Shown piece by piece: positions 1 through 64,000 of a stretch of DNA of 64,000 bases. The notes beneath the pieces were generated by a model. It saw nothing but the letters and a program-made list of their open reading frames with translations, searched no databases and had not been told where the DNA came from. The stretch is from NCBI RefSeq assembly GCF_000759855.1, contig NZ_JNAI01000009.1, forward strand, positions 1-64,000. Reading direction: 5' to 3'. The position numbers and the translations under genes are program-made. This DNA comes from Prochlorococcus marinus str. MIT 9107 (lineage in GTDB: Bacteria > Cyanobacteriota > Cyanobacteriia > PCC-6307 > Cyanobiaceae). Every line of letters starts with the position of its first letter. Position 1 is the first letter of the stretch.

Positions 1-342
1 GAGGTAAAATCAGAGAAACCAGAAGAAAGTGAAGTTAAAGAAGAAATAATAGAAGCGGAGGTAAAATCTAAACAACCGAGAAAACGTAAAGTTAAAGAAG
101 AAATAATAGAAGCGGAGGTAAAATCAGAGAAACCAGAAGAAAGTGAAGTTAAAGAAGAAATAATAGAAGCGGAGGTAAAATCTAAACAACCGAGAAAACG
201 TAAAGTTAAAGAAGAAATAATAGAAGCGGAGGTAAAATCAGAGAAACCAGAAGAAAGTGAAGTTAAAGTAGAAACAATAAAGGCAGAGGTAAAATCTAAA
301 CAACCGAGAAAACGTAAAGTTAAAAAAGAAATAAAAGAGAAA
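1..342 (+). repeat. 114-bp tandem repeat inside a coding region
   Basis: Six 57-bp units lie at 1, 58, 115, 172, 229 and 286 and alternate between an acidic-type and a basic-type module, giving three copies of a 114-bp compound unit. By eye, copies 1-114 and 115-228 are identical base for base. Copy 229-342 has diverged. The period is a multiple of three, so copy-number change keeps the frame. The array may continue upstream of the window. Confidence 0.9.
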
Positions 343-423
343 GAGGTAAAATCAATAGAACCAAAAACACCTAAGGTAAAAAATGAAATAGTTGATTTAG
401 AAATTAATTCAGATGAAAAATAA
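1..423 (+). CDS. C-terminal end of a repeat-rich, highly charged protein (5' partial)
   Basis: The frame is open from the first base and ends at TAA 421-423, so only the last 140 residues are present. The translation is almost entirely a 19-residue module, EVKSEKPEESEVKEEIIEA, alternating with a basic version, EVKSKQPRKRKVKEEIIEA. The modules degrade toward the C-terminus, which ends VDLEINSDEK. The acidic and basic faces alternate, as in a disordered or coiled, nucleic-acid or protein-binding tail. No catalytic domain is visible, so the function of the parent protein cannot be told from this fragment. The following gene (glutathione peroxidase) converges on it. Confidence 0.8.
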   Translation, partial: EVKSEKPEESEVKEEIIEAEVKSKQPRKRKVKEEIIEAEVKSEKPEESEVKEEIIEAEVKSKQPRKRKVKEEIIEAEVKSEKPEESEVKVETIKAEVKSKQPRKRKVKKEIKEKEVKSIEPKTPKVKNEIVDLEINSDEK

Positions 424-553
424 GAATTTTTCTTAAAAAAGATTCAATAGGTTTAAACTCAAAACTTTGAATGTTAAATATATTTTTAGTTTTACAACTT
501 AATTCATTATAAAATTAACTTTTATAATTTTATAGTGAATTACAAATAGATTT

Positions 554-1033
554 TTATGAATCTAACGCTACTTCTATAGCAGCAATTAAGTTTTCATCAA
601 ATGGTTTAACACTTGGTTTGAATCTTGCTATTACTTTACTATCTTTTCCTATTAGAAACTTTTCGAAATTCCATTCAACATCTCCCTCAGGGGCAACTTT
701 GTTAAGAGTTGTGTATGGTTCTGTTGTATTGCCTTTAGCATGAACTTTTTCATAGATTTCAAACTTAACTCCATATTTAGTTGTACAAAAATCTTTTATT
801 TCTGAAAGAGAGTCCGGTTCTTGTTTACCGAAATCATTACATGGGAATGCAAGTATTCTTAGGCCTTTGCTTGAATATAAATCATGTAGCTTTTGAAGAT
901 CCTCATACTGAGCGGTATTTCCGCAATAACTAGCTACGTTAACCACTAAAATTACCTCACCTGAGTATTCACCAAGTTTTAAAGATGAGCCATCTGCTGA
1001 AAGAACAGTAGTATTTTGTACGTCAACTTGCAT
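554..1033 (-). CDS. glutathione peroxidase family protein (thiol peroxidase)
   Basis: The 159-residue product has the usual length of bacterial glutathione peroxidases, which reduce hydrogen peroxide and lipid hydroperoxides in the cytoplasm. The peroxidatic site reads VNVASYCGNTAQY near residues 31-43, with Cys37 in place of selenocysteine. The family block WNFEKFLIGKDS near the C-terminus carries the conserved Trp and Asn. The FPCNDFGKQEP segment matches the family FPCNQFxxQEP block. In cyanobacteria such Cys enzymes usually draw electrons from thioredoxin or NADPH systems rather than glutathione (family knowledge). It is a single gene, convergent with the repeat protein. Confidence 0.93.
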   Translation of the reverse strand: MQVDVQNTTVLSADGSSLKLGEYSGEVILVVNVASYCGNTAQYEDLQKLHDLYSSKGLRILAFPCNDFGKQEPDSLSEIKDFCTTKYGVKFEIYEKVHAKGNTTEPYTTLNKVAPEGDVEWNFEKFLIGKDSKVIARFKPSVKPFDENLIAAIEVALDS

Positions 1034-1179
1034 GTCTTAAAAAAATCACACCTTGAAGATAACACTGTATAGCAGTTTTTGGGTTTAAATATTCATTGAT
1101 TTTGAGTTAATTCTTTTGTAATTTTTAATTTTTCATTTCTTTAGCCCATATATAATTTATATTATTCATAAGGTTAGAT

Positions 1180-1422
1180 TTGGACCCTTTAGACCCACTT
1201 ACTGAAATTATTAATTCCGGTCAAGGTTTTTCACCTGCAATTGCTTTAGAAAGAATTATTTGGGCAATTATTGGATTATTTTTTTTATTAGCGATTTCAA
1301 AATCAATAACTAATAGTTTGCGAAATCAAAATTGGTTTGGTAAAAGATTTTTATTTAGTTTTTATAAAGAAAAAAAAATATCAAATCATTCGTCTAAGCA
1401 ACATTCTGGAAAAGATGAATAA
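1180..1422 (+). CDS. small single-pass membrane protein, unknown function
   Basis: An 80-residue protein starting at TTG 1180, with AGG a few bases upstream as a plausible ribosome-binding site. The order is a short acidic N-terminus (MDPLDPLTEII), one hydrophobic helix (IIWAIIGLFFLLAI, about residues 26-41), then a basic, serine- and lysine-rich tail. It ends 11 bp before purT on the same strand and is probably co-transcribed with it. I do not recognise the family. The same-strand spacing and clear frame support a real gene. Confidence 0.7.
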   Translation: MDPLDPLTEIINSGQGFSPAIALERIIWAIIGLFFLLAISKSITNSLRNQNWFGKRFLFSFYKEKKISNHSSKQHSGKDE

Positions 1423-1433
1423 GTTTTATATAT

Positions 1434-2609
1434 ATGAAAGATTCAATTTTTTTTAGAAAAAGAATTTTATTACTTGGTAGCGGCGAGCTTGGGAAAGAAT
1501 TAGTAATAGAATCCAAAAGATTAGGCTTGGAAGTTATTGCAATAGATCGATATGATAAAGCACCTGCAATGCAAGTCGCTGATTATTCAAGAGTAATTGA
1601 TATGGGGGATAAAGATAGCTTAAAAAATGTTATCAAAGAATTTAATCCTGACTATATTGTCCCAGAAATAGAGGCACTTTCAATTGAAGCCTTAAAAGAA
1701 TTAGAGGATGAAGGATTCAAAATTGTACCAAATGCCAGAACTGTTGAAATAACAATGAATAGAGATAAAATTAGAGATTTAGCTTCTAGAGATTTAAAAA
1801 TTAAAACTGCAAATTTTGATTATATTTATGAATTCGATGATCTAGAAAAAAAAGCAGATGAAATTGGATTCCCACTTTTACTTAAGCCTTTAATGAGCTC
1901 ATCAGGTAAGGGACAAAGTTTGGTTGAGACAAAAAATGATTTACATAATGCTTGGAGACAGGCACAAGAGAATTCTAGGGGCAAGGTTAAAGGTGTAATT
2001 ATTGAAGAATTCGTTAACTTTGACTTCGAGTTTACCCTTTTAACTGTCAGAAAAGAATGTGGAAAAAATATTTTTTGTGCACCAATTGGACACCTTCAAT
2101 CTAATGGAGACTATCAATGTAGTTGGCAACCAATAGAGATCAATGAATCCTTAATTAATGAAGCTAAGAAAATGACAAGTAGAATATTAAATAACCTAAA
2201 TGGAGCTGGATTATATGGAGTAGAGTTTTTCATAAAAGGAAACGAGGTTATATTTTCAGAATTATCTCCAAGACCGCATGACACGGGTATGGTTACATTA
2301 GTTAGTCAAAATATTAATGAATTTGAATTACATTTAAGGGCTTTTTTGAATTTACCAATACCGAATATTAATCTAATAGAACCCTCAGCAACCAGAGTTA
2401 TACTTTCTGATCAAGAGTATGTTAATCCTATTTATGAGGGTCTTAATGAAGCATTAGAAGCTGAAAAGACTAAAGTGCTCATATTCGGTAAGCCAGTCTC
2501 TAGAAAAGGTAGAAGGATGGGTGTTGTCCTGTCTTCTAATAAAGACATTAATTTGGCTAGAAAAAATGCTGATGAAGCTGCTATTAAAATTAAAGTCAGA
2601 TCTAAATAA
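1434..2609 (+). CDS. purT: formate-dependent phosphoribosylglycinamide formyltransferase (GAR transformylase 2)
   Basis: The 391-residue ATP-grasp enzyme makes formyl-GAR from GAR, formate and ATP, the third step of purine synthesis, without needing 10-formyl-THF. The N-terminal GSGELGKE loop (about residues 16-23) starts the Rossmann-like domain. The ATP-grasp lid segment SSSGKGQSLV (about 156-165) and the C-terminal FSELSPRPHDTGMVTL (about 277-292) are diagnostic of PurT, as against PurK, which it resembles. Length matches E. coli PurT (392). It lies 11 bp behind a small membrane-protein gene. Confidence 0.96.
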   Translation: MKDSIFFRKRILLLGSGELGKELVIESKRLGLEVIAIDRYDKAPAMQVADYSRVIDMGDKDSLKNVIKEFNPDYIVPEIEALSIEALKELEDEGFKIVPNARTVEITMNRDKIRDLASRDLKIKTANFDYIYEFDDLEKKADEIGFPLLLKPLMSSSGKGQSLVETKNDLHNAWRQAQENSRGKVKGVIIEEFVNFDFEFTLLTVRKECGKNIFCAPIGHLQSNGDYQCSWQPIEINESLINEAKKMTSRILNNLNGAGLYGVEFFIKGNEVIFSELSPRPHDTGMVTLVSQNINEFELHLRAFLNLPIPNINLIEPSATRVILSDQEYVNPIYEGLNEALEAEKTKVLIFGKPVSRKGRRMGVVLSSNKDINLARKNADEAAIKIKVRSK

Positions 2610-2706
2610 GTAAATATTAAGTAAATATAACGAAAAAATTACTTATTTCCTTCGTTTTTATTCCCTCTTTCTTTAAGTATTATTTGCGTATGATCACTTT
2701 TTCTAA

Positions 2707-2907
2707 ATGATAGAAAATTATAAAGGTTGGGATATAACTTTAAATTGGGATGATAAAAATTATCTCCATAGTGTTACTAGTAAAAGTTACTTTTTTAATC
2801 AAAAGGAAAAATGGATGGGTGTGTACTTAAATGGTGAAACAATCTATGGTTCTTCTCTCAAAGAAATTAGACATATTATTGATTATCCTGCTTTACATAA
2901 AAAGTAG
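2707..2907 (+). CDS. small soluble hypothetical protein
   Basis: A 66-residue product with an ATG start, no membrane segment, and an unusual content of aromatic residues (Trp, Tyr, Phe). The N-terminal MIENYKGWDITLNWDD and central GVYLNGETIYG look like a compact beta-rich fold. It stands alone between purT and a small minus-strand gene. I do not recognise a family. Confidence 0.65.
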   Translation: MIENYKGWDITLNWDDKNYLHSVTSKSYFFNQKEKWMGVYLNGETIYGSSLKEIRHIIDYPALHKK

Positions 2908-2918
2908 GATAAAGGTTT

Positions 2919-3080
2919 TTAATTATCCAAATTATTTTCATCATTTTCGATTAGTTCGTTAGCAAGTTTTCTTAAATCTCCTTTAATTGAAACCCATGTA
3001 AAAGCAATTATAAAAATAGAAGCAGATATTGCAACAGTGATTTTTTCAATAGGTGACATTCCAAGTGCGATGGCAAACAT
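2919..3080 (-). CDS. very small single-pass membrane protein, unknown function
   Basis: This 53-codon frame has an ATG at 3080 and TAA at 2919. The translation begins MFAIALGMSPIEKITVAISA, has a single hydrophobic helix ending FIIAFTWVS, and finishes with an acidic tail (ENDENNLDN). The arrangement of one helix followed by an acidic soluble end looks like a genuine small membrane protein rather than noise. No family is recognised. Confidence 0.6.
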   Translation of the reverse strand: MFAIALGMSPIEKITVAISASIFIIAFTWVSIKGDLRKLANELIENDENNLDN

Positions 3081-3243
3081 TTAAAACAAGATAGAAATTT
3101 TTATTATATTATCTTTTTTAAGATAGTTTAAATCAAAATTTTTTTTGCAATGATATTTAATTATTCAAAATATTAATAATAAAAATGAAATGAATTATTT
3201 TATTTTTATTTCTGATTACAATTTTATTCAGTAAAATTAGATC

Positions 3244-3465
3244 ATGGAAAAAAAAAAGTGCCCCCAATGTAAAAATTTAATTTTAATAACTTCTCCAACA
3301 TGTTTATATTGTGGCAGGCCTAATAAATTTATAACTAAGCAGTACGTCAATAATAAGTGGAATAAAAATAATAATAAAAATCTATCTAATAATATTTTTA
3401 TTAATAAATTTAGTATTTTTATTTTATTACTTATAATTACAATTTTTATAATTAAAAGTAATTAA
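3244..3465 (+). CDS. zinc-ribbon protein with a C-terminal membrane anchor
   Basis: A 73-residue protein. Two CxxC knuckles (CPQC near residues 6-9 and CLYC near 20-23, followed by GRP) form a short zinc ribbon. An asparagine- and lysine-rich linker follows, then a C-terminal hydrophobic helix (FSIFILLLIITIFII). This predicts a tail-anchored protein exposing a metal-binding knuckle to the cytoplasm. Small zinc-ribbon proteins of this type often bind nucleic acid or protein partners, but no function can be assigned here. Confidence 0.75.
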   Translation: MEKKKCPQCKNLILITSPTCLYCGRPNKFITKQYVNNKWNKNNNKNLSNNIFINKFSIFILLLIITIFIIKSN

Positions 3466-3479
3466 ATATCTTTAGAGAG

Positions 3480-6089
3480 TCAATCTATCATTGTATCTAA
3501 CACTTCTTTAGTATTCATTGAAAGTTTGTTTTTTTTAATCTGTTTGATGGTTTTAATTATATTACTTTTGTAAGGTTCTGAATAATAATTGTATCTGCTA
3601 AATACTTTCACAAAACGAGAAATTACGATTGGATTTAATTTATCAAATTCAATTATCTTTTTCGCAATATATTGATAACCAGATCCATCCATTGCATGAA
3701 AAATACTATTTCTTCTTACGAAAGAATTTAATATAGCTCTTAATGTATTTGGTGATTTTGAATCAAAATACTTATTTTTAAATAATTTTTCAATACTTCT
3801 TGTTTTTTTATCAATTTCTATAGATGCATTAAATGAGAACCAACTATCCAAAACGACACTATTGTTTTTCCATTTATTGATAAATATATCAGATATGATT
3901 TGTCTCTCAGGACAATCAATCCTACTAAAAGAATTCAATGCGGCTTTTGCTAACGTCATAGAATTACTATCGACATAATTAATTATTTTGCTTTTGATTT
4001 CCTCATCATTACTGTGTAAAAGTAGTTTCCAAATGGTTTCGATTAGCTTTCTTTCATGTTTTCCTTCTGGCCATACCTTACCTAGATTTTCCTCTATTTC
4101 TTGAAGCTTTACATATAATTCTTTTTTTAATTTGGTTCCGAATAAATAATTTAACTCGTCAATTGTTTTATATATTTTTAAAGGGTCTATATTTTCCATC
4201 TCTGATTCAATTTCAGCAAAAGTTGGAATACTTAGTAATTCTGATAAAAGTGACAAATTAATATCTTTATTTTTTATAAATGATATTAGGGTTCTTATTA
4301 ATTTTTTTTCAATTTTATAATCTGGTTTCTCATCTAATCTGTATGAAATGATATTTTTATAGAATACTTTTACAGTATTAGATAGAGTAAAGTAATCAGT
4401 TTCATGTTTTAGAATTAAAAATTTTTCATCCAATGTATTATCTGATTCCCACTCAACTGGGGAGGAGAATTTACGGAAATAAGTCACTAAAGGGATTTGG
4501 AAGTGTGAACTTACATTGTTAATAATAAATTCTTGTTTTTTTTCTTTTAAGACGACTGTTTTTTTTATTTTTTTATTTCCATCGCAAAATATAGCTAAAT
4601 TTATTGGAATTATTAAAGGCAAATCATTATATGGGTTATTTCTTCTGGGATTACGTTGAGAGGCTTGAATTGTAAGTTGTTTTTGGGTTTGATCCCAGAT
4701 TCTCTTAAATTTAACTTGTGGTGTTCCATTTTGCTTGTACCAGACTTTAAATTCTTTAGGATCAATTTCTTTATTGTTCTCCAATATTTTATCGACAAAC
4801 TGATCTATTGTTGCTGCCTTACCATCATAAGTTGAGATGTAATTATTAAATCCTTTATAGAAGTTTTTGTCTTTTACAAGATTGCTAAGCATCCTAATTA
4901 TTTCTGATCCTTTTTCATAAATTGTGGTCGTATAGAAATTATCTATTTCTTGATATTTTTCTGGTATTACAGGATGTGATGTTGGACCAGCATCTTCTCT
5001 AAATTGATTACTTCTAAGAAATTTTGCATCCTCAAGTCTCTTTATTTCTTGATTATGAAGGTCTGCAGTGAATTGTTGATCTCTAAATACTGTTAAACCC
5101 TCTTTTAGGGATAATTGAAACCAATCCCTACAAGTCACTCTATTACCGGTCCAATTATGGAAGTATTCATGAGCGATAACCCCTTCTATTCTCTCTAATT
5201 CTTCATCAGTTGTTGTTTCAGAATCAGCGAGTATTAGTTTTGAGTTGAAAATATTGAGACTTTTATTTTCCATCGCTCCCATATTAAAGTGCCTGACTGC
5301 AACTATATTGAATAATGATAAGTCGTATTCAAGGTTATATTTATCCTCGTCCCATCTCATTGACTTTTTTAAAGAACTGATTGCATGTTGAACATATTTT
5401 TCATCCCCTTCCTCAACATATATATTTATTTTCACTTTTTTATTCGATTTTGTTATGAAATAGTCTTTTACACAATTAAGTTTCCCAGCTACCAATGCAA
5501 ATAGATATGAAGGTTTTGGAAATGGGTCTTCCCAAATTATTTCATGTCGATTATTTGTAAGATTATTTTTTTTTAAAACGTTCCCATTTGAGAGTAGGAC
5601 GGGATAATCATTCTTATCTGCCTCAATCCTTACAGTGTATTTGCTTAGAATATCAGGCCTATCAGCGTGGTAACTTATTCTTCTAAATCCTTCTGCCTCG
5701 CATTGCGTAGTTATAATTCCATTGCTCTCATACATACCTAAAAGGGATGAATTTTCATTTGGTTTAATTATTCCTTCAATTTTTAATGTAAAAATATCTT
5801 TATTTATATTTTTAATTTTTAAATTATTTTTTTGCTGTATGTAGTATTCCTCTTCTAAAAGATAGTCATCTAGGTATATTTTTTTAATTAATATATCTGT
5901 ACCATTAAGAATAAGATTTTTGATATTCTTATTCCTTTTTTGTAATTTAAGTGTCGTTTTAACATTAACTGTATTTTTTTGAATTACAAAGTCCAAAAAT
6001 ATTTCAGGGATTTCATAATCAAATACTTTATAGTCTTCAATTTTTACATATCTTGAAATATTCTTTTGTTTTTTTGTGCTTTTCATCAT
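3480..6089 (-). CDS. pepN: aminopeptidase N (M1 family zinc metalloprotease)
   Basis: An 869-residue enzyme, essentially the length of E. coli PepN (870), that removes N-terminal residues from peptides in the cytoplasm. The exopeptidase substrate motif GAMEN and the zinc motif HEYFHNWTGNRV lie in the expected order between roughly residues 270 and 315. The third ligand glutamate follows in LKEGLTVFRDQQF. The N-terminal beta domain and the helical C-terminal domain span the rest. It is a single-gene unit read on the minus strand. All catalytic residues appear present. Confidence 0.95.
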   Translation of the reverse strand: MMKSTKKQKNISRYVKIEDYKVFDYEIPEIFLDFVIQKNTVNVKTTLKLQKRNKNIKNLILNGTDILIKKIYLDDYLLEEEYYIQQKNNLKIKNINKDIFTLKIEGIIKPNENSSLLGMYESNGIITTQCEAEGFRRISYHADRPDILSKYTVRIEADKNDYPVLLSNGNVLKKNNLTNNRHEIIWEDPFPKPSYLFALVAGKLNCVKDYFITKSNKKVKINIYVEEGDEKYVQHAISSLKKSMRWDEDKYNLEYDLSLFNIVAVRHFNMGAMENKSLNIFNSKLILADSETTTDEELERIEGVIAHEYFHNWTGNRVTCRDWFQLSLKEGLTVFRDQQFTADLHNQEIKRLEDAKFLRSNQFREDAGPTSHPVIPEKYQEIDNFYTTTIYEKGSEIIRMLSNLVKDKNFYKGFNNYISTYDGKAATIDQFVDKILENNKEIDPKEFKVWYKQNGTPQVKFKRIWDQTQKQLTIQASQRNPRRNNPYNDLPLIIPINLAIFCDGNKKIKKTVVLKEKKQEFIINNVSSHFQIPLVTYFRKFSSPVEWESDNTLDEKFLILKHETDYFTLSNTVKVFYKNIISYRLDEKPDYKIEKKLIRTLISFIKNKDINLSLLSELLSIPTFAEIESEMENIDPLKIYKTIDELNYLFGTKLKKELYVKLQEIEENLGKVWPEGKHERKLIETIWKLLLHSNDEEIKSKIINYVDSNSMTLAKAALNSFSRIDCPERQIISDIFINKWKNNSVVLDSWFSFNASIEIDKKTRSIEKLFKNKYFDSKSPNTLRAILNSFVRRNSIFHAMDGSGYQYIAKKIIEFDKLNPIVISRFVKVFSRYNYYSEPYKSNIIKTIKQIKKNKLSMNTKEVLDTMID

Positions 6090-6145
6090 TAATAAAGACT
6101 TTAGATTTTGAAAGATTCAGTATTACTATTTAGAAAATATAAGTT

Positions 6146-6497
6146 TTACCTACTATCTTCTGTTTTGCAAAAATGTTTCTTTATTTCCCCAGAAGGAAGA
6201 AGTTCGTATAAAGAGGGATTATTAATATTAGCCGATCCGTCTCTATTGATTTGGTACCTCCAGTCCCATTTTCTATCTGTAAAAGAAATGTAATCTTTCC
6301 TTAGAGAGTAAGGAAGCATAAGCTTTTTTTTATTCCAATTAATATTTATAAATGCGCCTGGCATTAATTCAGATATCTTTTTTATTATTGAAAAGTCACC
6401 ATTGATATTATTTCTAATCTCAAGATCAAGCTTTGAATTGTCACATAAATAACTAGTATTTAAAACTAATAAAAGTATTGAGATAAAAAAAAATCAT
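6146..6497 (-). CDS. small secreted-type protein, probably interrupted at a 9-base homopolymer
   Basis: The open frame with a normal start covers only 6146-6364 (72 residues, from MPGAFININWNKK). The same frame stays open upstream and would add a hydrophobic stretch followed by a Cys and a charged region (SILLLVLNTSYLC, then DNSKLDLEIRNN), like a signal peptide and mature N-terminus. An ATG at 6497, with AAAGGAG about 11 bases upstream, falls one base out of that frame. The two are separated by nine A/T at 6485-6493. With eight bases instead of nine the gene would be continuous, about 116 residues. Function unknown. Confidence 0.55.
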
Positions 6498-6572
6498 GAA
6501 TTTTTGGACTCCTTTATAAATTGAAATTACTTTGATTCTAAATTAGAAGATTGAAGATTTCTTCGGATTAAT

Positions 6573-7289
6573 TTATATCATAATAGATTGCATACTCTCT
6601 AAATCAATAAGATTACAATTTAATTTTTCTTTATATTCCTGTACTGAAATAAAGTTATTTAAAAAACCTGAATATTTTGCATCTCCACCAACTGTACTTG
6701 AAAGTATAAATTTCGGATTAAATTTGCTGATCAATTTAGGTATTACATCAGCACCTTTTACAAAAGAACCTACGAGTGGTAATTCTAAATTTTTTGTAGG
6801 AGTTATTACTGCATCAAGATTTTGCTTCTCTAAATTTTCATCAAGATATCCATGGGGTTCTATATAAAAACTATTATCTTGATCGTCTCTAACAATATAT
6901 CCATTTTCTATTTGTGGAACTGGAGCCCCAGCAGAAGCTTCGAAACTTAAATTAAATTGATGAATTTTTTCCCTGGGCTTAAGAACTTTAATTGAACTAA
7001 AACCAATTTTTTCTAATATTCCACTAGCACTTTTAGGGCATATTATGGGAATATCCTTTCTAAACATTTCTAATGTTGGAATATGGCAGTGGTCAGGCAA
7101 TCCTTGCGTTAACAAAATAATATCAACGTCTTTGTTTATTGAAATCTCTTGATTTAATGATCCTTTGAAAAACCATTCTCCTGGAGGAAAAATTAAATCT
7201 CCTTTTAGCCATGGATCAATAATTAAATTGTTTTTATTAAATTTTATCAGCCAGCCATTTGATCCGAGGTATGTCGCTTCAAAAGTCAT
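6573..7289 (-). CDS. metallo-beta-lactamase-fold protein with a degenerate metal motif
   Basis: About 238 residues. The ATG at 7289 is preferred over an in-frame TTG two codons upstream. The start, MTFEATYLGSNGWLI, then NLIIDPWL, is the beta-sandwich entry typical of the UPF0173/beta-lactamase-like branch. At the place where the family carries HxHxDH the protein has TQGLPDHCH, so the first two His ligands are missing while Asp-His remain. A later GGDAKYSG segment is present. It may bind metal differently or be a non-hydrolytic member. No operon partners are obvious. Confidence 0.75.
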   Translation of the reverse strand: MTFEATYLGSNGWLIKFNKNNLIIDPWLKGDLIFPPGEWFFKGSLNQEISINKDVDIILLTQGLPDHCHIPTLEMFRKDIPIICPKSASGILEKIGFSSIKVLKPREKIHQFNLSFEASAGAPVPQIENGYIVRDDQDNSFYIEPHGYLDENLEKQNLDAVITPTKNLELPLVGSFVKGADVIPKLISKFNPKFILSSTVGGDAKYSGFLNNFISVQEYKEKLNCNLIDLESMQSIMI

Positions 7290-7355
7290 TATCAATATAT
7301 TCTGTGTTTTGAATATAAAGTAATTTTTACTTTTTCGAGAAGGTATTAATTGAAA

Positions 7356-7658
7356 TTAGTTAGCTTCATTTAAAATTTGAAATGACTTTGTTTTTAGATT
7401 AAATATTAAAACTTGATTATCTTGATAATTAATTGTTAAACCTTCATTTTCTAGCATTTCTATGGGTATTAGTGCTAATCCTCCTGTTCCTGAGAATATT
7501 ATTGGCATGGTGCTATTTTTCGAGCCATTCATTTTTTGTAAGTCAATTGCTTGTGAAACTATTTTTCTGGCTTTATCAAATCCGTAATCTTCTATTAATT
7601 TAGACCATAAAAATTTAACTGATTCATATTTTGAAAACTCAATTTGAATTGTTTTCAT
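7356..7658 (-). CDS. hypothetical protein, soluble
   Basis: A 100-residue protein with an ATG start and no membrane segment or signal peptide. It contains an alpha/beta-looking N-terminus (MKTIQIEFSKYESVKFLWSK) and a glycine-rich central turn (FSGTGGLALIP). It lies 66 bp downstream of the degenerate metallo-beta-lactamase-fold gene start, on the same strand, so the two may share a transcript. I do not recognise a family. Confidence 0.65.
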   Translation of the reverse strand: MKTIQIEFSKYESVKFLWSKLIEDYGFDKARKIVSQAIDLQKMNGSKNSTMPIIFSGTGGLALIPIEMLENEGLTINYQDNQVLIFNLKTKSFQILNEAN

Positions 7659-7702
7659 TATAAAAAATAAGAAATATTGTAATTTATTGTGAAAATTAAA
7701 AC

Positions 7703-7888
7703 TTAATTACTATTTTTAAACCTATCCATTACCAGTTGCAACATGTCAACTACATCTCCATCAGTTAAATTTAAATCCTTCTTTAAATCATTGCATGTTA
7801 AATTCATTTCAAGTGCTGCTTCAGCCATATGATTAACTTTTTGGTTATCACCGCCCAATGAAATAAAGGGATTGAAGTTTTCTATCAT
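7703..7888 (-). CDS. small acidic hypothetical protein
   Basis: A 61-residue product with an ATG start. The second half (LEMNLTCNDLKKDLNLTDGD, then VVDMLQLVMDRFKN) reads as two or three amphipathic helices, resembling a small helical regulator or adaptor. It is 45 bp upstream of the 100-residue gene on the same strand. Family not recognised. Confidence 0.6.
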   Translation of the reverse strand: MIENFNPFISLGGDNQKVNHMAEAALEMNLTCNDLKKDLNLTDGDVVDMLQLVMDRFKNSN

Positions 7889-7988
7889 TAATGTTTTGTG
7901 TTACCACTTAGTTCTAGCTAATAAATAATGAATTATCATTTATTGATACAGAAGCTTATAAATATGTTATTTATCTTTTAGAAATAAT

Positions 7989-8375
7989 TCATTTTTCAAC
8001 GAGAGATGTTGGTATACCTTTTGATATTAATGCGAATCTTCTTGCTCCAACAAGTATCGGAAATAAAACTTTTGTTCTTTTATTTGAATTAAATACTCTA
8101 GAAAGTAAAAAAAGTAGACTACTTGAGGGATTATTTATCTTTTTGCAAATAGTATTTATTGCCTCTGCCCCATGAAAGATATCTTTATCTTTAAGTAGAA
8201 TTGCACCTTTATCTAGGTCATAACCTTTGTTAAATAGTGATTTAATTAGAGTTAAGTTTTTACGACCATCCAGAATTTCAATATTATTTATCTTGCTTTT
8301 GAGTTCTAGGAGCTCCGCAAAATGATTGCAAAAGGGACATTCTCCATCATAAATAAAGGTATAGTTGGAAGTCAT
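7989..8375 (-). CDS. DUF393 (DCC-type) thiol-disulfide oxidoreductase-like protein
   Basis: A 128-residue protein with the hallmark N-terminal DGECPFCNHFAELL: a CxxC motif directly after the first beta strand (YTFIYDGECPFC), as in the thioredoxin-like DCC family. The rest has the expected length and alternation of helices and strands, with a conserved acidic HGAEAINTI segment. It is likely a cytoplasmic thiol-redox protein, but no partner is visible. It is monocistronic by spacing. Confidence 0.85.
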   Translation of the reverse strand: MTSNYTFIYDGECPFCNHFAELLELKSKINNIEILDGRKNLTLIKSLFNKGYDLDKGAILLKDKDIFHGAEAINTICKKINNPSSSLLFLLSRVFNSNKRTKVLFPILVGARRFALISKGIPTSLVEK

Positions 8376-8579
8376 TAGAATAGAAAAGTGTTAATCGTCT
8401 TAAAGTAAGCAAGAAAATGAGTTGTCATTTGATAATAAAATATAATATTAAATTTTTGTGGATTGCTAATAAAGGGATTTAGTTAAAAGATTTTCATAAT
8501 TACGAAGAAATGTCTCAATATAGGTATATTTTTCACAAAAAGTCTGTATGCTAAATCGAAGATATTATGTTTTAAAATC

Positions 8580-8717
8580 ATGAATTTATTAGCTTCTTTT
8601 GCTTTAGGTGGTTTCAATCCTTGGGCAGCAGGCTTCGGAATTGGTTCTTTAGTCCTTTTTGCTCTTGTTGGTCTTGTCGCAGGTCCAAATCTTAAGAATT
8701 TTGATACTGATGCATAA
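8580..8717 (+). CDS. tiny membrane protein, 45 residues
   Basis: ATG 8580 to TAA 8717. The translation MNLLASFALGGFNPWAAGFG continues into a strongly hydrophobic helix (IGSLVLFALVGLVAG) and a short polar end (PNLKNFDTDA). An intrinsic terminator follows 25 bp later, which supports a real transcript. Size and composition recall photosystem-associated small subunits, but I cannot match it to a named one. Confidence 0.65.
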   Translation: MNLLASFALGGFNPWAAGFGIGSLVLFALVGLVAGPNLKNFDTDA

Positions 8718-8742
8718 AACATCAAATTTAATGGAGATTTTT

Positions 8743-8770
8743 AAAAAGACCCATTAGGGTCTTTTTTTTT
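8743..8770 (+). terminator. intrinsic terminator after the 45-residue gene
   Basis: An eight-base stem (AAAGACCC 8745-8752 with GGGTCTTT 8757-8764) closes a four-base ATTA loop and runs into about nine consecutive T. This is a textbook rho-independent terminator for the plus-strand small gene. Confidence 0.85.
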
Positions 8771-8825
8771 GCGGTTTTTAAAATTTATTTTTAGAATTAA
8801 AATTTATTATGCTTTTGTTAAAGAA

Positions 8826-9095
8826 ATGTTTTTAAATCCTTTTTATCCATTGACTCTTTTGAAAATCACCTCGCTGAAAGCTAATATTGTTTTTTTATCA
8901 ATTCTTCTAATAAAATCAAACTTGCTTAGATTGAAAGGTGGATTAATAGGGGGTCTTTTTGCTTTGATTCTCATATCAGGAATATTAGCCTCTAGTACAT
9001 TAGCTTTAGGAACTTTAGTTTATGCATATAGATTAAAGAAGAAATCGAAGCCTGATAATAATCAAATGCAGGATTTAGAAACTGTTAATATTTAA
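8826..9095 (+). CDS. hypothetical membrane protein
   Basis: About 89 residues from ATG 8826. A longer frame reaches a TTG at 8769, but that codon sits inside the T tract of the upstream terminator, so the internal ATG is preferred. A moderately hydrophobic N-terminal half is followed by a glycine-rich helix (GGLIGGLFALILISGILASS) and a basic then acidic tail. Family unknown. Confidence 0.5.
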   Translation: MFLNPFYPLTLLKITSLKANIVFLSILLIKSNLLRLKGGLIGGLFALILISGILASSTLALGTLVYAYRLKKKSKPDNNQMQDLETVNI

Positions 9096-9127
9096 ATATT
9101 TTAGTGAATTTAATGAAATTGGATGAC

Positions 9128-9244
9128 TTAGAATGGGGTCCCTGGGACAAAATGTAATACTAATAATCCAAAACCTGCAGCAAAGACTATTAATGATGCA
9201 ATGATTAGAAGGCCTGAAGCTATACCTCCTTCCTTAAATGCCAT
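9128..9244 (-). CDS. tiny single-pass membrane protein, 38 residues
   Basis: ATG 9244 to TAA 9128. The product begins MAFKEGGIASGLLIIASLIV and ends HFVPGTPF: a short polar N-terminus, one glycine- and alanine-rich transmembrane helix, and a short exit. This is the form of photosynthetic-complex small subunits. I do not recognise it as a named Psb, Psa or Pet protein. Confidence 0.55.
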   Translation of the reverse strand: MAFKEGGIASGLLIIASLIVFAAGFGLLVLHFVPGTPF

Positions 9245-9309
9245 ATGATTATTTTAAATAACTAATAGACCAAATTTGTTACCAAGAAATAGTTCTAATT
9301 ACTCAAAAA

Positions 9310-9489
9310 TCATCCAAATTTATTATTAATCGTGAATAAAAGTAAAAACATGGAGGTTAATGAGATGATAAAACCAAATACTATCAATGGTTTTGAGGTG
9401 ACGTTTTCTTTTTGATTAAGCTTACTTTTTGAAGAAGATAAATTGCTATCTTTTATTTTATAAATAAGATTGGTAAAAGGTTTAATCAC
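9310..9489 (-). CDS. small membrane-anchored hypothetical protein (GTG start)
   Basis: A 59-residue frame from GTG 9489 to TGA 9310. The N-terminal half is polar and basic (Lys, Ser, Asn); the C-terminal half has a single helix (PLIVFGFIISLTSMFLLLF). It lies immediately downstream (23 bp) of the DUF3303 gene on the same strand and could be co-transcribed. No family recognised. Confidence 0.45.
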   Translation of the reverse strand: MIKPFTNLIYKIKDSNLSSSKSKLNQKENVTSKPLIVFGFIISLTSMFLLLFTINNKFG

Positions 9490-9512
9490 GATAAAATTAA
9501 AATTTAAGGTTA

Positions 9513-9830
9513 TTACCCTAAAGTTTTGAACAAATCTTTATGGTAATCAACAACATTTTGACAGCTTATTACAGGTGTGAATTCCATATGAATGCCAAAT
9601 TTAGCTCTCCATGGGGCAAAATGCTCAAAAATTTCCTTATCACTATGAGCGTTACATAAACAAACTACTCTCCCTTCTCCAGGTGCATGTACTCTAAATA
9701 ACATCTCAAATTTGTCTGTTTTATCTGATTTTGCCATTTCACCATTTTCCCAGGCTTCAACAAATAATTGATAAGCTTTTACTTGATTTTCAATATCTGG
9801 AAATTGACAGTCAGCGAGGAATAATTGCAT
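9513..9830 (-). CDS. DUF3303 domain protein
   Basis: A 105-residue soluble protein of the DUF3303 type, recognised from the ferredoxin-like alpha/beta layout and from FRVHAPGEGRVVCLCNAHSD and HFAPWRAKFGIHMEFTPVIS. Function is not established for this family. It is a single gene with an ATG start at 9830. The C-terminal segment carries the short helix that closes the fold. Confidence 0.75.
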   Translation of the reverse strand: MQLFLADCQFPDIENQVKAYQLFVEAWENGEMAKSDKTDKFEMLFRVHAPGEGRVVCLCNAHSDKEIFEHFAPWRAKFGIHMEFTPVISCQNVVDYHKDLFKTLG

Positions 9831-9919
9831 AGGAATAACTTAAATTAATTTTATTATCCTTCAAAATCTTATTTATTTTTCAGACTGTTTGAATTTGAAG
9901 ATCAGAGAAAAATAATTTT

Positions 9920-10069
9920 CTAAATAAAATGAGAGGAAAGAGTCTCTAGAAATTTTCCAATATCTTTTTTATATAAACTATCTGTGATTTTCAAAGAGAA
10001 TAGTTCATAATCGTTTATTTCTTTTTTTTTATCAAAATTTATATTTCCCTTTAGTGAGATATTTTTCAT
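9920..10069 (-). CDS. tiny hypothetical protein, 49 residues
   Basis: ATG 10069 to TAG 9920. The product is polar with Lys and Asp runs (MKNISLKGNINFDKKKEIND, then YELFSLKITDSLYKKDIGKF). It contains a nine-A run read as Lys codons without breaking the frame. There is no membrane segment. It may be genuine, but the evidence is only an open frame with a plausible start in an otherwise empty gap. Confidence 0.4.
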   Translation of the reverse strand: MKNISLKGNINFDKKKEINDYELFSLKITDSLYKKDIGKFLETLSSHFI

Positions 10070-10189
10070 GATTTTAAATATCACTACTTAAAATTTAAAC
10101 AAATTTAAGTAAAAGACAAATTTCTTTACATTATGTTTTTTAATAAGAGAAAAAGTTTATGAAATTGGAGAATAATTTATTTATTTAAA

Positions 10190-10513
10190 TTAATAAATAA
10201 TTATTTTTCCTAAAACATATAATAATGCATTTGTTAGAGAAAAAATTACTGTTAATAGAGATGCAAAAACTGGTAGTAAATTGAACCATAACTGCGAAGT
10301 TGTCATTTTTGAATCGATAGGAAGAAAATTATTTCTTTTTTTAATTCTTATTTGAACCCAGAAAATAGATAATGGATAAATAATTCTTGTAAAAGTTATT
10401 AAAAATGAAGGTAATATACTCTCTTTTGAATAAAGTATAAATCCCGAAATAAAATATAAAGTCCATACTAGTAATCTTTCAATTAGTATGGAACTCTTTC
10501 TTTTGCTAAACAT
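10190..10513 (-). CDS. hypothetical membrane protein with about three helices
   Basis: A 107-residue product. Predicted hydrophobic segments lie near residues 13-28 (LLVWTLYFISGFILY), 36-53 (FLITFTRIIYPLSIFWV) and 77-105 (LLPVFASLLTVIFSL and beyond), separated by a basic loop (RIKKRNN). The stop at 10190 is on the same strand as the GNAT gene, whose stop at 10520 lies 6 bp upstream of this start. They probably form a two-gene transcript. Family unknown. Confidence 0.65.
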   Translation of the reverse strand: MFSKRKSSILIERLLVWTLYFISGFILYSKESILPSFLITFTRIIYPLSIFWVQIRIKKRNNFLPIDSKMTTSQLWFNLLPVFASLLTVIFSLTNALLYVLGKIIIY

Positions 10514-10519
10514 TATTAA

Positions 10520-10987
10520 TTAATTTTTTATATTTTTAAACATTTTATATCTATCAAAAAAAATATTATTTATAATTATTTTTTCTTTACGAATAATTTC
10601 CCACTTATTTTTAAGAAATAACTGATAACTTATCAAGCTTGCTTCAGTAGAAAGAAAATCTAAACCTTCTTTCTTAGCTTCAGACTCTAATTTCTGAAGT
10701 AACTTAGAACCGTAACCTTTTCTCTGGAATTTACCTTTACAGTAAAATAACGAAATCCTTTTTTTGGGATATCTTATGGCAAAAGCAATAATTATTCCTT
10801 TTTCACTTAAAAGCCATCCTTTTCCTTGAGCTATTGACAGATCAAAATTTGGATTATCCCAAGCTTGACTTGACCAAGCCCTTTTTTGTTCTTGACTATA
10901 TATTTTATGATCCAATGATTGAATTGAATCAAAATAAACCTTTTTTAATTCAAGTTGATCTTTAATGGTAATTTGTCTTAAATTCAT
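10520..10987 (-). CDS. GNAT family N-acetyltransferase
   Basis: A 155-residue GNAT-fold protein that would transfer an acetyl group from acetyl-CoA to an amine or protein N-terminus. The acetyl-CoA pyrophosphate loop appears as GKFQRKGYGSKLLQKLE (R-x-x-G-x-G/A), preceded by beta strand 4 (RISLFYCKGKF). The substrate is not indicated. It sits 6 bp before the small three-helix membrane-protein gene and diverges from the peptidase E-like gene. Confidence 0.85.
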   Translation of the reverse strand: MNLRQITIKDQLELKKVYFDSIQSLDHKIYSQEQKRAWSSQAWDNPNFDLSIAQGKGWLLSEKGIIIAFAIRYPKKRISLFYCKGKFQRKGYGSKLLQKLESEAKKEGLDFLSTEASLISYQLFLKNKWEIIRKEKIIINNIFFDRYKMFKNIKN

Positions 10988-11007
10988 TAACGAATAATTT
11001 ACTTAAT

Positions 11008-11688
11008 ATGGTTAGTAAAAATATAGTGGCAATTGGAGGAGGAGGTTTTGGACGTTCTCTTGGCTCTCTTGAAATTGAAAAATATATAATTTCTTTAATT
11101 AGTAAAAAAAGACCAAAAATATGCTTTATTCCTACAGCATCTGGCGACAGTAGTTTGTATAAACTGAATTTTTATAGAGCATTTTCTAAACTAGATTGCA
11201 TTGTCAGTCATATTGACTTTTTCTCTAGAACAGAAAACTTAGCAGATAAAGTTTTAACTCAAGATATCATTTATGTTGGTGGTGGAAATACAAAAAGTAT
11301 GCTTGCAGTCTGGAAAGAATGGAATTTACAAAATATTTTAAAAATTGCTTATGAAAGAGGAATTATAATGAGTGGTGTAAGTGCTGGAGCAATTTGTTGG
11401 TTTGATAAGGGAATAACTGATTCTTTTGCTAAAGAATTGTCAATAATAAATTGCTTAGGAATAGTTGATGGGATTGCTTGTCCCCATTTTGATGAAGAAA
11501 AAGAAAGGGAACCTTATGTTAATGATGTTATTAAGAAAGGAATTATTAAATCTTGTATTTGCATTGAGGGTAATTGTGCATTGCATATCAAAAATGATTT
11601 TCAATATTCCTCAATAGATTTTGGTGATGGGAAAAAATGTTTTAGGATCTTTAAAGAAAATAGTAATTTAAAGAAAGAAATAATTTAA
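11008..11688 (+). CDS. peptidase E-like (S51 family) protein
   Basis: A 226-residue protein of the PepE/cyanophycinase-like fold. The N-terminal IVAIGGGGFGRSL and the nucleophile elbow SGVSAGAICWF (the Ser of G-x-S-A-G-A) mark the catalytic serine. The VGGGNTKSMLAVWKEW segment contributes a second family block. S51 peptidases hydrolyse dipeptides with N-terminal Asp, but the exact substrate here is unknown. It is oriented away from the acetyltransferase gene, sharing a short divergent gap of 20 bp. Confidence 0.82.
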   Translation: MVSKNIVAIGGGGFGRSLGSLEIEKYIISLISKKRPKICFIPTASGDSSLYKLNFYRAFSKLDCIVSHIDFFSRTENLADKVLTQDIIYVGGGNTKSMLAVWKEWNLQNILKIAYERGIIMSGVSAGAICWFDKGITDSFAKELSIINCLGIVDGIACPHFDEEKEREPYVNDVIKKGIIKSCICIEGNCALHIKNDFQYSSIDFGDGKKCFRIFKENSNLKKEII

Positions 11689-11708
11689 AAAAATAGTTAC
11701 AAATATAT

Positions 11709-12170
11709 TTAGATCTCTTCATTTTTTGAGATAGAAGTTAATTCAATACCTTTATACTTTACAAATGATGCAGTCCATACTTCTTTCGAAAGATTTCCAA
11801 GGTATTTCAAGAATTGTTTTGTATCTCCGTCTCTTATCCATTCAGATTTTATGAATGGTAGCTCTTTCTGCATTCTTTTTGGATGCATATGAACCAATAG
11901 TAAACCTTTATCTTCAGAGGCCCTTTTCAATGCTCCTTCATCACTCCTTTGGAAAACCCTAAGTAGAAGATTTAAAATAACCTCTTCTGAAAGTTTCTTG
12001 AGATTTTCTGGTTCCTCTAAATTAGCTTTGATTTCTTTACCTCCAAGAGGCATTGCTCTAACAAGGTTTTGCTCTATTAATGCTATTGCAATTAGATAAT
12101 CTTGGGTTGCCATATTCTTTAGAATTACTTTTTGATATTCTAACCTCTCGAGTTCATCAAAATCTTTCAT
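11709..12170 (-). CDS. conserved-looking hypothetical protein
   Basis: A 153-residue soluble protein, helix-rich, with an ATG start and a charged composition. Segments such as LLVHMHPKRMQKELPFIKSE and FLKYLGNLSKEVWTASFVKY look like helical repeats. No catalytic motif or membrane segment is visible. It lies opposite and downstream of the peptidase E-like gene, with a 20 bp gap. I cannot name the family. Confidence 0.65.
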   Translation of the reverse strand: MKDFDELERLEYQKVILKNMATQDYLIAIALIEQNLVRAMPLGGKEIKANLEEPENLKKLSEEVILNLLLRVFQRSDEGALKRASEDKGLLLVHMHPKRMQKELPFIKSEWIRDGDTKQFLKYLGNLSKEVWTASFVKYKGIELTSISKNEEI

Positions 12171-12275
12171 GGTTAAACGATTTCCAAAAACAATAAGAAA
12201 TTAATAAATTTTTTTCAAAAAACTTGTATCTTCTTATTTAATTTATATTATTGAAAAATATAAAATTATTTAAAG

Positions 12276-12506
12276 ATGAGATCTTTTTTGCTACTTTTTT
12301 CTGGAGTTTTTGCAGGTCTTTACTTATCCTGGCCTGGAATAGTAATTTCAAACAACTGGAGATGTTTCAATGATATTATTGCAAAATCAAATGATGATAA
12401 AATTTCGATAAAAGCTGCATTGGAAGTTTCTCCTAGCTACTTAATTAAGGGTAAGAAAAATACACCTTCAAAAGTGAGAATCGTAGCGGATGCATGTTTT
12501 CGTTAA
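12276..12506 (+). CDS. small exported or membrane-anchored protein
   Basis: A 76-residue product with an N-terminal hydrophobic segment (FLLLFSGVFAGLYLSW, residues 4-19) that could be a signal peptide or anchor, followed by a polar periplasmic-type part. One Cys lies near residue 29 (NWRCFND) and another near the C-terminus (DACFR), able to form a disulfide. It begins a short plus-strand run ahead of the MTHFR-like gene. Family not recognised. Confidence 0.62.
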   Translation: MRSFLLLFSGVFAGLYLSWPGIVISNNWRCFNDIIAKSNDDKISIKAALEVSPSYLIKGKKNTPSKVRIVADACFR

Positions 12507-12536
12507 GATATGAATATAGTACGTATTCAGTAATTA

Positions 12537-13334
12537 ATGATTAATAATTTAAGATATGAATTGTCATTTAAAAATATTTCTCAGTTAGAAAATAAACTTA
12601 ATTTCTGCAAATTTAATAAAATAAAAAACATTAATATTCCTTGTAAAGGAAATATTAAGAAGGAATTATTTAGTTCAACTATTAAATACATATCAAGAAA
12701 CTTTCCAGAATTGAATGTGACATATCACTATAGTCTTTATCATCAATACTCTCTAAACATAGAAAAATCATATCAAGATTTTTTTGTTTTTTTAAAAAAT
12801 TCTTGTTCTAATAGAAATTATGAAATTCTTCTTGTTTCAGGATCTAATAAGAAAAAGAATTTTGATTCAATTAATGTTTTAACAAATATAAAAAAAGAAA
12901 AAACTTTAAAAGTTAAATTAGGTATAGCTTATAATCCATACTTGGAAAAATATTATAAGGTTGGTTCAGAAAGAGAAAGATTAAAGAGTAAAATTTCCTC
13001 AGGATTAATAAATTCGATTTGGTTTCAATATGGAACAGATATTAAAGTTCTCAATAATGAATTTACTTATCTTAAAAAATCAGAAAAATATAAAAAATTA
13101 AATCTCTTTGGAAGTTTATTAATTCCTTCAAAACAATTTCTAGCTAGGTTTAAATTTCGTCCTTGGAAAGAGGTTTATATCTCAGAAAATTGTTTATATT
13201 CGTTAGATGAGTTTGCCGATTTTACAAGAGATTTAGTTTGTTTTTATAAAAGTAATAATATTACTCCTGTTATTGAAACTGATTTTTCATCACCTGAAAA
13301 ACTTAATTATTTATATAGTTTTTTTAGAAAATGA
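12537..13334 (+). CDS. methylenetetrahydrofolate-reductase-like (beta/alpha)8 protein
   Basis: A 265-residue protein resembling a divergent, shortened methylenetetrahydrofolate reductase barrel. The N-terminal MINNLRYELSF strand, the ERLKSKISSGLINSIWFQYG block (E/K-x-x-G-x-x-I-x-x-Q pattern) and the late SLLIPSKQFLARFKFRPW segment correspond to family positions. Key FAD contacts cannot be confirmed by eye, so catalysis is uncertain. It is 27 bp upstream of a broken FAD oxidoreductase gene on the same strand. The two may once have worked together. Confidence 0.6.
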   Translation: MINNLRYELSFKNISQLENKLNFCKFNKIKNINIPCKGNIKKELFSSTIKYISRNFPELNVTYHYSLYHQYSLNIEKSYQDFFVFLKNSCSNRNYEILLVSGSNKKKNFDSINVLTNIKKEKTLKVKLGIAYNPYLEKYYKVGSERERLKSKISSGLINSIWFQYGTDIKVLNNEFTYLKKSEKYKKLNLFGSLLIPSKQFLARFKFRPWKEVYISENCLYSLDEFADFTRDLVCFYKSNNITPVIETDFSSPEKLNYLYSFFRK

Positions 13335-13361
13335 AGGATAAATTATATTAATTTCATACTT

Positions 13362-14420
13362 ATGAAAAGTAATTTTACGTATGATTTATTAATAATAGGT
13401 GGAGGAATATCAGCATGGGTTTTTGCCTCAAACTATCTTAAAACTAGTAATACAAAAAAAATTGCTTTAATAGAGGTTGGTCGTAAAATTTGAGGAAGAT
13501 CAAGTACAAGAATAAGTAAGAGATTTAAAGGATGGAAACTTAATCATGGTTCACCAAATTTAAATATATGTAATAGTAAAAATAACTTTCTGTTAAATAG
13601 TTATATTAATCAATTATTGGAGAATAAATTAATTGAAATTGATGATTCAGAATTAGTTTTTCTTGATGAGCTATTTAATTTAGAGACTAGAAGAAAATCT
13701 CAATTTACTTAAGATGTTAATTATCTTTCTTTATTTTCTATTATTAAATTATCTCAAAGGATAATTGAGCTAAATAATTTAAGCTGAAGAATTGATTTTT
13801 ATTTTGAAACTTTAATAGTTGATTTAATTTTTAATAATGAGTAATGGACATTAATTTCTAATAAAAAAGCTATTCCTAAGAATAAAGATAAAAAGATTGA
13901 TTTGCTCTTAAATTCTTTAGATAAAAAATCATTTATTCCAAGGTTAAATTTTTTAATTTATACAAATAAAAATTATAGTTATAAAGATTCTTATACAAAA
14001 AAAAATAGATATTTTTATTTAAAAGGAAATCTAGAAAATAAATATAAATTTGAAAGAATCTTTTTTCAGTTACAAGATAAAAACAGATTAGGAATTGTAT
14101 TACATTCAAAAAATATAGATTTTCTTAATTCATATATAAATGCAAAATATGAAGATTTATTTAAACAAAAAATATTTAAATATTTCAATGAACTTTTTGA
14201 TAATAACCCTTCTATAAATAAATTAACTTGTAATGAGAAAATCTCTATTATGCAATGGAGAGCTTCACAACCTTCTGAATTCTCCGTCCCATTATCTTTG
14301 CAATTTAGTAGAAAATATAGAATCGGATTTTGCGGGGATTGGTTTGAAGGAGAAGGGTTTGGTAGGATAGAAGGATCAATTTTAAGTGCTTTACTATTAG
14401 TCAATAAATTTAAGACCTAA
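13362..14420 (+). pseudogene. pseudogene of an NAD(P)/FAD-dependent oxidoreductase (renalase/amine-oxidase-like)
   Basis: The frame from ATG 13362 reads DLLIIGGGISAWVFASNYLK, the FAD-binding Rossmann start, then hits TGA 13491, TAA 13710, TGA 13785 and TAA 13842 before opening to TAA at 14418-14420. The GRSSTR motif follows the first stop directly, as in the family GG-R-S/M-x-T-R block. The C-terminal GFCGDWFEGEGFGRIEGSIL is a typical FAD-family end. All stops lie in a single frame with no frame change across 1,059 bp. The protein would be about 350 residues if intact. Confidence 0.8.
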
Positions 14421-15013
14421 TAAAATATTTTTTTTAGTACTTTATCAATATTAGTGTTTTTTTTAATAAGGAATTCATTATTTTTACTATTTATACTTTT
14501 ATTTTTGAATTTCTCGTAATAAATATCCCAGGATTTCAAGAAATCATTCTCAGCTTGTTTTTTGGCTTTACCTCTTTCTTTTAAATCTCTTTCGACAACT
14601 CTTTTCATACAAAGATTTTTATTTATTTTTAATTCTAAAAAATAGGAATTTTTATTATGTAAAGGTTTTAAGAATTTATTAACAAAAATACCTTCAACAA
14701 TTAAGAATTTAATATTATTTGTTTTGGTTAAGGAATTCTTTATTATTTTTTTTTCGAAATCATAATAACGCAGATGGTTAGAAGAACCATTCTTGAGAAT
14801 AAATTTAAAATCTTTTTTAAATAGAGTGTAATTAAAACTAATTCTTCTATCAAAATAACCTTCTATAAATTTTGAGAGTAATTTACTAATTAGCCCTGTT
14901 TTATAGTAATTATCTGTACTTAAAATAAAACCATTCTTAATTTTTAAAATTATTTGATTTGATAATGATGTTTTACCGCTACCAGAAGGACCACTTATAA
15001 ATATTAGCTTCAT
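14417..15013 (-). CDS. P-loop nucleoside kinase-like protein (uridine kinase family)
   Basis: A 198-residue kinase-fold protein. Walker A is GPSGSGKTS near residues 8-16, followed by LSTDNYYKTG, the acceptor-nucleoside segment typical of uridine kinase and phosphoribulokinase relatives. A basic arginine-rich lid (KRVVERDLKERGKAK) is also present. It is likely to phosphorylate a nucleoside or small sugar. The substrate cannot be fixed from sequence. It converges on the oxidoreductase pseudogene and overlaps its end by 4 bp. Confidence 0.8.
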   Translation of the reverse strand: MKLIFISGPSGSGKTSLSNQIILKIKNGFILSTDNYYKTGLISKLLSKFIEGYFDRRISFNYTLFKKDFKFILKNGSSNHLRYYDFEKKIIKNSLTKTNNIKFLIVEGIFVNKFLKPLHNKNSYFLELKINKNLCMKRVVERDLKERGKAKKQAENDFLKSWDIYYEKFKNKSINSKNNEFLIKKNTNIDKVLKKIFY

Positions 15014-15282
15014 TTTCTATGATCTGATTTCTATTAAGTATATTTTTACTATTAGTAAAAACTTTTAATTATGGAAAGTAAATTTTTTTCTTTTCCAAAA
15101 TTTTAAGTGATTTAAATAAGTAGCAAATTATTATAAGCTTGCATAAATATTAAATATGTGTCTTTATATAAATGTAAATAAATTAATTTCATTCAATTTC
15201 TATAGTTTTGTTATTAATTCCTATTGGAATTTGATATTATATAAATTGAACAATTAATTTTATTACTTATATATCTCTCTAA

Positions 15283-15597
15283 ATGATTTCTAAATTTTTA
15301 AGTAAACTAAAGTCGATTCTATTTAAAAGTACAGGATCCTCTGAAACTCCTTTAAAGAAAGAAAAAAAAGCAACTAAATCTTCAAAAACAAAATCAAAAG
15401 TAAAAACAGTTAATTCAAAGAAGATTATTGCAAAATTAACTACAATCCCAGGTGTTGGAGCAAAAAGTGCTAAGGCTTTATATGAGGCTGGATTTAAAAC
15501 AACCAAAGCAGTTATTGCAGCAGATGAAAAAGATCTTCTTGCTGTTTCAGGCGTTGGAATAAACCTAGTTAAAAAGATTAAAAAACTAAATAAATAA
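15283..15597 (+). CDS. helix-hairpin-helix (HhH) protein
   Basis: A 104-residue protein with a Lys/Ser/Thr-rich basic linker (about residues 20-47) followed by two HhH-like motifs. These are LTTIPGVGAKSAKALYEAGF (about 51-70) and LLAVSGVGINLVKKIKKL (about 86-103), each with the G-V-G turn that grips the DNA backbone. HhH pairs of this kind bind DNA without sequence specificity, for example in repair or recombination proteins. It is short and stands alone, so it is probably a DNA-binding accessory factor. Confidence 0.82.
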   Translation: MISKFLSKLKSILFKSTGSSETPLKKEKKATKSSKTKSKVKTVNSKKIIAKLTTIPGVGAKSAKALYEAGFKTTKAVIAADEKDLLAVSGVGINLVKKIKKLNK

Positions 15598-15672
15598 ATA
15601 ATTTTTACTAATATTTAGGTTTATTTAAAGTAGTAATATTTAACTCAAAATTATTTCTTGTATGTATTAAAG

Positions 15673-15849
15673 CTATCTTCTTCTAGCTTTTCTTCTTTGT
15701 TGCAACTTTCTTTTATATTTTTCTATAGGTGTTTCATGATGCCTTAGTCTTTTTAAATCTGCAAAAATACCTGATTTAGATACTTGCCTCTTAAATCTTC
15801 TAAGGGCAGACTCAATCCCCTCATTTTCTCCAACTGTAACTTGTGTCAA
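15673..15849 (-). CDS. rpsU: 30S ribosomal protein S21
   Basis: The 58-residue translation begins (L/M)[19 protein letters not shown] and ends RRKARRR, which identifies ribosomal protein S21, a basic small-subunit protein involved in initiation complex formation. It starts at TTG 15849. The length is right. It was found outside the main long frames. It is a single gene between the HhH gene and the deoxyribosyltransferase gene. Confidence 0.95.
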
Positions 15850-15933
15850 AATTTTATAAATAAATGAAATTCTAGCATCTTATATGCAATATTTTCAATT
15901 TAAAACTCTAACTATGATTTTTATCCATTGAGG

Positions 15934-16392
15934 TTATTTTTTTGCCCACTCCAAAAAAGCTTTTTTATTGTTTTTTATATCGTGCAAGGATTCAAAATAA
16001 TATTTTTCCCAACTATCTTTAGGCAGTCCAAGAAACAACATTAGATTTAATGGGTATTGATTACTATCAGAACAATTTCTAAAGTCATCTCTGAATAAAA
16101 ATATTACCTTTTTAAGAGCAATTGCAATACCAAGTTCAATCATTACACCTTCATCTGGGGGCATTCCATTAACTATGGCAAAAATGGCATCACATTTTTT
16201 TAAATCATTAAAATTAATTTTTGCTATGTCGTATGCCCAATTACCTTCATTTTGTATTAGGTTGCTTGTCCTCTCAAAAGGTTCATAAACATCTATATTT
16301 AAGTCATTGAAGATATTAATGAATTGACATAAAAGTTTTTTTGTTTGTTTTGAAAATCCATATGGATTAGCTAAATATAATTTCTTTTTCAA
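15934..16392 (-). CDS. nucleoside 2-deoxyribosyltransferase-like protein
   Basis: A 152-residue protein with the fold and catalytic glutamate of nucleoside 2-deoxyribosyltransferases, which exchange bases on deoxynucleosides or hydrolyse dNMPs. The N-terminal LYLANPYGFS strand and turn and DEGVMIELGIAIALKK (Glu86 as catalytic residue) are diagnostic. The substrate cannot be assigned. It overlaps the phosphoribosyltransferase gene by 4 bp (ATGA), a translationally coupled pair probably concerned with nucleobase salvage. Confidence 0.82.
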   Translation of the reverse strand: MKKKLYLANPYGFSKQTKKLLCQFINIFNDLNIDVYEPFERTSNLIQNEGNWAYDIAKINFNDLKKCDAIFAIVNGMPPDEGVMIELGIAIALKKVIFLFRDDFRNCSDSNQYPLNLMLFLGLPKDSWEKYYFESLHDIKNNKKAFLEWAKK

Positions 16393-16784
16393 ATCAAACC
16401 TCTTTTTTTCATGTATTCATTACGTTCATTATTAAAATTTATAGCGTTTTCCCATGGGAAAACTATCCATTCTTTCTTTTCTGATATATGTACTGCATTC
16501 CACCATTTTGGCTCGATTTTACTAAACAATACAAAAAACATCGTACCTTCAATATCTTTAAAGGTTTCTAATGTAATACCCGTTTCATAAATATCATCTA
16601 CTATTAATGAATTTTTTATTGGTTCTGAAATTAATTTTATTTTTAGCTTATGGCTTAGTGCAACAGCAAGACATAAACCACCCCGAGGGACACCATATAT
16701 TCCAGAAAACTCTAAAAACTCACATTGTTTAGATATGTGTTCTACACACTCATCAAATTCACTCCAAGTAAAATATTTTATCAT
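16389..16784 (-). CDS. phosphoribosyltransferase-like protein
   Basis: 131 residues from ATG 16784. A longer frame to 16829 is open but begins in what reads as the end of the upstream gene. The 5-phosphoribosyl-1-diphosphate loop is LIVDDIYETGIT near residues 60-71, and IYGVPRGGLCLAVALS (about 29-44) is the PPi-binding region of type I phosphoribosyltransferases. WIVFPWENA near the end recalls xanthine/guanine phosphoribosyltransferases. The base is unknown. It precedes and overlaps the deoxyribosyltransferase gene. Confidence 0.78.
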   Translation of the reverse strand: MIKYFTWSEFDECVEHISKQCEFLEFSGIYGVPRGGLCLAVALSHKLKIKLISEPIKNSLIVDDIYETGITLETFKDIEGTMFFVLFSKIEPKWWNAVHISEKKEWIVFPWENAINFNNERNEYMKKRGLI

Positions 16785-16800
16785 CTTAATTTTCTCTTCT

Positions 16801-16970
16801 TTAAGTTGCCGTTGCGAAATTGGATGCAATTACACTTAAAAGTGCTACTACCTGCTCATTTGGACAATTAGTTTTTTTTTTAAATTTTCACATTCTTTTA
16901 TTATCCTTGAATAAGTTTCCTCTACTATTCCATTCATTTGATCATTACTAAAAGAATACGGCTTATTCAT
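16801..16970 (-). CDS. small gene apparently interrupted in a 10-base A/T tract
   Basis: From ATG 16970 the literal frame gives 40 residues and stops at TAG 16848. The run of ten T on the plus strand (16872-16881, A on the sense strand) breaks what looks like one protein. With eleven bases the frame continues through TNCPNEQVVALLSVIASNFA and TAT to TAA 16801, giving about 56 residues and ending 16 bp before the phosphoribosyltransferase start. It could be a sequencing miscount, a true frameshift, or transcriptional slippage. Family unknown. Confidence 0.5.
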
Positions 16971-17047
16971 TTTTAATTAATAATTAATTATATTTTTACT
17001 TAAATTTTCTCCGAAGTAAATATGCCCATCATTTTAAGATATAGTCA

Positions 17048-17548
17048 TTACCACATAGGGCTATTTAGTTTTTCAATACCAAGTTCATTTGGGACATAAG
17101 TATGTAATTTTTCAATCTTAATAGCCCATTTTTTTGAATTACCTTTTAAACCTTCACTTTTAATTAGGTTTGTTAAGGAAATTCTTTTTCTAACTTTAAG
17201 AAGTCCTAGGCAAGTTTCCCAAGCTTTTTGTTCTTTATATGTATCTACCCAAAAATCAAAAATACTTTCCAAGAGATCCAGTGGGATATCAAAAGAAATT
17301 CCAATTGAAGGTTTTGCTTTTAAATATTTTTTATTTCTTAGTTCATTAAATAAATTATTTATATTTAAATTTATAGCGAAAAGGATATCTTTTGCTGATT
17401 CATTTCCAATTAATTCTTTTCTATGGCAATCTAAAAGATTTTTATCCTCTAGAATTTTTTCATCACAATTTTTGACTCCCACAATCCAGAACCCCTCTCC
17501 ATTTTTTTCTCCACTAGCAAGAAATAGGTATTGACTTGAATTCTGCAA
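17048..17548 (-). CDS. hypothetical protein
   Basis: A 166-residue soluble protein starting at TTG 17548. The N-terminus reads like a beta-strand entry (SSQYLFLASGEKNGEGFWIV), followed by a helix-rich middle with Ser/Asn stretches. No catalytic motif or membrane segment is visible. It is a stand-alone gene between the salvage cassette and the small membrane-protein pair. Family not recognised. Confidence 0.6.
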   Translation of the reverse strand: MQNSSQYLFLASGEKNGEGFWIVGVKNCDEKILEDKNLLDCHRKELIGNESAKDILFAINLNINNLFNELRNKKYLKAKPSIGISFDIPLDLLESIFDFWVDTYKEQKAWETCLGLLKVRKRISLTNLIKSEGLKGNSKKWAIKIEKLHTYVPNELGIEKLNSPMW

Positions 17549-17672
17549 AATTTCAAATTATTTATTCATTTTTAACATTTTTTGGTAGTTATGAAAATAT
17601 CTTTAACTGAAGAATTAAAATATTAATTTCTAATTAAAAAAAATAACTTGTTAAGATTTAGTTTTAAGAATA

Positions 17673-17786
17673 ATGTTTGACTTTAAAGAGCTAAAAATAA
17701 TGTTTTTAGATCCTACTGATTTGATAATCAACAATATAAATAAATTTCTTAGTCGAAATAAAATAATAAAATTTATTTTTTCTTAG
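17673..17786 (+). CDS. possible tiny ORF, low confidence
   Basis: A 37-codon frame from ATG 17673 (MFDFKELKIMFLDPTDLIIN) to TAG 17784. It overlaps the 3' end of the minus-strand gene by 14 bp. Only the open frame supports it, so it may be chance in AT-rich sequence. Confidence 0.2.
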   Translation: MFDFKELKIMFLDPTDLIINNINKFLSRNKIIKFIFS

Positions 17787-17997
17787 GAAATAATTTCCCT
17801 ATTTTCTCTTGTTGTAAATACTCCTTTTTTGTTCTTATTTTTTTATCTTCTATCGATTCTTTATTAGTGCTTACAGCATAAATAATATAAAAAATCATAC
17901 CTGTAAAAATTAATCCTAAAAATAGTATGAATATACCTATAGGTTGACTAGGACTAAATATTTTGATATCTAAGGCTGAATTTATAGCTAAAATCAT
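17773..17997 (-). CDS. small membrane protein with a basic tail
   Basis: A 74-residue product. One hydrophobic helix near residues 20-44 (IGIFILFLGLIFTGMIFYII) separates a polar N-terminus from a strongly basic tail (KKIRTKKEYLQQEKIGKLFP). It follows a second small membrane-protein gene by about 36 bp on the same strand. Family not recognised. Confidence 0.6.
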   Translation of the reverse strand: MILAINSALDIKIFSPSQPIGIFILFLGLIFTGMIFYIIYAVSTNKESIEDKKIRTKKEYLQQEKIGKLFPKKK

Positions 17998-18033
17998 TAA
18001 TAAAGTGATTCTTTACATAACATTTATTGAAAT

Positions 18034-18255
18034 CTAATTAATTTCTTCATAACCAAAGAATGTAGTATTGTCAGAATTTTTATATCCATTAGCGGCTTCT
18101 TGTAGATTCTGACTGTCAAATTTTCTTGCTTTAGCATGTATCATGTTGAAAGGAAAAATAATAGCTCCAATAAAAAAATGCAGTATTAAAAAATCAGAAG
18201 GTAATCCGTTTGACCAATCAGGAAAAAATAGCAAAGTCATCAAAGATTCGTTCAT
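18034..18255 (-). CDS. small membrane-associated protein
   Basis: A 73-residue protein with an N-terminal hydrophobic region (MTLLFFPDWSNGLPSDFL, then ILHFFIGAIIFPFNM), a positively charged turn (IHAKARKFDS), and a polar, acidic end. The hydrophobic helix plus short basic motif looks like a thylakoid- or membrane-anchored small subunit. It is the likely first gene of the pair with the 74-residue membrane protein. No family assigned. Confidence 0.6.
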   Translation of the reverse strand: MNESLMTLLFFPDWSNGLPSDFLILHFFIGAIIFPFNMIHAKARKFDSQNLQEAANGYKNSDNTTFFGYEEIN

Positions 18256-18417
18256 ATTAGTAATTCTATTAAACCTTTGAATATTATTACCGAACTTATC
18301 TCAATGCTATTAACTTTTAATATATTGAAATTTAACTTAGCTTTTAAGAAATATTAGATTCAATTGAAAAGACAACAAAAAAAACTACTATTGTATTAGT
18401 GTATTGATTTATAACTA

Positions 18418-18819
18418 TTGTTAAAGTTATTTTTTGGTTTGATTTTCTTTGTAATTTCCTTACTTAATCCTCTAATGGGATTCGCATTTGATACATCAGA
18501 CCCTAGTGTTAGCTTACTCCAAAATAGAATATCTAATAATTTCTCCAGAAAATATTGCAAAGCTATTCAAAATGGTTTTTCTAAAGATGAAGCAATGAAA
18601 TCCGCTATTGTTAAAACAGAAAATATTATATCGTTTTCTTATAATCCACAAAAAAAATGGATTGAAAAAGAAGATTTGGCCAATCAAATTTCGTTTCAAG
18701 TAGTGAATGATTGTGGATGGTCATTTGGATTATTTGGAAAGGAGGGAGTTGATTATTTTAAATCATACTTTCTAGAAGTTTATGAAAAAACTACTCCTGA
18801 CAAAAATTTTTCTCGATAA
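18418..18819 (+). CDS. hypothetical exported protein
   Basis: A 133-residue protein from TTG 18418. The N-terminus is a classic signal peptide (MLKLFFGLIFFVISLLNPLM with a small-residue boundary at GFAFD). The mature part is polar, with two Cys (RKYCKAIQN, NDCGWSFG) and the phrase VDYFKSYFLEVYEKT. It is likely exported to the periplasm or thylakoid lumen. It is followed 8 bp later by a small membrane protein on the same strand. Family not identified. Confidence 0.65.
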   Translation: MLKLFFGLIFFVISLLNPLMGFAFDTSDPSVSLLQNRISNNFSRKYCKAIQNGFSKDEAMKSAIVKTENIISFSYNPQKKWIEKEDLANQISFQVVNDCGWSFGLFGKEGVDYFKSYFLEVYEKTTPDKNFSR

Positions 18820-18827
18820 TTAAGCTC

Positions 18828-19022
18828 ATGAATAATATTTCTGACAAATTGGTAATGATTATAATCTTAATTACGATTCTTTTTGTATTTGGCTTAATTT
18901 TTTCAGTAAAATCTCCCGAGAGAAAAGTTATAGATTCGCCAATAATGTGGAAAGATGAATATTCTAAAATGTCGATTATTAGGAGCTACAAAAATAAATC
19001 CGTAGTGAAAATAACAATTTAA
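18828..19022 (+). CDS. small single-pass membrane protein
   Basis: A 64-residue product from ATG 18828. One hydrophobic helix near residues 8-26 (VMIIILITILFVFGLIFSV) follows a short polar N-terminus, and a basic, Lys/Ser-rich tail follows. It lies 8 bp after the exported-protein gene, so the two probably share a transcript. Unknown function. Confidence 0.6.
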   Translation: MNNISDKLVMIIILITILFVFGLIFSVKSPERKVIDSPIMWKDEYSKMSIIRSYKNKSVVKITI

Positions 19023-19116
19023 ATAAAATTCAATGTTATTTTAAAAGCTGAAAATATATTAAATACTCTTAAAAAATATTTTTAGGAAACCTAATCAAAT
19101 CAAAATCCCCTTTTTG

Positions 19117-19458
19117 TTAATTTAAATAATTCAAAAGAACAGACGCTAATCTTAAATCATCATTTAACCACGCACGTATTGCCATCGCCCTTCTAGGATC
19201 ATAAAAATTTTGTTTTCTGTACCAACTAAGAACTTCCGAATCTGATTTTTTTCCATTACATGACAAACAACATGGTACACAATTTCTTGTGCGGCTACTT
19301 CCCCCTTTTGACATTGGATGAAGGTGATCAAGTGATTCTGATGGGTTACCACAATAAATGCATTTATATGTAGTGATTTTATGAAGAGAATCTCTCCAAC
19401 TTTTATTACTTATCTTGGGACATAGCTGATCAAGGTAAATTGCATCTTTCTTATGCAT
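19117..19458 (-). CDS. HNH endonuclease
   Basis: A 113-residue nuclease-type protein. The cysteine pairs CIYC (near residue 34) and CLSC (near residue 65) bind zinc around the central HNH block (LDHLHPMSKGG, then RTRNCVPCC), the arrangement of bacterial HNH endonucleases. Cleavage specificity cannot be inferred. It may be a remnant of a mobile nuclease or a host gene. It is a single gene, convergent with the small plus-strand membrane gene. Confidence 0.88.
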   Translation of the reverse strand: MHKKDAIYLDQLCPKISNKSWRDSLHKITTYKCIYCGNPSESLDHLHPMSKGGSSRTRNCVPCCLSCNGKKSDSEVLSWYRKQNFYDPRRAMAIRAWLNDDLRLASVLLNYLN

Positions 19459-19595
19459 AATATTCTTGATAATTTTATTGATAATAACAGTTTTTATTAA
19501 ACTATGATTGAATAGATAGAAGATAATACGTTTTAAATCGTCAATTTATCTTTGAAATAATAATATTTCAAATTAATATTTAGAATTTAGAATTA

Positions 19596-20408
19596 ATGTT
19601 TTATTTATTAACAACATTAGTAAATACGTTTGATTATTCTTTTTATAAAAGTATATCTATTTTTTTGATATCCTTCTTTTCCAATACCTTTTCAGCAATT
19701 TCTGGAGGTGGTGCAGGCTTAATACAATTGCCAGCTTTAATTTTAACTGGGATTCCTTATTATCAGGCTCTTGCTAGTCACAAGTTCGCAACAGTAGCTT
19801 TAGGAATAGGCGGTTCATTAAGAAATTTTAAATCTATAAAAAATGATATTCACGTAGCTTGGCAAATTTTAATTTTTGGATTACCCGGGGTGGTTTTTGG
19901 GGCTTCTATAGTTGAATTTATATCAGAACGATATTTATACTTAGTTTTAGGAATAATTTCGATAATATTAGCATTTTACTCATTTCTAAAATCAGATTTA
20001 GGGTTGTCAACTCGTAAAAAAAAGCTTACTTTAACTCAAAAAATTAGATTTTCAATTTTTATTTGCCTAATAGGTATTTTGAATGGTTCTATTTCTTCAG
20101 GAACTGGATTGCTTGTAACAATACTTCTAATAAAAACCTTTGGGATGGATTTTCTTCGTGCTATCAGCTTGACATTCATTACTGTTGGGATTTTTTGGAA
20201 TTTTACTGGAGCAATTTTTTTGATTAACATAGCTTCAGTCCCTTTAAATCTATTAATATTATTAATAATGGGCTCTTTTTCAGGCGGATTTTTGGGAGCT
20301 CATTTGTCAAAAATAAAAGGAAATAGATTAATAAAAAAAACTTTTACAATAGTTTCTCTTTTTGTTGGGATTAGTTTATTTATTAAATCCATAATAAGTT
20401 TTTTGTAG
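19596..20408 (+). CDS. TauE/SafE family sulfite/organosulfur exporter
   Basis: A 270-residue polytopic membrane protein with roughly eight predicted helices in two symmetric halves, the TauE/SafE pattern. The N-terminal half has NTFSAISGGGAGLIQLPALI, the conserved small-residue turn, and the second half repeats it as GILNGSISSGTGLLVT. Members export sulfite or related anions, but the substrate here is inferred only. The ATG lies about 140 bp after the HNH gene. No terminator or partner is evident. Confidence 0.88.
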   Translation: MFYLLTTLVNTFDYSFYKSISIFLISFFSNTFSAISGGGAGLIQLPALILTGIPYYQALASHKFATVALGIGGSLRNFKSIKNDIHVAWQILIFGLPGVVFGASIVEFISERYLYLVLGIISIILAFYSFLKSDLGLSTRKKKLTLTQKIRFSIFICLIGILNGSISSGTGLLVTILLIKTFGMDFLRAISLTFITVGIFWNFTGAIFLINIASVPLNLLILLIMGSFSGGFLGAHLSKIKGNRLIKKTFTIVSLFVGISLFIKSIISFL

Positions 20409-20572
20409 ATTAATTATTTTTATTACTAATGTGGGTGTTCTCATAAAAAAACAAAAAGAATGACAGTTATTAACGATAAATTCAATTTTACCTTTTTTCA
20501 TGATCCTAACCGTTATTGAATTACTCGTCGTATTAAATAATATTCTTAATTGAAACCTTGTTTATTAATTTT

Positions 20573-20601
20573 AAAAAAAAAGGCCTCACTAATGTGGGGC
20601 C
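20573..20601 (-). terminator. intrinsic terminator of a minus-strand RNA
   Basis: On the minus strand a stem of GGCC-CCAC against GTGA-GGCC (7 of 8 pairs; 20594-20601 with 20582-20589) with an ATTA loop is followed by nine T (20573-20581). It is a clear rho-independent terminator. No protein-coding gene ends here on that strand, so a non-coding transcript is suggested. Confidence 0.7.
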
Positions 20602-20790
20602 GGGTGATGGGGAATCTTATTTTTAAACCAATTTCATACAAATTGCAACCCCCTATCTGTAGCGCCACCTTTGTAGTCATAAAACACTACAGATAGCGCT
20701 ATACCAATTCTCTCATATTATGAGTCTTTAAATTATGAATTAATTTTTAATTTTTAACTTAAGGAATATACTTCTTATCTCAAGATTTCA
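20573..20790 (-). ncRNA. candidate small RNA with alternative hairpins
   Basis: About 218 nt between a minus-strand promoter (TTGACA 20821-20826, TACTTA 20798-20803) and the terminator at 20573. No convincing open frame of meaningful length lies within. The core holds a perfect 10-bp inverted repeat (CTATCTGTAG 20653-20662 and CTACAGATAG 20687-20696). An incompatible nested pair also occurs: TAGCGC/GCGCTA 20660-20665/20696-20701 around TGTAGT/ACTACA 20672-20677/20686-20691. I do not recognise a known family (not tmRNA, SRP or a recognised 6S). Confidence 0.45.
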
Positions 20791-20797
20791 AGTCTTT

Positions 20798-20826
20798 TAA
20801 GTAATTTAACTTGTTAAAAATGTCAA
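20798..20826 (-). promoter_or_regulatory. sigma-70-like promoter of the candidate small RNA
   Basis: On the minus strand TTGACA (20821-20826) is separated by 17 bases from TACTTA (20798-20803). This is the consensus spacing, with a perfect -35. Transcription would start near 20790. It overlaps the plus-strand promoter of the 75-residue gene. Confidence 0.5.
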
Positions 20827-20838
20827 GCACTGTATTAT
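20811..20838 (+). promoter_or_regulatory. sigma-70-like promoter of the downstream small-gene pair
   Basis: TTGTTA (20811-20816), 16 bases, then TATTAT (20833-20838), about 30 bases before the ATG at 20870. It partly overlaps the opposite promoter, so the two transcription units share DNA and may compete. Confidence 0.45.
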
Positions 20839-20869
20839 TCGTAAGAACTCACTTAGTTAAAAAGCTTTA

Positions 20870-21097
20870 ATGATTGAATTAACATTAATAACTCTTTTGA
20901 ACTATGTTGGAGATAATTTCTGTGAATATAGAAATCTTGGTCATGATAATTATAAATCTTTACTTCTTTCTTACAGTGATGCAAGTAATAAATTTGGACC
21001 ATTAGAGGTTAAAAAGGTTATTGAGAAGTCAGAAAATTTTAAAGTTACAGCTGTTGCTATTGCTGCAATTAAGTGCCCTCAGCATATAGTTAAATAA
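20870..21097 (+). CDS. small hypothetical protein
   Basis: A 75-residue, mainly polar protein (MIELTLITLLNYVGDNF onward) with a probable helical segment near the C-terminus (AVAIAAIKCPQHIVK). Its stop TAA overlaps the next gene's ATG by one base (TAATG), so translation is probably coupled. The promoter at 20811-20838 precedes it. Family unknown. Confidence 0.65.
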   Translation: MIELTLITLLNYVGDNFCEYRNLGHDNYKSLLLSYSDASNKFGPLEVKKVIEKSENFKVTAVAIAAIKCPQHIVK

Positions 21098-21363
21098 TGA
21101 AGTTTGAATTAAAGACTGATAATGAAAACTATTCAAAGTCATTTTCATATGTTTTAGTTATTGCTTTTATTTTCGCGCTGATAATTATCCTTTTTGATAT
21201 TGCATTGAAATTAGGAATAATTGCTAGACATTATAAAATAGACTACAATTGTAAGCTTTTATCTGTTGAAAAAGCGACAACTAATTTCAAGAGATTATCT
21301 AGGCTCTCTAATCTTAAAAGTAAACAACGAATTTGGGAATTTTGCAGGGAGGTTGTTAAATAA
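21097..21363 (+). CDS. small single-pass membrane protein
   Basis: An 88-residue product. A strongly hydrophobic segment (FSYVLVIAFIFALIIILFDI) near residues 16-35 is followed by a basic, Ser/Leu-rich cytoplasmic part (RLSRLSNLKSKQR). It is coupled to the upstream 75-residue gene. A convergent ABC permease gene ends 4 bp away on the other strand. Family not recognised. Confidence 0.65.
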   Translation: MKFELKTDNENYSKSFSYVLVIAFIFALIIILFDIALKLGIIARHYKIDYNCKLLSVEKATTNFKRLSRLSNLKSKQRIWEFCREVVK

Positions 21364-21366
21364 TAT

Positions 21367-22161
21367 TTAGCTAGAGGCGGATGAATAGAATTTTAATGCA
21401 AATAACCAGAACTTTCTAGAAGTCGTGAGGAATACTATGGTAACAGCACCTTCAAGCAATATTTTCCATAATTGAGAAAGACCTAGGAAAACTTCAGACG
21501 GTATTGTGGTTATAAATGCAATAGGAATAAAAACACTAAAAAATATTCTTAGAGAAAATGAAAATGAATTTAAAGGAAATCTTCCAATATAAAGGAAGGA
21601 TCTTAATACTTCTGTGGCATTCCATGTCTTAACAAACCAAATAGTAGTTGTAGAAATAAAAAACCATAAGCTATATAAAATGCAAATTGAACACATTATC
21701 GTAATCAAAGATAATGCCAGAAAACCTAAATTTAAATTTATTTGATTAATTTTGATGCAGTATAACAATAAGCAAAACCCAAGCATTATTTCTAAAAAGC
21801 CTGATGGGTTTATCTTTTTTAATGAGATATAAAATTGACTATCAATAGGTTTTAAAAGTACGAAATCTAATGTTCCTTCTCTTATATGTTTAACTATTTC
21901 GGTAAGATTAGGATTGAACCATGTATTAGTTATTCCATTTAAAATTGTATAAATACCTTGAATTATTAGTGCTTGTTCAAATTCCCAGCCTCCAATAGTG
22001 CTAGTATTTTGAAAGAAAATAGATAATAAAAAAATACTCCCTATTAAACTTAAAATTGCAGTAATTAAATCAATTAATATATTAGTTTTATACTCAAATT
22101 CTGAAGCTAATGAAGTATGCAAAAATTTTTTATAAACTTTTAAATATTTTCTTGGTTTCAT
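21367..22161 (-). CDS. ABC-2 type exporter permease, second subunit
   Basis: About 264 residues from ATG 22161. A longer frame to 22200 is open but begins inside the upstream gene. Around six hydrophobic helices span the protein with the layout of the DUF990-type permeases, including the IREGTLDFVLLKPIDSQFY segment. It starts in an ATGA overlap with the first permease, and the ATPase gene lies just upstream. The cargo is unknown; such systems export lipids or small molecules. Confidence 0.85.
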   Translation of the reverse strand: MKPRKYLKVYKKFLHTSLASEFEYKTNILIDLITAILSLIGSIFLLSIFFQNTSTIGGWEFEQALIIQGIYTILNGITNTWFNPNLTEIVKHIREGTLDFVLLKPIDSQFYISLKKINPSGFLEIMLGFCLLLYCIKINQINLNLGFLALSLITIMCSICILYSLWFFISTTTIWFVKTWNATEVLRSFLYIGRFPLNSFSFSLRIFFSVFIPIAFITTIPSEVFLGLSQLWKILLEGAVTIVFLTTSRKFWLFALKFYSSASS

Positions 22162-22952
22162 GATCCCATCGCAGTATATTTTTTCGTTCCTGCAAACCAA
22201 ATTTTTCTAAATACTGGAAAAAGTAAAATAATCCATAGAATTTGCATACTAAGGCCTCCACTGATATTTGTAGTATTACCTGATAGTATGTTCGCAGGGA
22301 AATCTATTAGATATGGAAAAGGAGTTAAATAAATCCAGGATTTAACATATTCGGGAAACGAAGCTACTGGAGCCAAGAGGCCTGAGAGAAATAAAGTTGG
22401 GATAAATAGCAATCTTTCTATTGATGATGCTTTTTCTGTCCAGAAACATAAACATGCAACTATTGACTGAATTAAAAATTGAATTAGGAAAGATAAGAAA
22501 GTCGATATTATTGATAACAATAAAATACCTAAATTTGGTATCCATATACTTCCTGGATTAAAAATAAAAAAGAAAAATGCAATAATAATAGCGAAAGGAA
22601 ACCTTGTTATTTGTTCAGCAAGATGCTGTGCTAAATACCTGAAAAATGGGTTTAAAGGTTGAATTAGATAAGGAGATACTTTCCCCATAAGAGAATCCTC
22701 TTCAAAGCTAAATACAACCCAAACTACTGAAAACTGCCTAACAAAAAAAACACACAAGAAATATCTAGAAAGCATTACATCACTAATGTTTATGGATTCA
22801 TTAAGATTATTGTTTGTCCATATGTTTAACATGAAAAAAGGAATAACTCCTGAAATAGCCCATAATGCAATCTCTACTCTATATTCCAACATGTTTGAAT
22901 ATTGGACTTTTAATAAGGTAAATATTTTACGTTGAATCAAATTAGATATCAT
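22158..22952 (-). CDS. ABC-2 type exporter permease, first subunit
   Basis: A 264-residue membrane protein with several hydrophobic helices and the FEEDSLMGKVSPYLIQPLNP segment typical of ABC-2/DUF990 permeases. It overlaps the ATPase gene end by 11 bp and the next permease by 4 bp. The tight spacing shows a three-gene operon: ATPase, permease, permease. Confidence 0.85.
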   Translation of the reverse strand: MISNLIQRKIFTLLKVQYSNMLEYRVEIALWAISGVIPFFMLNIWTNNNLNESINISDVMLSRYFLCVFFVRQFSVVWVVFSFEEDSLMGKVSPYLIQPLNPFFRYLAQHLAEQITRFPFAIIIAFFFFIFNPGSIWIPNLGILLLSIISTFLSFLIQFLIQSIVACLCFWTEKASSIERLLFIPTLFLSGLLAPVASFPEYVKSWIYLTPFPYLIDFPANILSGNTTNISGGLSMQILWIILLFPVFRKIWFAGTKKYTAMGS

Positions 22953-23937
22953 AATCTTTTTGTATTAATATTTTCCCAATAATTTCATCTATAGGTGGTT
23001 CATTTATGTAAAGGTCTTCAATGTCAAAATTATTAAGGATGGTTTTCAGTGACGAAGTAATAAAAGTATTTTCAACTTTTATAGTAATTTCATTCTTTGT
23101 TTTATTTTTAATAGTAAAACCTGAATTTTCTAATTTAATTGCATCTTCCTCTGAGCGACATACTATTAATATTTCTTTAATTGGAGATAGTTTTTTTAAT
23201 AGCAGATCAAGTTTGCCATCATATGAGATGGATCCATTGTGAACACATATAACTCTCTTACATAGCGAAGTAATATCTTTCATGTAGTGACTTGTCAGGC
23301 ATATCGTTGCATTAGTCTCTTGGTTATATTTTTTAAGGAATTTTCTTAAATTTCTCTGTGCATTAATATCTAGACCAAGTGTAGGCTCGTCTAAAAATAG
23401 AATATTTGGTTCATGTATTAGAGCTGCTAATAATTCTGATTTCATACGCTGACCAAGCGAAAGTTTCCTAACAGGTATGAAAAGCTCATCTTCAATTTCA
23501 AGCATGTCTGATAATTTTTTTATTCTTTTTTTTGCCTCAAATTTATCTAAGTCATATATTGATGCATTTAAATAAAAAGATTCAATTGGTGGAAGATCCC
23601 AAATTAGTTGCTGTTTTTGACCCATTATTAAGGTGATATTCTTAAGGAAATTTTCTTTTCTTTTGTACGGTAAGTAACCTGAAACTAAAATTGAACCTTC
23701 GCTGGGATAAATTAAGCCGCAAAGAATTTTTAAAATTGTTGTTTTCCCAGCTCCATTAGCTCCTAGAAAACCTAAAATTTCCCCCTCTTTAATTTCAAAA
23801 CTTATATCTTTTATAACCTTTATACTTTTTGATTGTCTCCTGAAAAAGTGTTTAATTGTCCCTTTCAGACCTGGTTCTTTGGTCGCAATATCAAACGACT
23901 TAGACAAGTTTTTTACATCAATAATATTTTTAATCAT
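22942..23937 (-). CDS. ABC-2 type exporter ATP-binding protein
   Basis: A 331-residue ATPase. Walker A is GANGAGKTT (about residues 58-66), the signature is LSLGQRMK (about 159-166), and Walker B is NILFLDEPTLGLD, with the H-loop in CLTSHYMKD. A C-terminal extension of about 90 residues is typical of the exporter branch. It powers the two permeases encoded directly downstream. It heads the operon; a PetP-like gene lies 34 bp upstream on the same strand. Confidence 0.92.
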   Translation of the reverse strand: MIKNIIDVKNLSKSFDIATKEPGLKGTIKHFFRRQSKSIKVIKDISFEIKEGEILGFLGANGAGKTTILKILCGLIYPSEGSILVSGYLPYKRKENFLKNITLIMGQKQQLIWDLPPIESFYLNASIYDLDKFEAKKRIKKLSDMLEIEDELFIPVRKLSLGQRMKSELLAALIHEPNILFLDEPTLGLDINAQRNLRKFLKKYNQETNATICLTSHYMKDITSLCKRVICVHNGSISYDGKLDLLLKKLSPIKEILIVCRSEEDAIKLENSGFTIKNKTKNEITIKVENTFITSSLKTILNNFDIEDLYINEPPIDEIIGKILIQKDYDI

Positions 23938-23971
23938 TTTAATTATTTAATTTCTTAAGATTTTTATTTAT

Positions 23972-24358
23972 TTAAAAAATATCTTTAAAAGATACCACTA
24001 GCCAGAGAAAAAAATTAATTGGATTAAGTAACTCGCTAATCTTATTTTTGTTTTCATACTTTAATTTCCTTAAAATATCAAATATCAGATTATTATCTTT
24101 TGCATCATTAAATTTTTTTATTACATCACCATTTTCGTCGAGGATATCAATTTCATCTTCAAAAAACCATTGCTCTTTGCCATTAGATAATTGCAGTACA
24201 ACTCCAATACCCTTCCCATCAGTTATTTTGAAATCACTTATCTTCCCAATGGAAGAAACATTAATAGCATCAATAATTTCTTTATTAAGCCTATCCTTAG
24301 AAAGTTCTAAATTTACTTGAACAAAGTTTCCTATTTTAGCTATATCTAAAATTGACAT
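23972..24358 (-). CDS. PetP-like protein (DUF2862) with a hydrophobic C-terminal extension
   Basis: A 128-residue protein. The core near residues 35-75 (IGKISDFKITDGKGIGVVLQ, then WFFEDEIDIL) matches the DUF2862/PetP signature of an SH3-like cytochrome b6f-associated subunit. PetP helps stabilise the complex in cyanobacteria and red algae (family knowledge). Unusually, the protein continues with a C-terminal segment (INFFLWLVVSFKDIF) that could anchor it to the thylakoid. Confidence is good for the domain, moderate for the role. Confidence 0.75.
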   Translation of the reverse strand: MSILDIAKIGNFVQVNLELSKDRLNKEIIDAINVSSIGKISDFKITDGKGIGVVLQLSNGKEQWFFEDEIDILDENGDVIKKFNDAKDNNLIFDILRKLKYENKNKISELLNPINFFLWLVVSFKDIF

Positions 24359-24429
24359 TTTTTAGGTCATTATACTTATTTGAAAGTGAGTTACGTGACT
24401 AATTCTAAATAATTGATTAATTTAAATAA

Positions 24430-24576
24430 TTAAGATTTTTTGAATATAGCTTCAAGTATTCTTTTTATTGAAATTGTTAATATTCTCAAGAAGACAAAAA
24501 ACAAGCCTAACCACCCTAAAACAACAGCTATTGAAAGCAAGCTTGAACCTAGATCACGTTGTAGCAGATTTTGCAT
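24430..24576 (-). CDS. tiny membrane protein, 48 residues
   Basis: ATG 24576 to TAA 24430. The product begins MQNLLQRDLGSSLLSIAVVL and ends with a basic tail (RILEAIFKKS). It has one strongly hydrophobic helix with a conserved-looking GWLGLFFVF. It is 71 bp upstream of the PetP-like gene on the same strand. Form and size are like small thylakoid proteins. No family assigned. Confidence 0.6.
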   Translation of the reverse strand: MQNLLQRDLGSSLLSIAVVLGWLGLFFVFLRILTISIKRILEAIFKKS

Positions 24577-24920
24577 GTTTTTCTAAATTAATAGATTGCA
24601 CTCTAACTTAAAAACTTACTTATTCAAAAAGAAAAGGGCCAACATTCTTATTTTTTAAAACTCATAATTATTTAAATATTTAAGAGAAATGATTTATGAG
24701 CTAAAATTTACAATAGAAACTTAATTACATTTTTTGGAACTATCTTTGAACTCTTATATTGGAATTTTCCTTATCATTATTGGTTTAATTGTAAGAGTTG
24801 ATTTTAAATTCTCCATGCAAAAGGATCTTAAATAAGTTCTTATGAATTCTTTTTGATAGTACTTATATTACAGCGGTTTTTTATATCTTTGTAAAATGTT
24901 GAAGAAACAAACTAATGAAA
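24577..24920. other. gap with no convincing gene
   Basis: About 340 bp between the 48-residue gene and the tRNA terminator. The only candidate is a 29-codon plus-strand frame from TTG 24746 to TAA 24835 (MNSYIGIFLIIIGLIVRV and a polar end), which has a short hydrophobic helix but no other support. The rest is AT-rich without hairpins. Confidence 0.4.
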
Positions 24921-24948
24921 AAACAAAAAAGCAGCCTTGAAGCTGCTT
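24921..24948 (-). terminator. intrinsic terminator behind initiator tRNA-Met
   Basis: A seven-base stem AAGCAGC/GCTGCTT (24929-24935 with 24942-24948) and six-base loop are followed on the minus strand by a T-rich tract. It lies six bases beyond the tRNA 3' end, as expected for a terminator of that transcript. Confidence 0.85.
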
Positions 24949-24953
24949 CTAAA

Positions 24954-25030
<77 letters not shown>

Positions 25031-25076
25031 GCATATACATAGCATACATCTGAAAGGGTTATTTTTTTCTATTTCT

Positions 25077-26042
25077 TTAGGATTCTTGGAACTTTAATTG
25101 ACCTTTAACTTCTATTCGCACTCCTTCAGAAAAATCAAACACATTTTCTTCAATGTCTTGAATTCTTAAGTCAGATATCCACTCTAACTGTTTGAGTAAG
25201 TGAAGGCTAACAGAATGCTTGGCTCTTCTGGAACCATCTTCTACTTTTAAAGCCAAACCTATACCTTCATTTACCTTACATAGGCACTGTATTCCCTCTG
25301 CACCACCTTTACCGATTACTTGACCATGAGAAGCCTTAATTATTTCTGTATCAAATTTATTATTGTCACTTATCATTATTGGGTTTGTTGTAATAGCTCT
25401 ACTGATTTGTTCTAGTTCAGCATTGTCGGAACTGCTTAGAAGTGAATATAACTTTGACATTTCTAATAGTTTTAAATAAAGAGTTGGAGCGCCACAATCA
25501 TCACGTTCTGCGTTTAATTCAGATGGCGGGATTTCAAGTAATTCAGAAATAATTCTGAATATTTCGATTTGTAGTGGATGATCTCCCTTTAAGTAACTAT
25601 CTAGTGGCCAATTCATTTTTTTGCAAGTCGCTAAAAAAGCAGCATGTTTACCTGAACAATTATGTTCTAATGGACTTGTCTTAGTTTTTGGACATTTTAG
25701 ATTATTAATGTCTATATCATATTCCCATAAAATTTTGAAGGCTTCTCTTGAATGCATTTTTGATCCACTATGTGAGCCGCATGCTAATGCAATTGATTTT
25801 GAATCATTATTGATTTTCGAGGCAGCTCCACTGCTGACAAAAGGTATTGCTTGAAACGGTTTTAAAGCTGACCTTATGAAACTTTTATATTCTGGATTAC
25901 CTGCGCACATTAAAACCCTTCCTTTTTTGTCGGTAATTACAGCGTGAATTTTATGGATTGACTCAATATTTGATCCTCTTATTAGGAATGCTTCTAAGGG
26001 AGGATTATTTGATGTATAGAGATTTTTGAAGTTTGAACTCAT
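25077..26042 (-). CDS. L-asparaginase II-type amidohydrolase
   Basis: A 321-residue member of the COG4448 asparaginase family, which hydrolyses asparagine to aspartate and ammonia. Conserved blocks are SALKPFQAIP, LACGSHSG, EHNCSGKHAAF and DDCGAPT. It begins directly at the stop of the DUF1230 gene (TAA then ATG) and ends about 46 bp before the initiator tRNA gene on the same strand, so it is the last protein gene of a four-gene run. The catalytic Ser/Lys positions look intact. Confidence 0.87.
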   Translation of the reverse strand: MSSNFKNLYTSNNPPLEAFLIRGSNIESIHKIHAVITDKKGRVLMCAGNPEYKSFIRSALKPFQAIPFVSSGAASKINNDSKSIALACGSHSGSKMHSREAFKILWEYDIDINNLKCPKTKTSPLEHNCSGKHAAFLATCKKMNWPLDSYLKGDHPLQIEIFRIISELLEIPPSELNAERDDCGAPTLYLKLLEMSKLYSLLSSSDNAELEQISRAITTNPIMISDNNKFDTEIIKASHGQVIGKGGAEGIQCLCKVNEGIGLALKVEDGSRRAKHSVSLHLLKQLEWISDLRIQDIEENVFDFSEGVRIEVKGQLKFQES

Positions 26043-26537
26043 TTAGAAATTATTATATTGAAAAAGCAAAATTCCTGATAAAGCTAAGACTGAGATAATA
26101 GAAAAAATTTGAATTATATTCTTTAAAATAGGCTTTACTTCAATTGAGGCAATAAGTGATTCTTTTTCTTTTAAAACTAATGGCTTTAACCATACTTGAC
26201 CGTCATACCAACCGGACTCTTCGTACTCTACTCTTTCAGATGTCAATCTCTTGAATATATGATTCCAACCAAGATACAACCTGATAGCAATCAAGAGAGG
26301 TATTGACAAGCTGCTAAAAAAACTTAATAGAATATACTTTAAAAGGTTTGTTTTGAAATATATACTTCCTGAAGAAATAACAAGAAATAGAAGAAAAGCA
26401 CATGCCCAGAATTTTATTAATACTGTAATTAGTGATTTTTTTGTTTTAGGCCAGGAAAAAATGGTAGATTTTGATAATTCAATGAATTCATTTGTGGGTT
26501 GTTGCTCTTTGGGGACGGGACATTTAGATTCGTTCAT
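26043..26537 (-). CDS. DUF1230 (CGLD27-like) membrane protein
   Basis: 164 residues from ATG 26537, chosen because the DUF1230 signature CPVPKEQQPTNEFIEL begins here and the upstream rsfS gene stops at 26548. Four hydrophobic helices follow, with the GWYDGQVWLKP block between the third and fourth. Related proteins in plants and algae are linked to chloroplast and photosynthesis maintenance (family knowledge); the activity is unknown. It sits in the DUF3318-rsfS-DUF1230-asparaginase run. Confidence 0.85.
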   Translation of the reverse strand: MNESKCPVPKEQQPTNEFIELSKSTIFSWPKTKKSLITVLIKFWACAFLLFLVISSGSIYFKTNLLKYILLSFFSSLSIPLLIAIRLYLGWNHIFKRLTSERVEYEESGWYDGQVWLKPLVLKEKESLIASIEVKPILKNIIQIFSIISVLALSGILLFQYNNF

Positions 26538-26547
26538 AAAATAATAA

Positions 26548-26892
26548 TTATGGAAATGTAAGATTATCTCCATTACTCCAGAATGATTCAAGGTCATAAA
26601 ATCTTCTTATTTCTGGTTGAAAAATATTTACAATCAAATCACCATAATCAAGTAAAGCCCACTTCGCTTCGTTTACCCCTTCTTTTCGTATTGGTTCAAT
26701 TTTAGCTTTCTCTCTAAGTTCCCCCTCTACAGAGTTAGTTATAGATCTAACTTGTACATCCGATAATCCCTCCGCAATTAGTATCCATTCACTAATAAAA
26801 GATACCTTGTCAATTTTTATAAGTTTTATATGTTTTGCCTTTTTTTCATCACAAGCTTTAGCTGCCATTAAAATCAAACTTTTATTGTCCAT
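26548..26892 (-). CDS. rsfS: ribosomal silencing factor RsfS (Iojap)
   Basis: 114 residues from ATG 26892; the longer frame to 26964 is considered an over-extension into the upstream gene. The characteristic block ILIAEGLSDVQVRSITNSVE is the RsfS signature, and GDLIVNIFQPEIRRFYDLE near the end matches the family W-x-L-x-D-Y-G-D region. RsfS binds ribosomal protein L14 and blocks subunit joining when nutrients are scarce. It overlaps the DUF3318 gene by 11 bp, suggesting coupling. Confidence 0.92.
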   Translation of the reverse strand: MDNKSLILMAAKACDEKKAKHIKLIKIDKVSFISEWILIAEGLSDVQVRSITNSVEGELREKAKIEPIRKEGVNEAKWALLDYGDLIVNIFQPEIRRFYDLESFWSNGDNLTFP

Positions 26893-27520
26893 ATACATTT
26901 TCGCTTGAGACTGATGTTTCTGAGCCTTCTTGCTGAGACATTTCTGATCTAGCTTTTTCTGCACTTTTTCTTAAGGCATCCAATCTATCCTCAAAGAAAC
27001 TTCTTTTTTTCTTTTTTCGAGTTTTCTCAATTAACTCCTTTAATGCTCCACCAAGACTTTTATAAGCATTTGGAATACTATATCCAAATCTACAAGCAAG
27101 ATCTATAGCTCTTTCATCTGCAAAAATAGCATCTTGAAGTTTTTTTTCAGAATTATTTTTTATATATAATCTATATCCTGCAAAACTTGATAAACCAAGC
27201 GCAAGTAATAAAAGAAGACCATCTTGTACCCACAACTCCCCTATAGCTCCTCCAAGACCTATCGCAAGAGCAGCCATTTCCCATCCATCTCTGGGAATAG
27301 TATCATTTTGAATTTTCCCAATTTCGTGCCAAAACAATAGATTCCTGTGGTCAATAGCAAAGTTATCCCATTCATCTAAATCTATTTGAATTTCTACTTC
27401 GTCACGACCAATTTCCTCAAGTGCTATAAGAGGAGGGTCTATAGCAGCTGCAGCTTCAACAAATACCCAACTCTCATTCTCTGGAGGCAATAAACTTTTA
27501 AGTCGCTGAAGTTCGCTCAT
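26882..27520 (-). CDS. DUF3318 protein with membrane segments
   Basis: A 212-residue cyanobacterial protein of the DUF3318 family. The order is a soluble N-terminus (MSELQRLKSLLPP), a hydrophobic hairpin around WEMAALAIGLGGAIGE and LLLLLALGLSSF, and a charged helical C-terminus with basic runs. Function is not established. It opens the four-gene run with rsfS, DUF1230 and asparaginase, all overlapping or abutting, on the strand opposite carB. Confidence 0.8.
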   Translation of the reverse strand: MSELQRLKSLLPPENESWVFVEAAAAIDPPLIALEEIGRDEVEIQIDLDEWDNFAIDHRNLLFWHEIGKIQNDTIPRDGWEMAALAIGLGGAIGELWVQDGLLLLLALGLSSFAGYRLYIKNNSEKKLQDAIFADERAIDLACRFGYSIPNAYKSLGGALKELIEKTRKKKKRSFFEDRLDALRKSAEKARSEMSQQEGSETSVSSENVYGQ

Positions 27521-27626
27521 AAAAAATTAATTTCTTTCAATACTATAGAAACAAATGTTGCTTTTCAAGTAACTTGATTAACATCTGATGATTTATAAGT
27601 AGCATGAAATAAATCAAGGTTTAATT

Positions 27627-30600
27627 ATGCCTCAAAGAGGTGATCTTAAAAAAATCCTTATTCTAGGTTCAGGACCAATTGTTATTGGACAAGCTTGCGA
27701 ATTTGATTACTCTGGTACGCAAGCATGCAAAGCTTTAAGAAAAGCTGGTTATGAAATTATTCTGATAAATTCAAATCCAGCATCGATAATGACTGATCCT
27801 GAGATCGCGAGCAAAACATATATTGAACCATTGACTCCTGAAATTGTCTCTCAAATTATTTTGAGAGAAAAACCTGATGCCGTTCTTCCCACTATGGGAG
27901 GTCAAACCGCTTTAAATCTTGCAGTTAAATTATCAGAGTCAGATTTTTTAAAAAAAAATAATGTTGAATTAATTGGTGCTGATTTAAAAGCCATCAATAA
28001 AGCTGAAGATAGAAAATTGTTTAAAGAATCGATGGAAAAAATAAATGTAAATGTTTGCCCATCTGGGATAGCTTCTAATTTGACTGAAGCTAAAGAGGTA
28101 TCAAAAAAGATTAATTCCTACCCTCTTATAATAAGGCCAGCATTCACTTTAGGTGGTGTAGGAGGTGGAATCGCTTTTAATCTTGAGGAATTTATCGAGT
28201 TGTGTAAAACAGGATTAGAGGAAAGTCCAAGTAATCAGATATTGATTGAAAAATCACTTATTGGATGGAAGGAGTTTGAATTAGAGGTGATGAGAGATAC
28301 TTCAGATAACGTTGTAATTGTTTGCAGTATCGAAAATTTAGACCCAATGGGTGTCCATACTGGAGATTCGATTACTGTAGCTCCCGCACAGACTTTAACA
28401 GATAAGGAGTATCAGAGATTGAGGGACTTGTCATTGAAAATTATTAGAGAGGTAGGAGTTGAAACAGGTGGGAGTAATATTCAATTCGCAATAAATCCAA
28501 CGAATGGAGACGTAATTGTCATAGAAATGAATCCTCGTGTGAGTAGATCCTCTGCTTTGGCAAGTAAAGCAACTGGATTTCCAATAGCTAAGATTGCAGC
28601 TTTATTATCTGTTGGCTACACACTTGACGAAATTATTAATGACATTACAAAAAAAACACCGGCATGTTTTGAGCCATCGATTGATTACGTTGTCACCAAA
28701 ATTCCTAGATTTGCTTTTGAAAAGTTTAAAGGCACTTCAAAAATCTTAAGTACTGCGATGAAATCCGTTGGCGAGTCAATGGCGATTGGTCGATCTTTTG
28801 AAGAGTCATTTCAAAAAGCATTAAGGTCCCTAGAGGTCGGAATTAGCGGCTGGGAATTCGATTCACTTGAAGAATATAAAAACGAAAATGATTTAAAAAA
28901 TAGTTTAAGAAACCCTACATCTGAGAGGATTCTCATAATTAAAAAAGCTATGCAGCTTGGAAAATCAAATTCTTATATTCAAGAAGTGACAAATATAGAT
29001 TTATGGTTTATCGAAAAATTGCGCAATATTTTTAATTTTGAAATTGATTTTTTGAAGGAAAAAGAACTTTATTCTCTTGATAGAGATTTGATGCTTCATG
29101 CTAAACAATTAGGGTTTTCAGATCAACAAATCGCAAAGTTAACTAATTCTGATTTTTTTAAAGTTAGAGAATATAGGAAAGATCTTAATATTAATCCAAT
29201 TTATAAAACTGTTGATACTTGTTCGGCAGAGTTCTCATCCTCTACTCCATATCATTATTCTACTTACGAGGAGTCATTTATTAATCTTAATTCTCAAATT
29301 TTTGATAGCGAGATTTCAAATAATAATGAATCAAAAAAAATTATGATCCTAGGAGGAGGTCCAAACAGAATTGGTCAGGGAATAGAATTTGATTACTGTT
29401 GTTGTCATGCATCATATCAAGCTTCTGCAAATGGTTATAAAACAATAATGGTTAATAGTAATCCTGAAACTGTATCAACAGATTATGATACTAGCGATAT
29501 TTTATATTTTGAGCCTGTAACTTTAGAGGATGTTCTCAACATAATAGAAGCTGAAAACCCTCATGGTTTGATTGTTCAATTCGGAGGTCAAACTCCGCTG
29601 AAAATATCATTACCTTTATTTGAATGGCTTAAATCAAATGATGGAGTTAAAACTGGCTCAAAAATTCTTGGGACTTCTCCAATCTCTATCGATTTAGCGG
29701 AAGATAGAGAGGAGTTCACAAAAATACTTGAGGAATTAAATATTAGGCAACCTTTAAATGGTATAGCTCGTAATCAAAAGGAAGCACAAACCGTAGCAAA
29801 AAATATTGGATTCCCTTTGGTAGTAAGACCCTCTTATGTCTTGGGAGGAAGGGCAATGGAAATTGTTAAAAATGAAAATGAATTATCGAGATACATCTCT
29901 GAAGCCGTTAAGGTGTCGCCTGACCATCCAATACTTCTTGATCAATATTTGAATAACGCTATTGAGATAGATGTAGATGCTTTATGTGATTCTGAAGGTT
30001 CTGTTGTAATTGCTGGTCTTATGGAACATGTTGAACCTGCTGGTATTCATTCTGGAGATTCAGCTTGTTGTTTACCATCCATTTCTCTTTCTAAATCCAC
30101 TATAGATACTGTTAAGAGCTGGACAAAATTAATAGCTAAAAGACTGGAAGTTATTGGTTTAATTAATTTGCAGTTTGCGGTAACAAATATAAATAACAAA
30201 GAAAATAAATTATTTATTCTTGAGGCAAATCCAAGAGCTTCTAGAACAGTTCCATTCGTTTCAAAGGCCATAGGTAAACCCATTGCAAAATTAGCTACCC
30301 AATTAATGCAAGGTTTAACATTAGAAGATGTTAATTTTACCAAAGAATTTTATCCAAAATATCAGGCAGTAAAAGAAGCTGTTTTGCCTTTTAAAAGATT
30401 TCCTGGATCTGATACACTCTTGGGTCCTGAGATGAGATCCACTGGAGAAGTAATGGGTTTAGCTAAAGATTTCGGAATTGCTTATGCTAAATCGGAATTG
30501 GCATCGGGAAATGGTGTCCCCTCTGAGGGAGTAGCGTTTTTGTCTACTAATGATTTAGATAAAAAGAATCTAGAAGAAATTGCTAGGGAATTGTTGATTT

Positions 30601-30923
30601 TAGGATTTAAATTAATTGCTACAAAAGGTACAGCTTCATATTTGGTAGATTTAGGCATTCAAGTTGATGAAGTGCTAAAAGTACATGAAGGTAGACCGAA
30701 TATAGAGGACTTGATTCGGTCGGGACTTGTTCAATTAGTAATCAATACTCCAATAGGATCTCAGGCACTTCATGACGACGCATATTTAAGACGTGCAGCT
30801 TTAGAATATAACATTCCAACTTTTACAACTATTCCAGGAGCCAAGGCGGCCATTAAAGCAATCAAAGCATTGCAAAGTAATCAAATTTACACTTACTCTT
30901 TACAAGAGATCCATAATTATTAG
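27627..30923 (+). CDS. carB: carbamoyl-phosphate synthase large subunit
   Basis: The 1,098-residue enzyme makes carbamoyl phosphate for arginine and pyrimidines from glutamine-derived ammonia, bicarbonate and two ATP. Domain order: first ATP-grasp half (about 1-400; [17 protein letters not shown] start), oligomerisation region (about 400-550), second ATP-grasp half (about 555-935; [17 protein letters not shown]), and the C-terminal MGS-like regulatory domain (about 945-1090; [18 protein letters not shown]). Length is that of typical CarB. It is a single gene; no carA is nearby. Confidence 0.97.
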
Positions 30924-30927
30924 AATT

Positions 30928-31146
30928 TCATTCTAAGTTTTTTAATTTTTCTCTTAATTGATTAGCTAAAGCGTTTCTGCTTATTGACAGTAATTTCAAA
31001 GTGTCTTCATGCATTTTTAATTGTGTTTCTGCTATTTGTAAAGCTTTTATAGATTCTTTTATTTCATTAGAAAGTTCATTTATAAAATACTTCTTTCCTT
31101 CAAAGGTTAAGACTGGATTTTCTGAAGTATTTGTGTTTTCACTCAT
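30928..31146 (-). CDS. DUF6447-type small protein
   Basis: A 72-residue protein, helix-dominated, with the N-terminal phrase PVLTFEGKKYFINELSNEIK that fits the small DUF6447 family. No enzymatic motif is seen. It lies immediately after carB on the other strand (4 bp) and before the ABC exporter gene on the same strand. Function unknown. Confidence 0.65.
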   Translation of the reverse strand: MSENTNTSENPVLTFEGKKYFINELSNEIKESIKALQIAETQLKMHEDTLKLLSISRNALANQLREKLKNLE

Positions 31147-31176
31147 GGATTTAACTTTTTAATAATTAAGATAGGA

Positions 31177-32883
31177 TTATAATTTTTTAATCAATTGTTT
31201 TTCACATAATTCTTTATAAATCCCTTTTTTATTGAGTAAATCAATATGTTTCCCAACCTCAATTATTTCCCCCTTATCGAAGACAATTATTTGATCTGCC
31301 TCTTGAGTTGTGGATAATCTATGAGCAATTACAATAACAGTTCTATTTTTCATAGCTCTATTAAGACCTTCTTGAACTTCTGATTCTGATTCTGCATCTA
31401 ATGCACTTGTGGCTTCATCTAATAGAAGAACAGATGGATTCCCTAGTATTGCTCTTGCGATTGCTATCCTCTGTATCTGCCCACCTGAGAAATTTGATCC
31501 TCTTTCAGTTATTTTAGTTTCATATTTATCAGGAAGCTTTTTAATGAAATTATGAGCATTTGCTGTTTTTGCCGATTCTATAACTTCTTCTTTAGTAAAA
31601 GGCCTTCCCATTCTTATTACATCAATAATTCTTCCTGAGAATAAAAAAGGCTGTTGTTGCACTAGTGCAATATTTTTTCTTATATCTTTTGTCTTTAATA
31701 ATTTTAGATTTTTATCGTCTATAAAAATATCTCCGTTTTTTGGGGTTATAAATTTTAATATCAATGCCATCATGGTACTTTTACCAGCCCCTGAAGCTCC
31801 AACGAATGCTGTAATTTCTCCTTTTTTAATATCTAAATTTATATTTTTAAGAATTTGATTATCCTTTTTGTATTCAAAGTTTACTTTCCTGAAACTTATT
31901 TTGCCTTCAATATTGGATATTCTTTTTGAATTTTCTTTATCATCTTCGATGGGTTCTTGATTTATTTTATTTAACCTTTTTATTGATGCTTCTGCTTGTT
32001 TAAAGTCATTAAAATTTGTACTCACATGGCTTATTGGATCAATAAGCATCAATATGGCTGCAAAAAAACTACTAAATTCTTCACTTGTTAGAAGCCCAAG
32101 GTTAATTCTTGCAGCTCCTAAACCTAATATTGCTAATATTCCAAAGGCTTCTATAAACCCTACTACGGGATGCTGAAATGCTAGTAACTTTAGTGTTTTA
32201 TATCTTGCTTTTTTATTTGCACTTAATTTTTTATAAAATCTATTCTCTATCCAATGCTCGGCGGCAAAAGCTCTTACAGTAGCCATTCCATTTATAGATT
32301 CTCCTATTAAACCCGCTAAGTTACTAGTTGATTCTTGGCTTTTTTCAGATGCTAATAAAACTCTTCTTCCAAAACTATTAACTGAGAGAATAATCAATGG
32401 TGCCAATACAAAAGTTGATAATGTGAGTGACCAATCCAAATAGAACATATATATTATTACCGCGAACAATTGTAAAGTACACGGAATAGTATCCTGAGCT
32501 GTTTTATAAATAACTTCGCTTACTCTATCAGCATCTTCTGTAAGTCTATAGGTGATATCTCCTGCTGAAATCTTTTCAATAGAATTCATATCTATTTTTT
32601 GAATTTTGCTAAATAAATTTCTTCTCATTACTTCACTAATTTCTAAAGATGGTTTCGCTATAAATAAATCTTGCCCAAATTGAGCTGTTTTTTGAATTAA
32701 AAATACGAATAAAGACTTAACTATTATGCTAGAAACTTTTGATAGATCTCCAGATCCAATTGCTGGAATTAAGTTTCCAGCTAAGTACGCTAATAAAGGC
32801 CAACAAGCCACGTAAATTAGCATGCATATAAAACCCTTAATAAATCTATTTAGATATTTTCTGACCGAAGGTATTAATCTCAA
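31177..32883 (-). CDS. ABC transporter, fused permease and ATPase (MsbA-like)
   Basis: A 568-residue fused transporter starting at TTG 32883. Six hydrophobic helices fill the N-terminal 310 residues, then the ATPase has Walker A GASGAGKST (about residue 364), signature FSGGQIQRIA and Walker B VLLLDEATSALD, with the H-loop in IVIAHRLSTT. It acts as a homodimer exporting lipids or drugs; the cargo is unknown. It is divergent from the S4-domain gene 58 bp away. Confidence 0.92.
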   Translation of the reverse strand: MRLIPSVRKYLNRFIKGFICMLIYVACWPLLAYLAGNLIPAIGSGDLSKVSSIIVKSLFVFLIQKTAQFGQDLFIAKPSLEISEVMRRNLFSKIQKIDMNSIEKISAGDITYRLTEDADRVSEVIYKTAQDTIPCTLQLFAVIIYMFYLDWSLTLSTFVLAPLIILSVNSFGRRVLLASEKSQESTSNLAGLIGESINGMATVRAFAAEHWIENRFYKKLSANKKARYKTLKLLAFQHPVVGFIEAFGILAILGLGAARINLGLLTSEEFSSFFAAILMLIDPISHVSTNFNDFKQAEASIKRLNKINQEPIEDDKENSKRISNIEGKISFRKVNFEYKKDNQILKNINLDIKKGEITAFVGASGAGKSTMMALILKFITPKNGDIFIDDKNLKLLKTKDIRKNIALVQQQPFLFSGRIIDVIRMGRPFTKEEVIESAKTANAHNFIKKLPDKYETKITERGSNFSGGQIQRIAIARAILGNPSVLLLDEATSALDAESESEVQEGLNRAMKNRTVIVIAHRLSTTQEADQIIVFDKGEIIEVGKHIDLLNKKGIYKELCEKQLIKKL

Positions 32884-32941
32884 GATATTATATAAATTAT
32901 TATTTATCCTACTTTATCAATATCTTTTGGTATACAAAACA

Positions 32942-33118
32942 ATGAAATTAGATCAATACTTAAAATGGAAAAATTTGGTATCTTCTGGTGGAGAGGCAAA
33001 AATTCTTATTAGATCTGGTTCTGTGAAAGTTAATGGTTTAGTTGAAACTAGAAGAGGGAGAAAGTTAAATAAGGGTGACAAAGTAATATTTCTAAAAAAT
33101 GAATTAATTTTTGAATAG
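32942..33118 (+). CDS. S4-domain RNA-binding protein (YbcJ-like)
   Basis: 58 residues from ATG 32942; an open extension to 32822 is dismissed because the S4 domain begins at this ATG. The S4 core is [20 protein letters not shown], then [19 protein letters not shown]. The whole protein is the domain, which binds structured RNA. It lies upstream of tpiA, whose TTG start is 52 bp downstream. Confidence 0.87.
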
Positions 33119-33170
33119 TTGGCCTATTCAGCTCGGTTTATATTATTATGATTTTCTTGGAGATAGTATT

Positions 33171-33896
33171 TTGAGAAAATCTGTTATTGCTGGTAATTGG
33201 AAAATGCATATGAACTGTGCAGAAACTAAGTCTTATTTAAAAGAGTTTATACCCTTAATAAAAAACATAAAGGATGATCGTAAAGTTGTTATCGCTCCAC
33301 CTTTCACAGCTATTTCAACTTTTTCTGTTCATTCTGATTTTGATTATTTAGATATATCTAGTCAAAATATTCACTGGGAAGATGAAGGAGCGTTTACTGC
33401 GGAGATATCCTCAAAAATGCTTCTTGAACATGGGGTCTCATATGCAATAGTTGGTCACAGTGAACCTAGGAAATATTTTAGTGAAAGTGATGAACAAATT
33501 AATAAAAGAGCAGTTTTTGCTCAATCTAGTGGACTTACCCCAATAGTATGCGTTGGAGAAACATTAGAACAAAGAGAGAGAGGAGAAGCAGATAGAGTTA
33601 TTACTAGACAGGTTGAACAAGGACTGGAAAATACAGATCCATCAAATCTTATAGTTGCTTATGAACCAATTTGGGCTATTGGGACAGGTAGAACATGTGA
33701 AGCTAAAGACGCTAATAAGATATGTTCTTTGATTCGAAAATTAATAGGTTTTGATGATGTAATTATCCAATATGGAGGATCAGTTAAACCTAATAATATT
33801 GATGAAATTATGTCGATGAGTGACATAGATGGAGTTTTAGTTGGAGGGGCTTCCTTAGATCCTAATAGTTTTGCAAGAATTGCAAATTATCAATAA
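33171..33896 (+). CDS. tpiA: triose-phosphate isomerase
   Basis: 241 residues from TTG 33171. This start is chosen because GGAG lies eight bases upstream and the protein then begins [14 protein letters not shown], the conserved TIM N-terminus (Asn, Lys). The catalytic His sits in [12 protein letters not shown] and the Glu in [14 protein letters not shown]. The enzyme interconverts dihydroxyacetone phosphate and glyceraldehyde 3-phosphate in the Calvin cycle and glycolysis. It overlaps folP by 26 bp. Confidence 0.95.
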
Positions 33897-34725
33897 AAAA
33901 AAACCATGGCCGAAAGGCTGGGGAAAGAAAACGTCAATTATGGGGGTTATTAATTTAACTCCTGATTCATTTAGTGATGGAGGAGATTTTAATTCTCCAA
34001 AAAAAGTTTTATATCAAGTTAATCAATTTATGCAGAATGGGGTTGATATCGTTGATCTTGGTGCTCAGAGTACGAGGCCTGGTGCAGAAGAAGTTGGATC
34101 TAATATAGAAATAAAAAGGTTAATACCCTATTTAAAATTAATAAAATCTGAATATCCAGAAATTTTAATTTCTATTGATACATTTAATTCTGAGGTGGCT
34201 CACGAAGCTCTATTAAATGGCGCTAATTGGATAAATGATGTTACTGGAGGAAGAAGGGATAAGAATATCTTAGATGTTGTTTCAAAATTTAACTGCCCAT
34301 TTGTCATAACTCATAGTCGTGGAAATAGTCAAAATATGAATCAATTTTCAAGATACGAAAATGTATTGAGTGAAGTTAAGTGCTCTATTGAGAATTTGAT
34401 AAAAAATGCTTTAGAGAAAAATATACCTAAAAAAAATATAATTGTAGATCCTGGTATTGGTTTTTCAAAAGATATAAATCAAAACCTAGAAATTTTAAGA
34501 AACTTAGATGTATTTAAAAAACTAAATTTACCAATTTTAATTGGTGCATCTAGGAAAAGATTTATAGGGGAAATTTTAAATGAATTAGATCCTAAAGAAA
34601 GAGATGTTGGCACATTAGCAATAAGTTGTCTCTGTTCCCATTTTAATATTGATATTGTGAGAGTTCATAATGTAAAAATGAATTCTCAAATTCTAAAAGT
34701 TGCTGATAAGATTTACAGAAGGTAG
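33871..34725 (+). CDS. folP: dihydropteroate synthase
   Basis: A 284-residue folate enzyme that condenses p-aminobenzoate with dihydropterin pyrophosphate. The two signatures are present: [16 protein letters not shown] (about residues 24-39) and, later, [17 protein letters not shown]. Another conserved block is [11 protein letters not shown]. The start is uncertain: TTG 33871 overlaps the end of tpiA, and TTG 33880 would give a slightly shorter protein. Transcription is likely shared with tpiA. Confidence 0.93.
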
Positions 34726-34733
34726 AAAGGTTT

Positions 34734-37700
34734 TTATTCTTTTACACCTTCAATTTTATCTTCAACCTCTTGGTATAGTTCTTTTAATTGTTCTATATTT
34801 TCGTCTGACGTTTCCCAATATCCTCTACCATTAACTTCTAGTAAGGTTCCCACTATTCTTCTAAAACTATTGGGATTTAAATCCATTAGTCTTTTCCTCA
34901 TCTCTTCGTCATTTATAAATGTTTCATTTGTTTCTTCATAAACAAAATTATCAACTTGACCGCTTGTAGCACTCCATCCAAGGGTGTAATTAAGTCTGTT
35001 AGAAAGCTCTCTTACTCCCTCATAACCAGATTTGAGCATGCCTTCATACCATTTGGGATTTAGAAGTTTAGTTCTTGAGTCCAATCTAATAGTCTCTCCA
35101 AGTGTCCTGACTTGAGCATTGGAAGTAGTAGTATCTGCTATGAAGCTACTTGGTTCTTTGCCGTCATCTCTTAGAGTTTTAATTAATTTTGTTGGATCTG
35201 AATCAAAATAATGACTTACATCTGTTAGGGAAATTTCTGAAGAATCAAGGTTTTGAAATGTAACGTCCGCTGTTTTCATGACAGATTCAAATACTTCTCT
35301 TTTTTGATTCATTTCACCTGGATTATCAGCATTGAAAGCATATGTCTTGCGAGATAAATACATTTCTTGTAATTCATTTTCTTCCTCCCATGTTGAATTT
35401 TCTACGGCTAAATTAACATTCGAACTGTAGCTGCCACTTGCATTAGAGAATACTCTCGCAGAGGCTTCTCTGATTGAAGTACCTTCTTTGTTTGCTTGTT
35501 CTAATGAATGTTTCCTTACAAAATTTGACTCCAAAGACTCATCTGCCTCGGCGGCTAATTTGACTGCCTGATCTATTAATGCCATTTGATTGATAAATAA
35601 ATCTCTAAATACACCAGAACAGTTAACTACCACATCTATTCTTGGTCTTCCTAATTCTTCTAATGGGATTAATTCTAATTTGTTTATTCTTCCTACAGAG
35701 TCTGGTTTTGGTTTTACCCCTACAAACCATAAGATTTGCGCTAGGGATTCTCCATAAGTTTTAATGTTGTCTGTTCCCCATAAAACGCATGCAATTGTTT
35801 CAGGCCAAGTACCTTGCTCTTCCTTTTGTCTTTCTATTAATTTGTCGACAACTGATTTTGCGGCAGCCACTGCTGCTGTAGTAGGAATTGACTGAGGATC
35901 TAGTGCATGTATGTTTTTACCACTAGGCAAAACACCTGGATTTCTTATGGGATCTCCTCCTGGTCCTGGCAAAACATAATTCCCATCTAATGCTTTAATG
36001 AGGCTATCCATTTCTTTATCTGCGCAGACCTGTTCCAAGCAGAAAAGTAAATAATCAAATAATTTATTTAATTCTTTCTGATTTACTTCATTAAAACCAT
36101 TTAATCTACAAACTCTCAGCCATGGAGTGGGGAGATTTATGCCAAATACTTTAAGAAAGTCAAAAAGTTTAGAAAGGAGTGATTTTTCTAAATAGACTCT
36201 ACCATCAACAATTTTCAAGGAGTTAACCATTGCAAATATTGTTCCTCTTGCTGTCTTTATGATTTTTTCATTTAACTCTACAAATTTAAGTTCACCTTTA
36301 TTATTACCTTCATAAATTTGATCGATAGTAAGATCTATTGATTCTGCAAGTAGTCCAGGGAGAGATCTTAACCCCTCTTGTTCTCTTTCTAAAGATGCGA
36401 TGTTTACAAGGGTTGCTACAGCTTCTTCAGCAGTTGGAGCTTCTCCGATTGTATGAAGACCACATGGTAATAATCTACTCTCTATTTCCATCAACTGTTT
36501 ATAGATATTACCAACAAATAGATCTCTTTCATCTAGAGATAGTTCTTCTACTTTTTTTGAAGGGAGCTCAACATCTTTATCAAGATTACATTGCTTAGAA
36601 GTTTCAACTATTGCATTAACAATTTGAATACCTCTACTGCTTTCTCTTAGTTGTTGATAGGAACCAACAAGCTCACTTAGTTCTTTTAGCCCTTTGTAGA
36701 GTCCCGCATTTTCTGCTGGAGGAGTCAAATAGCTAATAGTTGAAGCGTAACCTCTTCTTTTTGCGATTGTTGCTTCGGAAGGATTATTCGCCGCATAATA
36801 ATACAAATTAGGTAATGATCCAATAAGAGAATCTGGATAGCATGTTTCACTCATACCCATCTGTTTGCCGGGCATAAATTCTAGTGAACCATGAGTTCCA
36901 AAATGAAGAACAGCATCAGCGCCCCATATTTTTTCTACATAAGTGTAATATGCAGCAAAACCATGATGAGGACTTGCACTCCTTGAATAGAGTAATCTCA
37001 TTGGATCACCTTCATAACCGAATGTAGGTTGTACTCCTATAAAAACATTTCCAAAATGCTTTCCATAGATAATTAGATTCTGTCCATCACTATTAAGATT
37101 CCCAGGCGGTTTGCCCCAATTCTCTTCAAGTCTTTGTGAATATGGTGTGAACTCTTCGTATTCTTTTACTGACATCTTATGAGCAATATTTAACTCTGGA
37201 GAACCATCCATTGCTTCAGGGTTATTAATTACTTTTTCCATTAATTCTTTTGAATTACTTGGAAGTCCATCTATTTGATACCCTTTTGCTTTCATTTCAA
37301 GAAGTACTCTGTAAATTGAACCAAAAACATTCAAGTATGCAGCCGTACCAACATTTCCCTTGTCTGGAGGAAAACTAAAAACTGTGATAGCTAATTTTTT
37401 ATCTTTTCTTTGTTTTACTCGTAATGTTGACCATTTTATGGCTCTTTCAGCGATTACATCTACTCGATCTTGGAGTGTGTGTGCTTTACCTGTTGCATCG
37501 TCGCGACCTGAGAGAATGATAGGTTCAATCGCACCATCCAGCTCTGGAATCGCAATTTGTAGCGCCACCTGAACTGGGTGTAATCCTAAGTCGCTATCTT
37601 CCCATTCTTGAGTGGTTTGGAAAACTAATGGAAGTGCAACCATATAAGGTCTGTTTAGCCTTTTTAGAGCATCAATAGCTTTAGGATGGTCTTGTCTTGC

Positions 37701-38744
37701 TGGGCCTCCAACGAGTGCAAATCCAGTTAAAGAGACAACTCCATCTACAATAGGTATATCTTTATTAATTGAGTCATAATAAAATTCATTGACTGGTTTA
37801 GAAAAGTCTAAACCTCCACAGAAAATAGGAAGTACTCTAGCTCCTCTATATTCTAACTCTTGAATAACAGCGACATAGTGAGCATCATCTCCGGTAACGA
37901 TATGGCTCCTTTGAAGCACTAGTCCTATCGTTGGTGTTTTGTCATCTTTAGGGATTATATCCTTCCTGTTATTTTCCCAATTTTGATATTCTTTAAGACT
38001 CTCAAACATGCAAGGAGCTAAAGGATGCCAAATTCCTAAATCTGGGAAGGTTTCAGGATCTTGTATCTTGAATTCTTCTATTTGATCTTTGATGTTATCT
38101 GAAACTGCATATTTTTCCGAGATCATTAACAGGAAGTTTTTTAAATTCTCAGAAGTCCCACCTAACCAGTACTGAAAGCTCAGAATGAATGTTCTTGCAT
38201 CTTGAGCTTTTTCTACTGGTAAATATTTTAGAATTGACGGTAGCGTATTTAAGAGTTTTAACATTGAATCTTGGAAGCTTGCTCCATCAGATTCTTTTTT
38301 CTTCTTTATTAAATCACCAATAATACTTTTAGATTGTCCAAGTTGAGCCATACTAAATGAACCTAACTTATTTAATCTCATTACCTCTGGCATTGAGGGA
38401 AAGATAATTGATGCTTTAAGTTTTTCTTTGTATGGAGAAACTGCATCAACTACTTTTTGTGCAAGATCTTCAATAAAAATCAGGGAAGCAACAAATATGT
38501 CTGCATTTGCTATGTCAGATTTAAAATCTTCAAAATTACTTTCATTTCTAAGTTCTTCAATAAGATAGCCGCTAAGGTCGATACCTATTGGGCCGTTCAT
38601 TTTATTTATTGACTTTGCAGCTTCCGTTAAGGAATTTTGGTATTGTGGCTCAAGGACAACATAAACTGCTTTTATTACAACTTTATGTTTGTTATCCTCA
38701 ACAGGAGATACTCTGCGGTTTGCTGAGCGGACCTGCGTAAACAT
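34734..38744 (-). CDS. chlH: magnesium chelatase subunit H
   Basis: The 1,336-residue porphyrin-binding subunit of magnesium chelatase, which with ChlI and ChlD inserts magnesium into protoporphyrin IX, the first committed step of chlorophyll synthesis. The [16 protein letters not shown] block and the [17 protein letters not shown] block are characteristic of CobN/BchH-type large subunits. Length and architecture match cyanobacterial ChlH. It converges with folP and diverges from dapB across 102 bp, which may hold both promoters. Confidence 0.97.
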
Positions 38745-38846
38745 TGATTTTCTTTAAGTATTTCTACCAGACTACGAATGAAAAGACGTTATTGTGTGCA
38801 ATATAAATAGCGTGTAACAACCTTTAAAAAAAATTTTTTAACAAAA

Positions 38847-39695
38847 ATGATTGAAAACTCTAAAAAAACTATACCAGTACTAGTATCCGGAGCTTTAGGA
38901 AGGATGGGAACCGAAGTTGTGAATACTGTATTAAATTCAAAAGATTGTGAACTTGTTGCTGCTATTGACATTAATGAAAAGAATAATGGGTCAAATATTT
39001 CTGAATTATTGAAGGTAAAACAATGTGATGTTTTTGTGTCGAATGATTTAGAAGGTACTTTATGTTCTGTTAGTCAAAATTACAGAAATGAAATTAACAA
39101 ACCAATCATGGTTGATTTTACTCATCCTGATTCCGTTTATGAAAACACCAGATCAGCTATCGCATATGGTATCTCACCAGTTGTAGGAACTACAGGTCTT
39201 ACTCCTTCTCAGATAAAAGACTTGTCTGTTTTTGCTCAGAAAGCATCTGTTGGTTGTGCGATAATTCCTAATTTTTCAGTAGGAATGGTTCTTCTCCAGC
39301 AGGCAGCATCTGTAGCTGCAAGGTTTTATGAAAACATTGAATTAATAGAGATGCACCATAATCAAAAAGCAGATTCCCCTAGCGGAACATGTTTAAAAAC
39401 TGCAGAAATGATTGAAGAATACCCAAAGAAATTTAATCAGAAACTAGTAAAAGAGTTTGAGTCATTGAAGGGTGTGAGAGGAGGGGTTAGAGATTCGGGG
39501 ATAAATATACATTCGGTACGATTGCCAGGATTATTAGCACATCAGTTAGTGATTATGGGATCCCCTGGTGAAACTTATACAATTAAGCATGACACTATTG
39601 ATAGAAAGGCTTATATGCCCGGAGTTTTACAAGTTATTAAAAAAATAGGAAATTATCAATCATTAGTTTATGGACTTGAAAAATTGATTTTTTAA
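38847..39695 (+). CDS. dapB: 4-hydroxy-tetrahydrodipicolinate reductase
   Basis: A 282-residue enzyme of lysine and diaminopimelate synthesis. The NAD(P)-binding [11 protein letters not shown] lies near residues 14-24. The substrate site with His-Lys is [17 protein letters not shown] (the conserved E-x-H-H-x-x-K-x-D-x-P-S-G-T signature). It is the first gene of a long plus-strand run; the next gene starts 1 bp after its stop. Confidence 0.96.
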
Positions 39696-39696
39696 A

Positions 39697-40338
39697 ATGC
39701 TAATTCCAATTAATTCAAATCAAATTTCAAAACTTATTCCTGCAGTTGGTACTGGGAGTCAATTTAAATATGCTTTGGGTAACCCCAGAAAAATTCTTCA
39801 AAGAGTAATAGTTTCGTCAATTGGAGGATTTATCTCATTAATTATTAGTTCAACTGGAGATCAAACAAATAATTTTTGGTTATTGCTTTGCGTTGCTTTC
39901 TTTTTATATATCATCTGGGGCCCAATTCTTGAATCAAGTAGAAAAAATTTGCAAATAAGAAAATATAAATTTTTTTCTATATTTGATGGTTACGTCTCAG
40001 ATATCTACAAAACAGAAAAGATTGAAAGTTCAAGAGAACAATCTAATAGGCAAGGACGATTAGAGGTGATCGAGAATAAAAGGACTTGGTTAGTACTTGA
40101 ATTAGAAGATGAAGATGGTTATTTAGAAAAATTATGTTTTCCGATGGAAAATAAGCATAGTCAAATTAAAGTGGGCTCTTCAATAAGATGTTTATTGACA
40201 TCTAATAATCGTAATTTTGATAGAGATTTTTCTTTAACCGATGCTTGGTTGCCAGAAAGTAATTTATGGGTTGGTGAGTATCCCTATTTATTAAGACCAG
40301 CATTTGAGGAAATTTGCTATATTTGTATCAATAGATAG
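39697..40338 (+). CDS. conserved-type membrane protein, unknown function
   Basis: A 213-residue protein with two predicted hydrophobic helices (about residues 37-53 and 64-80; IVSSIGGFISLIIS and FWLLLCVAFFLYIIWGPIL). A larger soluble, charged C-terminal domain follows, including LVLELEDEDGYLEKLCFPME. It begins 1 bp after dapB and precedes an FAD monooxygenase gene by 19 bp. I do not recognise a function. Confidence 0.7.
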   Translation: MLIPINSNQISKLIPAVGTGSQFKYALGNPRKILQRVIVSSIGGFISLIISSTGDQTNNFWLLLCVAFFLYIIWGPILESSRKNLQIRKYKFFSIFDGYVSDIYKTEKIESSREQSNRQGRLEVIENKRTWLVLELEDEDGYLEKLCFPMENKHSQIKVGSSIRCLLTSNNRNFDRDFSLTDAWLPESNLWVGEYPYLLRPAFEEICYICINR

Positions 40339-40357
40339 ATGATATCTATAATCTCTG

Positions 40358-41512
40358 ATGAAAAGTAAATTCAATTTTAAAATTGTTGGCTCAGGTCCAA
40401 CAGGTTTACTACTTTCAATTGCACTTTCAAAATTTGATTGTAATATTTTTTTAACTGATTTATTACCAAAAGATAGATTAATTGATAAGGACAAAACTTA
40501 TGCAATTACTCATTCAACAAGAAAAATATTATCTAAATTTAGTCTTTGGGAAAAATTAGAACCATATTTATTTGGCTTCGATACCCTTTCAATATCAGAC
40601 AGCGTTACTTCTTCCGTGACAAACTTAACAATTTCAGATTTAGATGATGATATAAGTTCAGTTTCAAATATTGGTTGGGTAGTTAAACATTCAGATCTTA
40701 TAAGTGTTTTTTTTCAAGAGATTGATAATTACGACAATATATTTTTTATGACACCACAAAACTTATTAAATACAAAAATATTATTTGATTACCAATTCTT
40801 TTCTACAGGAGCAAATTCTCTAGATAAAAAATTGTTTAATTTTTTTGATATAAAAAAATCTTATAATCAGTCCTGTTTAACTTTTAAGATTTCTCTTAGA
40901 GGTAATTGTGAAAAGCGTGCTTACGAAATTTTTAGAGAAGAAGGCCCTCTTGCTTTATTGCCATTAGAGAAAAACCTATATCAAGTGATTTGGACTTCCA
41001 GTACACTAAAATCTATTGAAAGATTAAATTCTGACAAGAATTTTTTAATGGATAATTTATCAACTATTCTCCCTATTGAATTTAAGATAGATCAAATAAT
41101 AGGTGAATTAAATATATTTCCTGTTTCTTTATCAATGAAGTTTCCTTTTTTTGATTTTAAAAAAATTGTTTTTGTTGGAGATTCATTTCACACATTTCAT
41201 CCAGTAGGTGGTCAAGGCCTCAATAGTTGCTGGAGAGATGTTAATGCTATTTTTGATCTTTTTAATAAAAATACCGTCATAACAAAAATTCAATTGAATT
41301 TATTTAAATTTAAATTTTTTACTAGCAGATTTTTAGACATTTTTTTTACTATGCTCATAACTGACTCTTTGATTTCGATTTTTGCAAATAGAAACCTTTT
41401 TTTATTTCCAATAAGAAAATTATCGTTTTTACTTTTAAATAATTTTCTTTTCATAAGAAAATTAATCCTTAATCAAATGACTAAATCTATTATTTATTCA
41501 AGAATTAAATAA
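40358..41512 (+). CDS. FAD-dependent monooxygenase (UbiH/COQ6-like)
   Basis: A 384-residue flavoprotein. The N-terminal FAD Rossmann motif is VGSGPTGLLLSIALS (about residues 10-24), and the second FAD block is VFVGDSFHTFHPVGGQGLNS (about 269-288), the GD-x-x-H-x-x-x-P-x-G-G-Q-G pattern of aromatic-ring hydroxylases. A candidate role is hydroxylation in quinone or related pathways; the substrate is not assignable. A hydrophobic C-terminal stretch may associate with membranes. It lies in the run downstream of dapB. Confidence 0.8.
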   Translation: MKSKFNFKIVGSGPTGLLLSIALSKFDCNIFLTDLLPKDRLIDKDKTYAITHSTRKILSKFSLWEKLEPYLFGFDTLSISDSVTSSVTNLTISDLDDDISSVSNIGWVVKHSDLISVFFQEIDNYDNIFFMTPQNLLNTKILFDYQFFSTGANSLDKKLFNFFDIKKSYNQSCLTFKISLRGNCEKRAYEIFREEGPLALLPLEKNLYQVIWTSSTLKSIERLNSDKNFLMDNLSTILPIEFKIDQIIGELNIFPVSLSMKFPFFDFKKIVFVGDSFHTFHPVGGQGLNSCWRDVNAIFDLFNKNTVITKIQLNLFKFKFFTSRFLDIFFTMLITDSLISIFANRNLFLFPIRKLSFLLLNNFLFIRKLILNQMTKSIIYSRIK

Positions 41513-41517
41513 AACTT

Positions 41518-41715
41518 ATGAATAATTATTTGTCTAGAAAAATGATAATTTATTTACTTAATGAAATTGGATTAGATGAGTCATCTATTGAACTTGGTCT
41601 AAAATTATCAATAAAAAATAAAACCACATTACCAATATTTTTATGGAGTTATGGAATGCTAACTATTGAAGAACTTGATAAGTTATATTCATTTTTATTT
41701 CAAAAAATGGATTAA
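41518..41715 (+). CDS. DUF2949-type small protein
   Basis: A 65-residue helical protein. The stretch LPIFLWSYGMLTIEELDKLY matches the DUF2949 family of cyanobacterial small proteins. It is 5 bp after the monooxygenase gene, and the DUF3038 frame opens about 30 bp later. Function unknown. Confidence 0.72.
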   Translation: MNNYLSRKMIIYLLNEIGLDESSIELGLKLSIKNKTTLPIFLWSYGMLTIEELDKLYSFLFQKMD

Positions 41716-41754
41716 TTATTCTGTTATAGTTTAAAAATAGCGAAATAAAGAACA

Positions 41755-42279
41755 ATTACTGTTTTAACTAAAGGAAATCAGGTAAAAAGGCAATCTGTAG
41801 AAAAGCTTGATTTATTATTATTAATCCTAGAAACCATAGATTTAAATGGTATCCAATCCCTTTACTCTTTATCAAATAAACTAAAATTGAATGATGTTTT
41901 GCCAAATAAAATTACTATTTGGAAACTAAGGAATAATAATCCTTTGAGAAAATCTTATATGAATAACAATATTAAATTAGAGGAATTTGATGCCTTAATT
42001 AAAATTACTGTTGAAATGTCTAGATATTTATATCCCTATATGAGAGAGATACTTCAATCTAAAGAAGATCCTGAACAGAATTCAGTTATTTGGAATGATT
42101 TTAATCAAAGATTCATAGAATTAATTAATGAGAGGTTTAATTTGCATAGTGTGAGAGTTAAAAAGCTTTTAAATCTTACTGTTAATGATGAGATTCTCAT
42201 AAAATCATTGCTTACATTATCCCTTTGTATCTCTAATCAGGGTTATCAAAAGTTGAAGAACTTTTTATTCAATTATTAA
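41755..42279 (+). CDS. DUF3038 protein with a non-standard start
   Basis: Family-like sequence runs well upstream of the first conventional start (TTG 41887). The open frame begins after TAA 41746-41748 and contains no ATG, GTG or TTG before 41887. Yet VEKLDLLLLILETIDLNGIQ and SLYSLSNKLKLNDVLPNKIT are DUF3038-like. I give ATT 41755 as the likeliest start (174 residues). The later block TIWKLRNNNPLRKS is typical. The DUF4335 gene follows 2 bp later, its usual neighbour. Function unknown. Confidence 0.72.
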   Translation: MTVLTKGNQVKRQSVEKLDLLLLILETIDLNGIQSLYSLSNKLKLNDVLPNKITIWKLRNNNPLRKSYMNNNIKLEEFDALIKITVEMSRYLYPYMREILQSKEDPEQNSVIWNDFNQRFIELINERFNLHSVRVKKLLNLTVNDEILIKSLLTLSLCISNQGYQKLKNFLFNY

Positions 42280-42281
42280 TT

Positions 42282-42869
42282 ATGATTCAGAACAGATTAT
42301 TATTTCATCAATCTTCAGTTACTCTTGAAATAATTGGATTGCCAGATTTTTCAAATAATGAATATCAAGATCAAATATCAATAATTTCACAATGGAAATT
42401 AACCATAATTGATAAACCACTTATTGAAGGGAAACTTGAACATTTAGGGCCAATTATGGATGCATTTTATATTTATTCAAATCTCCTAATAAATAACGAA
42501 ACTCCTATATATGAGTCCAAATTGATTGATATAAAGGCTGACAATCTCTACATACATAATATTGTTCTCAAGAGTTCAAAGCCAGATGTTAAACCACTAA
42601 TTATAAAGATTGGCAATTCATTGTTATCAGATACCATAAATTGCTTTGATCAGTTAAATGAATCTTCAAAAGTTAGAATAAAAAAATCTTCTTTTATTAA
42701 TAATATTCCTAAAAAAATAAGATTTGGGTTAACTAAATTTAAAATTTTAAATTTCTTTCTGCCACCGATTATTTCAATTTGTTCTTTAATTCTATTCTCT
42801 TCTACTTTTATTTATTTTTATAATCCTATTAATGATAAAGAAAAAAATGAATTAATAAATACAAAATAA
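42282..42869 (+). CDS. DUF4335 protein
   Basis: A 195-residue protein beginning MIQNRLLFHQSSVTLEIIGLP, then SQWKLTIIDKPLIEGKLEHL, both typical of the DUF4335 family that accompanies DUF3038 in cyanobacteria. A C-terminal hydrophobic segment (IISICSLILFSSTFIYFY) suggests membrane attachment. It is 2 bp behind the DUF3038 frame. Function not established. Confidence 0.8.
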   Translation: MIQNRLLFHQSSVTLEIIGLPDFSNNEYQDQISIISQWKLTIIDKPLIEGKLEHLGPIMDAFYIYSNLLINNETPIYESKLIDIKADNLYIHNIVLKSSKPDVKPLIIKIGNSLLSDTINCFDQLNESSKVRIKKSSFINNIPKKIRFGLTKFKILNFFLPPIISICSLILFSSTFIYFYNPINDKEKNELINTK

Positions 42870-42959
42870 AGACCTCGTAGCATCTTAAATATAAACACGA
42901 TAGTATAGGGTAATTTTCTTTTTAGAATAATTATTAATTTATTCTTTTAATTTTGATTT

Positions 42960-43331
42960 ATGGCAGATTTAAAAATCCCTAAATTAAATATGAATTCTGA
43001 TAAATATATTTTTAAAAAAAATTTAACTTTAAGAAGAAAATCTAATAAAAGACTTTTTATTGAATCTGTATTTATGTTTATTTTGAGTCTTTTTTTGGTT
43101 TATCTAAATTATTTAATACCTAATAAGATTTTGCTTTTACAAAAAGTACCAACTACTTTATTTAAATCTTTTGTGTTACTTATTGATCTCTTTTCAAATC
43201 TCTACGAAATATTTTTAGTGATTTTTATTTTTATTTCTTCAGTTATCACCTTTATTTTATTAATAGGATCCTTTTATAGAATATTTAGAATTATAAATAG
43301 AAAACAAAGGTTAAAAAAAATCTATAAATAA
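42960..43331 (+). CDS. two-helix membrane protein, unknown function
   Basis: A 123-residue protein with a basic N-terminal region, two hydrophobic helices (about residues 36-52 and 83-105; SVFMFILSLFLVYLNY and FLVIFIFISSVITFILLI), and a basic tail. It ends the plus-strand run from dapB. The next gene, a small membrane protein, is on the other strand 3 bp beyond its end. No family recognised. Confidence 0.65.
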   Translation: MADLKIPKLNMNSDKYIFKKNLTLRRKSNKRLFIESVFMFILSLFLVYLNYLIPNKILLLQKVPTTLFKSFVLLIDLFSNLYEIFLVIFIFISSVITFILLIGSFYRIFRIINRKQRLKKIYK

Positions 43332-43333
43332 TT

Positions 43334-43495
43334 TTAAATAGGCTGCATTAGTCCGCCGCTTCCTGAATCTGAATCATCATCATCGTTTTCAGCTTCCGCT
43401 CCAAATAATGCGTAAATACCAAGAGCAATGGATGACAAAATAATTGAAAAGGGTAAAATCGAATTTTGAATTCCAATATCTATATATTCACCCAT
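43334..43495 (-). CDS. small membrane protein with acidic, glycine-rich tail
   Basis: A 53-residue frame, ATG 43495 to TAA 43334. It starts MGEYIDIGIQNSILPFSIIL, has one hydrophobic helix (PFSIILSSIALGIYALF), and ends in an acidic stretch (ENDDDDSDSGSGG). This composition is not random-looking, and the tail is a plausible soluble extension of a small thylakoid or plasma-membrane protein. Family unknown. Confidence 0.65.
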   Translation of the reverse strand: MGEYIDIGIQNSILPFSIILSSIALGIYALFGAEAENDDDDSDSGSGGLMQPI

Positions 43496-43568
43496 GAAAA
43501 AGAAAAAATTTTTATAAACCTAACCGAAAATAAACTATTTCGCGGATTTTAAATTATTATTTAATAAT

Positions 43569-46500
43569 TTATTCCTTTTTAATTAAATGATCTTTGTCAA
43601 AATTATCTATTTCTTTTACAAATAAACCAAACCAAAACATTAATTGATCAATTTGATTTTGAATCTCAGTAACTCCTAATCCCCTTATCGTTATTATAGA
43701 AAATTGTTCTCCTTCATCAAAATTAAATTTATTTTGTACACTGATTGGTAATGAATTTTTAAGTATTTTAAAAGTAGATTTTTTTAATTTTGTTTCTATT
43801 AGGATATTTGGTTTTTTAAGTTTGATTTTGTTAAAAGCACATTTTTTAGCGAGAAGCTTTAGTTTCATTAACATAATTAACGACTCCACAGATTTTGGCA
43901 AAGTTCCATATCTATTCACCCAGTCTGTAGCTAATTCAGTTAGTTCATTGTTATTAGAACATTCAGTAACAGATTTGTAAGCGTCAAGCTTTTCTTCCCT
44001 GTTTAATATCCATAATGCAGGTATAAATGCATTTATTGGGAGATCAATTTGAGTATCATTAACTTCGGGTATTTCTTGTCCACTAATTTCTGAAATAGCC
44101 TCATGAAGCATTTCAATGTATAAATCATATCCTATAGCATTAACCTTTCCACTTTGTTCTTCTCCTAGTAAACTTCCAACTCCTCTTATTTCCATATCTT
44201 TCATTGCAAGTTGATATCCACTTCCTAGTTCAGAAAAATCTTTTATAGCTTTCAATCTTAGTTTTGCAGCATCATTTATTTTATTTATATTTGGATAAAA
44301 TAACCAAGCGTATGCTTGTACTCCACTTCTACCAACTCTTCCTCTTAGTTGATAGAGTTGTGAAAGTCCAAATTTGTGAGAATCTTCAATAATAATTGTA
44401 TTTACTTTAGGGATGTCTAATCCACTTTCAATTATCGTTGTGCATATCATTAAATCTACATCTCCATTATTAAAAGCAATCATTGCATTCTCAAGCTCTG
44501 TTTCGTTCATTTGCCCATGAGCAACAATATATTTTAAGCTGGGAAACATATTTTTTAATTTGTTTACAGCTTGATCAATATCAGAAATTCTTGGAAGAAC
44601 ATAAAATATTTGGCCTCCCCTATCAAGTTCTTGATTAATTGCAGTTCTTATAACATCCATATCTATTTCAGATAAATATGTTTTTATTGATCTTCTTGAT
44701 GGAGGAGGAGTATTTAGTAAGCTCATTTGTCTAAGTCCAGATAAGCTCATATAAAGAGTTCTTGGAATTGGAGTTGCCGAGAGAGTTAAAACGTCTATGT
44801 TGGTTTTGAATTTTTTTATTTTCTCCTTTTGTCTTACTCCAAATCTTTGTTCTTCATCTATAACTAGTAGTCCTAAATTTTTTATCTCTACTTCTTTCCC
44901 TAATATTTGGTGAGTTGCGACTACTAAATCAATTTTGTTATTTTTCAAACCAGCATAGATTTCCTTTCTCTCATTTACGGTTTTGAATCTATTGAGTAAT
45001 GAAACTTTTATTGGGTAAGGTGAAAATCTATTATTTATTGTTCTCCAATGTTGCTGAGCTAGTATTGTTGTGGGTGCCAGTAATATTACCTGTTTGCCTG
45101 ATGTAATAGCCTTAAAAATAGCCCTAACAGCGACTTCTGTTTTACCAAACCCTACATCTCCACAAACTAGCCTGTCCATTGGCTTATCGTTTTCCATATC
45201 AGATTTTATTTCTTTTACAGCAGTAATTTGATCAGGTGTAGGTTGATAAGGGAATGATTCCTCTAATTCAACTTGCCAAGGCCCATCTTCTGGGTATATG
45301 TGGCCCTTTAATTTTTCTCTCTTTGCATAAAGTTTTAATATATCGACAGCAACTTTTTTGATTTGTTTCTTATGTTTATCTTTTATTCTTTCCCATTCTG
45401 TCCCTCCTAATTTATTTATTTTCGGTTTTATTTTTCCGCTTGATCTATATCTGTTAACACTACCAAGTTGATCAGCGGCAACACTTATCTTCCCATCTTG
45501 ATACTGAATGACTAAATAATCTCTTGAATCTCCAGTTAAATTAATTTTTTCTATTTTTAAAAATTTTCCTATTCCATGATTTTTATGAACTATAAAATCA
45601 CCGGGACTAATTTTATTCACATTTATATTTGAGTTGACACTTCTTCTTTTTCTTCTTATGAATACATTATTAAAAAGAGATTGTTGAGAAAATAATTCTT
45701 TGTCTGTTATTAGGACAACTTTCCATATTGGAAGATAAAAACCCTCGATTTCATAATTGTTCCTGTTTTTTATAATTAAAGGAGTTGAATTATTAATTGA
45801 CTTAAATGCTTCATCAATATCATTAGGATTTTCTAAGAAGTTTGTATTACATTCGTGCTCAAAAAGTAAAGTCCTAGTTCTCAATGGCTGTGCTGATAAT
45901 ATCCATACTTTTTCTTTGTTTTTTATATTTTTATTTATATCGTTGGATAATTTTCCTATATTTTTAGAATATGAATTTATTCTTTTATCGTTTAACAAAA
46001 ACCTATTATTAATATTGACTTTAGATTCAAATTCATACAATTTTATTAAATTTAAATTGCCCAGTGAATTTAATATTTCCTCAAATTTTGAATGCAAATT
46101 AGGCTTAGCCTCTAAATTAATATAATTATTGTTAAGGTTCTCATTTATTTCATAAGCACAATTATCAAAATTACTTTCTGAATCTAGATACCAATTATTC
46201 GCAAATTTTTTACAATCTTCTAATTCATCAATTACAAGAATTGTTTCCTTATCAATAAAATCTATTATATTTGAGGGTTCTTTTTCAATTATTCCTAAAT
46301 ACCGATCTAGATTATTTTTATTTATATCTTCTGAATTAAAAGTACTGTTCTTAGATAAATTATTTAACTTATTTTTTATAAGTAAATCAAATCCAGCCTG
46401 TATTATTTCAATATTATTAATACTTTCTAATGTTTTTTGTGTGTATGGATCATATTCTCTTATTTTCTCAATTACATTATCAAAAAATTCTAATCTTATT

Positions 46501-47081
46501 GGAAATTCATTATTGACAGGATATATATCTATTATTTCCCCTCTTCTACTCCAGAATCCTTCTGTTGAAGTTACATTTTCCTTTGTATAACCCAGCAACG
46601 ATAGTTTATTTGCTAATTCTTGAATCTCAATTTGAACCCCTTTTTGCAAATCTAACTTGTTTTCAATTAAAAAGTTCTTATTTATTAGATGAGGTTGTAG
46701 TGATCTCTCTGTTGATATAACAATATTAAGTTCCTTTTTCTCTTTTTTTAATAATTTGGATAAAACAGTAAGCTGACTAAATTCAATCTCTTTGGATTTA
46801 TTTATAGATGCGTATGGTAGATGCTCTGTTGGAGGATAATATAAAACTTCTTTATCATTTATACTCTCAAAATAACCAATCCATTTGTATGCAATTTCTA
46901 CATTAGGACAGATTAATAATATATTTTTTTCCTCTTTTTTTGCTATGCTATCTAAGATTATTGATTTTGCATATCTACTTGAACCAACAATATTTAATTC
47001 TTTATTTTTTGAATTTCTTTTTATTAATTCAGAAGTAATTTGTGAGTTAGAAATATAATTAACTAAAGTATTTAAACTCAT
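43569..47081 (-). CDS. mfd: transcription-repair coupling factor
   Basis: The 1,170-residue Mfd translocase displaces stalled RNA polymerase and recruits UvrA. Order: UvrB-like N-terminal domain, then the RNA-polymerase-interaction domain (ISPGDFIVHKNHGIGKFLKI, about residues 490-510). The helicase core follows with Walker A GDVGFGKTE (about 641), the DEEQ box (LLVIDEEQRFGV) and RGRVGRSGVQAYAW. The C-terminal TRCF domain ends the protein. Length is normal for the family. It is monocistronic by context, diverging from the TerC-like gene with 70 bp between. Confidence 0.97.
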   Translation of the reverse strand: MSLNTLVNYISNSQITSELIKRNSKNKELNIVGSSRYAKSIILDSIAKKEEKNILLICPNVEIAYKWIGYFESINDKEVLYYPPTEHLPYASINKSKEIEFSQLTVLSKLLKKEKKELNIVISTERSLQPHLINKNFLIENKLDLQKGVQIEIQELANKLSLLGYTKENVTSTEGFWSRRGEIIDIYPVNNEFPIRLEFFDNVIEKIREYDPYTQKTLESINNIEIIQAGFDLLIKNKLNNLSKNSTFNSEDINKNNLDRYLGIIEKEPSNIIDFIDKETILVIDELEDCKKFANNWYLDSESNFDNCAYEINENLNNNYINLEAKPNLHSKFEEILNSLGNLNLIKLYEFESKVNINNRFLLNDKRINSYSKNIGKLSNDINKNIKNKEKVWILSAQPLRTRTLLFEHECNTNFLENPNDIDEAFKSINNSTPLIIKNRNNYEIEGFYLPIWKVVLITDKELFSQQSLFNNVFIRRKRRSVNSNINVNKISPGDFIVHKNHGIGKFLKIEKINLTGDSRDYLVIQYQDGKISVAADQLGSVNRYRSSGKIKPKINKLGGTEWERIKDKHKKQIKKVAVDILKLYAKREKLKGHIYPEDGPWQVELEESFPYQPTPDQITAVKEIKSDMENDKPMDRLVCGDVGFGKTEVAVRAIFKAITSGKQVILLAPTTILAQQHWRTINNRFSPYPIKVSLLNRFKTVNERKEIYAGLKNNKIDLVVATHQILGKEVEIKNLGLLVIDEEQRFGVRQKEKIKKFKTNIDVLTLSATPIPRTLYMSLSGLRQMSLLNTPPPSRRSIKTYLSEIDMDVIRTAINQELDRGGQIFYVLPRISDIDQAVNKLKNMFPSLKYIVAHGQMNETELENAMIAFNNGDVDLMICTTIIESGLDIPKVNTIIIEDSHKFGLSQLYQLRGRVGRSGVQAYAWLFYPNINKINDAAKLRLKAIKDFSELGSGYQLAMKDMEIRGVGSLLGEEQSGKVNAIGYDLYIEMLHEAISEISGQEIPEVNDTQIDLPINAFIPALWILNREEKLDAYKSVTECSNNNELTELATDWVNRYGTLPKSVESLIMLMKLKLLAKKCAFNKIKLKKPNILIETKLKKSTFKILKNSLPISVQNKFNFDEGEQFSIITIRGLGVTEIQNQIDQLMFWFGLFVKEIDNFDKDHLIKKE

Positions 47082-47155
47082 TTATAGTTATCAATCTTGA
47101 TTACAAATATCCGATACATTATATTAGATTTTATACTGTTTGTGAATAATATTTG

Positions 47156-47866
47156 ATGGATTCAGCCGCAATAAATTCCTTTATACCCACACTAGATCAG
47201 GTAGACAGTTGGTACGAAATCTTTACACTTTTACCAATATTAATTGCTCTAGAATTATTATTGTCGGCTGATAATGCAGTTGCACTAGCTTCTCTTACTA
47301 AATCCCTCGACAGTTCAGAATTAAGGTCAAGAGCTTTAAATATTGGGATAACAATATCTTTAATATTTAGAATTATTCTCATCATATTATCTAATTTTCT
47401 TCTCAAGTTTATTCTTATTAGGGTTTTCGCTGGTTTATATTTAGTATATTTGTTCATTTCAAATGTTTTTTTAAATTCAGATATAGAAAACGCTGAAAAT
47501 AGCACAGATAATAATAAAAATAATTTTCGGTTCTTAAAGGTAGTAGCACTTCTTTCAATTACTGATTTTGCATTTTCCATAGACAGTATCACTACTGCAG
47601 TAGCTATAAGCGAGCAATATATATTAATTATATTTGGAGCAGTAATTGGGGTATTAGCCTTAAGGTTTACATCAGGGATATTTCTAAAACTTCTGTATAT
47701 ATTTTCAAGATTAGAAACAGCCGGTTACATAGCAATTTTAATTGTTGGGATTAAGCTTTTACTAAATACATTAATTAAAGAGTATATTCTTCCAGACTAT
47801 TATTTTTATATTTTTATTCTTTTTGCTTTCATTTGGGGATTCTCTAAAAAAGAATCTAAAACTTAA
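47156..47866 (+). CDS. TerC-family membrane protein
   Basis: About 236 residues from ATG 47156, immediately after an in-frame TTG. Six or seven helices with the TerC motifs: ELLLSADNAVALASL in an early helix and TDFAFSIDSITTAVAI later, each with acidic residues (E, D) placed for metal contact. TerC-like proteins are linked to manganese handling and, in plants, thylakoid membrane biogenesis (family knowledge). It converges with fmt and overlaps its end by 4 bp. Confidence 0.9.
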   Translation: MDSAAINSFIPTLDQVDSWYEIFTLLPILIALELLLSADNAVALASLTKSLDSSELRSRALNIGITISLIFRIILIILSNFLLKFILIRVFAGLYLVYLFISNVFLNSDIENAENSTDNNKNNFRFLKVVALLSITDFAFSIDSITTAVAISEQYILIIFGAVIGVLALRFTSGIFLKLLYIFSRLETAGYIAILIVGIKLLLNTLIKEYILPDYYFYIFILFAFIWGFSKKESKT

Positions 47867-48849
47867 TCTGAGAGATATTCACCTACTGTTGGCTTTAACT
47901 GTTGTATCAGTTGATTTTTGCTAGTTATATTTTTGCCTTCAAGTTTTACTTCTAACAAAATAATCGGATCAGTTTTAGTTGAAATTATTATTCCTTCATT
48001 TTCTATGACAGCAAGAATAATTCCTGGTTTTGAATAATTGCTCATGAAAAGGTATTTTTTATTTTTAATTTCATGAGTACTCAAAACTTTGATTTTAATT
48101 ATTTTTAGGTTCTTACCTCTAAAAGTTGTATTTGCTCGTGGAAATAATGCTTTTATTTTTTGAGAAATTTTAAACGACTCACTACTCCAGTCCACTTTAT
48201 AGTCTGATTTCTCAATCATTCTTGCGTAAGTAATTTCTCTTCCAAGTGTATTTTGTTTTTTTAATTGAGAATTAATATTTTTATTAATATTTTCTTCGAG
48301 TAAAGATGTAGCTTTTAAAAATAATTTTGCAGATAAAATACTAAGTTTTTTTGAAAGTGTATTTAAATTATCGTTATTGTCGATTTTAATTTTTTCTTCC
48401 GATAATAAGTCGCCAGTATCTAGTCCCTCGTTCATTTTTATAATTCCTACTCCAGTAAATTCATCTCCTTTCATTAGGGACCATTGGATTGGAGCAGCAC
48501 CACGCCATCTTGGAAGTAATGAGGCGTGTGCATTCCAACAACCAAGTTTTGGGATTTCTAATATTTCTTTTGGTAAGATTTTTCCATAAGCTATGACAAT
48601 AAATAAATCACAAGATAATGATTTAAGTTCATTTATAAAAGGTATATTTCCCCTTATTGTCTCTGGAGTATAAATTTTAATAGATTCATTCTTAGCAAAA
48701 GTTTTAACAGGTGAAGAAATTAGTTTATTTCCTCTAGATCTTTTCTTGTCTGGTTGGCTAACTACTGCAATTACATCGTGCTTAGATTTATTCAAAATAT
48801 CAAGGCTCGCAAGTGAATATTCAGGTGTTCCCCAAAATACAATCCTCAC
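47863..48849 (-). CDS. fmt: methionyl-tRNA formyltransferase
   Basis: A 328-residue enzyme that formylates initiator methionyl-tRNA using 10-formyl-THF. The N-terminal RIVFWGTPEYSLASL and the active-site region WNAHASLLPRWRGAAPIQWS are typical. The C-terminal domain after about residue 210 binds tRNA. Its GTG start overlaps the stop of pmbA (GTGA). The initiator tRNA lies elsewhere in the window. Confidence 0.96.
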   Translation of the reverse strand: MRIVFWGTPEYSLASLDILNKSKHDVIAVVSQPDKKRSRGNKLISSPVKTFAKNESIKIYTPETIRGNIPFINELKSLSCDLFIVIAYGKILPKEILEIPKLGCWNAHASLLPRWRGAAPIQWSLMKGDEFTGVGIIKMNEGLDTGDLLSEEKIKIDNNDNLNTLSKKLSILSAKLFLKATSLLEENINKNINSQLKKQNTLGREITYARMIEKSDYKVDWSSESFKISQKIKALFPRANTTFRGKNLKIIKIKVLSTHEIKNKKYLFMSNYSKPGIILAVIENEGIIISTKTDPIILLEVKLEGKNITSKNQLIQQLKPTVGEYLSD

Positions 48850-50198
48850 GAGTCACCAGTTATTGATAATTCATGTACCCATACATGTGGTGAAATCCCA
48901 CTAGTTGTTAATTCCTGGTTTGATTCAATATTTATTATATTTTTCAACAGGTACTTAATATCACCTGCTACAGTAGCAGATTCTATAGAAACTTTATTTC
49001 CGTTTTTATAAAGCCATCCATCAAAGGGGAGAGAGAATGAACCTTGACTTGCTCTTACTCCCGCATGAATTGCATTTAATTCTTCAATATAAACAAATTC
49101 TCCATCGTAATTAGAGTGGTCTAATGATGTTTTTAAATCGTAGTTCCCCTTAGATTTCTCAACTACGATCCAATCAGGAGATACGGAGACTTTTGATCCA
49201 AGTCCAGCGTGGCCAGTAGGAATTGTTTTAAATATTCTCGCGGTTGACTCAGAATGTAGGAAATTTTCTATTTTCCCTTTATTAATTAAACATAGTCTTT
49301 TGGTAGGGGTTCCTTCTCCATCAAATGGTGCTGAAGAAATATTCTTTTCATGAAGGCCATCATCATAAATATTAAGAGCTTCTGTAGATATTCTCTCCCC
49401 AATAGAATTTTTATTGGATAAGCTCACCCCATCTAAAATGCTTCTAGCATTAAACATTGAGCTGAAGGCATTAATGATAGTTAAAAAAGATTCTGGAGAA
49501 AAACAAATTAGATATTTATCAGTTTTAATTGATGAATAATTTAAATGAGAAATAGTTTTATTTGATGCCTCTTTAATACAAGATTCAATATCTATATCCT
49601 CAACTCCGTATCCAAGTTTGACAGCTCCTGAGCTACGAGGTTTCTTATCTTTCTCTTCTGCTCTTGCATATAAATATAAGGCAGCATGACTATTACTATA
49701 ACTTCGAAAAGCGCCATCACTATTAGCATACACTCTCTCAAAAAAACTCTCTGATAAACCGTTATATGGAATAGATTTTATGGATTCGTGACTTTCTATT
49801 AGTTTTAATTCAGCTTCTCTCAAAAGGATAAGTAATTTTTGTATTCCAACAGGATTTCTTTTCCTAACTTCTTTAGTGTTAATAGGATCCCTTGCTAGTG
49901 GTGAAAATTCGGTGCTTTCATTCTTATTGCCAAAATCGGAAGCTATATTTGCTTTGTTTAGAGCCTTTTTAATACCAGATTCACTAACATCGCTTGTTGT
50001 AGTAATCCCAACTAGATTGGATTTGTTCCAAACTCTTATAGTTAAAACCTGTTTTTGTGAGGCCTTAAGTTGTTTGGCTTCGCCTTTATCTACTTGTACT
50101 GAATAATCATTTGAAAAGCTTGCACCATAATCCCATTTTTTAAGATTTAAAAAATCTGCAGCTTTAGAGATTTGAGTAGTTATTTCTCTTGCATTCAT
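48846..50198 (-). CDS. pmbA: TldE/PmbA-like protein
   Basis: A 450-residue partner of TldD in the modified-peptide protease complex. It lacks the HExxxH zinc motif, as expected for the non-catalytic PmbA/TldE subunit, but has the shared fold blocks (RVWNKSNLVGITTTSDVSE, ASQGSFSLPFDGWLYKNG). It ends in an overlap with fmt. Its ATG is 3 bp after the stop of tldD, making a coupled tldD-pmbA-fmt run. Confidence 0.92.
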   Translation of the reverse strand: MNAREITTQISKAADFLNLKKWDYGASFSNDYSVQVDKGEAKQLKASQKQVLTIRVWNKSNLVGITTTSDVSESGIKKALNKANIASDFGNKNESTEFSPLARDPINTKEVRKRNPVGIQKLLILLREAELKLIESHESIKSIPYNGLSESFFERVYANSDGAFRSYSNSHAALYLYARAEEKDKKPRSSGAVKLGYGVEDIDIESCIKEASNKTISHLNYSSIKTDKYLICFSPESFLTIINAFSSMFNARSILDGVSLSNKNSIGERISTEALNIYDDGLHEKNISSAPFDGEGTPTKRLCLINKGKIENFLHSESTARIFKTIPTGHAGLGSKVSVSPDWIVVEKSKGNYDLKTSLDHSNYDGEFVYIEELNAIHAGVRASQGSFSLPFDGWLYKNGNKVSIESATVAGDIKYLLKNIINIESNQELTTSGISPHVWVHELSITGDS

Positions 50199-50201
50199 AA
50201 C

Positions 50202-51626
50202 TTATCTTCCACCAACAGTAATTGAATCAACCTTTATATGAGGTTGACCAACAGTTACATTGACACTTCCACTAATGGATCCACAGAATCCTGGGGCTAA
50301 TTCTAAGTCATTTCCGCACATTGATATTTTTGACATTACTTCTTTCGCCTCACCAATCAAAGTTGCGCCCTTAACTGGGTTAGTTAATTTCCCATTTTTA
50401 ATTAAATATCCCTCTTCTACGGCAAAATTAAATTGTCCTGTAGCACCAACACTTCCACCACCCATTGTTTTACAGTAAAGACCATCGCTAATACTATTTA
50501 TTAATTCTTCTTTAGAGTATTCACCTTTGGCTATATAAGTATTTCTCATTCTTGAAGCTGCTGCAAATGAATAGTTTTGTCTTCTTCCACTACCTGTTCT
50601 TTTGTGGCCAGTTCTTAATTCACCTGCTCTGTCAGATATGAATTTTTTTAAAATTCCATCTTTTATAAGCACTGATTCTTCAGGTTCCATTCCTTCATCA
50701 TCTATTGATAATGAACCAAAGGATCCTTCTGATATACCTTCATCAATTGCTGTTACAGATTCATGTGCAATTTTTTCATTTAATTTGTTCTCGAAAGGTG
50801 TTGTACCTCGTTCTATTTGCGTCGTTTCAAGTAAATGTCCACAAGCTTCATGAAATATAACACCCCCAAATTTATTAGCTAATACAACTGGCATTTGTCC
50901 AGCTTCAACATAATCCGCATACAACATGTTCATTGAGCTTTCAAACACATCATTTGCAGCTTTTTCATTATCCCATAATCTAAATTCATCTGGCATCGCT
51001 GATGATCCAAATCTTCTACTCCCATTAGATCGGTATTGGGCATCACTAGCAATTACATTAAGACCAACTGTTTGATGTAACCTGATATCTGATGCATAGG
51101 TTCCGTCGCTGGAGGCTATTATCACCTCCTGTAAATTTCTAGAGTAACTTCCTTTTCTCACTAAGATTTTGTTGTTTTTTTTAAGGTACTTGTTGCTGAA
51201 TAATAGTTTTTCACTTATCTCGTGAATAGAGGGGACTTCATCAATCCATGTTTTCTTTGATAAAGTGTAATCTCTATGTTTAGTTAAGCCGTTAAAAACT
51301 TCTCTATTTTTTTTGTCGGTTATATCCAGCATCTCAATAGCCTGAGATACTGATCTCATCAATCCATGTTTTGATAAATCATTTGTACTGACAAATCCAT
51401 CTCTCTTATCTTTGAAGATTCTAATTCCAGCACCTCTACCAAATGATGGACTGACACTTGTAATTGAATCTTCTTCAGCCAGAACACTAGTGTTATCAGT
51501 ATTTTCTATAAATAATTCTACAAAATCAGCACCTAGTTCCAGTCCATAGAAAATAATTTCTTCTAATAAATCTTTATTGCAGCTACCAAATTCGATTTCA
51601 TTTGATTTAATTTGTGACGAAAGCAT
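50202..51626 (-). CDS. tldD: metalloprotease TldD
   Basis: A 474-residue protease with the zinc motif HEACGHLLETTQIERG (His-Glu-x-x-x-His, around residue 255). The glycine-rich block RTGSGRRQNYSFAAASRMRN and the C-terminal phrase MCGNDLELAPGFCGSISGSV are TldD hallmarks. The TldD/TldE complex degrades unfolded peptides and matures some modified peptides. It heads the run with pmbA and fmt. The start is ATG 51626. Confidence 0.95.
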   Translation of the reverse strand: MLSSQIKSNEIEFGSCNKDLLEEIIFYGLELGADFVELFIENTDNTSVLAEEDSITSVSPSFGRGAGIRIFKDKRDGFVSTNDLSKHGLMRSVSQAIEMLDITDKKNREVFNGLTKHRDYTLSKKTWIDEVPSIHEISEKLLFSNKYLKKNNKILVRKGSYSRNLQEVIIASSDGTYASDIRLHQTVGLNVIASDAQYRSNGSRRFGSSAMPDEFRLWDNEKAANDVFESSMNMLYADYVEAGQMPVVLANKFGGVIFHEACGHLLETTQIERGTTPFENKLNEKIAHESVTAIDEGISEGSFGSLSIDDEGMEPEESVLIKDGILKKFISDRAGELRTGHKRTGSGRRQNYSFAAASRMRNTYIAKGEYSKEELINSISDGLYCKTMGGGSVGATGQFNFAVEEGYLIKNGKLTNPVKGATLIGEAKEVMSKISMCGNDLELAPGFCGSISGSVNVTVGQPHIKVDSITVGGR

Positions 51627-51658
51627 ATGAGTTTATAAATTTACTCTATGTATAAAGA

Positions 51659-52735
51659 TTATCTGATTGAGGGTTGGAAATCTTCGCTATTTAGAGGTTT
51701 CAATAAGTATAGTCTTAATAACTCGTATCCGTTTGATATGTAGGTGGGTAACTTATTTATATTTTTAACAAATTTTGAACCTTTATTTTGATCAATCTTT
51801 GATAGACGTTTATTATTCTCAACTATTCTTTCAAGCCTTTCATAGAAAGAAGAATGATTAACATCTAATACTACTGGAAAAACTCTTGCGGAAGTTTCAT
51901 TCGTTTTATCAATTACATATTTATCGTACTTTCTTGCATTAAGACCAAGAGCTTCATAAAATTCCTTTCTACCAACATCTCTTATATACATCGTCGCAAA
52001 GACAGCTAATAAGAAGAATCTGCACCATAATTTTGCAATAAAACCTTTAACTGTAGAGGGTTGAGCCTTCATTAAAGCGTCAAAAAAATCACCATGACGA
52101 TTTTCATCTTGACACCAATTTTCAAAGAAATTAAAAATTGGGAAAATCTTACTATCTGGATTTTTTTCTAGATGTCTATAAATTGCTATGTATCTCCAAT
52201 AACCAATTTTTTCTGAGAGATATGTTGCGTAAAAGATGAATTTTGGCTTAAAGAATGTGTAGTCTTTGTTAGCGGTCAAGAAACCTAAATCAAGTTGAAG
52301 TCCAAAATCATTCATTGATTTGTTTAGAAAGCCTGCATGTCTTGCCTCGTCTCTTGCCATATGAGCAAAACATTCTGCTAAAAGAGGGTTTTTATCTCTT
52401 ATCCTTCTACTTAGCTCTTTGTAAAGTAAAAATCCTGAAAATTCTGAGGTACAACTCTGTTCTAAAAATTCAATAAATACTTTTCTAGTCTCTGGATCTA
52501 ACTTATCTGCTGCACCCTCAAACTCTTTATTTCTTACAAAATGATGCCTATTGTAGTCTTTTCTAAACTCTTCGCAAATTGCTTCTAATTCTTCCTCATT
52601 AATGGATAAATCCATCTTAGCCATTGCATCAAAATCGGTAGTGTAAAATCTTGGGGTTAAGATTGTTTCTTTTGCTGGGTCTTTTCCTTTATTAACTGAA
52701 TTTTTATCTTTAGATTCAATAGTTGATTGAGACAT
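51659..52735 (-). CDS. acsF: Mg-protoporphyrin IX monomethyl ester oxidative cyclase (aerobic)
   Basis: A 358-residue diiron oxygenase that closes the fifth ring of chlorophyll. Two carboxylate-histidine motifs bind the iron pair: [12 protein letters not shown] (about 126-137) and [14 protein letters not shown] (about 204-217). A preceding helix with [14 protein letters not shown] contributes further ligands. Length is typical of AcsF (about 350). It complements chlH in the same window. It is single and upstream of tldD. Confidence 0.95.
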
Positions 52736-52814
52736 CTTAATCTGATTTATTAATACTATTATTTACCATTTTGTGTATTTTCGAGGAAAAAGTTAACTTG
52801 GTGTCATTCTTTCA

Positions 52815-53411
52815 TTAATTAATTCCTATTAATTTTTGTCCATTTAATCTTTGGAGTATTCTTGAAATTATTAATTTTAGGGTTATTTTTTTTTCGTCAA
52901 TAAGAAAAGATTCAATAATGCTAGGTTTTTGATTCGGTTTGGATAATGAAATACTTTTTAATGAACTTATGTCTTCTTTTTCGAATGATAGCCAAAAGCT
53001 ACAAGTATCTTCAATATTACAATTTATTACCCAGCATTTATCTTCAGCAATTGGTCTTTTGGTATTTTTGAGATTAATATTATTTATTTTTAATCCTCTT
53101 TGATTAATTTCTTCTGCTAGTTCAGGAATTAAATGAAGATTGATAAATTCTTGGAATGGTTTTTTTTCTATAGGGAGTTCTTTTTTTTGCTTAGGAATAG
53201 TTTTAGCTGGAGGATTATTAGTATTTTTTACGTCAACTTCAGGTTCAGATGTTTTCTTTGAGTTAGGGCTTTCTTTATTGATTTTGATTTCTTTTTCTTG
53301 CTCAATTATTTTTTCTGATTTAGGTACTGTTATCTCATTCGAATTAGATTTATTAGTATTGTCAGATATCCCTTTATTAACTTCAATTTTTGGATCTAAA
53401 TTTTCTTCCAT
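52815..53411 (-). CDS. DUF2996 protein with a disordered N-terminus
   Basis: A 198-residue protein. The first 75 or so residues are polar, Lys/Glu/Asn-rich and probably unstructured. The C-terminal domain from KKPFQEFINLHLIPELAEEI to the end fits DUF2996 (KPF-x-EF followed by a lipid/steroid-like beta fold: CWVINCNIEDTCSFWLSFEK). Function unknown. It sits 79 bp upstream of acsF on the same strand, possibly co-expressed. Confidence 0.78.
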   Translation of the reverse strand: MEENLDPKIEVNKGISDNTNKSNSNEITVPKSEKIIEQEKEIKINKESPNSKKTSEPEVDVKNTNNPPAKTIPKQKKELPIEKKPFQEFINLHLIPELAEEINQRGLKINNINLKNTKRPIAEDKCWVINCNIEDTCSFWLSFEKEDISSLKSISLSKPNQKPSIIESFLIDEKKITLKLIISRILQRLNGQKLIGIN

Positions 53412-53480
53412 AAAAGTAATCTACATTATGCCCATTATAAATAAAAATAATCGTTTTTATAATTTAAATTTTCTAGTTAT

Positions 53481-53924
53481 TTACCAATCATTAACATCAT
53501 TATCCCAGTCATCTTTGTTATTGTTATTAATTGAATAATTTTGATCATTGTTAAAATTATTTTCTTCAGAATTTTTGATTACTCTGTAATTAACAGATAT
53601 TGTTGGTTGGGTATCTCTGATATCTCTTTGTGGCGGCATCTCAACATTCGATTTCATCTCTTCTTCATTATTTAGAGGTTCAATAATATCTTCAATATTT
53701 TCGAGTGTATTTTTTTTATTAATATCAATTGTTGTATTTAATAAAGTGCTTATAAATAAACCAGAGAAAAAAGAAATACTTATTAATTTACCTATACTTA
53801 CTTCTTGAATAGTCCACTTTAAGTATCTAAAAGATGTCCTCTGATTATTATTTGTATATATTAATAATTGGAAAATTATTATTAAAAAAATAGATAATAA
53901 TAAATATTTTTTCTTAAAAATCAT
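53481..53924 (-). CDS. two-helix membrane protein with an acidic, Asn-rich tail
   Basis: A 147-residue product with two hydrophobic helices (about residues 7-23 and 44-62; LLLSIFLIIIFQLLIYT and IGKLISISFFSGLFIST) and a long polar tail ending in Asn/Asp runs. The layout resembles LapA-like small membrane proteins, but I cannot assign it. It is 69 bp upstream of the DUF2996 gene and downstream of the RNB gene on the same strand. Confidence 0.65.
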   Translation of the reverse strand: MIFKKKYLLLSIFLIIIFQLLIYTNNNQRTSFRYLKWTIQEVSIGKLISISFFSGLFISTLLNTTIDINKKNTLENIEDIIEPLNNEEEMKSNVEMPPQRDIRDTQPTISVNYRVIKNSEENNFNNDQNYSINNNNKDDWDNDVNDW

Positions 53925-53991
53925 TCTAAAAAGTTTTTTTCATTTATTTTTGATTAATAATATTTACATAATATATTTATTGATAATTTAT

Positions 53992-56217
53992 TTATGTTAA
54001 TTCTAAATCAATTTGATATTTAAGAATATCTACTTTAATAATTTTTATTTCTATCTCATCTCCAACTTTATATGATTTCTTGGATTTTCTTCCAATCAAT
54101 AAATTTTGTCTTGATCTATATTCATACCAATCATTATTTAGAGTACTTACATGAACAAGACCTTCTACATTTAAATCTGATATCTCCACAAAAAAACCAT
54201 AACTTTGCACTGCCATAATAAAACCACTGTAAGTATTACTTATTAATTTTTCTGCTTTTCTTACTTTTTTTAAACTTATCATATTAGTTTTATATTGGTT
54301 AACTTTGTTTTTATATTCATTAAGTTTATCTATTACAAATTTATTAAATAATGTATCTATATTCTTTGAGGTTGATGCACTGAATATATCCCAATTTACT
54401 AACTTCCATGAATTACTCTCCATTATATTTATTTCGTTAATATTATTTCTCTTCGATTTCTTCCCATTTATTATCATATTAAAAATACAATACTGATTTA
54501 TAAGGTTCATGAAGTCATATCCTGGAGTGGTCCAAGGAGAAATAAATTGTTTTTCTGATTCTTCATGATCTGATTCTTTAGAAATCAGGCTAACTTCATT
54601 TTCTTTGAATTCATTAATTAAAAGTTTATGTAAGATTCTTTTTTTATTATCATCGTCGCATAACTTTATTAATTGACTAAATGATAAATTGCCGTCTTCA
54701 TTAAGCTGTACATCATTGCCTATAAAATCTGAATATTTTATTATTTCATTCGCATTTATGTAATCTAATCCCTTTAATATGTATCCTGCACTATTTAATC
54801 CATATTTATTTGCATGTTTGAACCATATTAAATTCCCTTCATGTAGTATTGGAGAAAGGTATGTTTGACAGTCTTCTTTTGTAAGTGGTTCAAAATATAC
54901 TTTTGAATTTTCAGCTGGGTTATGAATAAAAAACTCATCTAAAGATTCAATTTTATTAAGAGGAGTAGGGATTTCAACTTTACCGTTTAAGAGATGTCTC
55001 TGCCTAAATGATTTTGAAATTTCTAATATTTTATCTAAATCTTTAATATATGGCTTTATAGGTTTTAATATCCGTGATGTGATTCTAGTTTTACTTTTTC
55101 TTGATAGGAGAGCATCAGTATGCTCACTCCCAACAATAAGAGAACATTTTACTAAGGTAAGATGAAATGACCATTCAGTTATTTCATTATCACAATTTAA
55201 ATATAAACAAAGACTTATTGCTTTATTCTTTTCCCCTAGTCTAAATTCAGAAACATGTCTTATTTTTTCACAAAGGTAGTTTTGCCAATTATTCAATAAG
55301 GGTAATGATTCAAAGCTATTAAAGAATATTTCTAATGATTTTTTACTATTAAGATCTATAATTTCTGCAAGATTATTTGTATGTATCCATAATTTAGTAC
55401 TAATATCATCCTTCCCCTGATCTATTTGAATCATAGGGAGAATTGGTGAATTATCAGAATTCCAACTTTTGAACAAATAAGAGTTTTTATTTGATAAGTC
55501 TATTCTTTTCCTGTTTTCTATCTTCTTAGTTTCAATAACATTATTGTTATTTAACTTAAGAATATTACTTTTAGATAAAACAAAATCAGTATCTAATTCC
55601 TCATTATTATTTAGTGGAAGTTCTTTTATAACGTGGCCTATGCCTTCTTCTTGGCCTATTGGAAATCTATCAATCTCAACTTTAACTATATTTTTATTTT
55701 CCTGTTTAAATGTATATTTTTTATCCTCTTTAGGAAGTTTAATTTTGGAGAGAATCCTATCATCAATCGGAATGGCATATACATCATCGTTAATCGTTTC
55801 AACTTTAGAAAGAAGTATCTGATTTGACCTCTCAAGAATACAATCAACTATTCCCTCTGGTGATCTTCTTCTGTATCCCTCCTTTATTATCCTTACTAAA
55901 ACTTTATCTCCATTCCATGCATAATTTAGTAGATTTTCTTTAATATATATATCTTCTTTATTATTTTCTCTCACGGCAAAGCAATAACCTTTGCTGCTAC
56001 ATCTTATCTTGGCGACAATGTGATCACTATCTTTTATGTAATTATATTCATTGTTTTCATTTTTATTTATTATTTCAAGTTTTTCTAGAGCTTTTAGAGC
56101 AATGTCTAATTTATCTTTATCAGATTTCTTTGTTATTTTTAATGATCTGCATAATTTCTTATATTCTAAACCTTCTGATTGATTCAAATTATCAATTATT
56201 AAAGATGTTGTAAACAT
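53992..56217 (-). CDS. RNB-domain (RNase II/R-like) protein with a degenerate active site
   Basis: A 741-residue homologue of the RNase II/R exoribonuclease family. The N-terminal helical and cold-shock-like parts and the C-terminal S1 domain (GFIMAVQSYGFFVEISDLNV, residues about 665-735) are as expected. The RNB core is recognisable by KIRHVSEFRLGEKNKAIS and YLSPILHEGNLIWFKHANKY. The acidic motif with the metal-binding D-x-D-D, however, is not seen; the corresponding stretch is MIQIDQGKDDISTKLWIHTN. Catalysis may be absent, altered, or contributed elsewhere. Confidence 0.8.
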   Translation of the reverse strand: MFTTSLIIDNLNQSEGLEYKKLCRSLKITKKSDKDKLDIALKALEKLEIINKNENNEYNYIKDSDHIVAKIRCSSKGYCFAVRENNKEDIYIKENLLNYAWNGDKVLVRIIKEGYRRRSPEGIVDCILERSNQILLSKVETINDDVYAIPIDDRILSKIKLPKEDKKYTFKQENKNIVKVEIDRFPIGQEEGIGHVIKELPLNNNEELDTDFVLSKSNILKLNNNNVIETKKIENRKRIDLSNKNSYLFKSWNSDNSPILPMIQIDQGKDDISTKLWIHTNNLAEIIDLNSKKSLEIFFNSFESLPLLNNWQNYLCEKIRHVSEFRLGEKNKAISLCLYLNCDNEITEWSFHLTLVKCSLIVGSEHTDALLSRKSKTRITSRILKPIKPYIKDLDKILEISKSFRQRHLLNGKVEIPTPLNKIESLDEFFIHNPAENSKVYFEPLTKEDCQTYLSPILHEGNLIWFKHANKYGLNSAGYILKGLDYINANEIIKYSDFIGNDVQLNEDGNLSFSQLIKLCDDDNKKRILHKLLINEFKENEVSLISKESDHEESEKQFISPWTTPGYDFMNLINQYCIFNMIINGKKSKRNNINEINIMESNSWKLVNWDIFSASTSKNIDTLFNKFVIDKLNEYKNKVNQYKTNMISLKKVRKAEKLISNTYSGFIMAVQSYGFFVEISDLNVEGLVHVSTLNNDWYEYRSRQNLLIGRKSKKSYKVGDEIEIKIIKVDILKYQIDLELT

Positions 56218-56291
56218 GGAATTAATGAATATTTATTAATAAATTTGGTTTTCTATATTCTATTATTACACCTTATTATCCAAGCTTAAAA

Positions 56292-56603
56292 CTAATTATT
56301 TTCTTTCTCTTCTTTTTCTTCCTTGCTTATAGCGAATGAATTTATAAATAACCTGATACCAATAAAAAAAAATGTTATTGAGGCTATTAATTTAAGGACT
56401 ACTTCTGGTAAAAAACTTGAAATAGACCCTCCTGTTAATGCTCCTAGTAAACTTGCAAAGACAAGTGCAGATGAAGAACCTATAAAAACTGCCAATGGCT
56501 TATTTGAAGTTCCGCTAATTGTTAAAGTAGCTAGTTGAGTTTTGTCACCTAATTCAGCTATAAAAACGGTAATAAATGTTGACAGTAATAAACTTAAAAT
56601 CAT
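56292..56603 (-). CDS. GDT1/UPF0016-family transporter half (second)
   Basis: A 103-residue, three-helix protein with the family signature ELGDKTQLATL (about residues 17-27). The family (TMEM165/GDT1; manganese exporter Mnx in Synechocystis) usually has two such motifs in one chain. Here each half is a separate gene. The ATG begins directly after the stop of the first half (TAA then ATG). It is predicted to pair with it as a heterodimeric Mn/Ca exporter. Confidence 0.85.
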   Translation of the reverse strand: MILSLLLSTFITVFIAELGDKTQLATLTISGTSNKPLAVFIGSSSALVFASLLGALTGGSISSFLPEVVLKLIASITFFFIGIRLFINSFAISKEEKEEKENN

Positions 56604-56930
56604 TTATATATAATTTTTGAAGGTATCAAAAGCCAAATATAAACTTACAATTATCATCAAGACACCTGTAAATAGTGCAAATTTACTTGCAGATATTTTT
56701 TTCGATATCCATTTCCCAATTAGTACTCCAACAACACTAGAGCTTATTAAAGCAATTGAACTGCCAAGAAAAACAATTATAGGCTTACCCGATTCGGCAG
56801 AGAGCATTAATGTGGCTATTTGGGTTTTATCTCCAAGTTCAGCAATAAAAATTGTTGTAAATGTTGTTATTAATATAGATAAAAAACTCTTCTCTATGTT
56901 GTTTTCTTTTTTTTCTATATTACTGTTCAT
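56604..56930 (-). CDS. GDT1/UPF0016-family transporter half (first)
   Basis: A 108-residue, three-helix half with motif ELGDKTQIATLMLS (about residues 35-48). It overlaps the YkgJ-type gene by 4 bp (ATGA) and is followed without a gap by the second half. Together they equal the usual two-repeat protein. The role in manganese or calcium export is by family inference. Confidence 0.85.
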   Translation of the reverse strand: MNSNIEKKENNIEKSFLSILITTFTTIFIAELGDKTQIATLMLSAESGKPIIVFLGSSIALISSSVVGVLIGKWISKKISASKFALFTGVLMIIVSLYLAFDTFKNYI

Positions 56931-57274
56931 TTTTGTGAAACTGCCATTTTAAATCTTTTCATTTCTTTACTTTTGTATCCATAATTTGATGAAATATGTT
57001 GTTTGCAGCAATCTATAAGAAATTTATCTCCAGACTTCAAATATCCTTTAAAGGCCATTGAAAATTTGTCTACCCGGCAAAAATGTGGTCTCGTCTCGTA
57101 AATTAAGCATTTTTTATTTTCTCTGTCCAAATTCTTACACCATCCCTCTTTATCGGTCATTGAATTTATTAAAGCAATATCTTTTTTATTAAGTTTGTCC
57201 GCCAGACCACTTCTTTCATTCAAGTTGAATTTACAACAAGCTCCACAATTTTCTATACATGTCCATGATTTCAT
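56927..57274 (-). CDS. YkgJ-type cysteine cluster protein
   Basis: A 115-residue soluble protein with Cys clusters: CIENCGACCKFNL (about residues 5-17), then CKNLDRENKKCLIYETRPHF with CR, and a later CCKQ, the YkgJ pattern for metal or iron-sulfur binding. It is first in a coupled run with the two GDT1 halves, suggesting a link to metal homeostasis. The mechanism is unknown. Confidence 0.82.
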   Translation of the reverse strand: MKSWTCIENCGACCKFNLNERSGLADKLNKKDIALINSMTDKEGWCKNLDRENKKCLIYETRPHFCRVDKFSMAFKGYLKSGDKFLIDCCKQHISSNYGYKSKEMKRFKMAVSQK

Positions 57275-57356
57275 AATTTAATTCAATCTTGTTACGTATC
57301 AGTACAGTTCTATCATTTATTTGTAAAAATAGTATCACAAAATATATTCATTAATC

Positions 57357-57434
57357 ATGGCAACACTTATTCCTTTAGCCGTAGTTGCATTGGCAGGACC
57401 AGCAATAATTGCACTTGTATTTTATCGTAGATAA
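57357..57434 (+). CDS. psb30: photosystem II reaction centre protein Psb30 (Ycf12)-like
   Basis: A 25-residue single-helix peptide (MATLIPLAVVALAGPAIIAL and a short basic end FYRR). The sequence fits Psb30/Ycf12, whose hallmark is the small-residue-rich helix with an L-A-G-P-x-I-I segment. It is encoded 15 bp before the CbbY-like gene. Ascription rests on that short motif alone. Confidence 0.6.
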   Translation: MATLIPLAVVALAGPAIIALVFYRR

Positions 57435-57449
57435 CGAAAAAATTCCCTG

Positions 57450-58211
57450 GTGACTTATCTAGAAGGTGTTTATTGGGATTTAGATGGTACTATCGCAAAT
57501 ACTGAATTAGAGGCTCATTTACCTGCTTTTAATAATGCTTTCAATGATCTTGGTATCAATTGGAATTGGGATACTAATAAATATATAGAACTTTTGAAGA
57601 TAAATGGGGGCAAAAATAGGATTGCTTATTACGCTAAATCGAATAATGATGATTTCTCAGCAAATTTAATTCTCAAAATTCATGAAACAAAGCAGTTTCA
57701 TTATTTAGAAATTATAAAAAGAAATTGCGTTAGTTTAAAAACTGGTGTTTTTAGATTAATCAATGAATTACATAGAAAAAAAGTAAGACAATTTATTGTT
57801 ACTTCAAGTTCAAGAAATCAAGTCAATCTTCTTGTTGAATATCTTTTAAATGGTTTCAACCCTTTTGAGTTCATTATTTCAAGTGAAGACGTTGAATTAA
57901 AGAAACCAAATCCATTACCATATTTAAAGGCAATCCAATTAAGTGGTATTAACAAAAACAACTCAATTGTTTTTGAAGACTCCAATCCAGGATTAAAATC
58001 TTCCTTGGCAGCTAACTTGCCTACAATTTTTGTCCCTTCAAATATCCCAATTGTTCTTGAAGAAAATATTAAATTAGATTGTATTTTAGACAGTCTTGGT
58101 GATGAGAATAATGTGGCAAATGTAATTAAAGGCCCTAAACTAAAAAAAACATATGTTGACTATAGCTTTCTAAGTGATTATTTAGTGTCTTTTAGTAATG
58201 CAAAAAACTAA
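57450..58211 (+). CDS. HAD-superfamily phosphatase (CbbY-like)
   Basis: A 253-residue HAD phosphatase from GTG 57450. The motif I nucleophile is WDLDGTIANTE (Asp10, Asp12), with motif II Thr in FIVTSSSRNQV, motif III Lys in LKKPNPLPYL and motif IV FEDSNPGLKS. This pattern fits the CbbY/PGMB branch that clears misformed sugar phosphates such as xylulose 1,5-bisphosphate. It overlaps the DUF565 gene by 14 bp. Confidence 0.87.
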   Translation: MTYLEGVYWDLDGTIANTELEAHLPAFNNAFNDLGINWNWDTNKYIELLKINGGKNRIAYYAKSNNDDFSANLILKIHETKQFHYLEIIKRNCVSLKTGVFRLINELHRKKVRQFIVTSSSRNQVNLLVEYLLNGFNPFEFIISSEDVELKKPNPLPYLKAIQLSGINKNNSIVFEDSNPGLKSSLAANLPTIFVPSNIPIVLEENIKLDCILDSLGDENNVANVIKGPKLKKTYVDYSFLSDYLVSFSNAKN

Positions 58212-58524
58212 TTTTTCAAGAATTACCTACCAGTTAATTAATTTATTTTTTGGTTTTCTAAGTGATACTTGGAGGACAAAATCTATTGGTCTAATTTCTG
58301 TTTTGACAGGTTATTTTTTGTTCGCAAATTTTCTTACCAAATTTATATCTGAAGGTAAAAATGAGTTGATAATGGTTCCAATAATTATTGTTTTTATTGA
58401 AATCATTATAAGAATTAAACCTGCCGCAAGTTCAAAATTTTATTATCTATGGACCGTAATTGATAAATTAAGAATTGGTGCAATTTATGCCGTTATACTT
58501 GAGGCATTTAAACTAGGATCTTAA
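58198..58524 (+). CDS. DUF565/Ycf20-like membrane protein
   Basis: A 108-residue protein with two or three hydrophobic helices and the DUF565 phrases FFGFLSDTWRTKSIGLISVL, then TKFISEGKNELIMVPII and YLWTVIDKLRIGAIYAVILE. Ycf20 is linked in plants to thermal energy dissipation (family knowledge). Translationally coupled to the CbbY-like gene through a 14-bp overlap. Confidence is good for family, low for role. Confidence 0.85.
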   Translation: MQKTNFSRITYQLINLFFGFLSDTWRTKSIGLISVLTGYFLFANFLTKFISEGKNELIMVPIIIVFIEIIIRIKPAASSKFYYLWTVIDKLRIGAIYAVILEAFKLGS

Positions 58525-58527
58525 AAG

Positions 58528-58698
58528 CTATTCTTCTTCTTCTTCTTCAATAGGATAAACAAATCCTTGAGCTTTTCCAGTTAAAACTGATTTACCTAAA
58601 GATATAGCTTTTTGAGCGGCTATTGCTGCTTTCCCTTTCCAGACAGCGTGCCTTTGGTTCCTTTTGCTCTTTGATTTTTTCTTCTTTGGTACAGCCAT
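58528..58698 (-). CDS. rpmF: 50S ribosomal protein L32
   Basis: A 56-residue ribosomal protein. The start [20 protein letters not shown] is diagnostic of L32. It has an acidic tail EEEEEE, a feature of cyanobacterial L32. It lacks the Cys pairs of zinc-binding L32 forms. It is a single gene, converging on the DUF565 gene with a 3 bp gap. Confidence 0.97.
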
Positions 58699-58829
58699 TC
58701 TGTTTCTTTATTTCCATATAATAATATAACCTTTAACTGGTTATCTCCAAAACTATTGAGTATATTTTGTATATATACTTCAATTTTTTAAATAAGCATA
58801 TATGCTTTATTAATCACTTATAAAGATTA

Positions 58830-60584
58830 GTGTTTAGATCAAAATTCTCATATTCAGATTCTGAATCAAGTTATTCCGATCTTCTAGAAGATATAGAGAC
58901 GGGGAAAATAGAATCAATATTTTTCTACCCTAGGCAGAGAGAAATTGATGTTCTGTATAAAAATGGTGATAAATTTAAAATACCTATTCTTTACAACGAT
59001 CAATTAATCCTTGAAAAGGCTACTGAAAATAAGGTAGATCTCACTATTAACAATAGTAGAAAAGAAGCCTCAGCTGCTAATTCATTTGCTTCAATAAGTC
59101 TTTTACTGATTTTAATATTAGCTGTAGTCTTAATCTTGAGGAGCACATCAAAATTGGCTTCCAGAGCCTTTGGTTTTACCAAAAATCAAGCTAAATTTGT
59201 AACTATTGATGATGTAGAAACGAGATTCGATGATGTAGCTGGTGTACCTGAAGCCGCTGAGGAATTAAAAGAGGTAATAACATTTTTGAAGGAACCAAAG
59301 AAATTAGAAAATCTTGGCGCAAAAGTTCCTAAGGGAGTTCTTCTAATTGGCCCACCAGGAACAGGTAAAACATTATTGGCTAAAGCAATTGCTGGTGAAT
59401 CAGGAGTGCCTTTTATCTCAATATCGGCTTCAGAGTTTGTAGAACTTTTTGTTGGTGTTGGAGCAAGTCGAGTTCGGGATCTATTCTCTAAGGCTAAAGA
59501 AAAATCTCCTTGTATAATTTTCATTGATGAAATTGATTCTATTGGTAGGCAAAGAGGTTCTGGGATCGGAGGTGGAAATGATGAAAGAGAACAAACCCTT
59601 AATCAGCTTCTAACTGAATTAGATGGTTTTGCTGATAATTCAGGGGTTATTGTTTTAGCCGCAACAAATAGACCAGATATTTTGGATGCAGCATTATTAA
59701 GACCAGGTAGATTTGATAGAAAAATTGAAGTAATGCTTCCAGATTTAGATGGAAGAAAAGAAATTCTTTCAGTTCACTCACTTTCCAAACCTATTTCAAG
59801 CGAAGTTGACTTAGGATATTGGGCTTCAAGAACAGTTGGATTTTCGGGAGCAGATCTTGCAAATTTGATGAATGAGAGCGCTATTCACTGTGCAAGAGAT
59901 GAATCTAAATTAATCAGTGACCTTCATGTAGAAAATGCTCTCGATAAAATTACCATTGGCCTGAGAAGTTCATTAATAACTTCTCCAAATATGAAAAAAA
60001 TTATTGCTTATAACGAAGTAGGCAGAGCGATTGTATCTGCTGTGAGAAATGGAATTGAATCAGTTGATAAAATAACTATTTTACCTAGATCTGGATCTAC
60101 AGGAGGATATACAAAAATATGTCCCGACGAAGATGTAATTTCTAGTGGCTTGATTTCAAAAAAATTATTATTTTCAAAAATTGAAATTGCTCTAGCTGGA
60201 AGAGCAGCAGAATCGATTGTTTTTGGTGAAAATGAAATTACACAATGCTCTGTAAGCAATATTTCTTATGCTACAAATATAGTAAGAGAAATGGTTACGA
60301 AATATGGATTTTCAACTATTGGTCCAATTTCAATGGATTCTGATAATAATGAAATGTTTTTAGGAGATGGATTATTTAGAAGAAAGTCCCGCATCGCAGA
60401 TAATACTAGTTCTAAAATTGATAATGAAATCATAAAGCTTTCTAAAATTTCATTAAATAATTCAATAAAAATATTGAAAAAAAATAGAGTTTTACTAGAT
60501 AAATTAGTTGATATCCTTTTAAATTTAGAAACTATAGATAAACAAGTATTTAAATTAACAACTTCTAAATTGTTGAAAGTTTGA
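58830..60584 (+). CDS. FtsH-like AAA protein lacking zinc ligands
   Basis: A 584-residue FtsH homologue from GTG 58830, with TAA two codons upstream. Residues 1-85 form the FtsH exposed-domain type; one helix follows at about 86-104. The AAA domain is complete: Walker A GPPGTGKT (174-181), Walker [10 protein letters not shown] and the SRH region [17 protein letters not shown]. In the protease domain HEVGH is replaced by NEVGR (395-399) and the third ligand Asp by Asn477. It is predicted protease-dead, like chloroplast FtsHi. The usual first N-terminal helix is absent. Confidence 0.88.
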
Positions 60585-60629
60585 TTTAATTGTTTTAAAT
60601 TAAATTAAATAAAAAATAAATTATTTTTC

Positions 60630-61382
60630 TTGATAATTAAAAACAACTCGACAAGGTTAATAATTACGCTTTCATTCTTGCTTATTTTTCCATTCGTTCA
60701 GAAGCAATGGTTTAATTTGTATTTATTCAATATTAATAATGTTTCTTTTTATTCAATTCTTTATTATTTAAGCGGCACTATCTGTCCATTTCTAATATCT
60801 TTAAACTCATTTAATAACTATACACACTATAAATTTAATAATAATAAAGACTATAGTAAAAATTTAATTAAAGGTAGAGCTTTATTCTTCTTAGTAGCAA
60901 TAAATTTGATATTTCTATCGTACTTAGTTTCTTATTATTTTTATATAAATTTTGATCTTATAACTAATTTGTTTCTCAAAGGAATTCAAATATCACAACC
61001 TAATATTTTTCAATTGAATCTTTTCATATTTTTAATTTCTATGTTATTAATATTCAAGAAATATAGGATTTTCTTTAAGAAATTAATATTAGTAAATTTT
61101 TGTTTGATTTCTTTTTTTATTTGGTTTATGCAAATTAATAATATTAAAATTGATGATCAGTTTCATATACATAGATATTATGGTTTAGAAAACATTAATT
61201 TAATTAATGTTTTTATTTTACTAGTTATAGAAATAGCTTATTTTATATGGTCTTTTCTATCTTATAAATCTAATTTAAGTGATTGGATGGTTCAACTACC
61301 TCAAAAAGGGGATATGAACCCCATTTTGAATATTTTAATTTTTTATTTATTTTTAATTTTTTACTATTCAGTAATAATGTAA
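60630..61382 (+). CDS. polytopic membrane protein, unknown function
   Basis: A 250-residue protein with about six hydrophobic helices, starting at TTG 60630. It is rich in Ile, Leu, Phe and Asn with few charges in helices, and has a QFHIHRYYGLENINLINVFI segment between helices. It follows the FtsH-like gene by 45 bp on the same strand and may share its transcript. Family not recognised. Confidence 0.65.
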   Translation: MIIKNNSTRLIITLSFLLIFPFVQKQWFNLYLFNINNVSFYSILYYLSGTICPFLISLNSFNNYTHYKFNNNKDYSKNLIKGRALFFLVAINLIFLSYLVSYYFYINFDLITNLFLKGIQISQPNIFQLNLFIFLISMLLIFKKYRIFFKKLILVNFCLISFFIWFMQINNIKIDDQFHIHRYYGLENINLINVFILLVIEIAYFIWSFLSYKSNLSDWMVQLPQKGDMNPILNILIFYLFLIFYYSVIM

Positions 61383-61394
61383 AACTTATCTATT

Positions 61395-61979
61395 CTATAG
61401 CGCAGAGAAATATTCTTTACTACTTTTTGGGTCTTCTAACATTGTTTTCTCACCCGGGGTCCAGTTTGCAGGACAGACCTCATCAGGGTTTGCTGCAACG
61501 TATTGATACCCTTGAAGGATTCTTAGTGTTTCATCGACATTTCGCCCTACAGGGGCTTTATTAACTGTAGTATGCATAACTATTCCTTCAGGATTAATGA
61601 GAAATAAACCTCTATCAGCCTCTCCATCATCATTAAGAACATTATATGCTTGGCAAATTTCTCTTTTTAAATCAGAAACTAATGGGTAGTTAATATCCCC
61701 TATTCCACCCTCATTTCTTGGCGTTTGTATCCAAGCCAAATGACAATGTTTGCTATCAACTGATACACCAAGTATTTCTGTATTGATTGATGAAAAATCT
61801 TTATATCTATCACTAAATGCAGTAATCTCGGTTGGACACACAAATGTAAAGTCTAATGGGTAAAAGAATAAAACAACCCACTTACCTCTTAGAGCGGAGA
61901 GTGTAATCTCCTTAAACTCTTGATCATATACTGCTGTAGCACTAAAATCTGGTGCTTCTTGTCCAACTCTTAAGCTCAT
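61395..61979 (-). CDS. 2-Cys peroxiredoxin
   Basis: A 194-residue typical 2-Cys peroxiredoxin. The peroxidatic Cys48 is in [19 protein letters not shown], the resolving Cys169 in [15 protein letters not shown]. The full-length C-terminal region includes the part that covers the active site in eukaryotic-like, hyperoxidation-sensitive forms (family knowledge). It reduces hydrogen peroxide using thioredoxin. It converges with the upstream membrane-protein gene across 12 bp. Confidence 0.96.
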
Positions 61980-62285
61980 GAAAAAATTTGTCCTTTTTTT
62001 AATTATGTATGGTCTATATGACCGTATTAAACATTATAATTTTATTAACAATGAATTAGCAAGTTTTTTTAAAATTCAATGAAATGGCATCATACCTTCA
62101 CTAGGAAGTTTACAATTTTGAATCATAATAAACTTTTAAAAAACCTCAAAAAGGAATTAACTAAATATCCAATTAATAGGCCTGAAAACAAAAAATCTAA
62201 TTAAAGAAAGTTCTTTTTTATTTAAGATTCCATCAAATTCAACTACCTATAATAGTTGATATTATTGTTTTCGATAATCTTAAAT
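61980..62285. other. intergenic region between peroxiredoxin and the next small gene
   Basis: About 306 bp, AT-rich. It holds the dyad reported separately at 62009-62027, ahead of the peroxiredoxin start, and a faint 28-codon plus-strand frame beginning TTG AAT CAT that lacks other support. No clear gene is visible. Confidence 0.45.
62009..62027 (-). promoter_or_regulatory. candidate operator dyad upstream of 2-Cys peroxiredoxin
   Basis: TATGGTC and GACCGTA, arms of seven with one mismatch, flank TATAT 30-48 bases upstream of the peroxiredoxin start. It overlaps the expected promoter area, so it could bind a peroxide or redox regulator, but no regulator is identified. Confidence 0.25.
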
Positions 62286-62444
62286 ATGGCTAATTACATT
62301 GAAAGGTTAAAGAATAAAATAAAAATAAAAAAGTTAGATTCTGAGCAACCAATTGGAGCTTGGATTTTCGTTCTTTTATTAAATATCATTGGCTTTGCTG
62401 GTTATTTTTATTTAAAGATAAATAATATTCAACTAAGTAGTTGA
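62286..62444 (+). CDS. small single-pass membrane protein
   Basis: 52 residues from ATG 62286; an in-frame start at 62256 is less likely because the protein core begins here. It has a basic N-terminal part (MANYIERLKNKIKIKKLDSE), the conserved-looking QPIGAWIFVLLLNIIGFAGY helix, and a short tail. The helix, with GAWIF at its start, recalls small thylakoid membrane proteins. Family unknown. Confidence 0.6.
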   Translation: MANYIERLKNKIKIKKLDSEQPIGAWIFVLLLNIIGFAGYFYLKINNIQLSS

Positions 62445-62448
62445 TAAG

Positions 62449-62670
62449 TTATCTTATTTCTTTTTTGATTGAACGACAAAAATTTTTTAATCTTTCATTG
62501 CTTGTCAAGTCAGGTAAAGTCCATATTGATTCTGTCTTAGGAATAGGATCATTACTCCATTCCTTAAATTCTTCCATTATTGAGGTGTTATTTGATTTTG
62601 ATATTTCTTTTTTCCTTTTTTTTAAATATTTTCTAATAACTTTTATGTTTGTTTCTATATATTCCCGCAT
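62449..62670 (-). CDS. small basic hypothetical protein
   Basis: A 73-residue, charged, mainly helical protein (MREYIETNIKVIRKYLKKRK and on). It contains a Trp-rich middle (EEFKEWSNDPIPKTESIWTL) and a basic C-terminus. A plus-strand frame in the same place is considered its shadow. Unknown function. Confidence 0.6.
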   Translation of the reverse strand: MREYIETNIKVIRKYLKKRKKEISKSNNTSIMEEFKEWSNDPIPKTESIWTLPDLTSNERLKNFCRSIKKEIR

Positions 62671-62732
62671 AATAATTATGAATCTATTATTAATCTATCA
62701 TCTCATTTATTCTGTTTTTCAGGAGAATTCGA

Positions 62733-62903
62733 TTAGACGTTTTGTACAGCTTGAAAAAGTCCAAATGAATAACCTCCTATTAAGATCCATCCAAGTACAC
62801 TTGAGATTATTGTAGATCTTCTATTATGTCTCCTAATTGCTGATTCAATCATCTCATTTACTTCATCTCTATTAAGAAAATTTTGTTTAGAGTCATTTTT
62901 CAT
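62733..62903 (-). CDS. small membrane-associated protein, 56 residues
   Basis: ATG 62903 to TAA 62733. The N-terminal part is polar and helical (MKNDSKQNFLNRDEVNEMIE, then SAIRRHNRR) and the C-terminal part is a hydrophobic helix (TIISSVLGWILIGGYSFGLF). A short upstream tail of T bases marks the start region. No family recognised. Confidence 0.55.
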   Translation of the reverse strand: MKNDSKQNFLNRDEVNEMIESAIRRHNRRSTIISSVLGWILIGGYSFGLFQAVQNV

Positions 62904-63096
62904 TTTTTTTTTTTTTTACGATAAACGAATTTATAAGAAAGTGAGTTTTAGATTTTTCTAATGACTAAGATTTTTATATTTATGAATTTAAGATATTGTT
63001 TATCCCTAGCAAAAAATATTAAAAATTATCATGTGATATTTTAAATTTAAGATAAAATGAAGTTCAGTTATAAAAGCATTTTCATCAAAACCAAGA

Positions 63097-63264
63097 ATGA
63101 ATATCAATGATAAATCTGTTCTAGACTTGCTTAATAAACTTATAGTGATTAATAGATTAAATAAAGTTCAAATTCTCCAAATGGTTAATTTGGTTGATAT
63201 ATCAAATGATATTAATGATTTAAAAGAAAATTTAAAATGGGAAAGTTCTAATTCTTATCTTTAA
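63097..63264 (+). CDS. small helical hypothetical protein, 55 residues
   Basis: ATG 63097 to TAA 63264. The product (MNINDKSVLDLLNKLIVINR, then LNKVQILQMVNLVDISNDIN) is leucine-, isoleucine- and asparagine-rich and looks like a helical hairpin or coiled coil. No membrane segment. The single open frame and amphipathic pattern are the only evidence. Confidence 0.5.
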   Translation: MNINDKSVLDLLNKLIVINRLNKVQILQMVNLVDISNDINDLKENLKWESSNSYL

Positions 63265-63390
63265 GCTACTTTTTCTAAACAAACTAATTTCCGGGGAACC
63301 TCAAAATTTGATATTTAAATATATAGATTAAGGCATACTTAAACCAATAAATTTTTAGGTCTAAATATTAACTATTTAAAAATTGAAGTT

Positions 63391-63573
63391 TTAATATTCA
63401 GAAAAATTGTTCTTAAAAAATTTTTGACCATAAGATATTTCCTCTTGATTAATTTGATTAAGTGCTGTCTTCTTATTTTGATTGAAGCTTTTAACTACTA
63501 CTGCCCCAGTTAGGAGGATGATAATGATGATTAGTAAATCTCCAACAGTTACTCCTCTCTCCTTAAGATTCAT
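63391..63573 (-). CDS. small membrane-anchored protein
   Basis: 60 residues from ATG 63573; the longer frame to 63579 begins at TTG. A polar start (MNLKERGVTVGD) leads to an Ile/Leu-rich helix (LLIIIIILLTGAVVVKS) and a basic, Gln/Asn-rich tail. It may be a single-pass protein with the tail in the cytoplasm. Unknown function. Confidence 0.55.
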   Translation of the reverse strand: MNLKERGVTVGDLLIIIIILLTGAVVVKSFNQNKKTALNQINQEEISYGQKFFKNNFSEY

Positions 63574-63725
63574 AGTCAATATATATTTTCTTTAATATAG
63601 CCTGTTTAAATTAATCTTTTTTTTTATTTCATAAAAAAAATATATTAAGTAAATATAAAAAAAATATAAAAAATTTATGATTAGGAGGAGTTAAATCATA
63701 TAAAAATAATAGTTAAATTTATTCG

Positions 63726-63899
63726 ATGGATATTCCAAAAAAAAATCGTTGTTCTAGTTCTCCATCTTTTTATTCTAAAGAGATGATCATTACAAAAAAA
63801 TCTCTTAACGAAAATCAACTCAAATATACTTATCAAAAACAGTTAATCTCAGACTTAGATCATAAGCACAAAGAATGGTCAAAATTTGCTGGCAGATAG
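63726..63899 (+). CDS. small hypothetical protein, 57 residues
   Basis: ATG 63726 to TAG 63897-63899. It is polar and basic (MDIPKKNRCSSSPSFYSKEM, then IITKKSLNENQLKYTYQKQL), with no membrane segment, and ends HKHKEWSKFAGR. It could be an RNA- or protein-binding peptide. It lies 2 bp before the end of a minus-strand gene. Evidence is the open frame only. Confidence 0.45.
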   Translation: MDIPKKNRCSSSPSFYSKEMIITKKSLNENQLKYTYQKQLISDLDHKHKEWSKFAGR

Positions 63900-63900
63900 T

Positions 63901-64000
63901 TTAAATTATTCCATTTATTATATTTAAAAGTTTATTTCTTTTATTTCTTTTCTCCTCTTCCAAATGTAGTGTTATTTCATCATTAATAATGGGTTTTGCT
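63901..64000 (-). CDS. C-terminal end of a minus-strand gene (partial)
   Basis: The minus-strand frame is open to the window edge and ends at TAA 63901-63903. The visible 32 residues (AKPIINDEITLHLEEEKRNK, then RNKLLNIINGII) are charged and helix-like. The gene start lies outside the window, so no function can be given. Confidence 0.5.
   Translation of the reverse strand, partial: AKPIINDEITLHLEEEKRNKRNKLLNIINGII

Follow-up and report, generated by a model that had tools for sequence, protein, structure and literature searches.

Loss of the zinc site in a conserved FtsH1-type subunit of Prochlorococcus, a predicted pseudoprotease

Introduction

Mixed rings built from two FtsH types, A and B, occur in m-AAA and in the thylakoid FtsH heterohexamers, where neither type is known to lack the HExxH motif in nature. 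The protease activity of Arabidopsis type-B FtsH is reportedly dispensable, a result ascribed to Zhang in 2010. In Synechocystis, FtsH1 (type B) and FtsH3 (type A) are described as an essential plasma-membrane heterocomplex, and losing one FtsH type lowers the other (PMC9020784, PMC11287208). Another group of FtsH homologues, chloroplast FtsHi1-5, keeps the AAA motif while HExxH is broken, and a non-cutting motor role is known for Ycf2-FtsHi. The former zinc motif is given as TEVGV, NEAAM, REAAV and WAAGR in FtsHi1, 2, 4 and 5, respectively, with Arg at this position in FtsHi5 only (PMC11266112).

For Prochlorococcus, one FtsHi has been reported in P. marinus SS120, the single strain named (PMC6460958; repeated in PMC8197885), and the consulted parts of these reports give no clade range, origin or selection. 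Among the papers listed, titles and abstract openings yielded no further report of an inactive or pseudoprotease FtsH in Prochlorococcus. For the Prochlorococcus FtsH4, work from 2024 gives 'cell viability' as the homology-based function (PMC11262661 Table 1). Here we describe an FtsH homologue from P. marinus str. MIT 9107 that combines intact motor residues with a disrupted zinc site, and we follow this site through its relatives.

Results and discussion

An FtsH homologue with a disrupted zinc site

The window analysed here is a stretch of 64,000 nucleotides (contig NZ_JNAI01000009.1, positions 1 to 64,000). It contains an open reading frame with a GTG start codon, the stop-to-stop frame being longer by only two codons, and the product matches FtsH_ext, AAA, lid and Peptidase_M41 in that order, all four above the Pfam cut-offs (150 bits for M41). 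It also scores 643.7 bits with NCBIfam TIGR01241, the FtsH equivalog model, against a cut-off of 600, and because this zinc metalloprotease cut-off is passed, automatic annotation would call the protein an active protease. The signature of an active M41 zinc peptidase, HExxH with a distal Asp, is missing from the sequence, which reads NEVGR and Asn477. The features are as follows.

58830..60584, + strand: ftsH homologue, FtsH1-type (published as 'FtsH4' for MED4), product of 584 aa that is predicted to lack protease activity
59082..59138, + strand: single hydrophobic (membrane) segment, residues 85-103, from a hydropathy scan
59349..59372, + strand: Walker A GPPGTGKT, residues 174-181; K180 and T181 in 154/154 rows covering them
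59436..59462, + strand: pore loop FVELFVGVG, residues 203-211; V204 replaced by Ile in one row
59511..59540, + strand: Walker B, residues 228-237; D233 and E234 in 154/154 rows covering them
59646..59720, + strand: sensor 1 and second region of homology (SRH) with both arginines, residues 273-297; N280, R291 and R294 in 155/155 rows
60012..60026, + strand: former zinc motif HExGH, here NEVGR, residues 395-399, from alignment with relatives
60258..60260, + strand: former third zinc ligand, here Asn477; Asp in 79/86 same-genus orthologues

Asn477 aligns with an Asp of FtsH chains from solved structures, which we take to be the third zinc ligand of FtsH. The motif HExxHx74D given for E. coli FtsH agrees with this role of the Asp (PMC11266112). 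The window genome (G000; 1.70 Mb, 13 contigs) carries three further FtsH genes, all with HExGH and Asp, and its intact FtsH3-type gene lies on contig C10.

The gene belongs to the cyanobacterial FtsH1 type

In an unrooted 60-row tree, in which Synechocystis and plant FtsHi sequences were not among the rows, picocyanobacterial genes of the window type form one group (SH-aLRT 100), and a branch with SH-aLRT 99 parts the FtsH1-type genes, together with seven cyanobacterial rows from other families, from 28 rows of other types. By this tree the gene falls into the cyanobacterial FtsH1 type, apart from the FtsH2, FtsH3 and FtsH4 types. The name FtsH1 rests on the published assignment of picocyanobacterial FtsH4 to Synechocystis FtsH1, a link called 'less obvious than the others' (PMC6300248), and on a primer match, as the MED4 'FtsH 4' primers (PMC6300248 Table 1) are exact on the orthologue L028 and have 5 and 2 mismatches on the window gene. 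The protein thus resembles Synechocystis FtsH1 (Slr1390) of the FtsH1/FtsH3 complex in gene type (tree, PMC6300248) and in its AAA and M41 architecture, but differs in that the Prochlorococcus subunit has lost the zinc site.

Both His ligands are replaced in every same-genus orthologue covering the site

An orthologue at E <= 1e-190 was found in 195 of 266 same-genus genomes, and 88 of the 195 orthologues were tabulated, the window gene included. We take this same-genus group to be high-light Prochlorococcus, based on the MED4 primer match of L028, on named Prochlorococcus records and on the presumed strain names of genomes G015, G069, G169 and G137, of which G015, the genome of L028, is backed also by the primers. 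All 87 orthologues covering the site read N-E-x-G-R, which excludes chance, and position 477 is Asp in 79, Asn in six (the window among them) and His in one of 86. The tabulated frame of L235 stops short of the motif and L233 ends before residue 477; the genome of L235, G376, reads NEVGR past a frameshift and is not among the 87. Three named records (L064-L066) were kept out of the same-genus count; L065 and L066 have the same lengths as contigs that it already includes.

These data bear out the original prediction that HEVGH is replaced by NEVGR at residues 395-399. It had also claimed that all three zinc ligands are replaced, which holds for the window strain, but Asp477 is usually kept elsewhere in the genus. 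Similarly, its catalytic Glu396 is kept in all 87 same-genus orthologues that reach this position, but has given way to Gln, Ile or Asn in some relatives with a broken site. Conservation among relatives had been proposed as a sign of a dedicated inactive subunit; the loss of the two His is fixed in the genus as far as read and favours such a subunit.

The break extends beyond the genus

The sample outside the genus comprised 67 orthologues, 63 from genomes of the family (best-scoring, small-genome and weakest matches) and four from named records (L067-L069 and L084) that presumably belong to this family. The site is intact in 50 of the 67, which read HE[IV]GH and keep the Asp, and broken in the remaining 17, numbers that give no estimate of frequency because the sample was chosen and not random. 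The broken sites, given as motif/position 477, read NEVGK/E, HEAGR/D, HEIGK/Q (in two lineages), HQIGK/D, NEAGK/N, NEIGR/N, YEIGR/D, QIIGK/D or E, QQVGR/D and RESAR/D, and in 17 of 17 the second His has become Lys or Arg. The orthologue L261 (G088), on which MIT9313 FtsH4 primers match with 3 and 0 mismatches, keeps HEIGH. L276, from a genome taken as SS120-like, reads NEAGK with Asn at 477, and the FtsHi reported for SS120 is probably the same orthologue as the window gene. Judged from these sequences, the window-type motif is fixed in the genus as far as read, whereas the disruption of the site predates the genus and is common to it and other lineages.

One genome appears to have gone further, and a second may have done so. 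In G062, a genome of one contig, the orthologue L354 (2389-4110) reads RNASK, again with Lys at the second His, and its Walker A (GSPGTGKT) and SRH (RAGRFDK, compared with RPGRFDR in the window gene) show what appears to be decay extending to the motor motifs. In G085 (99% complete, 30 contigs) we found only three FtsH genes, of the FtsH2, FtsH3 and FtsH4 types (L356, L426 and L427), all with intact zinc motifs, and no FtsH1-type gene, and a complete loss of this gene is possible. The paralogues keep HExGH and Asp in all 20 cases read across seven broken-site genomes; one of these paralogues (L370) sits in a short open frame.

A single loss is the simplest account

The differing motifs had led us to suspect a separate loss in each lineage, but the broken lineages come out as a single clade both in the gene tree and in a tree of RpoB. 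In a gene tree of 76 rows, from which the zinc-motif columns were excluded, the 24 broken rows form one clade (support 99/97; 98% of 200 bootstrap trees), as do the 16 broken rows of a mixture-model tree (60 rows; SH-aLRT 98). Given possible long-branch attraction of broken rows, a genome tree based on RpoB was built as a second test. For that, 46 genomes were queried, five of which, including one broken-site genome, had no match, and in the resulting tree of 41 genomes the 19 broken-site genomes again form one clade (96/94). The broken clade sits among intact genes of small-genome genera in the gene tree (100/99) and adjoins G134, G148, G200 and G084 in the RpoB tree (98/92). The intact lineage placed nearest to the broken ones thus differs between the two trees. 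A reversal to an intact zinc site was seen in neither, and the simplest account of these sequences would be one loss in the common ancestor of the broken clade with no reversal. Perhaps the second His was replaced by Arg or Lys first, followed by drift of the other ligand positions. A phage origin was considered and rejected, as the best 80 of 112 viral-contig relatives are only 41-50% identical in the best segment; among 225 phage records, 224 are less than 60% identical and one lies at 60-80%.

Nesting of the broken genes within intact picocyanobacterial FtsH1-type genes speaks for a loss separate from that of plant FtsHi. The likeness to FtsHi that had been proposed for the window protein, in which HExxH is likewise lost with the AAA motif kept, is therefore fair for a possible working mode, but the loss lies inside a cyanobacterial FtsH1-type gene. 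In addition, every broken row carries Lys or Arg in place of the second His, whereas among the FtsHi proteins listed above only FtsHi5 has a basic residue there.

A proposed role as a non-cutting subunit

Motor residues were surveyed in 155 rows (88 same-genus and 67 outside). No row that covers them departs from the Walker A Lys and Thr, the Walker B Asp and Glu, the sensor Asn or the two arginines of the SRH, and the pore Val is replaced by Ile once. At residue level the motor (Walker A/B, sensor 1, arginine fingers) is thus complete, and the AAA part is intact as first described; the pore loop is present too.

On balance, we favour the view that the protein is a conserved pseudoprotease subunit that would serve as ATPase and scaffold in a hexamer with the FtsH3-type subunit, with cutting by FtsH3-type sites only. 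The FtsH1-type subunit would have lost zinc binding once, in the ancestor of high-light Prochlorococcus and the low-light NATL- and SS120-like lineages, and would have been retained for its ATPase and its structural role. In all likelihood it would still alternate with the intact FtsH3-type subunit in a plasma-membrane hexamer, where it would bind and hydrolyse ATP, draw putative substrates through the pore and hold the M41 ring together, leaving peptide cutting to the FtsH3-type sites. Such a ring would resemble the m-AAA and thylakoid FtsH in being mixed from two FtsH types, but would differ in that one type lost HExxH by evolution. The subunit thus probably assists or drives a protease whose other subunits remain active. 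Its abundance may be low: the MED4 ftsH transcript pool is described as isoforms 1, 2 and 3 (PMC6300248), and with isoform 4 outside this pool the product may be scarce. In a term search, 'ftsH' was absent from the main texts of the expression papers PMC3898218, PMC3430701 and PMC5451487.

The chief rival is that homohexamers, or mixed rings free of active sites, unfold or translocate membrane proteins without any cutting, like Ycf2-FtsHi. The invariant motor residues would suit such a pure motor, as would the relatives that lost Glu396 yet keep the gene, and Ycf2-FtsHi chains are among the best structural matches of the predicted model. This single-chain model (mean pLDDT 79) predicts a folded M41 domain, its M41 blocks reaching 73-95 except for the loop 503-518, which is under 50. 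However, the FtsHi match reflects no more than a common fold, and the crystal structure of an ordinary FtsH, 3kds, which we take to be T. maritima FtsH, scores higher over the AAA-M41 body (Z 38.0, rmsd 5.3, 423 residues). The nearest studied relative, furthermore, is described as a heterohexamer with FtsH3 (PMC9020784, PMC11287208), and we regard a pure motor as unlikely, though worth keeping in mind.

Next comes the view that the gene is a slowly decaying relic heading for loss under genome streamlining, in whose favour the decayed G062 and G085 without the gene weigh most, alongside the variation of motifs between lineages. Of the 87 same-genus genomes that are at least 90% complete, 81 have a stop-free orthologue and six, all drafts 90-97% complete, have no match, reflecting a gap or a loss. 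At least two draft genomes, a lower bound among the matches listed, are interrupted, G235 by an in-frame stop and G376 by the frameshift, with NEVGR readable in both. By contrast, among same-genus genomes with a completeness of 98% or more, all 44 carry an orthologue without stops, as counted from the completeness table. The M41/AAA distance ratio has a median of 2.91 in broken rows compared with 1.99 and 2.21 in intact orthologues, but two sets of active paralogues give about 2.6 and 3.1 (means divided, from few and close sequences), so these ratios are weak evidence that constraint on the protease domain has relaxed.

Selection on the gene also speaks against a relic. Estimated by NG86 over 253 non-independent pairs from 23 chosen same-genus sequences close to the window's own, dN/dS is 0.039 for AAA, 0.126 for M41 and 0.092 for the N-terminus. 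The gene is under purifying selection, with every domain far below a dN/dS of 1, although the active paralogues are more strongly constrained in the five pairs compared. In the 87 same-genus orthologues, Arg399 is encoded by AGA (68), CGT (9), CGA (6), CGC (2), CGG (1) and AGG (1), and Asn395 and Glu396 by two codons each. The six synonymous codons make Arg399 look selected, beyond a mere lack of change. Together with the invariant motor residues, this speaks against a relic, which we hold to be unlikely and somewhat less probable than a pure motor. The dedicated non-proteolytic subunit of the original prediction, on the other hand, gains support from a loss of His ligands that appears conserved, old and under purifying selection with the motor residues kept.

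We see little prospect for a protein that is still a peptidase, through another metal or non-zinc chemistry with Glu396: the retention of Glu396 and, mostly, of Asp477 in the genus would allow it, but both His are gone, a basic residue at 399 should repel metal, and the Glu is replaced by Gln, Ile or Asn in sister lineages. That the window strain has merely acquired a recent mutation of its own, or was sequenced wrongly, could be entertained for Asn477 alone, confined to a minority of 6/86, and for the two His it is refuted by the uniform N-E-x-G-R of the genus, so that we give it practically no weight.

Finally, an acidic residue at 396 or 477 is present in every broken row (the 17 rows and G062 outside the genus, and through Glu396 all 87 within it). 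In a speculative extension, which we consider unlikely, the fixed Lys/Arg charge would have replaced zinc, and a salt bridge with the acid at 396/477 would hold the dead M41 ring folded; the ring would then be a machine dominated by motor or scaffold in place of the essential FtsH1/FtsH3 protease, and a motor resembling FtsHi would have arisen separately in a bacterium that lives free. When the rows from outside the genus are sorted into 12 lineages, a grouping of our own, finding no broken row without an acid has a chance of 0.14, which is not significant.

The single membrane segment is unrelated to zinc loss

The window protein had been noted to carry one hydrophobic segment instead of two, with the suggestion that its topology may differ. 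The segment is indeed single, but this form is common to intact orthologues: of 65 family orthologues from outside the genus, mostly intact at the zinc site, the hydropathy scan assigned a single segment to 63, and the two exceptions, L292 and L293, have their second segment in untrimmed upstream frames. A tie between the single membrane segment and zinc loss was therefore rejected.

Significance

In the literature surveyed, as far as it was consulted, we have not met elsewhere the clade range, the apparent single origin, the basic replacement of the second ligand or the evidence of selection described here. A subunit that keeps its motor residues but not its zinc site is carried by much of Prochlorococcus, a photosynthetic bacterium of great abundance in the ocean. 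If this subunit cannot cut, the assignment to 'cell viability' needs revising in the broken-site clades, MED4-, NATL- and SS120-like lineages included. The orthologues also form a natural series from an intact subunit (MIT9313-like and others) through a pseudoprotease to further decay, which could serve to test what allows the active site to disappear from one of the two halves of a mixed AAA protease.

Genomic neighbourhood

One neighbouring gene served as a synteny mark of the orthologue and lies outside the system.

58528..58698, - strand: presumably rpmF (ribosomal protein L32), identified from its sequence; divergent neighbour

Using a motif pattern, the L32 gene was found beside ftsH at 87 of the 88 loci from the genus and at 64 of the 67 from outside it, where a miss at a contig end does not mean absence, and it is divergent from ftsH wherever orientation is listed. 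The window gene is further flanked by a DUF565 protein (58198-58524, +) and by a membrane protein with no Pfam match (60630-61382, +), and by eye the G062 orthologue is flanked by similar-looking ORFs. Two consecutive half-length ORFs at 56292-56930 (-), which look alike by eye, encode small membrane proteins with ELGDKTQ and possibly represent a split transporter.
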